Source of the DNA: an uncultured Bacilli bacterium
Lineage (GTDB): Bacteria; Bacillota_I; Bacilli_A; RF39; UBA660
Reading direction: 5' to 3'
NCBI GenBank assembly: GCA_944372485.1
Contig: CALVZI010000030.1
Location: 1 to 34,525 of the forward strand
DNA length: 34,525 nt
Below the pieces are notes generated by a model that was given only the letters and a program-made list of their open reading frames with translations, was not told where the DNA came from and did not search any database. The stretch's first letter is position 1. Each line of letters begins with the position of its first letter. Of this stretch, positions 1-34,525 are shown piece after piece. The position numbers and the translations under genes were made by a program.

Positions 1-658
1 AACGGATCCATATATGTTCGAAGATAAGAGTAGTAGTGTAACAGGAACATTAAAAGATAATAGCGAAATAGGAGAATATGTAACATATGCTGGAAGAAAT
101 TATCGAGTAGTAGAAACTAGTGAATCAGGTACAAAATTAATACTTGATGGATATTATGATAGAAATAATGATGGAACAATAGAAGAATCAGATAAAATGG
201 TATATGGAACAAATTGTACATTGTGTACAACAATAAATGAAGATAATTTTATAAATTGGTTAAGTAATAATAATGAAACTGAAAAACAAAAACTTGCAAG
301 TACAACCTGGTATCGAGGAGATAATTGGACAGGTGGTAATTATAAAACAAATTTAGAAAGTATGAGTAATCCATACGAAGGAAGTGTAGGTTTAATAAGA
401 GTAGGAGAAATGTTATCAGGACAAAGTGAAACAATACTTTCAAAAAATCATACTGTTGCAAATGATTATAATAATGCACAAGATTATTGGACTGCAACAT
501 CATATAGTGCTTCTCAAGCTTGGAACGTGGGCTATGACGGTATTGCGAACGGCAATTCTCATTCCATTGCGGGTGGTGTGCGTCCAGTTATAAACATCTC
601 ATCTGAAATAACTATTACCGGAGGTAATGGTACTCCAAATAGTCCATATGAGATATAA
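1..658 (+). CDS. C-terminal part of a DGR-type variable surface protein (5' end outside window)
   Basis: The reading frame is already open at base 2 and reads T-D-P-Y-M-F-E-D, the same as the internal junction of the 601-residue protein at 15182-16987, so the ATG at 14 is not the real start. The 658 bases align without net gaps to 16330-16987. The visible part is one module: a linker rich in S/T/G, a paired-cysteine segment (NCTLCTT), then a C-terminal block with a WTAT-SYSAS-AW pattern ending in GGVRPVIN. This block resembles the C-type-lectin/formylglycine-generating-enzyme-like folds that DGRs diversify (inference from pattern). It ends at a TAA followed at once by a terminator hairpin. 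By analogy with the second copy, it probably has an N-terminal membrane anchor and an earlier module upstream of the window. The partner or ligand is unknown. Confidence 0.8.
   Translation, partial: TDPYMFEDKSSSVTGTLKDNSEIGEYVTYAGRNYRVVETSESGTKLILDGYYDRNNDGTIEESDKMVYGTNCTLCTTINEDNFINWLSNNNETEKQKLASTTWYRGDNWTGGNYKTNLESMSNPYEGSVGLIRVGEMLSGQSETILSKNHTVANDYNNAQDYWTATSYSASQAWNVGYDGIANGNSHSIAGGVRPVINISSEITITGGNGTPNSPYEI
515..574 (+). other. DGR-type variable repeat, copy A
   Basis: Positions correspond base for base to the variable repeats at 16208-16267 and 16844-16903. Most variable codons end in C or T (AAC, GGC, TAT, GAC, ATT, AAC, GGC, AAT, GGT), as expected when AAY codons of a template are mutated at adenines. 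This copy also differs from the other two at some third positions and at CAT versus GTG near the end, so it may derive from a different or older template. It is visibly more GC-rich than its flanks. Confidence 0.7.
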
Positions 659-670
659 AGGATTATACTA

Positions 671-697
671 AAAAAGATTCTATTTAAGAATCTTTTT
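671..697. terminator. Bidirectional intrinsic terminator
   Basis: A perfect 10-bp inverted repeat (AAAAAGATTC at 671-680, GAATCTTTTT at 688-697) has a 7-nt loop. It has T-runs on both sides, so it can end the variable-protein gene on the plus strand and rnhC on the minus strand. The rnhC stop codon (684-686) lies in the loop. Confidence 0.85.
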
Positions 698-1643
698 CTA
701 TTTGTAATTTAATTTTTTCAGTATTTTTAAAATTTAATTTTGCTATATCTTTTAATTTTTCAAAACCATATTTTTTAACTATTTTAACACCAGCTTCATC
801 TACACTTGTTCCAGCACCTTTAGGTAAAAACATATCAAGTGTTTCTCCTAATTTAGAAAACTCTTTAATAAAAATATATCTACTAATTAAAGATGCACAA
901 GCAACGGCTAATGATTTATCTTCACCCTTAGTCATAAAAGTAATATTTCTTACAACATTATTACTTTCTCTTAAATAATTATAGTAAATAAAACTTTTGG
1001 CAAATTCATCAACTATTATATAATCTACTTGATCATTTGTTTTATCTTTTAATTTTCCTAAAACTCTATTATGTAATATAGCTTTTATTTTATTCATATT
1101 GATATTTTCACTATACTTTGCATTATATTCTTTATTTGTTAGAATAATACTTTCATATGGTATTTTTTTTATTATTTCTGGTACTACTTTCAATATTTTT
1201 TCATCAGTCATTTTTTTAGAATCTTTTACGCCTAATTCTTCTAAAAATTTAATATTCTCTTTGTTTACATATGAAGCAGTTACAACAATTGGACCAAAAT
1301 AATCACCAGTACCAACTTCATCACTACCGATTGCGGAAGAATTATATATTTTAGGATCAATATAAATTTCTTTTTTATCTTTTTTCTTTTTATCATTAGA
1401 GTTTTTTTCTTCAACTTTTTTTCCTGGATTTAATTTTTGTTCCATTTGTTTCCATAAAGATGCATCAATATCAGCACTAATTCCTTGAAAAACAACTTTA
1501 CCAGATTCATATAAAGTTACAACAGTATCAGCTTCATCTGCTTGAAATACTGCATATGGTGGTGTTTTAGGTCTTTTTTTATCTTTAAAATATTCTATCA
1601 TTTTTTCTTGTGTATTTTTACTTAATTTTAATGTAATAGTCAT
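684..1643 (-). CDS. rnhC: Ribonuclease HIII
   Basis: Removes RNA from RNA/DNA hybrids in the cytoplasm during replication and repair. The 319-residue length is typical of RNase HIII. Residues 1 to about 85 form the N-terminal TBP-like substrate-binding domain, and a lysine-rich linker (about 74-92) precedes the type-2 RNase H catalytic domain. The family signature DEVGTGDYFGP is at 108-118 with D108 and E109. A further acidic residue sits in YIIVDEF (D212), and the EDKSLAVACASLISR helix is at about 241-255. The start is chosen because AGGAAGTGA lies just upstream of the ATG whose complement is at 1641-1643. The gene is divergent from the cvpA-like gene and convergent with the preceding variable-protein gene. 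Confidence 0.95.
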   Translation of the reverse strand: MTITLKLSKNTQEKMIEYFKDKKRPKTPPYAVFQADEADTVVTLYESGKVVFQGISADIDASLWKQMEQKLNPGKKVEEKNSNDKKKKDKKEIYIDPKIYNSSAIGSDEVGTGDYFGPIVVTASYVNKENIKFLEELGVKDSKKMTDEKILKVVPEIIKKIPYESIILTNKEYNAKYSENINMNKIKAILHNRVLGKLKDKTNDQVDYIIVDEFAKSFIYYNYLRESNNVVRNITFMTKGEDKSLAVACASLISRYIFIKEFSKLGETLDMFLPKGAGTSVDEAGVKIVKKYGFEKLKDIAKLNFKNTEKIKLQIEKDS

Positions 1644-1692
1644 AAAATCACTTCCTAATAATATTTTACCATAAAAATATAAATAATTTTAT

Positions 1693-1721
1693 TTTACTTT
1701 ATTTTTTCACAAAAATATAAT
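1693..1721 (+). promoter_or_regulatory. Sigma-A-type promoter of the cvpA-trxA pair
   Basis: TTTACT (1693-1698), a 17-nt spacer and TATAAT (1716-1721). A ribosome binding site GGAGG follows at 1733-1737, giving a short leader. Confidence 0.6.
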
Positions 1722-1743
1722 ATAATTATAATGGAGGTTGGTT

Positions 1744-2460
1744 ATGAACGTAGTTGATTTAATGATTGTACTAGTTATATTAATAGGTGCAATTATAGGT
1801 TTTAAACATGGATTTACAAGACAATTAGTGTCTTTCTTAGGAATATTAGTTATTACAGTAATTTCATTTGTATTTAAAAATTATATTTCTGAAATATTGT
1901 ATGAAAATTTACCATTCTTTAGTTTTGGGGGGATTTTTAAAGGCGTAACTGTACTAAATATATTAGTTTATGAAGTTATTGCTTTTCTAATCATTTTTAG
2001 TTTATTATCAATTATTTTTAGAATAGTTTTATTAATAACTAAAGTATTTGAGAAAATTTTAACATTTACAATAATTCTTGGAATACCATCTAAAATATTA
2101 GGTGCAGTAGTAGGTGCAGTACAATATTATATTATTTTATTTATAGTATTATATATTTGTTCACTACCATTCTTTACAAATAATATTTTTAAAGAAAGTG
2201 GGTATGCTAATAACATATTGAAACATACACCAATATTATCAAGTAATATTTCTAAAACAATGTCTGTGTTTGAAGACTTTGAAGAATTAAAAGAAAAATA
2301 CGAAGTAGTTGATGATGCTAATGAATTTAATTTAGAAACACTAGATTTATTCTTAAAATATAAAGTTATTACAGTAGAATCTACTGAAACATTAATAGAA
2401 CAAAAGAAATTAGATATAAAAAATATTGATAGTGTTTTAGATAAGTATAGGGAGGAATAA
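1744..2460 (+). CDS. cvpA: CvpA family integral membrane protein
   Basis: A 238-residue protein with hydrophobic segments at roughly residues 4-22, 28-46, 72-95 and 110-140, followed by a charged, non-membrane tail. The N-terminal pattern VDLMIVLVILIGAIIGFKHGFTRQLVS is typical of the CvpA (colicin V production) family, but broken up here only to identify it: VDL at the start, then GFKHGF after the first helix. The family's biochemical role is unsettled; it is linked to envelope homeostasis. The start is the ATG at 1744, because GGAGG (1733-1737) lies 6 nt upstream; a TTG at 1738 in the same frame is less likely. The gene ends 2 bases before trxA, so the two are probably co-transcribed. Confidence 0.8.
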   Translation: MNVVDLMIVLVILIGAIIGFKHGFTRQLVSFLGILVITVISFVFKNYISEILYENLPFFSFGGIFKGVTVLNILVYEVIAFLIIFSLLSIIFRIVLLITKVFEKILTFTIILGIPSKILGAVVGAVQYYIILFIVLYICSLPFFTNNIFKESGYANNILKHTPILSSNISKTMSVFEDFEELKEKYEVVDDANEFNLETLDLFLKYKVITVESTETLIEQKKLDIKNIDSVLDKYREE

Positions 2461-2462
2461 TA

Positions 2463-2753
2463 ATGGATAAATTTAATAATGAAATTAAAGAAGGAATTGT
2501 ATTAGTTGATTTTTATGCAACTTGGTGTGGACCATGTAAAATGCAATCACCAATTATTGATAGTTTAAAAGAAGAGAGAAGTGACATCAAAATTATGAAA
2601 GTTGATGTTGATAAAGAAGAAGATGTTGCAAGAACTTATGGTATTATGAGTATTCCAACATTAATGTTATTTAAAGATGGAAAAGAAGTTGCAAAAAATG
2701 TTGGTTTTATGCCAAAAGAAGTTTTAACTGATTGGATTAATGAAAATAGATAA
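2463..2753 (+). CDS. trxA: Thioredoxin
   Basis: A small 96-residue thioredoxin-fold protein for disulfide reduction in the cytoplasm. The redox-active motif W21-C22-G23-P24-C25 follows the usual beta strand VLVDFYAT. The buried Asp (D16) and the cis-proline loop SIPT (P65) are both present. The length is slightly under the usual 105 residues, with a short N-terminus. It has no signal peptide or extra domain. The start follows GGAGG at the end of the cvpA-like gene (2451-2455), so translation is likely coupled. Confidence 0.93.
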   Translation: MDKFNNEIKEGIVLVDFYATWCGPCKMQSPIIDSLKEERSDIKIMKVDVDKEEDVARTYGIMSIPTLMLFKDGKEVAKNVGFMPKEVLTDWINENR

Positions 2754-2762
2754 TTGTAACAA

Positions 2763-2800
2763 AAAAGTCATAACAAATTGAAGTTATGGCTTTTATTTTT
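2763..2800. terminator. Intrinsic terminator after trxA, shared with the convergent gene
   Basis: AAAAGTCATAAC (2763-2774) pairs with GTTATGGCTTTT (2783-2794), a 12-bp stem with one G-T wobble and an 8-nt loop. T-rich sequence follows on the plus strand and an A-run precedes it. It overlaps the stop codon of the minus-strand gene. Confidence 0.85.
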
Positions 2801-3518
2801 TTATTTTTTGTAATCTAAATTTAATTTTATTTATTAAACTATTATCATACGCTTGGAATTCTTCATAAATTCTTTTAAAGACAATTGGTAGGTCTTCATA
2901 TTCCATAGTCAATGCACTGTAAAATTTATTAGGGATTTTATTTAGTTCAACTTCTTTTAGTTTATTATCAACTTGTTTTATTAAAAATTGTTCATTTAAA
3001 TTAAATTTTAATACATAAGTTTCTTGATTAGGTAAATCTTGAACCTCAATCATATAATAAGAATTATTAAAAAATAAATCAATACTTTCATTTGTAAAAG
3101 TTTTATCGATAACTTTTTTTAAATTATGATCTTCTTCAATTTGTTCTAAAAGATAATTATCTTCACTAGCAACAGTTTCAAAATAAGTATTACTTGTAAC
3201 ACCGTTTTTTGTTGGAATTGGGTCATTACTTTTATAATAAGTTACCTGGTTACCATTCGCATCTGTGATGTTTAAAGCTAAATCATAATTGTTTTCTGCT
3301 TCTTTAATTTCAACAGGATTTTCTTCATCAAAATCTAAATATGATTTATTCATTTGTTCTTGAATTGGTTCTAATTTTTTTTGAATAACGGCTTCTTCAA
3401 CAGTATCTATATTATCGTTATTTTTTACATCATCTTTATAAGTTATGTTAATTCTATCTTTATAGTAATTTAATAATTTAATAAATTCATCTAATGTTAT
3501 TTGATTTTTTTCTTTCAT
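2793..3518 (-). CDS. Protein of unknown function, 241 residues
   Basis: Not recognised. The product is acidic and hydrophilic, with no signal peptide or membrane helix visible. The first 20 residues (LDEFIKLLNYYKDRI) look helical. A central part around residues 85-150 has ITDANGNQVTYYKS, which resembles beta-strand-and-turn structure. The C-terminus is basic (INKIKFRLQKIKK). The ATG at 3516-3518 is preceded on its strand by a strong AAGGGGG site, and there is a good promoter upstream, so it is very likely a real, single-gene transcript. It lies alone between trxA and rsmE and faces away from rsmE. No function is proposed. Confidence 0.75.
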   Translation of the reverse strand: MKEKNQITLDEFIKLLNYYKDRINITYKDDVKNNDNIDTVEEAVIQKKLEPIQEQMNKSYLDFDEENPVEIKEAENNYDLALNITDANGNQVTYYKSNDPIPTKNGVTSNTYFETVASEDNYLLEQIEEDHNLKKVIDKTFTNESIDLFFNNSYYMIEVQDLPNQETYVLKFNLNEQFLIKQVDNKLKEVELNKIPNKFYSALTMEYEDLPIVFKRIYEEFQAYDNSLINKIKFRLQKIKK

Positions 3519-3537
3519 ATTTTTGCCCCCTTAAATG

Positions 3538-3566
3538 AGTATATGACTTTTCAATAGAAAAGTAAA
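3538..3566 (-). promoter_or_regulatory. Promoter of the minus-strand unknown gene with an operator-like palindrome
   Basis: Read on the minus strand: TTTACT (complement of 3561-3566), 17 nt, TATACT (complement of 3538-3543). The spacer holds a perfect inverted repeat, ACTTTTC (3546-3552) and GAAAAGT (3557-3563) around AATA. This is a plausible repressor site, though the binding protein is unknown. Confidence 0.6.
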
Positions 3567-3593
3567 GTAATATACCCAAATTTTCATCTTTTT

Positions 3594-3623
3594 TTCACAA
3601 ATAAATCTAAAATATTGTATAAT
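3594..3623 (+). promoter_or_regulatory. Promoter upstream of rsmE
   Basis: TTCACA (3594-3599), 18-nt spacer, TATAAT (3618-3623). It lies 16 bases before the rsmE start codon and probably drives rsmE, the anchored unknown and mtaB. Confidence 0.55.
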
Positions 3624-3639
3624 GTAGTTGGTGATTAAT

Positions 3640-4353
3640 GTGCAGAGATATTTTGCTTATAAAAAAGAATTTGATAATTTTGTTTTAGAAGAATATGATA
3701 CTCATCATATAACTAAAGTAATGCGACTTAACATTGGTGATTTAATTGAAGTTGTTTATGACTCTGTTTGTTATGAATGTGAGATTGTTGGTGTTTCTAA
3801 AAATATAATGGTTAAAAAAATTAAAGAAATACAAAAACAAGAAAAAGAATTTGGAGAAATAACTTTGGTTATACCTGTTTTAAAAGAATTTAAAATGGAT
3901 CTAATATTACAAAAAGCAACCGAACTTGGAATTGATAATATTATTCCGATTCGAACTGAAAGATCAGTTGTTAAAATTGATAGTAAAAAAGAAGAAAAAA
4001 AGTTAGAAAGATGGAAGAGTATCGTTAAAGAAGCAAGTGAACAATCTAAACGTTTAACGATACCTAATATTTCTAATATTAAAGATATAAAAGATTTAAA
4101 AAATATTGATGGTGATAAAATAATTTGTTCTACTAGAGAACCTAAAAATAATCTAAAAATATTTTTGCAAAAGCATAATAAGTATGATAAAATGTTATTA
4201 GTAGTAGGTCCTGAAGGTGGCTTTACTTTAAAAGAAGAAAATGCTTTTATAGACAATGGTTTTATACCTGTTACTTTAGGTAAAAATATTATGCGGGTTG
4301 AAACGGTGCCACTTTTCTGTTTGAGTGCTATTATGTATGAATTTATGGAGTGA
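3640..4353 (+). CDS. rsmE: 16S rRNA (uracil1498-N3)-methyltransferase
   Basis: Methylates U1498 of 16S rRNA, using S-adenosylmethionine through a SPOUT-class trefoil knot. The N-terminal PUA-like part begins MQRYFAYKKEF and has the family's HHITKVMR segment. The SAM-binding motif GPEGG is at about residues 190-194, followed by the LGKNIMRVET knot segment. The length of 237 residues is normal. The GTG at 3640 is chosen because it gives the canonical MQRYF start and has GGTGAT (3630-3635) upstream. A TTG at 3628 and a GTG at 3631 in the same frame overlap that site. The stop is 4 bases before the next gene. Confidence 0.92.
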   Translation: MQRYFAYKKEFDNFVLEEYDTHHITKVMRLNIGDLIEVVYDSVCYECEIVGVSKNIMVKKIKEIQKQEKEFGEITLVIPVLKEFKMDLILQKATELGIDNIIPIRTERSVVKIDSKKEEKKLERWKSIVKEASEQSKRLTIPNISNIKDIKDLKNIDGDKIICSTREPKNNLKIFLQKHNKYDKMLLVVGPEGGFTLKEENAFIDNGFIPVTLGKNIMRVETVPLFCLSAIMYEFME

Positions 4354-4357
4354 TAAG

Positions 4358-5002
4358 ATGGATAGTAAAATGTTTGTATTAATAATTTTAATTGTTGCTT
4401 TTGTTCTTTTAATTTGTTGTTTTGTTTATTTATCTTACGCTAAAAAACAACAAGAAAAATATGAAGAAAAGTTAATTAAAGAAATAAAGAAAAATAAAGA
4501 AGTTGAAAGTCCTAAAGAAGAATTTAAACCAAAGAAAAATCAAGTCGATTTAGAAGCAATGTTGGAAAAAATGCAACAAGATTTAGAAGGGCAAAATAAA
4601 GACAAGGTTGCCAACTTTGAACAAGAACAAGAAGATACTTCAATTATTAGTTATAAAGAATTAAAAAAAGCTGTAGAAGAGTTTGATGAAAGTGAAGAAT
4701 TAGCTCAAGAAGAAAGTCCAATTTCGGTACAAGATGTTCTTGCTATGCGTAAAGAAGAGATAGAAAAACAAGAAGATCCAATTCTTTCAATGTTAGATAA
4801 AAAGAGCAATTCTAAAGAAGCTAAGAAATTTCACAATACTGATTTTATCTCACCAATCTATGGAAAACAAGAAACTAAAACAGAATATCCTAAAGTTCCT
4901 GTTTATGAAGAACAAGAAGAGATTTTAAGTGTATTAAATGATGATACTCTAGAAAATGAAAAGTTTTTAAATGAGTTAAAAGATTTTCGTAAGCAATTAT
5001 AG
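4358..5002 (+). CDS. Single-pass membrane protein of unknown function
   Basis: Not recognised as a named family. From the ATG at 4358 (GGAG at 4347-4350) the 214-residue product has one strongly hydrophobic segment at about residues 5-27. A lysine- and glutamate-rich stretch with predicted coiled-coil character (about 28-150) follows, then a tail with NTDFISPIYGKQ. The topology looks like an N-terminal anchor with a long cytoplasmic acidic domain, since lysines follow the helix. An ATG at 4325 in the same frame lies inside rsmE and lacks a ribosome binding site. It is sandwiched between rsmE and mtaB in an apparent operon. Confidence 0.75.
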   Translation: MDSKMFVLIILIVAFVLLICCFVYLSYAKKQQEKYEEKLIKEIKKNKEVESPKEEFKPKKNQVDLEAMLEKMQQDLEGQNKDKVANFEQEQEDTSIISYKELKKAVEEFDESEELAQEESPISVQDVLAMRKEEIEKQEDPILSMLDKKSNSKEAKKFHNTDFISPIYGKQETKTEYPKVPVYEEQEEILSVLNDDTLENEKFLNELKDFRKQL

Positions 5003-5016
5003 AAGGTTGTGATAAC

Positions 5017-6306
5017 ATGAGTTTTAAAATATTAACACTAGGTTGTAAAGTAAATACTTATGAATCTAATGTTATGCGTGAATTACTTTTAAAAGAAGGA
5101 TATAAAGAAGTAGGACATAAAGAACCTGCTGATATTGTAATAATTAATACTTGTTCAGTTACTAATGTTGCTGATCAAAAATCACGAAAAATGATACGTA
5201 AAAGTGCAAAAGAAAATCCTAAAGTTTTATGTGTTGTTGGATGTATGAGTCAACACGAATATGAAACACTAGAAGAACTAGATTGTATTGATATATTACT
5301 TGGTAATAGTGGTAAGAGTAATATAGTTTTATATATTAAAGAGCTTTTAAAAACAAATAAGAAAATAGTTGATATAAAAAATTTAAATGAAACACCTTTT
5401 GAAGATATGAATTTAGTTAATTTTAATCAAACAAGAGCTTTTGTAAAAATTGAAGATGGTTGTGAAAACTTTTGTACTTATTGTATTATTCCATATACTA
5501 GAGGACCTGTTAAAAGTAGACGTAGAGAAAATATTTTAGAAGAAGTTTGTGAACTAGTTAGGCATGGTCACAAAGAAGTTGTTTTAACAGGGATTCATAC
5601 TGGACATTATGGAAGTGATTTAAAAGATTTAACTTTAACTTCACTTCTTGAAGATTTAATAAAAATACCAGGATTAGAACGTATTCGTATTTCTTCAATT
5701 GAGATGAATGAAATAACTAGTGATATGTTAAAGTTAATGCATGATAATAAAGTTTTAGTAAGACATATGCATATTCCTTTACAAAGTGGAAGTGAAGATA
5801 TTTTAAAAGCTATGCATCGTAAATATACTAAACAAGAATTTATTGATAAAATTAGTGAAATTAGAAGTTATATGCCTGATATTTCAATTACAACTGATGT
5901 TATAGTTGGTTTTCCAGGTGAAACTGAAGAATTATTTAATGAAACAATTGAAATAGTTAAAAAAATTGGTTTTGCTAAAATTCATGTTTTTCCATATTCT
6001 AAACGTAATGGAACTGTTGCAGCTACTTTAGAAAATCAAGTTCCAGAAAATATAAAAAAGGAACGTGTTCACAAATTACTTAGTGTTTCTAAAGATTTAG
6101 AAAATAATTATATGAATAAGTTTATTGGAAAAGTTATTACTTTTTTACCAGAAATAGAAAAAGATGGATATATTATTGGTCATACTGGTAATTATTTATT
6201 AGTAAAAGTACCAGGAACTAAAGATGATTTAAATAAAATTATTAAAGTTGTTTTAACTAATAATGAATATCCATATATGAAAGGAGAAATGTATGCCGAA
6301 ATTTAG
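5017..6306 (+). CDS. mtaB: tRNA threonylcarbamoyladenosine (t6A37) methylthiotransferase MtaB
   Basis: Radical-SAM enzyme converting t6A to ms2t6A at tRNA position 37. The N-terminal methylthiotransferase domain carries its three cluster cysteines at C10 (LGCKVN), C46 (NTCSVTN) and C76 (GCMSQ). The radical-SAM CxxxCxxC motif is C149-C153-C156 (CENFCTYC). A TRAM-type RNA-binding domain fills the last 70 residues. The GCKVN and LTGIHTGHYG segments favour MtaB over MiaB. The 429-residue length is normal. Its last 14 bases overlap the following glycosyltransferase gene, whose AAGGAG lies inside mtaB, so the glycan genes may be read through from this operon. Confidence 0.93.
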   Translation: MSFKILTLGCKVNTYESNVMRELLLKEGYKEVGHKEPADIVIINTCSVTNVADQKSRKMIRKSAKENPKVLCVVGCMSQHEYETLEELDCIDILLGNSGKSNIVLYIKELLKTNKKIVDIKNLNETPFEDMNLVNFNQTRAFVKIEDGCENFCTYCIIPYTRGPVKSRRRENILEEVCELVRHGHKEVVLTGIHTGHYGSDLKDLTLTSLLEDLIKIPGLERIRISSIEMNEITSDMLKLMHDNKVLVRHMHIPLQSGSEDILKAMHRKYTKQEFIDKISEIRSYMPDISITTDVIVGFPGETEELFNETIEIVKKIGFAKIHVFPYSKRNGTVAATLENQVPENIKKERVHKLLSVSKDLENNYMNKFIGKVITFLPEIEKDGYIIGHTGNYLLVKVPGTKDDLNKIIKVVLTNNEYPYMKGEMYAEI

Positions 6307-7258
6307 TATTATAGTACCTGTTTATAATGTTGAAGATTATATTGAAAAATGTTTAGATTCAATTTGTAATCAAACATTTGAAGATTTCGAAGTAATTGTT
6401 GTAAATGATGGAACTAAAGATAATTCAGGTTATTTTATTGATGAATTTGCTAAAAAGGATAAAAGAATACGTTCATTTAAAAAACGTAATGGGGGATTAT
6501 CAAGTGCTCGTAATTTTGGTGTAAAAAAAGCTCGTGGAGCTTATATACTTTTTGTTGATAGTGATGATTGTATTGAAAAAGATTTATTAAAAAAACTTAA
6601 TGCAGTAATTGAAAAGAATAAAGATTTAGATTTAATTCGTTTTCAAATAAATGAAGTTAATGAATATACGAATAAATCTCAAAAGTTAGATAGTACCGTT
6701 TTTGATGTTTGTAGTGGGGAAGTTGGTTTTGTTAAATTAACAACTAATTCTTTATTAGAACCAGCTTGGGCTTATGCTTATAAAAGTGATTTCTTTAAAA
6801 AATATAATTTTATGTATGCTAGTGGTAAGTTACACGAAGATTTTGGTTTAACACCATATATAATTGTTAAAGCAAAAAAAATGTGTTCTATAGATTATTA
6901 TGGTTATAATTATTTAATTCGTGAAAATAGTATTATGACTAGTGCTAGTGAAGATAAATTAATTGCTCGTGCTAATGATACTTTATATCACTTTGATAAT
7001 TTATTAAAATGGATTGATGAAGATAAAAGTGTTAGTGAGGACACAAAAAAAGTATTTCGTAGTTTTATTGCTAATGTATTAATTTCTAAATCAATAATTG
7101 TTCCAAAAGCTTATTTAAAATTTTATATTAAAGAATTAAAGAAAAGAAATATTAGTAAATATTTACTTTCTAATAATATTCCAAGATTAGTAAAAAAATT
7201 AGTTATTAAATTTGATTTAGATTTATATATAAATAAAGTTTCTAGAAAAATTAGTTAG
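6293..7258 (+). CDS. Family 2 glycosyltransferase
   Basis: A GT-A fold glycosyltransferase (GT2, EpsJ/CpsJ-like) expected to add a sugar to a lipid-linked glycan on the cytoplasmic face. It starts with the canonical strand FSIIVPVYNVEDYIEKCLDS; VVNDGTKDNS is at 36-45 and the metal-binding D89-S90-D91-D92 follows GAYILFV. Residues after about 210 form a basic helical tail. The length is 321 residues. The ATG at 6293 has AAGGAG 6 nt upstream. It is closely related to the next gene (same start, same DSDD position), so the pair probably arose by duplication. The donor sugar cannot be read from the sequence. Confidence 0.9.
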   Translation: MPKFSIIVPVYNVEDYIEKCLDSICNQTFEDFEVIVVNDGTKDNSGYFIDEFAKKDKRIRSFKKRNGGLSSARNFGVKKARGAYILFVDSDDCIEKDLLKKLNAVIEKNKDLDLIRFQINEVNEYTNKSQKLDSTVFDVCSGEVGFVKLTTNSLLEPAWAYAYKSDFFKKYNFMYASGKLHEDFGLTPYIIVKAKKMCSIDYYGYNYLIRENSIMTSASEDKLIARANDTLYHFDNLLKWIDEDKSVSEDTKKVFRSFIANVLISKSIIVPKAYLKFYIKELKKRNISKYLLSNNIPRLVKKLVIKFDLDLYINKVSRKIS

Positions 7259-7268
7259 GAGAATTATT

Positions 7269-8231
7269 ATGCCTAAAATTAGTGTTATTGTACCAGTTTA
7301 TAATGTTGAAGCTTATTTAGAAAAAAGTTTAAATAGTTTAAAAAATCAAACATTTAAAGATTTAGAATTTATTATTGTGGATGATGGAAGTACTGATGGT
7401 AGTGCTAAAATTATTAAAGAATTTGTTAAAAGTGATAAACGTTTTAGTTACCATAAAAAGAAAAATGGTGGTTTAAGTGATGCCAGAAATTATGGTATGA
7501 AGTATGCAACTGGTAAGTATCTTGCTTTTTTAGATAGTGATGACTATATTGACTTAGATTTATATGAAAAGATGTATGAAAAAGCAGTAGAAACTAAAGC
7601 TGATGTTGTTGAAGCAGACTTTATTTGGGAATACCCAAATAAACAAGTAAAAGATATTAGTAAAGTAACTGATTTAGGTAGATTACTAGTTGATATTAGA
7701 GTTGTTGCTTGGAACAAATTATATAAAAAATCTTTGATTGATAAAATTGGCGTTAAATTTTCAAAAGGATTACGTTATGAAGATGTTGATTGGTGCTATA
7801 AAATAGTTCCATATATAAAAAAATTTGCTAGTGTTCATGGTACATATATTCACTATATTCAAAGACCAAATTCAATTGCTAATACACAAAATGAAAAAGT
7901 TAGAGATATTTATAAAATATTAGAAAATGCAGTTATATATTATCAAGAAAATAATTTATTAAATAAATATTTTTATGAATTAGAATATTCTTGTTTAAGA
8001 ATTATTTATGGTAGTTCTTTTTTAAGAGTTATGGGAATTAATAATAAAAAACTTAGAAATAGTATTATTAAAGAAGGAACTGATTTTTTAAATAAATATT
8101 TTCCTAATTATCAAAAAAATATTTATTTATTAAGTGATAAAACAAAAAAGAATTATTATTATCGAACTATTAATTCTTTGACACTTCCAATATATATAAA
8201 ACTATTTAGATTATTAAAGAAGGTGAAGTAA
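7269..8231 (+). CDS. Family 2 glycosyltransferase
   Basis: A second GT2 of 320 residues, similar along its length to its upstream neighbour. It has KISVIVPVYNVEAYLEKS at the N-terminus, VDDGSTDGS at 37-45, NGGLSDARNYG and D89-S90-D91-D92. The C-terminal half has the RYEDVDWCYKI segment often seen in this family as the acceptor-side acidic motif. The start follows AGGAGAATTATT. Its stop overlaps the next start by one base (TAATG), so translation is coupled to the membrane polymerase-like gene. The specificity is unknown. Confidence 0.9.
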   Translation: MPKISVIVPVYNVEAYLEKSLNSLKNQTFKDLEFIIVDDGSTDGSAKIIKEFVKSDKRFSYHKKKNGGLSDARNYGMKYATGKYLAFLDSDDYIDLDLYEKMYEKAVETKADVVEADFIWEYPNKQVKDISKVTDLGRLLVDIRVVAWNKLYKKSLIDKIGVKFSKGLRYEDVDWCYKIVPYIKKFASVHGTYIHYIQRPNSIANTQNEKVRDIYKILENAVIYYQENNLLNKYFYELEYSCLRIIYGSSFLRVMGINNKKLRNSIIKEGTDFLNKYFPNYQKNIYLLSDKTKKNYYYRTINSLTLPIYIKLFRLLKKVK

Positions 8232-9625
8232 TGAATATAAAGAAATTTAAGATTGAATACTTAATTTATCTTTTCTTATTACTTACACCTTTTTTAGATA
8301 GTTTAAGTTTTATTTTTAGATATTATTATCCAAATAGTATAATTAGTCCAACAACTATTATTAGACCAATTATACCTTGTATTTTATTAATATATATTTT
8401 TATTAAAGATAAAAAATCAAGAAAAGATTTATTTATTCTTGGAATTATTTATTTAATTTATACATTACTTCACTTATTAACATTTAAACATTATTATACA
8501 GAATTTAACGCGGGAAGTGTTTTTAGTGAATTACAATATAATTTAAATTATACTTATATGATAGGTTTATTTTATGTTTTAGTTTGGTTTATTAAACAAA
8601 AAAGATTGCCACATTTAAGAAAATATATAACTTTAATGTTATCTTGTTATTTAGTATTAATATATATTTCAATTATAGCTGGTACTTCAAGTACAACTTA
8701 TTTAGATGGAGTAGGTTTTAAAGGTTGGAATGCTTCTGGTAATGGTTTATCTGCACTATTAGTATTAGGTTTTGGAAGTATTTTTACATATCTATTAAAG
8801 TATATAAAAAAATGGTATATTATTTTATTTATTTTAAGTTTATTTACCTTTTTAATTGTTTTATTTGGAACTAGAACAGCTTTATATGGAAGTGTTTTAA
8901 TAGTGTTTATTTATGGATTATGTTATATATATGATTATGTTTATGTAAAAAAATCAGTTAACTTAAAGAAATTTGGAATTATTCTTACAGCTATAATTAT
9001 TTTAATAGGTTCAGTTTTAGTAGGGGGAAAAAATTCTTTTAAAAGACGAGAAAATATTAAAGAAGTTGGTAGTGAGATGATTGATCCACTTACTAATGAA
9101 GAAACACATTTAACTGGTGATTTAACTAATTTTGTTGTACAAATTAAAAATAATAATTTAGATATAGAGTTAAGTGATGAACAAATTAATGCATTACTTA
9201 AGACTTATGATAAAGCAAATGAAATAGAATTACCAAATAGTAATCGTAGACTTCAACAATTAATATATCAACACTATTTATATCACGAAGAATTTTCTAT
9301 AGAAACATTTTTATTTGGTACTGGTTACTTAAATAATTATCCAGAATTAACTTTAGAAATGGAATTACCAGCTTTCTTATATAACTTTGGAGCTATTGGA
9401 TTAATCTTATATTTAGGACCATTTATATTTATTATAATTAAAGGAATTATTACTTTTATTAAGAAACGTGGAATAGTTAGTATTAATTATTTAATGTATT
9501 TTATATGTATTATTTTAAGTTTATTTTTATCATGTTTAACGGGATATGTATATTTTTATGTATCGTCTATGTTAGTAGTTTTAATGTTATATATTTTATT
9601 TATAGGTGAGGAGGACAAATTATGA
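8231..9625 (+). CDS. Polytopic O-antigen polymerase/ligase-like membrane protein
   Basis: A 464-residue protein with about 10-12 membrane helices. The segment FGTRTALYGS (about 215-224) matches the arginine-containing motif of Wzy/O-antigen-ligase proteins. A large hydrophilic loop at about residues 268-360 (KNSFKRRENIKEV and onward) precedes the last helices, as in the periplasmic/extracellular catalytic loop of that superfamily. It probably polymerises or transfers lipid-linked repeat units outside the membrane. Which of the two it does is not resolved by the sequence. It is flanked by glycosyltransferases, with a 1-base overlap upstream and a 4-base ATGA overlap downstream, which points to tight co-expression. 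Confidence 0.75.
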   Translation: MNIKKFKIEYLIYLFLLLTPFLDSLSFIFRYYYPNSIISPTTIIRPIIPCILLIYIFIKDKKSRKDLFILGIIYLIYTLLHLLTFKHYYTEFNAGSVFSELQYNLNYTYMIGLFYVLVWFIKQKRLPHLRKYITLMLSCYLVLIYISIIAGTSSTTYLDGVGFKGWNASGNGLSALLVLGFGSIFTYLLKYIKKWYIILFILSLFTFLIVLFGTRTALYGSVLIVFIYGLCYIYDYVYVKKSVNLKKFGIILTAIIILIGSVLVGGKNSFKRRENIKEVGSEMIDPLTNEETHLTGDLTNFVVQIKNNNLDIELSDEQINALLKTYDKANEIELPNSNRRLQQLIYQHYLYHEEFSIETFLFGTGYLNNYPELTLEMELPAFLYNFGAIGLILYLGPFIFIIIKGIITFIKKRGIVSINYLMYFICIILSLFLSCLTGYVYFYVSSMLVVLMLYILFIGEEDKL

Positions 9626-10725
9626 AGAAAATAGTATTTGGAATTACAGGACTTACTTTAGGGGGAGCGGAAAGAGTATTAGTTGATATTGCAAATGCTT
9701 TAGTAGATGAATTTGATATTACTATTTTAACTTTATATGGTAAGGGTGCTTTTAGTAAAGAATTAAATAAAAAAATTCATTTAAAATCAATTTATAAAAT
9801 ACCAAGAGAAGAAATGAATAAAGCTTCTAAATTAAAAGTTTCACTTAATTTACTTAATCCAATTACGCGTAAAAAAATATATAACAAATGGATTAAAGAT
9901 AAATATGATGTTGAAGTTGCTTTTTTAGAAGGACCAATGACTTGGTTATTTTCGGAATCTAGTAAAGCTAAAAAAATAGTTTGGGTTCATAATGATATTA
10001 AAGCTGTTTTTGGTGATGGTTTTAAATCCAAATTAAAAGAAAAAATAAATAAAAAAATGTATGATAAGTATGATGATATTGTTTTTGTATCACAAGATAA
10101 TTTAGAAAAATTTAAAGATTGTTTTAAAGAAAATAATAGTCGTAAACATGTTATTTATAATTATATAAATAAAGATGTTGTGATTAATAAGTCTTTAAAA
10201 GGCAAAGCTTTAGAAATAAAAGATGACTTACCAAGTTTTGTACAAGTATCACGTTTAACTGAGCAAAAAGCAGTTGAAAGATTAGTTGAAGTACACAAAC
10301 ATTTAATAGATGAGAACATTATGCATCGTATTTATATTGTTGGTGATGGACCTTTAAAAGATAGTTTACAAGATAAAATAAATAAATTAAATATAAATGA
10401 TACTTTTATATTATTAGGTTCTAGAACTAATCCATATCCTTATATTAAACGAGGAAATTATTTTTTACTTGCTTCTTATTATGAAGGATATCCAATGGTA
10501 TTATTAGAAGCAAAAGTATTAAATAAAAAAATATTAATTACTGATACAGCTGCTCGCGAAGTTTTAAAAGGTTATGAGAATAGTCTAATTGTAACTAATG
10601 ATAAAGCTGGTATTTATGAAGGTATAAAAGAATTTGTTACAAATAAAAATAAAAGTAAAAAAGTTAAAAGTTTTTCTAATGATGAGATATTAGAAGAAAT
10701 AAAAGAATTGTTAGGTGAGTTATGA
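9622..10725 (+). CDS. Family 4 glycosyltransferase
   Basis: A GT-B fold enzyme of 367 residues. The N-terminal domain opens with the glycine-rich GLTLGGAERVLVDIANAL acceptor loop. The C-terminal nucleotide-sugar domain has FVQVSRLTEQKAVERLVE, IVGDGPLKDSL and the EX7E motif EGYPMVLLE at 288-296 with both glutamates. The start ATG overlaps the previous stop (ATGA), and its own stop overlaps the next start in the same way. It is likely a cytoplasmic step in assembling the same glycan. It resembles the GT4 at 17124 (shared SNPYPYIK-type segment), but the two are not near-identical. Confidence 0.9.
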   Translation: MKKIVFGITGLTLGGAERVLVDIANALVDEFDITILTLYGKGAFSKELNKKIHLKSIYKIPREEMNKASKLKVSLNLLNPITRKKIYNKWIKDKYDVEVAFLEGPMTWLFSESSKAKKIVWVHNDIKAVFGDGFKSKLKEKINKKMYDKYDDIVFVSQDNLEKFKDCFKENNSRKHVIYNYINKDVVINKSLKGKALEIKDDLPSFVQVSRLTEQKAVERLVEVHKHLIDENIMHRIYIVGDGPLKDSLQDKINKLNINDTFILLGSRTNPYPYIKRGNYFLLASYYEGYPMVLLEAKVLNKKILITDTAAREVLKGYENSLIVTNDKAGIYEGIKEFVTNKNKSKKVKSFSNDEILEEIKELLGEL

Positions 10726-11615
10726 AAATATCAATTTTAACAGCTACATATAACCGAGAACATTTACTTCCTAAGTTATATAATAGTCTAATAGAGAATA
10801 GTAAAACTTTTACTAACTTTGAATGGTTAATTATGGATGATGGATCTAGTGATAATACAGAAGGATTAGTAAAAGGTTGGATTAAAGAAAATAAGATTAA
10901 AATAAAATATCATAAACAAAAAAATGCTGGTAAAATGGCAGCTATTAATAATTTAAGTAAATATGTAACAGGTGAAATTTGGATTGAAGTAGATAGTGAT
11001 GATTATTTTATAGATGGGGTATTAAAAGATATTTCTAAAGATTATGAAACTTTAGATAAAAAAGCTTATGGAATTTTATATTATCGTAAAATACTTAATG
11101 CAGAAACACCAAAAGATGAAAGTTTAAATAATAAAATTATTTCTTTATATCACTTTCACTATAAATATGGATATACTTATGATACTGCTTTGACTTTTAG
11201 AACTAGTGTTCGTAAAAAGTTTAAATATGAACTAGAACACAATGAAAAATTTATTACGGAAGCTAGAACCTATTATAAAATGGATTTGGATAGGGATGGT
11301 TTATTAATTTCTAATAAAGATATTATGATAGCTAATTATGAAGAAGATGGTTATACAAAAGGTATAGTTAATTTATTTAAAAAATATCCATATGGTTATT
11401 ATGAATTTTTTAAAGAATTACTTAATTACCCTAAGCAAGATATTTTATTTAAACAACGTCTATATATGGTAAAACATTACATTTTATTTAGCGTTTTGAC
11501 AAAAATCGGGTTTACTAAAAGTGTTAAGCATGTTAAAATATTAAAGAATAGAGTGATGGTAATGTTATTATATTTTCCTGGAATGGTAAAAACAAAGATA
11601 AAATTTAGGGGGTAA
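10722..11615 (+). CDS. Family 2 glycosyltransferase
   Basis: A GT2 of 297 residues beginning KISILTATYNREHLLPKLYNS, with MDDGSSDNT at 38-46, and the metal site D91-S92-D93-D94 after GEIWIEV. The NAGKMAAIN segment replaces the NGGLSDARN of the two upstream GT2 genes, so it belongs to a different subgroup. The C-terminal part is basic, with two short hydrophobic stretches, possibly a membrane-associated face. It overlaps the preceding gene by ATGA and is followed after 2 bases by the lysozyme gene. Confidence 0.88.
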   Translation: MKISILTATYNREHLLPKLYNSLIENSKTFTNFEWLIMDDGSSDNTEGLVKGWIKENKIKIKYHKQKNAGKMAAINNLSKYVTGEIWIEVDSDDYFIDGVLKDISKDYETLDKKAYGILYYRKILNAETPKDESLNNKIISLYHFHYKYGYTYDTALTFRTSVRKKFKYELEHNEKFITEARTYYKMDLDRDGLLISNKDIMIANYEEDGYTKGIVNLFKKYPYGYYEFFKELLNYPKQDILFKQRLYMVKHYILFSVLTKIGFTKSVKHVKILKNRVMVMLLYFPGMVKTKIKFRG

Positions 11616-11617
11616 TT

Positions 11618-13834
11618 ATGAAAAAGAGTACAAAATCAGTAATGCTTACAATGGGATGTTTATATTGTGGAATGACTTCTGTTAATGCTTTAGAAAGTAA
11701 TACTAATGAAGTTTCCAAAAGTACAGTAGAAACTGCTGAAACAAAAACTTTAACAACATCAGCTCCAAAAACTGGTTGGACTACAATTAATGGGGATACC
11801 TATTATATTAATCCGGATGGTAGTAAGTATACCGGTTTTTTAGAGTGGGAAGGTAATACTTATTTCTTTAGTCGTGTTGATGGTAAAATGCGTACTGGTT
11901 ATTTTTCAATTGATTATAACAATTATTATTTTGATAATGATGGAAAAATGTTAACAGGTTGGCAAACAATAAATAAAAAAACATATTATTTTGATCAAGA
12001 CGGAAAACAACATTATGGATTCTTAAAACTAGATGATGGAACATATTTCTTAAGTAGAGTAGATGGAACAAAAAGAACAGGATATTTCTCAATAGATTAT
12101 GTAAATTATTATTTTGACAACAATGGAAAAATGCTAACAGGTTGGCAAACAATAAATAAAAAAACATATTATTTTGATCAAGACGGAAAACAACATTATG
12201 GATTCTTAAAACTTAGTGATGGAACATATTTCTTAAGTAGAGTAGACGGAACAAAAAGAACAGGATATTTTTCAATTGATTATGAGAATTATTATTTTGA
12301 TAATGATGGAAAAATGTTAACAGGTTGGCAAACGATAGATAATAAAACATTTTATTTTGATCAAAATGGGAAACAACATTATGGATTCTTGAAACTAGAT
12401 GATGGAACATATTTCTTAAGTAGAGTAGATGGAACAAAAAGAACAGGATATTTCTCAATAGATTATGTAAATTATTATTTTGACAACAATGGAAAAATGT
12501 TAACAGGTTGGCAAACAATAAATAAAAAAACATATTATTTTGATCAAAACGGAAAACAACATTATGGATTCTTAAAACTAGATGATGGAACATATTTTTT
12601 AAGTAGAGTAGATGGAACAAAAAGAACAGGATATTTCTCAATAGATTATATAAATTATTATTTTGATAGTAATGGTAAAATGCAAACTGGTATTCAAACA
12701 GTTAAAGGTAAAAAATATTTCTTTAATAGTGAAGGAAAACAAGTTAATGGTTTGCAAAAATGGAATGGACACTATTATTTCTTTAGTCGTGTAAATAATG
12801 AAATGCGTACTGGTTTATTTCAAATAGATTATGTATTACATTATTTTAAGGAAGATGGTACTGCTTATAATGGTATTTATACTAAGGGAAAGGATAAATA
12901 TTATTTTGATAGTAAGGGTGCTATTAAAAATGGTTTCCAAAAAGTTGATGGTAAGACATATTTCTTTAGTAGGGTAGACTTTAGAATGCGTTTTGGATGG
13001 GTGTTTGTTGATGGCTATAAATATTATTTAGATAAAACAACTGGTGAAGTACATACGGGAATATATCGTGTTGATGGTATTGATTATAAATTTGATAGTG
13101 CTGGACGATTACAAACAGGTTGGCTTGAAAGTGATGGAAAAACTTACTATTTAAATGCCTATGGAGAAAAAGTTGTCGATTGGCAATGGATTGAAGGGGA
13201 AAAATGTTTCTTTAATTCACTTGGTGTTTTAATAAAAAAGAATGCTAAATATATTATTGATGTTTCAACACATCAAGGTAAAATAGATTGGGGTAAAGTA
13301 AAAAATGCTGATATGATTGATGGAGTTATTCTCCGAATCGGTTATGGAAGTTATTATGAAGATGGACAAGTTGCAGCTAATATCAAAGCTTTAAAACGTT
13401 TAAATATTCCATATGGTGTATATTTGTTTAGTTATGCAGAAAATAAAAGTGAAGCATTAAAAGAGTCAAAAAATATGTTAAATATTATCAAAAAATATGA
13501 TATGAAACCTACATTAGGAGTTTATTATGATATTGAATCTTGGGAATTATCAAATGCTAGTTCAAGTAATATTACAACTGCTAAATATGATGAGATAATA
13601 ACAACATTTGTTAATAATATGCATAATTCAGGTTATAAGGATACTTATGTATATACAGATTTAAATCATATAAGGAATATCTTAAGTACTAATATGCGTA
13701 AATATATTAGATGGGTTGCTCAATATAATCATTATTGTAATTATGATGGTGAATATTTTATGTGGCAATATTCTAGTAGTGAAAGAATTCCAGGTATTAG
13801 TACTAATGTTGATGGAAATGTTTGGTTTAAGTAG
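11618..13834 (+). CDS. Secreted GH25 muramidase with cell-wall-binding repeats
   Basis: A 738-residue exported peptidoglycan hydrolase. A Sec signal peptide is visible at residues 1-24 (ending VNA). Residues about 45-540 are glucan/choline-binding-like repeats (GW, YYF and DGK patterns), including four near-identical 61-residue units. From residue 545 comes the GH25 lysozyme domain: IDVSTHQGKIDW with D548, YYDIE with D638 and E640 as the expected catalytic acids, and the closing MWQYSS segment. The enzyme order (binding repeats first, catalysis last) is reversed from many phage lysins. AGGGGG inside the upstream gene serves as the ribosome binding site, 2 bases separate them, and it sits at the end of the first glycosyltransferase run. 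The wall ligand of the repeats is not known. Confidence 0.92.
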   Translation: MKKSTKSVMLTMGCLYCGMTSVNALESNTNEVSKSTVETAETKTLTTSAPKTGWTTINGDTYYINPDGSKYTGFLEWEGNTYFFSRVDGKMRTGYFSIDYNNYYFDNDGKMLTGWQTINKKTYYFDQDGKQHYGFLKLDDGTYFLSRVDGTKRTGYFSIDYVNYYFDNNGKMLTGWQTINKKTYYFDQDGKQHYGFLKLSDGTYFLSRVDGTKRTGYFSIDYENYYFDNDGKMLTGWQTIDNKTFYFDQNGKQHYGFLKLDDGTYFLSRVDGTKRTGYFSIDYVNYYFDNNGKMLTGWQTINKKTYYFDQNGKQHYGFLKLDDGTYFLSRVDGTKRTGYFSIDYINYYFDSNGKMQTGIQTVKGKKYFFNSEGKQVNGLQKWNGHYYFFSRVNNEMRTGLFQIDYVLHYFKEDGTAYNGIYTKGKDKYYFDSKGAIKNGFQKVDGKTYFFSRVDFRMRFGWVFVDGYKYYLDKTTGEVHTGIYRVDGIDYKFDSAGRLQTGWLESDGKTYYLNAYGEKVVDWQWIEGEKCFFNSLGVLIKKNAKYIIDVSTHQGKIDWGKVKNADMIDGVILRIGYGSYYEDGQVAANIKALKRLNIPYGVYLFSYAENKSEALKESKNMLNIIKKYDMKPTLGVYYDIESWELSNASSSNITTAKYDEIITTFVNNMHNSGYKDTYVYTDLNHIRNILSTNMRKYIRWVAQYNHYCNYDGEYFMWQYSSSERIPGISTNVDGNVWFK
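11890..12690 (+). repeat. Tandem 183-bp in-frame repeats in the lysozyme gene
   Basis: The landmark GGTTGGCAAAC recurs at 11957, 12140, 12323 and 12506, exactly 183 bp (61 codons) apart. Units are nearly identical in DNA, including synonymous sites, while the outer repeats of the protein are more diverged. This points to recent unit duplication or gene conversion. Confidence 0.95.
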
Positions 13835-13842
13835 GAAAAAGC

Positions 13843-13872
13843 TTGAAATAACTAAATAAAATATGTTATATT
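13843..13872 (+). promoter_or_regulatory. Promoter of the acyltransferase gene
   Basis: TTGAAA (13843-13848), 18-nt spacer, TATATT (13867-13872), then AGGTGG at 13880-13885 before the ATG at 13889. Confidence 0.5.
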
Positions 13873-13888
13873 TTAACTAGGTGGTAGT

Positions 13889-15028
13889 ATGACAGCAACT
13901 GTGAATAAGGATAGAAAATCAAATTTTGAATTAATGCGTATAATATCAATGTTTATGATTATATTATGGCATTATATAATGCATACAGATTTATTATCAA
14001 AAACAGATGGAACTTTACATTTGTTTTTAGATATACTTTATGTTTCAACTGCGGTTCATGTAAATTCATTTATATTGTTAACAGGTTATTTTAATTATAA
14101 TAAAGAGTTTAAAATAAAAAAAATAATTCCTTTAATAACTGCCACTTGGTTTTATAAAGCTGTATTTGCTTTAATATTTTCGATATTATCGTTAGCAGCT
14201 ATTTCTAAGTTTGATTTATTATTATTTTTATTACCATTAAATTACTCTTATCGTTTTGGAAACTTTTATTGGTTTATAAATATTTATATAGCTTTATATT
14301 TATTAAGTCCTTTTATAAATATTTTAATAAAAAATATAAATCAAAAACAACATCGGCTATTATTGCTTTTATCTTTCTTTTTGTTATCAGTAATACCTTA
14401 TATTACAAAACAACAAGTAATAGATAATAGTGGTTATAGTGTTATGTCATTTGTCTTTATTTACTTAATTGGATCTTATTTTGGTAAATATAAAATAAAA
14501 GATAATTTACACTTTAAAAATTATTCAAGATATAAAAGACAATTAATATTCTTAATATCACTAATTACAATAATAATTATTAATGCTTTATTAATTTGTA
14601 CAAGTTCTTATATAAGTAATTTTAATAATAGTTTTTTAACTTATATTAATGATGTAATACTAACTGGTAAAGTTAATTTTACAAGTCCACTAATTATTAT
14701 AGAAAGTGTTTGTTATTTATTATTATTTGAAACATTTAAATTTAAAAATAAATTAATAAATAATTGGGCAAAACTTATGTTTGGAGTATATTTAGTACAT
14801 GAGAATAATTTCTTATTTAATTATATTTATGATTATTTACCATTAGGTAAAGAAAATTATGTAAGTGGTTATAAAGTATTACTAATATTATTTGGAATGT
14901 GTTTATTAATATTAATTATTTCTAGTATTATTGAATTATTAAGACAATTATTATTTAAATTTATGAATAAGCGAAAGTTTATTATAAACATTCAAAATAA
15001 AATTAAACATTATGTAGAATCTTTTTAG
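13889..15028 (+). CDS. Acyltransferase-3 family membrane protein
   Basis: A 379-residue polytopic protein (about 10 helices) of the acyltransferase-3 (OatA/WecH/NolL) superfamily. It begins with the hallmark NFELMRIISMFMIILWHYIMH, containing the conserved arginine and histidine of the first helix. These enzymes move acyl groups, usually acetyl, onto surface sugars. No SGNH domain is fused at the C-terminus, so it may act alone or with the separate SGNH protein at 31548. It has its own promoter and an immediate terminator, so it is probably monocistronic. The acceptor is presumed to be the local glycan or peptidoglycan. Confidence 0.85.
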   Translation: MTATVNKDRKSNFELMRIISMFMIILWHYIMHTDLLSKTDGTLHLFLDILYVSTAVHVNSFILLTGYFNYNKEFKIKKIIPLITATWFYKAVFALIFSILSLAAISKFDLLLFLLPLNYSYRFGNFYWFINIYIALYLLSPFINILIKNINQKQHRLLLLLSFFLLSVIPYITKQQVIDNSGYSVMSFVFIYLIGSYFGKYKIKDNLHFKNYSRYKRQLIFLISLITIIIINALLICTSSYISNFNNSFLTYINDVILTGKVNFTSPLIIIESVCYLLLFETFKFKNKLINNWAKLMFGVYLVHENNFLFNYIYDYLPLGKENYVSGYKVLLILFGMCLLILIISSIIELLRQLLFKFMNKRKFIINIQNKIKHYVESF

Positions 15029-15050
15029 TGAAATCTAAAAAGATTTTTTT
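15018..15050 (+). terminator. Intrinsic terminator of the acyltransferase gene
   Basis: AATCTTTTTAG (15018-15028) pairs perfectly with CTAAAAAGATT (15035-15045), with a 6-nt loop and T-run to 15050. The stop codon lies inside the stem. Confidence 0.9.
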
Positions 15051-15130
15051 GTAATATACTATTTTTAAATAAACTAATTTAATAGTAAAAATAAGACAAA
15101 TATCTTAACAAAATTTTACATTAATCTCTA

Positions 15131-15159
15131 TTGACAAAACATACCTTTTAACTTAGAAT
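15131..15159 (+). promoter_or_regulatory. Strong promoter of the variable surface protein gene
   Basis: TTGACA (15131-15136), 17-nt spacer, TAGAAT (15154-15159), followed by GGGAG at 15168-15172 before the ATG at 15182. A consensus -35 in this setting suggests high expression. Confidence 0.75.
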
Positions 15160-15181
15160 TAATAATAGGGAGATGATATAA

Positions 15182-16987
15182 ATGAGAATGTCTACAAGAA
15201 AGAGAAAAAATATTATTATTGTAATATTACTCGTAATGGTAGTAGGAATGACTATAGCTTATTCAGCATTAAGCCAGTATCTAACAATAAATGGTACATC
15301 AAGTATTACTAGTGATTTTAAAGTAGTATTTACTGATATACAGGAAGGAACAATGAATTCTGCAACTACAGTTAATAAAGAAATAACAGCTCCAACAACA
15401 GCAACTTTCCAAGTAAATTTAAAAAAACCAGGAAGCAGTGCTGAATATAATGTAACAGTGCAAAATCAAGGTAAGTTAGATGCATACTTAGAAAGCATAG
15501 AAGGAATAGATGAAGCAAATGAAAAAGCTCCAACAGATATAACTTTTAAAATAAGTGGAATAACAAGATATACAAAATTACAAGTAAATGAATCGAAAAC
15601 ATTTAAAGTAATAGTAACATTTGATTCTAGTGCAACAAGCTTGCCTTCTGAATCGAAGCAATTAACACTAAAACTTAATTTTGCTCAAGATAGTGGAAAT
15701 GCTCCAGAACCTGAACCAGAGCAACAAACAGTAACAGAAATAACTAATACATTATTAAGTAGTGGTACAACCTATAATTATTTAGATGGAACATATCTAA
15801 AAGGTAAACCAACTACAAACTATGTATGGTTTAATGGATTTATGTGGCGAATCATGGGAGTGAATGCAGATGGAAGTATTCGCATGATAACAGAAGAAAA
15901 TGTAACAACAATCCCACGGGGAGCAAAAGATACTGCAGAACAATATGATAGTAGTTATGTAAATGATTGGTTAAATAATTATTTTTATTCAAAATTAAAA
16001 AATAAAGAATGGTTAGTACAACAAACATGGTGTAGTGAAACAACAGAAGATGATACATCAGCCCGAACAACATGTTCAAAAAATTTATCACAAATACCAC
16101 AATATGTAGGTTTACTATCAATAGATGAATATAATTTAGCAAGTAACTCATCAAGTTATTTAGTAAATTCACAAATATTTTGGACATTAACGCCATATAG
16201 TGCTTCAGATGCTTGGGACGTGTACAGCGATGGCTATGCGAGCAATTATTCTGTGTCTTATGCGCGCGGGCTTCGTCCAGTTATAAATGTCTCATCTGAA
16301 ATAACCATTACCGGAGGTAATGGTACTCTAACGGATCCATATATGTTCGAAGATAAGAGTAGTAGTGTAACAGGAACATTAAAAGATAATAGTCAAATAG
16401 GAGAATATGTAACATATGCTGGAAGAAATTATAGAGTAGTAGAAACAGGGACAAGTGGAACAAAATTAATACTTGATGGATATTATGATAGTGATAATAA
16501 TGGAACAATAGATTCATCAGATAAAATGGCATATGGAACAAACTGTACATTGTGTACAACAATAAATGAAGATACTTTCTTAAATTGGTTAAGTAATAAT
16601 GATGAAACTGAAAAAGCTAAACTTGCAAGTACAACATGGTATCGAGGAGATTATTGGACTGATGGTAATTATAAAACGAATTTAGAAAGTATAAGTAATT
16701 CATATAATGGAAGTGTAGGGTTGATTCGAGTAGGAGAAATGTTATCTGGGCAAAGTGAAACAATACTTTCAAAAAACCATACCGTAACAAATAGTTATAA
16801 TAATGCAGTAACATATTGGACTGCAACACCATATAGTGCTTCCTATGCTTGGCGCGTGAGCTACTTTGGCGATGCGTCCATTACTTCTGTGTCTTATGCG
16901 AACGGGCTTCGTCCAGTTATAAATATCTCATCTAAAATAACCATTACCGGAGGTAATGGTACTCCAAATTCACCATATGAGATATAA
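15182..16987 (+). CDS. Membrane-anchored surface protein with two DGR-type variable modules
   Basis: A 601-residue protein. A basic start (MRMSTRKRKN) and a hydrophobic helix at about 10-28 ending AYSALSQ act as signal or anchor. Residues about 30-175 are a beta-rich S/T domain, then a PEPEPEQQ spacer. Module 1 (about 185-390) ends in variable repeat 1 at residues 343-362. Module 2 (about 390-601) ends in variable repeat 2 near the C-terminus. Each variable block follows WT(L/A)TPYSAS and is followed by GLRPVINVSS or GLRPVINISS, a layout typical of C-type-lectin-like DGR targets (inference). Module 2 carries NCTLCTT; both modules have paired cysteines. It has its own promoter and terminator. 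No LPXTG or wall-binding repeat is seen, so the N-terminal helix probably keeps it in the membrane. The ligand is unknown. Confidence 0.85.
   Translation: MRMSTRKRKNIIIVILLVMVVGMTIAYSALSQYLTINGTSSITSDFKVVFTDIQEGTMNSATTVNKEITAPTTATFQVNLKKPGSSAEYNVTVQNQGKLDAYLESIEGIDEANEKAPTDITFKISGITRYTKLQVNESKTFKVIVTFDSSATSLPSESKQLTLKLNFAQDSGNAPEPEPEQQTVTEITNTLLSSGTTYNYLDGTYLKGKPTTNYVWFNGFMWRIMGVNADGSIRMITEENVTTIPRGAKDTAEQYDSSYVNDWLNNYFYSKLKNKEWLVQQTWCSETTEDDTSARTTCSKNLSQIPQYVGLLSIDEYNLASNSSSYLVNSQIFWTLTPYSASDAWDVYSDGYASNYSVSYARGLRPVINVSSEITITGGNGTLTDPYMFEDKSSSVTGTLKDNSQIGEYVTYAGRNYRVVETGTSGTKLILDGYYDSDNNGTIDSSDKMAYGTNCTLCTTINEDTFLNWLSNNDETEKAKLASTTWYRGDYWTDGNYKTNLESISNSYNGSVGLIRVGEMLSGQSETILSKNHTVTNSYNNAVTYWTATPYSASYAWRVSYFGDASITSVSYANGLRPVINISSKITITGGNGTPNSPYEI
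16208..16267 (+). other. DGR-type variable repeat 1 (internal, codons 343-362)
   Basis: Compared with variable repeat 2, all differences in this stretch (17 bases in 10 codons by eye) fall in first or second codon positions of NNC/NNT codons. The pairs are GAT/TAT, GAC/CGC, TAC/AGC, AGC/TAC, GAT/TTT, TAT/GAT, AGC/TCC, AAT/ATT, TAT/ACT and CGC/AAC. The invariant codons between them (GCT, TGG, GTG, GGC, GCG, TCT) are unchanged. This is the adenine-directed pattern of DGR mutagenesis from AAY template codons. Confidence 0.85.
16330..16987 (+). repeat. 658-bp direct repeat of positions 1-658
   Basis: Starts with the same bases (ACGGATCCATATATG) and runs with no net length change to the stop codon. 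Divergence is scattered, apart from the concentrated differences in the variable repeat. The two copies are in the same orientation, about 16.3 kb apart. Confidence 0.9.
16844..16903 (+). other. DGR-type variable repeat 2 (C-terminal)
   Basis: Counterpart of variable repeat 1 with the same invariant frame. The inferred template would encode AWNVNNNGNANNNSVSYAN, because every substituted base can be derived from A. The downstream bases GGGCTTCGTCCAGTTATAAA are shared by both repeats and are the candidate initiation-of-homology region. Confidence 0.85.
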
Positions 16988-17020
16988 GGAAGTTGAAACG
17001 ATAATAATAAATAAGTAATC

Positions 17021-17059
17021 CCCCACGTGGCGTATTTGCCACAGCGGGTGCTTTTTTTT
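17021..17059 (+). terminator. GC-rich terminator hairpin after the variable surface protein gene
   Basis: GTGGC (17027-17031) and GCCAC (17038-17042) pair around GTATTT. An outer C-run/GGG pairing is possible (17022-17024 with 17046-17048), and eight Ts follow from 17052. It is much more GC-rich than the other terminators here. Confidence 0.8.
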
Positions 17060-17077
17060 GTTTTAATTAGGTTTTGT

Positions 17078-17106
17078 TTGACTTAAATAATATTTATATA
17101 TATAAT
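17078..17106 (+). promoter_or_regulatory. Promoter of the GT4 gene at 17124
   Basis: TTGACT (17078-17083), 17-nt spacer, TATAAT (17101-17106), then GGTGAT before the ATG at 17124. Confidence 0.75.
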
Positions 17107-17123
17107 TAATTTGGTGATATTGT

Positions 17124-18209
17124 ATGAAAAAGTTAATATTCTTTGCTTATGATTTAAATGTAGGTGGGATTGAAAAAGCTTTAGTTGAATTATTAAAACA
17201 TATAGATTATAAAAAATATGAGGTTACTTTGGTATTAGAAAAAAAAGATGGGCCTTTATTAAAAGAAATACCTAGTTGTATTAAAGTAATGGAATATAAA
17301 GTTAGTAATAATAAAATTGTAATAGTTAGAAAAGTTTGTAATTTGATTAAAAGAATAAAGTTTATGTTTAAATATAAAAATAAATTTGATTATTCTTGTA
17401 GTTATGCAACATATTCAATTCCTGGTGCAGTTTTAAGTAAGATTGCTTCAAATAATTCAAGTTTATATGTTCATAGTGCTTATGAATTAGCTTTTAAAAA
17501 TAAAGATGATTATATTAACTTTTTTAATGGTTTGGGTGTAACTGGTTTTAAACATATTATATTTGTTTCTAATGAATCAAGAGAGTATTTTAATAAAGTT
17601 TTTACTGGTGTTAAAACTTTAACTTGTAATAATTTTATTAATGAAGATAAGATAAAAGAAATGTCTTTAGAGAGTATTAATTTAAAAAAGAAAGCTAAGT
17701 TTCTATTTACTTTTGTTGGTCGTTTAGATGAAAGTTCTAAACGTATTACTAAATTAATTAAGTTAATTAAATATTTAAAAGATTGTGGTATATCTATTGA
17801 ACTTTGGATTGTTGGTGATGGCCCAGATTATAATTTATATAAAGATTTGGTTAGTAAATATAAATTAGAAAGTGAAATAACTTTTGTTGGTATGAAATCT
17901 AATCCATATCCTTATATCAAAAAAGCAGATTATATCATTTTAACTTCTGATTATGAAGGATTTCCTATGGTTTACAATGAAGCAATTATTTTAAATACTA
18001 AAATATTAACAACAATTAATATTAGTGATGATTATATTTCAATACCAAATAATTTTGGTTATATTATTTCTAAAGATGAAGAAAAAATGGGTAAAGAAGT
18101 TTTAAATATTTTAAAGTCTGATAGTTTAGAAATTAAAAAAATTAGTTATAAAAATATTAATAAAGAAAAAGTAAAATTATTGGAAAATATTTTTGATGAT
18201 ATTATGTAA
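17124..18209 (+). CDS. Family 4 glycosyltransferase
   Basis: A GT-B enzyme of 361 residues. The N-terminus has FFAYDLNVGGIEKALVELL, the family's glycine-rich loop. The C-terminal domain has FTFVGRLDESSKRITKLIKL, WIVGDGPDYNLY, SNPYPYIKKADYIILTSDYEGFP (broken here after SNPYPYIK as the recognisable core) and the EX7E motif E278 to E286. It has a strong promoter, a weak terminator behind it and no overlap with its neighbours, so it is a single-gene unit placed between the variable protein and the ABC exporter. The sugar donor and acceptor are unknown. Confidence 0.9.
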   Translation: MKKLIFFAYDLNVGGIEKALVELLKHIDYKKYEVTLVLEKKDGPLLKEIPSCIKVMEYKVSNNKIVIVRKVCNLIKRIKFMFKYKNKFDYSCSYATYSIPGAVLSKIASNNSSLYVHSAYELAFKNKDDYINFFNGLGVTGFKHIIFVSNESREYFNKVFTGVKTLTCNNFINEDKIKEMSLESINLKKKAKFLFTFVGRLDESSKRITKLIKLIKYLKDCGISIELWIVGDGPDYNLYKDLVSKYKLESEITFVGMKSNPYPYIKKADYIILTSDYEGFPMVYNEAIILNTKILTTINISDDYISIPNNFGYIISKDEEKMGKEVLNILKSDSLEIKKISYKNINKEKVKLLENIFDDIM

Positions 18210-18210
18210 A

Positions 18211-18235
18211 TTAGAGCTTAAAGCTTTAATTTTTT
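18211..18235 (+). terminator. Short intrinsic terminator
   Basis: TTAGAGC (18211-18217) pairs with GCTTTAA (18223-18229), 7 bp with one G-T, followed by a T-run. It is AT-rich and probably leaky. Confidence 0.55.
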
Positions 18236-18244
18236 CTTTATATT

Positions 18245-18253
18245 TGGTATAAT
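18245..18253 (+). promoter_or_regulatory. Extended -10 promoter of the ABC exporter operon
   Basis: TGGTATAAT at 18245-18253 is a perfect extended -10 element. The -35 region (TTTAAT at 18225) is poor, as is usual for that class. A strong AAAGGAGAG site precedes the ATG at 18281. Confidence 0.65.
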
Positions 18254-18280
18254 TAAAAGGTAGAAAAAAGGAGAGTTAGT

Positions 18281-19081
18281 ATGTTAAAAAATATTTGGTA
18301 CAATTTTAAACGATATCAGTTTTTAATGCAACAAATGATTACACGTGATTTTAAAGTAAAATACAAAAGATCAGTGTTAGGAATTTTATGGAGTTTACTA
18401 TATCCATTACTTATGATGATGGTTATGGCGGTAGTATTCTCACAAGTGTTTAGATTCCGTATGGAAGGGGTAAACTATTTAGTTTATTTAATGACTGGTT
18501 TAGTTGTTTGGAACTATTTTAGTGAAGCAACTAATTTAGGTATGATGTCAATTGTTGGTAATTTTAATTTAATGACAAAAGTTTATATTCCAAAATATAT
18601 TTTTCCATTATCAAAATGTCTATTTGTAGGAATTAACTTTTTACTTACTTTAATTCCATTATTACTTATAATTTTAGTTACTGGTAGTGGAGAAACTAAG
18701 TGTTTTATAAATATTTATTATTTATTACTACCATATGCATATGTATGCTTGTTATTATTCGCAATTGGAGTATCTTTTATTACATCTACTATTTCAGTAT
18801 TTTTAAGAGATATGTTCTATATTTATGGAATTATTTTAACAATTTGGAATTATTGGACACCAATTTTCTATGACATTAGTATGTTAAATCCAACACTACA
18901 AAAATTATTCCAATTTAATCCGTTATATCAAATCGTAAACTTTACTAGAACAATTATTTTATATGGTAAAATGCCAAGCTTAATGAATTTTGTTCTATGT
19001 GGTGTATTTGCGTTAGGAACATTTATTGTTGGATGTATTGTATTTAGAAAGAATCAAGATAAATTTATTTACTATATTTAA
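18281..19081 (+). CDS. ABC-2 type polysaccharide/teichoic acid export permease
   Basis: A 266-residue membrane protein of the Wzm/TagG type, the channel half of an ABC exporter for lipid-linked glycans. The amphipathic N-terminus (LMQQMITRDFKVKYKRSVLGILWSLLYPL, recognisable by RDFKVKYKRSVLGILW) is the hallmark of the family. About six membrane helices follow, and PLYQIVNFTR near residue 220 is the conserved late motif. It is followed after 12 bases by its ATPase, with GGAGG between them. This is a second export route beside the Wzy-like protein at 8231, so more than one glycan may be made here. Confidence 0.92.
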   Translation: MLKNIWYNFKRYQFLMQQMITRDFKVKYKRSVLGILWSLLYPLLMMMVMAVVFSQVFRFRMEGVNYLVYLMTGLVVWNYFSEATNLGMMSIVGNFNLMTKVYIPKYIFPLSKCLFVGINFLLTLIPLLLIILVTGSGETKCFINIYYLLLPYAYVCLLLFAIGVSFITSTISVFLRDMFYIYGIILTIWNYWTPIFYDISMLNPTLQKLFQFNPLYQIVNFTRTIILYGKMPSLMNFVLCGVFALGTFIVGCIVFRKNQDKFIYYI

Positions 19082-19093
19082 TGGAGGTTAATT

Positions 19094-19831
19094 ATGATTG
19101 AATTAAAAAATGTTTCCATGAAATTTAATTTAGGAATTGAAAAAAATAATTCGTTAAAAGAAACTTTTATTCATTTCTTTGAATTTAAAAAGAAAAAAAA
19201 GAAACCAGAAGAATTTTGGGCTTTAAAAGATGTAAGTTTTAAAATAAAAAAAGGTGAGGTTGTTGGTTTAATAGGTACTAATGGTGCAGGTAAATCAACA
19301 ATGTTAAAAGTTGTTTCAGGAGTTATGAAACCTACTACTGGTACTGTTAAAGTAGGGGGAGTAATTTCACCTATGATCGAACTTGGAGCTGGATTTGATA
19401 TGGATTTGACTGCTCGTGAAAATATTTATTTAAATGGGGCTGTCTTAGGTTATTCAAAGAAATTTTTAGATGAAAAGTTTGATGAGATAGTTGAATTTTC
19501 AGAACTTCGTGATTTCTTGGATGTTCCAGTTAAAAACTTTTCTTCAGGTATGACAGCTAAACTTGCTTTTTCTATTTCAACTGCTGTTAATCCTGAAATA
19601 TTAATTGTTGATGAAATTTTATCTGTTGGGGACATAAAATTTCAAGAAAAGAGCAAAAATAAAATGATGGAAATGATTCATGGAGGAACTACTGTTTTAT
19701 ATGTTTCTCATTCACTTCAAGCTATTAAAGATATATGTACAAAAGTAATTTGGTTAGATCATGGTAAAATTGTAAAAATAGGGGATACTGAAGAAATTTG
19801 TAATGAGTATTATGATTCATTAATGAAATAG
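19094..19831 (+). CDS. ABC exporter ATPase for polysaccharide/teichoic acid
   Basis: A 245-residue Wzt/TagH-type ATPase that powers the preceding permease. Walker A GTNGAGKST is at 61-69, the signature SSGM is at 150-153, Walker B ILIVDE is at 169-174 and the H-loop histidine is H206 in SHS. The basic insert near 31-38 (FKKKKKKPEE) and the motif PMIELGAGFDMDLTAREN (93-110) are typical of the glycan-export subfamily. It ends right after the ATPase core, so it lacks the C-terminal carbohydrate-binding domain of O9a-type Wzt, and substrate choice is probably not chain-end dependent. Confidence 0.93.
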   Translation: MIELKNVSMKFNLGIEKNNSLKETFIHFFEFKKKKKKPEEFWALKDVSFKIKKGEVVGLIGTNGAGKSTMLKVVSGVMKPTTGTVKVGGVISPMIELGAGFDMDLTARENIYLNGAVLGYSKKFLDEKFDEIVEFSELRDFLDVPVKNFSSGMTAKLAFSISTAVNPEILIVDEILSVGDIKFQEKSKNKMMEMIHGGTTVLYVSHSLQAIKDICTKVIWLDHGKIVKIGDTEEICNEYYDSLMK

Positions 19832-19843
19832 ATGGAGGTAAAT

Positions 19844-21895
19844 ATGGCAAAATTAAATATACTTACAGATAAAAGAATTAAATATGTTTTCTTTGACATT
19901 TTTGATACTATTGTTTATCGTAATGTACAACCGGAATTTACAAAAAAAATTTGGGCCAATCATTTGACTAGAACACTTGATTTAAATGTTAATATGCTTG
20001 ATTTATATAAGACTCGTAATCGTCTTGAAATGGAAATAGGAGCTAAAAATGAACATGCTGGAAATGATTGTGAATTTACATATAAAGAATTAATTGAAGA
20101 ACTTTATCACCATTATAAATTTAAGAAGATTTCTTTTAAAGATTTTTATGAAGCTTCTAAAAATTTAGAAGTGACAATTGAACAAAATTCTCAAAGTGTT
20201 GATGAAGATATTATTAAAGAAATTAAAAATTTAAAAAAAGAGGGTAAGAAAATATATTGTGTTTCTGATATGTATTTATCTAAAGAAATGATTAAAGAAA
20301 TATTTAAACATCATGGTATATTAGATTATTTTGATGATATTTTTGTTTCATGTGAAAATTTAAAAAATAAGAAAACAGGTAATTTATATAATTATGTTTT
20401 AGATAAACTTAAAGCTGAACCACGTGAATGTGCGATGGTTGGTGATAATTATTCATCAGATTATGAAACACCAAAAAGATTAGGAATTGAAGCTGTTCAT
20501 TTAAAAAGACAAAGTAAGTATGAATTTTATGATAAATATTTAACAGAACATGAAACAAGTAATGTTTATGCTTGCCTTGATGAACTTTCTAAAACATCTA
20601 CAGATAACTTTGAACATGCTATATTTTCGTTATATGTTTTTATTGAAAAATTATATTTTGAATTAATTAAAAATAATCATGATGAAGTATTCTTTTTATC
20701 AAGAGAAGGGGAATATTTAAAGAAATTATTTGATGCATATGTAGAAAAAACTAATGGTAAAAAGATTAAAAGTCATTATTTATTAGTTTCTCGTAAAGCA
20801 ACTTATTTACCTTCTTTAAAAAATATTGAAGAAGAAAATTTTGATACTTTATTAAAACAATATTCTTATATTACAGTAACAGAATTTTTAAAAAGTTTAA
20901 ATTTTAGTAAAGATGAATTAACTAAAATTGAAGATAGTTTTAGAGAAGAATCTAGAGAGTTAATTAAAAAGTTAAAGTTAGATAAAAAAGATAAAAAGAA
21001 TTTAAAAGCTATTATTACTGATAATTTTGATGAAAAGATTCCTAATTTTCAAAAGTCTAATGTTTTTAAACAATTAAAAGATAACAAAGTGTTTAAAGAA
21101 ATATTTGAAAAAAATAGAGTTGAACAAAAAGAGTTGTTTAAGAAATATGTAAAGGAAATGACTCCTTCTAAGAGAATTTGTGTTGTTGATGTTGGATGGA
21201 ATGGTTCTATTCAAGATAATATTCAAAATATTTTAGGTAGTGATTATGAAGTTAGTGGTTACTTATATGGTTTAGTTAGTCGTGATTTTAAAGCTAAACC
21301 TAAGAATAAAAAAGGATTAATATTTCATAATGTGCCATCATTAAGTTCTAATTATTCTCTTTATTATGAAAATAGAACAATTTTTGAAATTCTTTTAGGA
21401 GCTTCTCATGGTAGTGCAAATCGTTATACATTAAAAAATAATAAAGTAGAAGTTTTATTATTTGAAAAAGATGAGGAAAAGAAAATATATAAAAATGTTG
21501 TTTCTAAAATTCAAAATAACATGTTTAATACTTATCAAAAATTATTAGATATGTTATGTGATGGATTTTATGATTTAGATGTTGTTTATAAAAAAATAAA
21601 TCAAATTCATTTTAATATGGTTTTTAAACCAACTAAAGAACAATTAGTCTTCTTTAATAAGATTTACCACTACGAAAATTTTGGGGTTTTTGAATTTACA
21701 GAATTTAATTTGAAAAAGAAATTAACTTGGAAGTATTATATTAAAGAAAATGCAAAATTTGTTTTAAGACATAAGGTATTTTTCTATGATACTTTCTGGC
21801 CAGTATTAAAATTAAATAATGAGAAACTTGTTATTCCTAAATTTATTTATGTTAATCATAGAAAAATAAAATTAAAAATGAAAGGTATTATATAG
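19844..21895 (+). CDS. Large HAD-superfamily protein of polysaccharide clusters (COG5610-like)
   Basis: A 683-residue protein. Residues 1 to about 235 form a HAD domain: FFDIFDT at 16-22, YCVSDMYLS as motif II and MVGDNYSSD as motif IV. The nucleophile D18 is present, but the +2 position that is Asp in phosphatases is Phe (F20). The C-terminal two thirds (about 240-683) have FLSREGEYLKKLFDAY and VVDVGWNGSIQ segments, seen in large HAD-linked proteins of glycan loci. The reaction is not known. The start is the ATG at 19844 because GGAGG (19834-19838) is 5 nt upstream and includes an in-frame ATG at 19832. It is placed between the exporter and GT4 genes, in one transcript. Confidence 0.75.
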   Translation: MAKLNILTDKRIKYVFFDIFDTIVYRNVQPEFTKKIWANHLTRTLDLNVNMLDLYKTRNRLEMEIGAKNEHAGNDCEFTYKELIEELYHHYKFKKISFKDFYEASKNLEVTIEQNSQSVDEDIIKEIKNLKKEGKKIYCVSDMYLSKEMIKEIFKHHGILDYFDDIFVSCENLKNKKTGNLYNYVLDKLKAEPRECAMVGDNYSSDYETPKRLGIEAVHLKRQSKYEFYDKYLTEHETSNVYACLDELSKTSTDNFEHAIFSLYVFIEKLYFELIKNNHDEVFFLSREGEYLKKLFDAYVEKTNGKKIKSHYLLVSRKATYLPSLKNIEEENFDTLLKQYSYITVTEFLKSLNFSKDELTKIEDSFREESRELIKKLKLDKKDKKNLKAIITDNFDEKIPNFQKSNVFKQLKDNKVFKEIFEKNRVEQKELFKKYVKEMTPSKRICVVDVGWNGSIQDNIQNILGSDYEVSGYLYGLVSRDFKAKPKNKKGLIFHNVPSLSSNYSLYYENRTIFEILLGASHGSANRYTLKNNKVEVLLFEKDEEKKIYKNVVSKIQNNMFNTYQKLLDMLCDGFYDLDVVYKKINQIHFNMVFKPTKEQLVFFNKIYHYENFGVFEFTEFNLKKKLTWKYYIKENAKFVLRHKVFFYDTFWPVLKLNNEKLVIPKFIYVNHRKIKLKMKGII

Positions 21896-21903
21896 GTGGT
21901 TAT

Positions 21904-23070
21904 ATGAAATGTATTTTTACCTTAGGTTCACCAGCTATTGGTGGGGGAACTAATGTTATATTTGAACATGCAACAAGAATGGTTGATGAAGGTGAAGATG
22001 TTTATATTGTAACAAGTGATCCAGTAAAACCAGAAGAGTATGCATGGCATGCTTCAGCTCATAAGTTAAAATGGGTTACATATGATGAGATTGAAAAAAA
22101 ACAAATGGAATTTGATATGGCAATTGCTACTTGGTGGCGAACTGTTTATGAGTTATATCGTATTAAAGCTAAAAAATATATTTATTTTGTCCAATCTATT
22201 GAATCAAAATTTTATAATGATTCTGAAGTAGGATTAAAAATGTTAGCTGAAATGACTTATATGCTTGATATGAAAGTTATTACAGAAGCTACATGGATTA
22301 AAGAGTATTTAGAAAATAGATATGGAATTAAAACTTTATTAGTTCATAATGGAATTAGAAAAGATATATTTACTCTTGATGGAGAAGATTATGGTAAATG
22401 TGATGGACTTCGTATTTTAGTTGAAGGTCCAGTTGATGTTCCATTTAAAAATGTTCCTAAAACAATTGATTTAGTTAAACAAAGCGAAGCTGATGAAATA
22501 TGGTTACTTACATCTTCAGATATAAAAGAGTATCCTGGAGTTGACCGAGTTTTCTCACGTGTTCCATCTAGTGAATGTGCAAAAATTTATCGCTCTTGTG
22601 ATGCAATTGTTAAACTAAGTTATGTAGAAGGAATGTTTGGCCCACCACTTGAAATGTTTCACTGTGGAGGAACTGCAATTGTTTATGATGTAACAGGACA
22701 TGATGAATATATTGTTCATAATAAAAATGGTTTAGTTGTTAAAACTGATGATGATGAAAAAGTTGTTGAGTATATTAATAAATTAAAAGATACTGCATAT
22801 TTAAATAAACTAAAAAAAGGAGCTAAAGAAACTGCAAAAAAATGGGTTTCTTGGAAACAATCATCAGCTAATTTCTATAAAGCTGTTTTAGAACTTAATA
22901 AATTAGATTCAGTTAGTCAACAAGTATTAGAAACAAAATCTAAATTCTTCTTTGATGTTTATGTTAAATATGAAACTAAAACAGAAAGATTCAGAACATC
23001 AGTAGGTCGTGTACTTCGTAATCGTGCCCCATTTGTTTATAAAATTTGTAAAAAGATATATGGAAAATAG
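21904..23070 (+). CDS. Family 4 glycosyltransferase (GT-B)
   Basis: A 388-residue enzyme with the start TLGSPAIGGGTNVIFEHATRM, whose glycine-rich acceptor loop resembles the rhamnan/S-layer glycan glycosyltransferases. ILVEGPVDVPFKN begins the second domain, and YVEGMFGPPLEMFHCGG is the donor-binding motif with E...E spacing. The C-terminal 60 residues are basic and helical. The length is somewhat above the usual. It follows the HAD gene after 8 bases with AGGTGG, and the next gene starts 11 bases after its stop. The donor is not deducible. Confidence 0.82.
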   Translation: MKCIFTLGSPAIGGGTNVIFEHATRMVDEGEDVYIVTSDPVKPEEYAWHASAHKLKWVTYDEIEKKQMEFDMAIATWWRTVYELYRIKAKKYIYFVQSIESKFYNDSEVGLKMLAEMTYMLDMKVITEATWIKEYLENRYGIKTLLVHNGIRKDIFTLDGEDYGKCDGLRILVEGPVDVPFKNVPKTIDLVKQSEADEIWLLTSSDIKEYPGVDRVFSRVPSSECAKIYRSCDAIVKLSYVEGMFGPPLEMFHCGGTAIVYDVTGHDEYIVHNKNGLVVKTDDDEKVVEYINKLKDTAYLNKLKKGAKETAKKWVSWKQSSANFYKAVLELNKLDSVSQQVLETKSKFFFDVYVKYETKTERFRTSVGRVLRNRAPFVYKICKKIYGK

Positions 23071-23081
23071 TGAGGAATATT

Positions 23082-24206
23082 ATGAAATATGGATTAATAA
23101 CATACAAAAATACAGAAAATATTGGTGATGATATTCAAAGTTATGTAGCTATGCGTTTTTTACCACATATTGATTATTATATTGAAAGAGAAGCAATGGA
23201 CTTATTTGTTCCTAAAGAAAAAGAACAAGTTGTAACAATATTAAATGGTTGGTTTTTACATTCAAAAATTAATTTTCCATTATCACCTTATATTAAACCT
23301 TATTTTATATCAACACATTTTTCTGGTTATAATTCAGGAGGTATTAGAACTGAATATTTAAATAAATATGCAAAAAAATATTTAGCCAAATATGAACCAA
23401 TTGGATGTCGTGATAATTCAACAATTGAATTATTAAATAAGGTTGGTATTAAAAATTATTTTTCTGGGTGTTTAACTTTAACAATTGAAAGAGATCCTAA
23501 AATAAAAAAACAAAAATATATTTGTTTAGTAGATATTGATGAAGAAGCTGAAAAATTAGTTTTAGATAATACTAAAAAAGATATAAGAAAAATTACTCAT
23601 ACTTTAGATGTTAAAGAAAATTCTAAATTAGATTGGGATACAAGATTTAAAAATGTAAAAAAAGTTTTAGATCAATATCAAGCAGCTAGTTTAGTTATAA
23701 CAAGTCGCCTTCACTGTGCTTTACCTTGCTTAGCTTTAGGAACCCCTGTTTTGTTATTGTATGATGAAGAAAAGGAATATACAAAAGATCGTTTAAAAGA
23801 TTATGCTGAAATATTAAATCATATGTCAACTAAAGAATTTTTAGAAAAGGGTGTTGAGTTTTTAAAACAAAAAAAACACACTAATCCTAGTGATTATCTA
23901 AAAATTAGAAATAGTGTTGAAAAAAGTGTGATTGATTTTATTAAGAATGTAAAAGTTAATAATAATAACTTACCAGAAATTAAAGATTATAGTGAATTAT
24001 ATGTTAAACCTAAAAAGAATATTGATAAATTATATCATCTAGCTGTTGATGATATGTATATTACTAAACGTAATTATGTTAATTTAAATTATGAAAAAGA
24101 ATATTGGAAAAAAGAATTTTATATTTTATTAGATAAATATGAAGAAATGAAAAAAATAAAAGAAGAGTTGGAATTTAAATTTAATAATATAGAAAATAAT
24201 AAGTAG
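23082..24206 (+). CDS. Polysaccharide pyruvyl transferase family protein
   Basis: A 374-residue protein with the PS_pyruv_trans pattern: YGLITYKNTENIGDDIQSYVA at the N-terminus and SRLHCALPCLALGTPVLLLYD near 207-227 (SRLHCALP is the recognisable core). Family members transfer pyruvate from PEP onto a sugar as a ketal, and some act as general GT-B-like sugar enzymes. The last 60 residues are a lysine/glutamate-rich, probably coiled-coil helix not needed for the core. The ATG at 23082 is chosen over an in-frame GTG at 23070 because GAGG (23072-23075) lies between them. Confidence 0.85.
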   Translation: MKYGLITYKNTENIGDDIQSYVAMRFLPHIDYYIEREAMDLFVPKEKEQVVTILNGWFLHSKINFPLSPYIKPYFISTHFSGYNSGGIRTEYLNKYAKKYLAKYEPIGCRDNSTIELLNKVGIKNYFSGCLTLTIERDPKIKKQKYICLVDIDEEAEKLVLDNTKKDIRKITHTLDVKENSKLDWDTRFKNVKKVLDQYQAASLVITSRLHCALPCLALGTPVLLLYDEEKEYTKDRLKDYAEILNHMSTKEFLEKGVEFLKQKKHTNPSDYLKIRNSVEKSVIDFIKNVKVNNNNLPEIKDYSELYVKPKKNIDKLYHLAVDDMYITKRNYVNLNYEKEYWKKEFYILLDKYEEMKKIKEELEFKFNNIENNK

Positions 24207-24214
24207 AGGTATTT

Positions 24215-25297
24215 ATGAAGAAATCAAATTTAAAAATTATTGCATTTGAAAATTGTAAAGAATTAGGAGAAAAGATTGATAAACATATAAAGAAAATAAA
24301 TAAGACTAATGAAAGTAGTATTGTTAATGTTACTTGTAGTCGTTTTAGTAATGGGGAAGGGAAGCTTTATATAAGTGAATCTGTAAGAGATAAAGATTTA
24401 TATATATTATCTGATGTTAGTAATTATAATATATCTTATGATTTTTTTGGAAGTGTTCATCATATGTCACCCGATGAACATTTCCAAGATATAAAGCGTG
24501 TTATTTCTGCTACTAATGGTCGTTTTTCTAAAATAACACTTATTATGCCTTTATTATATCAATCAAGACAACATCGAAGAAAAGAGCGTGAATCATTAGA
24601 TTGTGCTTTAGCTTTACAAGAACTTGAGTCATTAGGTGTTAATAATATAATTACTTTTGATTGTCATGACCCTAATGTATCAAACGCAATTCCTAATTTA
24701 CCATTTGAAAATGTTTTCGCAACTGATACAATTTTAAAAGAGATGTTTACTAAAGAAAAATTAGATAAAAACAATTTATTAACTATAAGTCCTGATATGG
24801 GAGCTATGGAAAGAGCTCGTTATTATGCTGAAATATTAGGATGTGATGTTGGATTATTCTATAAACGTCGTGATTTAAGTAAAATTGTTGATGGTAAAAA
24901 TCCTGTTATAGAACATATTTATTTAGGTAAGGATCCTAAAGATTTAACTGTTTTAGTAATTGATGATATGATTGCTTCTGGTGGTTCAATGTTAGAAGTT
25001 GCCAAAGAATTAAAGAAGCGTGGAGCTAAAAAAGTTATTTTAGTTGCTACTTTTGCTTTATTTACTTCAGGAATAGAAAAGTTTAATAAAGCTTATGAAG
25101 ATGGTTTATTTGATCGTTTATATACAACTAATTTAGTATATGTTCCAGAAGAAATAAAAAAATTAAAATGGTTTGAATCTGTTGATTGTTCTGAACAATT
25201 AGCTAAAATAATTATTAATTATAATAAAACTAGTTTAATTTATGAAGCTGATGAAAGAGAATTAATAGAAGATTTAAATAAAAAGGTGAAACTATGA
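24215..25297 (+). CDS. prs: Ribose-phosphate pyrophosphokinase (PRPP synthetase)
   Basis: Makes PRPP from ribose 5-phosphate and ATP. The 360-residue protein has SRFSNGEGKLYISESVRDKD (the FSNGE and VRDKD core of family members), QSRQHRRKERESLDC as the ATP/flexible loop, and TFDCHDP with the conserved histidine. It also has SPDMGAMERARYYA and the PRPP-binding loop VLVIDDMIASGGSM at 246-259. It is longer than the usual 310-320 residues, mostly at both ends and around 60-85. It lies inside the glycan cluster and overlaps the following membrane glycosyltransferase by ATGA. It may be the housekeeping copy or a dedicated one. Confidence 0.9.
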   Translation: MKKSNLKIIAFENCKELGEKIDKHIKKINKTNESSIVNVTCSRFSNGEGKLYISESVRDKDLYILSDVSNYNISYDFFGSVHHMSPDEHFQDIKRVISATNGRFSKITLIMPLLYQSRQHRRKERESLDCALALQELESLGVNNIITFDCHDPNVSNAIPNLPFENVFATDTILKEMFTKEKLDKNNLLTISPDMGAMERARYYAEILGCDVGLFYKRRDLSKIVDGKNPVIEHIYLGKDPKDLTVLVIDDMIASGGSMLEVAKELKKRGAKKVILVATFALFTSGIEKFNKAYEDGLFDRLYTTNLVYVPEEIKKLKWFESVDCSEQLAKIIINYNKTSLIYEADERELIEDLNKKVKL

Positions 25298-27102
25298 AAT
25301 TATTAAAAAATAATTATGCAGTAGGTTTGTTAGCTATTATTATTACTCTTATAACTTCACTTTTATATAGTTATGATGGTAATACCTATAATTTTGATAA
25401 TTATATATTTGCTAATCAATTTAACTGGTTAATTATTTTATTCTTTATTATCTTATTAATTAATAAATTTAGGAAAATAGATAATAAAAGAATTTATATT
25501 GTTTCTTTTATTGCTGGTTTTCTTTTATCACTTTTAAATACAATTGGTTTTACTTTTACTAATTATATTTTAAATGATATTGTTATAAGTAAAAAGTTAT
25601 TATTATATTTATTTGTTAAATTTATTAACTTTGGTTTTATTATTAGTATGATTTTAAGTGTTTGTTATAATTATATTGATAAATTTAAGTCTAATAAGGG
25701 AAAGTTAGATAAATATTTTAAATTTAATAAACGTAATTTATTTATTTTAGCTTTAATTATTTTGTGTGGATATATTCCTTATTTCTTACATTATTATCCA
25801 GGAATATGTTCCGCTGATTCTACTTATCAAATGGTTCAAATGCTTACTAATGAAGCAGTTACTAATCATCATCCAGTTTTTCACACATTAGTAATTGGAT
25901 TCTGTTTAAAAGTAGGTAATTTATTATTTAATAGTGATAATGTTGGAATTGCTATTTATTCTATATTACAAATGCTTGCTTGTGCTTTTACTTTTTCTTT
26001 TCTAATATTATATTTAGGTAAAAAGAAAGTTCCAGTTTCTATTCAAAAATTATTGTTATTATTTTTCATGTTTTGTCCAATAATTTGTTTTTATAGTATT
26101 ACGATGTGGAAGGATATTCCTTTTGCTTTATGTGTTACTATAACAACTATATTGTTAATAGAATCATATGTTAATAAAAAGTTTTTAAAAGAAAATAAAA
26201 ATGTTATATTATTAGGATTCTTTATTTTTCTAAGTATAATGTTTAGGCAAAATGGTTTATATAGTTTTATTCTTGCTTTTGTAGTTATATTATTTACAAT
26301 AACTAAAGATTTACGAAAGAAAGTAGCTTGTGCTTTTATTATTCCGATTGCAATTAGTTTTATTATAACTGGTCCAATTTACAATATGTGTGGTATAATA
26401 CCTGGTAATAGCCGTGAAATGATGTCAGTACCTATGCAACTATTTGCAAGAGTTAGAAAGTATCACTCTAAAGAATTAAATAATAATGAAAAGAAAGAGT
26501 TAGATAATTTCTTTACTGATAAAAATTATAAAGATTATTATGATCCTGTATTTGCTGATCCAGTAAAAAGGGTATTTAGTGAAGAATATTTACAAGAAGA
26601 TAAACTTAGAATTGTTCAAACTTATTTTAAATACAGTTTTAAATATCCAACTGAAGCAATAAAATCGTTTATAGTAGGATCTTATGGTTATTATTATCCT
26701 AATTTAGTAGGATGGGAAGTATTTACTACAATTTATGATGATTGGGAACCATTCTTACAAAATCCTAGTGAGAATAATAATAAATTAGAAATAGGGCAAA
26801 CTCCAATTATTAAAAATCCATATGTTTCATTTATGGAGAAGTTTGTAAATAGCCATAATGTACCAATACTTAGTATGCTTACTAGTTGTGGATTTTATTT
26901 CTGGTTATTAATTGTTACAGTAATGTACTATATTTATAAAAAAAGATATCGTCTTTTAGCAACGATGTCACCAATATTATTTATATGGGTAACAACGCTT
27001 GCTTCACCAGTTTTTTGTGAAAGAAGATACGTTTATTCATTATTTATTGTAGTACCATTGTTCTTTGCACTATGTTTTGCAAAAATAGAAAGTAAAAATT
27101 GA
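25294..27102 (+). CDS. GT-C-like polytopic membrane protein (DUF6020-type)
   Basis: A 602-residue protein with about 12-13 membrane helices. Between early helices is an external loop PGICSADSTYQMVQML with an acidic residue, then TNHHPVFHTLV, and later SITMWKDIPFAL. The same pattern (PGTMSADSLGEF, HHPLLHLY, SIVMWKDIIFSG) is in the protein at 28765, so the two are homologues. This arrangement fits GT-C glycosyltransferases that use polyprenyl-phosphate sugars outside the membrane, but no activity is proven for the family. The start overlaps the PRPP synthetase stop. The polyprenyl-phosphate sugar synthase follows after 9 bases. Confidence 0.75.
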   Translation: MKLLKNNYAVGLLAIIITLITSLLYSYDGNTYNFDNYIFANQFNWLIILFFIILLINKFRKIDNKRIYIVSFIAGFLLSLLNTIGFTFTNYILNDIVISKKLLLYLFVKFINFGFIISMILSVCYNYIDKFKSNKGKLDKYFKFNKRNLFILALIILCGYIPYFLHYYPGICSADSTYQMVQMLTNEAVTNHHPVFHTLVIGFCLKVGNLLFNSDNVGIAIYSILQMLACAFTFSFLILYLGKKKVPVSIQKLLLLFFMFCPIICFYSITMWKDIPFALCVTITTILLIESYVNKKFLKENKNVILLGFFIFLSIMFRQNGLYSFILAFVVILFTITKDLRKKVACAFIIPIAISFIITGPIYNMCGIIPGNSREMMSVPMQLFARVRKYHSKELNNNEKKELDNFFTDKNYKDYYDPVFADPVKRVFSEEYLQEDKLRIVQTYFKYSFKYPTEAIKSFIVGSYGYYYPNLVGWEVFTTIYDDWEPFLQNPSENNNKLEIGQTPIIKNPYVSFMEKFVNSHNVPILSMLTSCGFYFWLLIVTVMYYIYKKRYRLLATMSPILFIWVTTLASPVFCERRYVYSLFIVVPLFFALCFAKIESKN

Positions 27103-27111
27103 GGTGTGTTT

Positions 27112-28035
27112 ATGAAAGGTAAAAAAATAGCGGTATTATTACCATGTTACAATGAAAGTTTAACTGTTGCTAAAGTTATAAAAGATTATAAAAAAGCTTT
27201 CCCAACTGCAGATATTTATGTTTACGATAATAATTCAACAGATGGGACTGATGAAATTGCTCGTAAAGCAGGAGCAATTGTAAAATACGAATACAAACAA
27301 GGAAAAGGAAATGTAATTCGTAGTATGTTTAGACAAATTGATGCTGACTGTTATATCATGGCTGATGGGGATGATACAAACCCACCAGTACCAGAGATGG
27401 CTGATCTTATTTTAGAAGGAAAAGCTGATATGGTTATTGGAGATCGTTTATCATCAACTTATTTTACAGAAAATAAAAGATTATTCCACAATACTGGTAA
27501 TCGTTTAGTAAGAGCTTTAATTAATAAATTATTTAAAGTAAACGTAAAAGATATTATGACAGGAAGTAGAGCATTTAGTTATGAATTTGTAAAATCTTTT
27601 CCTGTAATTTCTAAAGGATTTGAAATTGAAACAGAAATGACTATTCATGCTGCTGCTAATAATTTTAAAATGGTAGAAGTACCAACTAATTATCGTGATC
27701 GTCCAGAAGGTAGTGAAAGTAAATTAAATACTTATAGTGATGGAATAAAAGTTTTAAAAACAATATTTACTTTATTTAAAGAGTATAAACCAGGATTCTT
27801 CTTTAATCTTTGGGCTTTATTATTCTTATTAATTTCTGTAATATTTGGAACTCCTGTATTTATTGAATATTTTGAAACAGGATTAGTTCCAAGATTTCCA
27901 ACTTTAGTATTTGCTTTAGTATTACTTGTACTTTCAATGTTATTATGGATTACAGGAATTATTTTACAAGTAATTGTTAAAAAGAATAGACAATTATATG
28001 AACTATATTTAAATTCATTAGAAAGACGTAAATAA
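27112..28035 (+). CDS. Polyprenyl-phosphate sugar synthase (GT2, DPM1/GtrB-like)
   Basis: A 307-residue GT2 that should transfer a sugar from a nucleotide donor to undecaprenyl phosphate. It has KIAVLLPCYNESLTVAKVI at the N-terminus, YDNNSTDGT at 38-46, the metal site D85-G86-D87-D88, the DIMTGSRAFS acceptor segment and FEIETEMTIHA. Two C-terminal membrane helices (about 228-250 and 265-290) match GtrB/CsbB-type enzymes. The ATG at 27112 is used because GAGGTG is at 27101-27106; an in-frame GTG at 27106 overlaps it. It is followed by two small flippase-like genes and a GT-C homologue, forming a three-component glycosylation set. Confidence 0.87.
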   Translation: MKGKKIAVLLPCYNESLTVAKVIKDYKKAFPTADIYVYDNNSTDGTDEIARKAGAIVKYEYKQGKGNVIRSMFRQIDADCYIMADGDDTNPPVPEMADLILEGKADMVIGDRLSSTYFTENKRLFHNTGNRLVRALINKLFKVNVKDIMTGSRAFSYEFVKSFPVISKGFEIETEMTIHAAANNFKMVEVPTNYRDRPEGSESKLNTYSDGIKVLKTIFTLFKEYKPGFFFNLWALLFLLISVIFGTPVFIEYFETGLVPRFPTLVFALVLLVLSMLLWITGIILQVIVKKNRQLYELYLNSLERRK

Positions 28036-28036
28036 T

Positions 28037-28381
28037 ATGATAGAATCTTTTAAAAAGAATCAAAAAGGTATATATTTAATTTGTATTTCAAGTATTTTTG
28101 CTTGTATTGGACAATTACTATGGAAATTATCTAGTGATGGAAATTTATTGTTACTTTTAGTCGGTTTTGGATTTTATGGATTAGGTGCTTTAATTATGTT
28201 AATAGCTTATAAATTTGGTAGTTTATCAGTTATTCAACCATTTTTAAGTTTAAACTATGTACTTAGTATTATCTTTGGTTATTTCTTCTTAAATGAAGTA
28301 ATAACACTAAATAAAGTTATAGGTATATTAATAATTATGATAGGTGTAACTTTAATTGCAGGTGGTGATAATAGTGATTAA
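28037..28381 (+). CDS. SMR/EamA-type small membrane protein, first flippase subunit
   Basis: A 114-residue protein with four membrane helices: FACIGQLLWKLSS begins the first, and VIQPFLSLNYVLSIIFGYFFLNE and KVIGILIIMIGVTLIAG form the last two. It is the ArnE/ArnF or small multidrug resistance fold. In glycan loci such proteins flip polyprenyl-phosphate sugars to the outside. It starts 2 bases after the sugar synthase gene with no clear ribosome binding site, so translation is probably coupled. It overlaps the next subunit by 8 bases. Confidence 0.8.
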   Translation: MIESFKKNQKGIYLICISSIFACIGQLLWKLSSDGNLLLLLVGFGFYGLGALIMLIAYKFGSLSVIQPFLSLNYVLSIIFGYFFLNEVITLNKVIGILIIMIGVTLIAGGDNSD

Positions 28382-28700
28382 TTATGTACTAATATTAATT
28401 ATGACTGTTATGGGATCAGTTGCTAGTTTATTCTTAAAAAAAGCTTCTAGTTTTAAAAATTTAAAAGAGTTATTATTAAATATTAATTTATATATAGGTG
28501 GTTTTCTATATTTAGGAGCGGCTATATTAAATATAATTGTTTTAAAAAGTATGGAATATTCAATTGTTTTACCACTTACATCATTAACTTATGTATGGAC
28601 AATGTTTATTTCTTACTTATTCTTAAAAGAATATATTTCACTAAAAAAAATTATTGGTGTTTCATTAATTGTATTTGGAGCAATAATAATTGTTTTATAA
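28374..28700 (+). CDS. SMR/EamA-type small membrane protein, second flippase subunit
   Basis: A four-helix protein of 108 residues, paralogous in fold to the preceding gene: MGSVASLFLKKASS in helix 1, SIVLPLTSLTYVWTMFISYLFLKE as helix 3 and the KKIIGVSLIVFGAIII end. Separate adjacent genes suggest an ArnE-ArnF-like heterodimer. The GTG at 28374 is preferred because GGTGG at 28361-28365 lies 8 nt upstream and upstream in-frame codons fall inside that site. A TTG at 28356 would overlap the partner gene further. A terminator follows directly. Confidence 0.78.
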   Translation: MINYVLILIMTVMGSVASLFLKKASSFKNLKELLLNINLYIGGFLYLGAAILNIIVLKSMEYSIVLPLTSLTYVWTMFISYLFLKEYISLKKIIGVSLIVFGAIIIVL

Positions 28701-28718
28701 GGCTTATGCCTTTTTTTT
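28699..28718 (+). terminator. Intrinsic terminator
   Basis: AAGGC (28699-28703) and GCCTT (28708-28712) around TTAT, then eight Ts. It closes the long operon that starts at 18281. Confidence 0.75.
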
Positions 28719-28730
28719 GTTTTAATAATA

Positions 28731-28739
28731 TGGTATGAT
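28731..28739 (+). promoter_or_regulatory. Extended -10 promoter of the second GT-C-like gene
   Basis: TGGTATGAT at 28731-28739 with only a T-run at the -35 position, then AGGTGAG shortly before the ATG at 28765. Confidence 0.5.
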
Positions 28740-28764
28740 ATTGATATAGAGAATAGGTGAGAAA

Positions 28765-30498
28765 ATGTTTGAAAAAATTAAGAATTTTATAGGTTCTAAA
28801 TATTTTAAATTTTTATTAGCTCTTATAACATATTTAGTATTAGTAAATAATTTATTAATACCTAATTATAATATTTTTTCATTTTTAGTATTAATTATGT
28901 TATGTATTTTTTATAATAAAAATTTAAATAAAAATAAATATTTTAAAGAAGTTTTAAGTTTATCATTAATATATGGTTTTCTATGGACTTTTGGTAGTAT
29001 TAGTTTAGAATGTTTTAATGATATAACAATAAGTTTAGCAAGAAGAGTTTTAACTTTTGATTTTGTCTTTAATTTAATTGCTTATACAACTTTAATATTT
29101 TCTATATTAAATTATTTAATTCCGTATTTTTGTAAATTAAAAATAAAAGAATTTAAACAGAAAAAAGTTAAAACAATTTATATTTTTATATTAATTGTAA
29201 TAGGAATTATGTTATTATGGTTACCATATCTTTTAACATTTTTTCCAGGAACTATGTCAGCAGATTCTTTAGGAGAATTTAAAAGGGTAATAGCTAATGA
29301 TTTAAAGTATGATCATCATCCATTATTACATTTATATTTTATTCGTATAGCTTACGTAATAGGTATGACATTATTTAAAAGTAATACAATGGCTGTATTT
29401 ACTTATAGTTTTTTACAAATGTTAATAATGGCTTCTATTTTTGCTTATTTAATAATCTTTTTATACAAAAGAAAAACATCATTAAAATTATTAATAGGTA
29501 TATTTTTATTTTATGGTTTAGTACCACTTTTTGGTTATTATAGTATTGTTATGTGGAAAGATATTATTTTTTCTGGTCTAGTTTTGCTTTTAACAATCGA
29601 GTGCTATAAAATGTTAGAACGTAGAAAAAATATTACGTTAAAAAATTGTTTGATATTTATCTTAGTCTCATTTTTAACAGTATTCTTTAGAAATAATGCA
29701 ATATATATGTATATAATATTAGCTTTAGTTTCTATCTTTGTATTTAAAAATAAAAAAAATATTTTAATAATATTTGGTATTGTAATAGTAAGTTATTTTA
29801 CAATAAAAGGTCCCATTTTTGATTTAGCTGGTATAAAGAAAAGTTCTTCATCAGAATATCTTGCAATACCTATGCAACAAATTGGAAGAATGGTCTCTAA
29901 AGATATAAAATTAACTAATTATGAATATAAGACTATTAATAAATTAATGCCTGTTAAAACAATAAAAAAAGTTTATAATCCACAAGCTTCTGATTACATT
30001 AAATTTAATAAAGAATATAATCAAAAAGTTTTTAATAATAATAAATTAGAATATTTTGGATTATGGCTGAATTTAGTATTAAAACATCCAAGTGTTGCAA
30101 TTGAATCATATGCTGTAAGTACACTAGGTTATTGGTATCCTAATACATTACCAAGAACAATAGAAAATAGTATTATTGAAAATAAATTAGGATTAAAAAC
30201 TAAGTCTTATGTTTCTAAAAATGTAGAAGATACAATTAATAAATTAGGAGGCTTAGAAATACCTATTATATCTTTTACTTGGAATATTGCTTTAGTAATT
30301 TGGTTAATTTTATTATTTTCGGTTATTGCAGTTAAAAGAAAAGGGAAAATTGTTTTATACTCATTTGTACCAATTATTGGAATTTGGCTAACAATTATGA
30401 TTGCCACTCCTGTGTATAATGAACTAAGATATATTTATGCCGCTTTTACAACAATTCCTTTTGTAATAGGGATATGTTTTACTAAAGAAAAGGTTTAA
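28765..30498 (+). CDS. GT-C-like polytopic membrane protein (DUF6020-type)
   Basis: A 577-residue homologue of the protein at 25294, with about 12 helices and the conserved external-loop segments FFPGTMSADSLGEF, DHHPLLHLYFIR and YSIVMWKDIIFSG. It also has LGYWYPNTLPR, matching SYGYYYPNLVG of the other copy. The shared residues are D (in SAD), the HH pair, K-D after MW, and the Y-P pair. The two copies probably use the same type of lipid-linked sugar on different acceptors, or two different sugars (inference). It has its own promoter and is separated from the flippase genes only by a terminator. Confidence 0.75.
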   Translation: MFEKIKNFIGSKYFKFLLALITYLVLVNNLLIPNYNIFSFLVLIMLCIFYNKNLNKNKYFKEVLSLSLIYGFLWTFGSISLECFNDITISLARRVLTFDFVFNLIAYTTLIFSILNYLIPYFCKLKIKEFKQKKVKTIYIFILIVIGIMLLWLPYLLTFFPGTMSADSLGEFKRVIANDLKYDHHPLLHLYFIRIAYVIGMTLFKSNTMAVFTYSFLQMLIMASIFAYLIIFLYKRKTSLKLLIGIFLFYGLVPLFGYYSIVMWKDIIFSGLVLLLTIECYKMLERRKNITLKNCLIFILVSFLTVFFRNNAIYMYIILALVSIFVFKNKKNILIIFGIVIVSYFTIKGPIFDLAGIKKSSSSEYLAIPMQQIGRMVSKDIKLTNYEYKTINKLMPVKTIKKVYNPQASDYIKFNKEYNQKVFNNNKLEYFGLWLNLVLKHPSVAIESYAVSTLGYWYPNTLPRTIENSIIENKLGLKTKSYVSKNVEDTINKLGGLEIPIISFTWNIALVIWLILLFSVIAVKRKGKIVLYSFVPIIGIWLTIMIATPVYNELRYIYAAFTTIPFVIGICFTKEKV

Positions 30499-30513
30499 TT
30501 TATTATAACAACA

Positions 30514-30522
30514 TGATATAAT
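30514..30522 (+). promoter_or_regulatory. Extended -10 promoter of the Alg14/Alg13-type pair
   Basis: TGATATAAT at 30514-30522, with TTTAAT 17 bases upstream at 30494. GTGGTGAT precedes the ATG at 30540. Confidence 0.6.
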
Positions 30523-30539
30523 TAAAGTGTGGTGATAAA

Positions 30540-31016
30540 ATGAAAAAGAAAGTTTTATTTATATCAAGTACCGGTGGACATTTAAGTGAAATGTTAGAAT
30601 TAAAAGATTTATTTAATAAATATAATTATCACATTATTACTGAAAAAACAAAATCAACTATTTCACTTAAAAAAAAATATAAAAATAAAATAAATTATTT
30701 AAAATATGGAACTAAAGATCATTTACTTTCATATCTATTTATATTTCCTTGGAACTGTTTAAAAAGTTTATATTATTTTATTAAAATAAGACCAGACTAT
30801 ATAATTACAACAGGAGCTCATACAGCTGTTCCTATGTGTTATATAGCTAAAATATTTGGTAAAAAAATAATTTATATAGAAACATTTGCTAATATGGAAA
30901 CAAAAACTTTAACTGGTAGATTAATATATCCTATTGCTAATTTATTTATTGTACAATGGGAATCTATGTTAAACCTTTATCCTAAAGCAGTATATGGAGG
31001 GTGGATTTTTAAATGA
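30540..31016 (+). CDS. Alg14-type glycosyltransferase membrane subunit
   Basis: A 158-residue protein matching the acceptor/membrane half of a split GT28 enzyme (PssD/EpsE/CpsF type). SSTGGHLSEMLEL is the N-terminal glycine-histidine loop, and a hydrophobic segment SYLFIFPWNCLKSLYYFI gives membrane association. YIITTGAHTAVPMCYIAKIFGKKIIYIETFA is the core of the family (recognisable by TTGAHTAVP and YIETFA). It overlaps its catalytic partner by ATGA, the usual arrangement for a heterodimer. The pair typically adds the second sugar (GlcNAc, Glc or Gal) to a lipid-linked acceptor. Confidence 0.88.
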   Translation: MKKKVLFISSTGGHLSEMLELKDLFNKYNYHIITEKTKSTISLKKKYKNKINYLKYGTKDHLLSYLFIFPWNCLKSLYYFIKIRPDYIITTGAHTAVPMCYIAKIFGKKIIYIETFANMETKTLTGRLIYPIANLFIVQWESMLNLYPKAVYGGWIFK

Positions 31017-31486
31017 TTTTAGTTATATTAGGAACGCAAGATAAACCTTTTACTAGATTATTAGATGCAGTTGATAAAGCTTGTGATAAAAAAATTATTA
31101 AAGACAAAGTAATTGTTCAAGCAGGAACAACTAAGTATTCATCTAAAAATATGGAAATATTTGATTTAATCCCAATGAATAAATTTAATAGATTAGTAGG
31201 ACAAGCTGATTTAATAATAACTCATGGTGGAGTAGGTTCTATTATTCAAGGTTTAAAAAAAGGAAAAAAGATAATTGCTGTTCCAAGATTGAAAAAATAT
31301 GGTGAACACACCAATGATCATCAATTACAAATAATAGATGAATTTACTAGACAAGGTTACATTGTTCCATGTAAAGATTTAAATAAATTAGATGAAGTTT
31401 TAAATAAAATAAAAACATTTAAAACTAAAAAATATAAGAGTAATAATACACAAATGTTAAGTATTATTACAAATTTTATTGATTAA
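31013..31486 (+). CDS. Alg13-type glycosyltransferase catalytic subunit
   Basis: A 157-residue GT28 C-terminal-domain protein that supplies donor binding to the Alg14-type partner. ILVILGTQDKPFTRLLDAVD is at the N-terminus, IITHGGVGSIIQGLKKGKKIIAVPR (TH-GG-GS is the nucleotide-sugar motif) is near 77-101, and YGEHTNDHQLQIIDEF is the conserved closing segment. The length is normal for a stand-alone Alg13-like subunit. A terminator follows directly, so the pair is a two-gene unit. Confidence 0.9.
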   Translation: MILVILGTQDKPFTRLLDAVDKACDKKIIKDKVIVQAGTTKYSSKNMEIFDLIPMNKFNRLVGQADLIITHGGVGSIIQGLKKGKKIIAVPRLKKYGEHTNDHQLQIIDEFTRQGYIVPCKDLNKLDEVLNKIKTFKTKKYKSNNTQMLSIITNFID

Positions 31487-31487
31487 T

Positions 31488-31518
31488 AAAAAAAGATTGT
31501 TTTTATAATCTTTTTTTT
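31488..31518 (+). terminator. Intrinsic terminator after the Alg13-type gene
   Basis: AAAAAAAGATT (31488-31498) pairs with AATCTTTTTTT (31507-31517) around an 8-nt loop. Confidence 0.85.
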
Positions 31519-31525
31519 ATATAAT
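31497..31525 (+). promoter_or_regulatory. Promoter of the SGNH hydrolase gene, overlapping a terminator
   Basis: TTGTTT (31497-31502), 17-nt spacer, TATAAT (31520-31525). The -35 element lies within the upstream terminator hairpin. GTAGGTGAT precedes the ATG at 31548. Confidence 0.5.
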
Positions 31526-31547
31526 ACTTTGTAGGTGATATTGTAGT

Positions 31548-32330
31548 ATGAAAAGGTTAATAATTATATTTTTTGAAATAGCTATTATTTTTTTTATTAT
31601 AGAAACTAATGCTTATGAGACAAACGATTTTGATTTTTATAATAAAAGTATAATTTATTTTGGTGATTCAATTTCTGCTGGAAGCGAAAATAATATGGTT
31701 TCTTGGGATAAATATATTAATGATAAAGCTAATTTTGTTAAAAGTATTAATGCTTCTAAGGGAGGCGCAACTTTTTCAAATGTTCGTAAAAATAATATGA
31801 TTATTAACCAAATAAAAAAATATAAAGATCAAAAATTTGATTATGTATTACTTCAAGGTGGCGTTAATGATGCGATGGAGGAAGCAATTATAGGAAAGAT
31901 GACTGATTCTTATGATTTAGAAGATTTTGATCAAAATACATATATTGGAATGCTTGATACTACATTTTATTATTTAACCAATTATTTTCACGGTTCATCA
32001 ATTGGTGTAGTTATTACATATAGAACACCTAATGCTGGTCAAAATGGTTGGGGAGTTCTTTCATCAAATCTTAAATTTTATTATGATGCTTTAATTAAAG
32101 TATGTAATAAATGGGATATTTCATACATAAATTTTTATGATGGAAAGTTAGAAAATGTTATAACTGATCATGAACTTGCTGATGGACTTCATTTAAATGA
32201 TTCTGGATATGAAAAAATTAGTCCATATTTATATGATTTCTTAAAAGAATTAAAACCATATTTAAGAAATTTAAAAAGAGAAGAAGAAATAAAAGAAAGT
32301 AATTTAAAATATTATAATTATACTTATTAA
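31548..32330 (+). CDS. Exported SGNH/GDSL-type hydrolase
   Basis: A 260-residue esterase-fold protein. An N-terminal hydrophobic segment (about 3-22) ends at NAYE, a likely signal peptide or anchor. All four SGNH blocks are visible: FGDSIS with S41, the glycine in KGGAT (about 72), GGVND with N107, and DGLHLN with D212 and H215. It probably removes or transfers acyl groups on the surface glycan, which would fit the acyltransferase at 13889, though that link is an inference. The C-terminal 30 residues are charged and repetitive. It precedes the kinase gene by 15 bases. Confidence 0.87.
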   Translation: MKRLIIIFFEIAIIFFIIETNAYETNDFDFYNKSIIYFGDSISAGSENNMVSWDKYINDKANFVKSINASKGGATFSNVRKNNMIINQIKKYKDQKFDYVLLQGGVNDAMEEAIIGKMTDSYDLEDFDQNTYIGMLDTTFYYLTNYFHGSSIGVVITYRTPNAGQNGWGVLSSNLKFYYDALIKVCNKWDISYINFYDGKLENVITDHELADGLHLNDSGYEKISPYLYDFLKELKPYLRNLKREEEIKESNLKYYNYTY

Positions 32331-32345
32331 TAATGGGGAGGTATT

Positions 32346-33446
32346 ATGGAAGAAGAATATAAAAAAATATTAGATTATATATGGGATTGTTATAGTAATG
32401 ATAAATTTAATGATGTAGAATTTAATTTTTATGAAACTAGAAAAGAAAAAGGAAAACATCGAGCTGGAATATTTATTCAAGATGAGAAGAAATATTTCTT
32501 TAAAATAGTTCATAGTGACGAATATAATAATGAAGATATTATATTAGAAAAAATTACCCCATATTTTAAAATAGTGCCTTTATATAAACAAAAAATATTA
32601 GAGGATTATGTTATAGGTTTATATCAATATGTTGATACAACTGGTATTAATGCTTTTAATTATTTACGTTTAAAGAAAGTTAGTTTATTAGATAAAGAAG
32701 AAGTATTAAATAAATTTTTTGAAAGTAAATTTTCTTTCTTAAAAAATAATATGTATTTAGATAAAGTAACAAATAATCAAAAAGGCGATCGTTGGTTTTG
32801 GCATCGAATAAAAAAAGGGGAACGTGTTGATAAATTTTATGGGACTAATGGAAATAAGTTATTAAGTGATATAAAAGAAGTTTATCCTGAAGGATTAAAT
32901 AATATGGAAACGTTTTTAAATAATATTTATATATATTTAGAAAGTAAGCATAATACTATTTTTAGTTATAGTCATGGTGATTTTCACGATTTTAATTTTT
33001 CTTTAGAAGGTTTATTTTGGGATATAGATACTTTTGATTATAATCCAATTATAAATGACTTTGCGGTATTTTATTGGCATTTTTATGCAAGAGAAGATAG
33101 TTTGATTTATAAATATTCACCGTGGTTAACTTTATATATGAATAATGAATTAACTAAAGAAGAATTAAAACAAGTAAGAAATTTAAAAGAAAAAATAATT
33201 TTAAAATGGTATAGTGTAATTTATGATGCGTTTAAAAAAGAAAATATATTATATGAATTAAATAACGAATTTATTTTTAAATTGTTTTGTCGTATGTTCT
33301 TAATAGATGATGTCACTAAATATGAAGTTAGTGATAAAGAAAAAGTATATAAATTTTTTGATTATATAATTCAAAATAAAGATAAAGATTTAAAAGATGT
33401 ATTATTTAATAGCAAAACAACTTTTGAATATAATAATTATTTATAA
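32346..33446 (+). CDS. APH/choline-kinase-fold phosphotransferase
   Basis: A 366-residue protein with a kinase-like core. The N-terminal lobe has KKYFFKIVHSDEYNNEDIILEKI (the lysine and glutamate fit ATP binding). The C-terminal lobe has HGDFHDFN at 210-217 (catalytic H-G-D and the metal-binding N217) and FWDIDTFDYN with D227/D229. Such enzymes phosphorylate small hydroxyl compounds such as sugars, choline or antibiotics. The substrate here is not evident, and the glycan context makes a sugar or choline-like decoration more likely than drug resistance. The ATG follows GGGGAGG. The gene is the last of the glycan region. Confidence 0.8.
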   Translation: MEEEYKKILDYIWDCYSNDKFNDVEFNFYETRKEKGKHRAGIFIQDEKKYFFKIVHSDEYNNEDIILEKITPYFKIVPLYKQKILEDYVIGLYQYVDTTGINAFNYLRLKKVSLLDKEEVLNKFFESKFSFLKNNMYLDKVTNNQKGDRWFWHRIKKGERVDKFYGTNGNKLLSDIKEVYPEGLNNMETFLNNIYIYLESKHNTIFSYSHGDFHDFNFSLEGLFWDIDTFDYNPIINDFAVFYWHFYAREDSLIYKYSPWLTLYMNNELTKEELKQVRNLKEKIILKWYSVIYDAFKKENILYELNNEFIFKLFCRMFLIDDVTKYEVSDKEKVYKFFDYIIQNKDKDLKDVLFNSKTTFEYNNYL

Positions 33447-33456
33447 AATATACAAT

Positions 33457-33484
33457 TTGACAATTTTAACGCATATGATATAAT
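33457..33484 (+). promoter_or_regulatory. Consensus sigma-A promoter of the structured RNA
   Basis: TTGACA (33457-33462), 16-nt spacer, TATAAT (33479-33484). Both hexamers are perfect. Transcription should begin near 33491, just before the 5' strand of the RNA's closing helix. No ribosome binding site or credible reading frame follows. Confidence 0.85.
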
Positions 33485-33490
33485 GTAATT

Positions 33491-34068
33491 ATAAATTGAT
33501 GGCGCATTATTCTAGTCAATTAATTTATTACGAAGACGGGGCTAAAAATCCGTTAAAGAGCATATCTGTGAAACTTTTGGTGCTTGCTTCATACGCCCAG
33601 TTTGGGGTGAGTGCTGAGAGGGAAGAGTGTTGGGCGCTCGTAACGGCATACGACTCCGACCCACCACTTGTGGAGACCTATTCTTGTCGTAAACGAGATA
33701 GATTTATGACATCTTAGGCTTGAACCTACTTTGTGATGAAAGTTATGAGTAGCGTAGCTTGTCTTGCGTGGTAATAGGGGATAAATGATCAACCAAGTAG
33801 TCTATGGCCAAAATTATTTGGTATTGCATTTTGAAACTATTATTGCAAAAAAGAATTAGTAATAAATATTGTTTGAGGAAAACTCCTAGAGTGTCAATCT
33901 ATATGGGATTGCAGTGTGTACTAAGTGGTAATCAAGTCATATATTTGGTGACAATATATTTAGTTTTTTAAAGGGGAACCGCTATATGGTAACGTATAGT
34001 AAGACTAAGGGAAATCCTACTTGACCTAAAGACACAAGGTTTACTATATGGAATGCCATTTTTTTTAT
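33491..34068 (+). ncRNA. Large structured non-coding RNA, ROOL-like candidate
   Basis: About 575 nt between the kinase gene and tnpB, clearly richer in G and C than the surroundings. The ends pair: ATGGC (33499-33503) with GCCAT (34055-34059), continued by ATT/AAT across a bulge, and eight Ts follow, so the closing stem can also act as terminator. Internal helices visible by eye: GAGTG/CGCTC (33625-33629, 33635-33639), TCTTG/CGAGA (33682-33686, 33694-33698), CAATC/GATTG (33895-33899, 33907-33911) and TATAGTAA/TTACTATA (33995-34002, 34041-34048). Length, own promoter, low-GC host and lack of a coding partner fit the ROOL class of ornate large RNAs. OLE, GOLLD or an unnamed class cannot be excluded without a covariance search. 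The RNA call is strong; the class name is tentative. Confidence 0.7.
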
Positions 34069-34107
34069 ATATTAGGAAAGTTCTTTACTAAAAGCATCAA
34101 AAAGTCA

Positions 34108-34134
34108 TTGACATACGTATGTTCGTATGATAAT
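34108..34134 (+). promoter_or_regulatory. Promoter region of tnpB with a hairpin
   Basis: TTGACA (34108-34113) and GATAAT (34129-34134), 15-nt spacer. CATACG (34112-34117) can pair with CGTATG (34124-34129), and ACATACGTATGT (34111-34122) is a self-complementary 12-mer. It could be an operator or the subterminal hairpin of an IS200/IS605-type left end. Confidence 0.45.
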
Positions 34135-34156
34135 ATTAAATCATGGTGGTGATTTT

Positions 34157-34525
34157 ATGAAGATATATAAAACATATAAATTTAGATTATATCCAAATAT
34201 AGATCAACAAGAATTAATCAATAAAACTTTAGGGTGTGCTAGATTTGTTTATAATACAATGTTATACGAAAAAGAAACTTTATATAAAGAAAATAAAATT
34301 AAAAAAACTAAAAATGATTGTTTAAAAGAATTAGCACTATTAAAACAAACATACCCATGGTTAACAGAAGTAGATAGTATGGCTTTAACAACTACAATAT
34401 TTGATTTAGAAGATGCCTTCAAAAATTTTTATCGAACAAAATATTTTCTTAAATATAAAAATAAAGATAAAAAAATAGTTATCGAACTAATTATATAAAA
34501 AGAATTTATAAAGATAAGCTATATG
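34157..34525 (+). pseudogene. tnpB: IS200/IS605-type tnpB, frameshifted and cut by the window edge
   Basis: The first 110 residues match the N-terminus of TnpB RNA-guided nucleases: MKIYKTYKFRLYPNIDQQELINKTLGCARFVYNTML (recognisable by KFRLYPN and GCARFVYN), then YPWLTEVDSMALTTTIFDLEDAFKNFY. The frame then stops at 34498. One base earlier in phase, the sequence after an A7 run (34469-34475) reads NSYRTNYIKRIYKDKLY, which is the normal TnpB continuation (QSYRTN motif) and stays open to the end. So a single-base indel splits the gene, or it is a sequencing error or a slippage site. RuvC residues and any omega RNA would lie beyond the window. The ATG at 34157 follows GGTGGTGAT. No tnpA is seen. 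Confidence 0.85.

Follow-up and report, generated by a model that had tools for sequence, protein, structure and literature searches.

A full-length OLE RNA gene followed by an IS605-type element in an uncultured Bacilli bacterium

In this study we show that a 34,525-nucleotide stretch of DNA from an uncultured Bacilli bacterium (the window; its genome is G000) carries a complete OLE RNA gene at positions 33491-34066, an assignment that we consider practically certain. OLE is a large folded non-coding RNA of many Gram-positive bacteria that is thought to work in the membrane together with the protein OapA (PMC11332333, PMC9723947, PMC12286853, PMC12265935). The RNA described here is an ordinary new member of this already known class. 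Its identity, full length, conserved structure and promoter are established, as is the pairing of ole with oapA in the genus and family. Taken as a whole, the findings are very probably best explained by an ole gene that would yield a free-standing RNA, a membrane particle in which this RNA would be held by OapA, and an oapA gene lying beyond an unassembled IS605-type element.

RESULTS

Identity and limits of the RNA

The features of the region are the following, all on the + strand.

32346-33446, +: open reading frame of 366 aa with no Pfam match; not part of the OLE unit and absent at this position in genome G003
33457-33462, +: -35 hexamer TTGACA of the ole promoter; with the -10 hexamer a 12/12 match, present in most relatives
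33479-33484, +: -10 hexamer TATAAT, preceded by TG
33491-34066, +: OLE RNA gene, full length (RF01071; cmscan and covariation)
33499-33503, +: 5' arm of the terminal helix, AUGGC, pairing with 34055-34059
34055-34059, +: 3' arm of the terminal helix, GCCAU, pairing with 33499-33503
34059-34066, +: U-tract (eight Ts), 3' end of the RNA and probable termination site; similarity to the uninterrupted site of genome G004 stops here
34067-34525, +: left end of an IS605-type element present in multiple copies, truncated where the contig stops; recognised from similar copies in G000 and G003, their shared left end and element-free sites
34157-34498, +: N-terminal fragment of TnpB (PF12323, E 4e-18; NF038281, 105.5 bits, profile positions 2-105 of 360)

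Using cmscan we found a match to the OLE model RF01071 at window positions 33483-34075 (+) with 418.5 bits (gathering score 50, E 8.8e-120), and this match covers model positions 1-616 of 616, i.e. the model from end to end. Because its outermost bases overlap the -10 box on one side and the transposon end on the other, we place the RNA itself at about 33491-34066. In a permissive Rfam scan of this small region the ROOL, GOLLD, HEARO, intron and tmRNA models gave no match at E <= 1 on the strand of the RNA; since OLE alone scored on that strand, these classes are excluded at E 1. Apart from OLE, the scan returned up to E = 1 only PreQ1, in antisense orientation (21.6 bits, E 0.11), which we rejected as it lies below its cut-off of 39 bits.

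A first-pass annotation of the window had proposed an autonomous ornate RNA of about 575 nt at 33491-34068. This reading was correct, the full-length OLE measuring about 576 nt, and its limits were right within about 2 nt, as the T-run, and with it the RNA, stops at 34066. The same annotation had assigned the RNA to the ROOL class, which was wrong. It had also listed OLE among the models to be checked by a covariance-model search, and it was this search that returned OLE; a match to an intron or tmRNA-like class, which it would have held against its own proposal, did not appear at E <= 1.

Conserved structure, promoter and coding potential

The structure of the RNA is conserved, not merely predicted. 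Covariation was examined in 12 full-length sequences, aligned with plain MAFFT rather than fitted to the model, with the Rfam structure mapped on the window; the other 11 sequences are 65-89% identical to it. Changes on both sides were found in 93 of the 151 pairs, distributed over 16 helices, and 87.4% of the alignment cells were paired. The covariation score was 0.409, compared to 0.188 +/- 0.008 for shuffled and at most 0.128 for slid controls, and none of 500 shuffles reached the observed value. The several helices and the covariation within them that had been expected from the letters are therefore present, the latter strongly (93/151 pairs, n = 12 sequences). The terminal helix is supported by relative L011 as well, which has GUGGU/ACCAC where the window has AUGGC/GCCAU. 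The folding energy of 33491-34066 is -156.5 kcal/mol (z = -3.5), with 0/100 shuffles equally stable.

In GC content the stretch also exceeds every other 576-base piece of the window (37.3% versus a window mean of 24.2%; 0/660 sliding windows elsewhere as high). The hexamers of the promoter are separated by a spacer of 16 nt and together with the extended TG precede the RNA directly; according to the alignment, this promoter is kept in most relatives. A simple terminator scan behind OLE found nothing, probably because the closing helix of OLE is long-range and the scan takes local hairpins only. The only notable reading frame within the RNA is a TTG-start ORF of 73 aa, which is kept in the near-identical G003, while the stop-free frames of the other relatives reach only 31-64 aa. 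We rejected a protein-coding reading of the stretch since this frame is not kept beyond G003. Hence the first-pass annotation was accurate in reading a perfect TTGACA/TATAAT promoter that leads in (33457-33484), GC enrichment, paired ends, a terminal U-tract and no credible protein.

Comparison with known OLE forms

The window RNA shares with full-length OLE RNAs the whole-model match, the conserved helices, the terminal helix, the U-tract and a promoter of its own; in relatives the RNA is adjoined by oapA, and these relatives are Bacilli. It differs in having a transposon where oapA usually starts. Compared to the RF01071 model, a short hairpin at positions ~424-435 is absent. One loop region falls short of that in some family-mates by about 16 nt, as it also does in G004. 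OLE variant 2, which lacks P7 and P8, is common in RF39 gut Bacilli (PMC11332333). Its hosts, small-genome Bacilli known from metagenome-assembled genomes, are of a similar kind, whereas the window RNA keeps the P7/P8 block. Two family-mates, G016 (L014) and G022 (L013), carry a short OLE of 495 nt (227-231 bits) in which the block is missing and which looks like variant 2. Judging by these sequences, it looks as if full-length and variant-2-like forms both occur within one family.

OLE and OapA in related genomes

We searched 40 genomes for OLE: G000, 24 genus- and family-mates and 15 genomes at class level. OLE was present in 15 of them, namely in G000 and in 14 of the 24 genus- and family-mates, and was not found in the 15 class-level genomes. 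The score of the window RNA is among the best of its family, with no sign of decay. In most OLE-positive family-mates the next gene encodes a membrane protein, which measures about 200 aa, carries a DVxGD (DxxxD) motif that is invariant and in several of them shows weak CNNM similarity; a DxxxD motif and weak CNNM similarity have both been described for OapA (PMC11332333). In a scan of GTDB genomes in which 80 oapA loci were kept, OLE lay upstream in 74, mostly within about 100 bases. OapA is also absent from all ten OLE-negative family genomes. In G007, OLE and oapA lie on different contigs.

Within the genus, G004 has an intact order of ole, oapA, perR and rubrerythrin, with an OLE 88.6% identical to that of the window. 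G001 and G002 are without OLE and oapA, yet keep perR-rubrerythrin; in G002:C6 (L023) the setting is conserved, an LtaS-like (lipoteichoic-acid-synthase-like) gene leading on to perR and rubrerythrin, but the space before perR contains neither OLE nor oapA. In G003:C65 (L015/L022) one deletion has broken both genes at once: OLE keeps its 5' part and oapA its 3' part, and the two are fused; a chimeric assembly may lie behind this junction. Among the GTDB loci, L081 and L093 have a gene between OLE and oapA that we judged from its sequence to be polysaccharide-deacetylase-like, and a prepilin-like gene after oapA.

Other partners of OLE were sought as well. No L7Ae-family protein (YbxF/OapC) was found in 22 family genomes, the control being positive in B. 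subtilis. In G000 we found no OapB candidate, the sole KOW proteins being L24 and NusG, and no MpfA-type CNNM protein. OapB and OapC are essential in H. halodurans but not universal, and are largely absent and dispensable in the RF39 and TANB77 gut clades (Fernando and Breaker, PMC11332333). Their absence here agrees with the published picture of reduced gut Bacilli, and they are not defining for the OLE class.

The IS605-type element and the missing oapA

Directly after the U-tract of OLE, at the usual place of oapA, an IS605-type element starts, and the contig ends inside it. The transposon that had been noted beside the RNA is thus present, immediately downstream, and the glycan locus noted there lies upstream. 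Near the contig end, within an A-rich stretch (34460-34498), the TnpB frame terminates prematurely, reflecting either damage to this copy or a fault of the assembly. The 366-aa ORF, located between OLE and the GDSL-lipase gene, carries an HGDFHDFN motif; from its sequence, this motif suggests a kinase-like fold.

In G004 OLE is followed by oapA, perR and rubrerythrin. None of these three was found in G000, a 91%-complete genome, although perR and rubrerythrin are present in 4/4 genus-mates. Nine copies of the element were examined in G000, and each was located at, or within 2 bases of, a contig end; therefore it was the element that broke the assembly. Because perR and rubrerythrin are missing together with oapA and the contig ends in a repeat, an assembly gap over the whole oapA-perR-rubrerythrin block is the likeliest reading. 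On the same grounds we rejected a true loss of oapA in G000 as unproven. We sought the far side of the gap by means of a response regulator that stands after rubrerythrin in G002 and downstream in G004. G000 has only distant paralogues of it (at most 35% identity), so the gap is not bounded by this gene.

To describe the insertion site we compared 14 left ends of the element, nine from G000 (including the window) and five from G003. A T-run followed by ATATATTA or ACATATTA was found at all 14. At 10 of them a hairpin of -4 kcal/mol or lower directly precedes the T-run, compared to 11% of 176 T6 sites in the window (Mann-Whitney p 2e-7, with a background from one window and 14 related copies). 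One copy follows a T-box leader (RF00230, 99.9 bits) at its terminator, and in G003 this T-box is uninterrupted. At the window copy the local hairpin is weak (-1.7 kcal/mol), but here the closing helix of OLE and its U-tract precede the site. These findings suggest that the element inserts behind intrinsic terminators (copies L037-L049, window 34067-34525). We found no fitting report of IS200/IS605 elements choosing terminators, which does not show that such reports are absent.

DISCUSSION

The ole gene described here might work as follows. The sigma-70-type promoter would drive transcription of a free-standing RNA of about 576 nt ending at the U-tract. By analogy with characterised OLE RNAs, for which dimers (PMC12286853) as well as OapA binding and membrane localisation (PMC12265935) are known, it would fold into an ornate structure and dimerise via its 5' domain. 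OapA, a small CNNM-related putative divalent-metal transporter, would then hold it in or at the membrane. In other species OLE is needed for growth in the cold, in alcohol, in Mg2+ and on poor carbon sources (PMC9723947, PMC11332333), and the particle may likewise help the present cell to adjust to such stresses. No feature of the window is at odds with this picture. Transcription, dimerisation, membrane location and function of the window RNA are all inferred. Since candidates for OapB and OapC were not found, the particle in this lineage is probably minimal, consisting of OLE and OapA. With the IS605-type element inserted directly after the U-tract, oapA probably lies beyond it in unassembled sequence, and we infer that a membrane particle with OapA is likely to exist in this strain.

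A possible alternative is that the OLE RNA is being lost: the insertion would have removed or displaced oapA, leaving an orphan RNA without a working particle. The failure to find oapA in a largely complete genome would fit such a loss, as would the fate of the pair elsewhere in the genus, where it is broken by the fusion deletion of G003 and both genes are gone from G001 and G002. Nevertheless we consider it unlikely, given that the RNA scores among the best of its family without decay, that the absence extends from oapA to perR and rubrerythrin, and that the copies of the element at contig ends provide a technical explanation for the break. It is likewise improbable that the strain lacks OapA and yet retains an OLE RNA, intact and apparently selected, with the transposon between. 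If true, this would contradict the published rule that neither OLE nor OapA is found without the other.

The idea of a ROOL-class RNA building an RNA nanocage has practically nothing left in its favour beyond a similar size and structural complexity, both being large ornate non-coding RNAs, a term that covers OLE, ROOL and GOLLD. The window RNA has no sequence or structure match to ROOL (E <= 1), as opposed to full-length OLE at 418.5 bits, and its context is different. ROOL RNAs are often, though not universally, encoded by phages or prophages near tRNA islands (PMC12286853); no tRNA genes were found in the window, and its ORFs, as read by eye, have the look of chromosomal genes for housekeeping, glycans and transport. 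The RNA-only multi-subunit particle suggested earlier holds in so far as an OLE RNA dimer has been seen by cryo-EM, but not as a nanocage, which is the form of ROOL and GOLLD (PMC12286853).

Equally negligible is an RNA owned by the transposon, e.g. a TnpB guide RNA: the RNA does directly abut the left end of the element, but in relatives OLE occurs with no such element beside it, and the element is preceded by other sequences at its other copies. A TnpB guide RNA would normally overlap tnpB at its 3' end; OLE, by contrast, lies on the 5' side.

In conclusion, we add a further full-length OLE RNA to those of small-genome Bacilli. Its genus presents a natural series in which the pair is intact in G004, the RNA is followed by a transposon in the window, the pair is broken by one deletion in G003 and it is absent from a conserved setting in G002. 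This series supports the possibility of a particle without OapB and OapC, and it supports the view that OLE RNA and OapA share one fate, both being retained or both lost.
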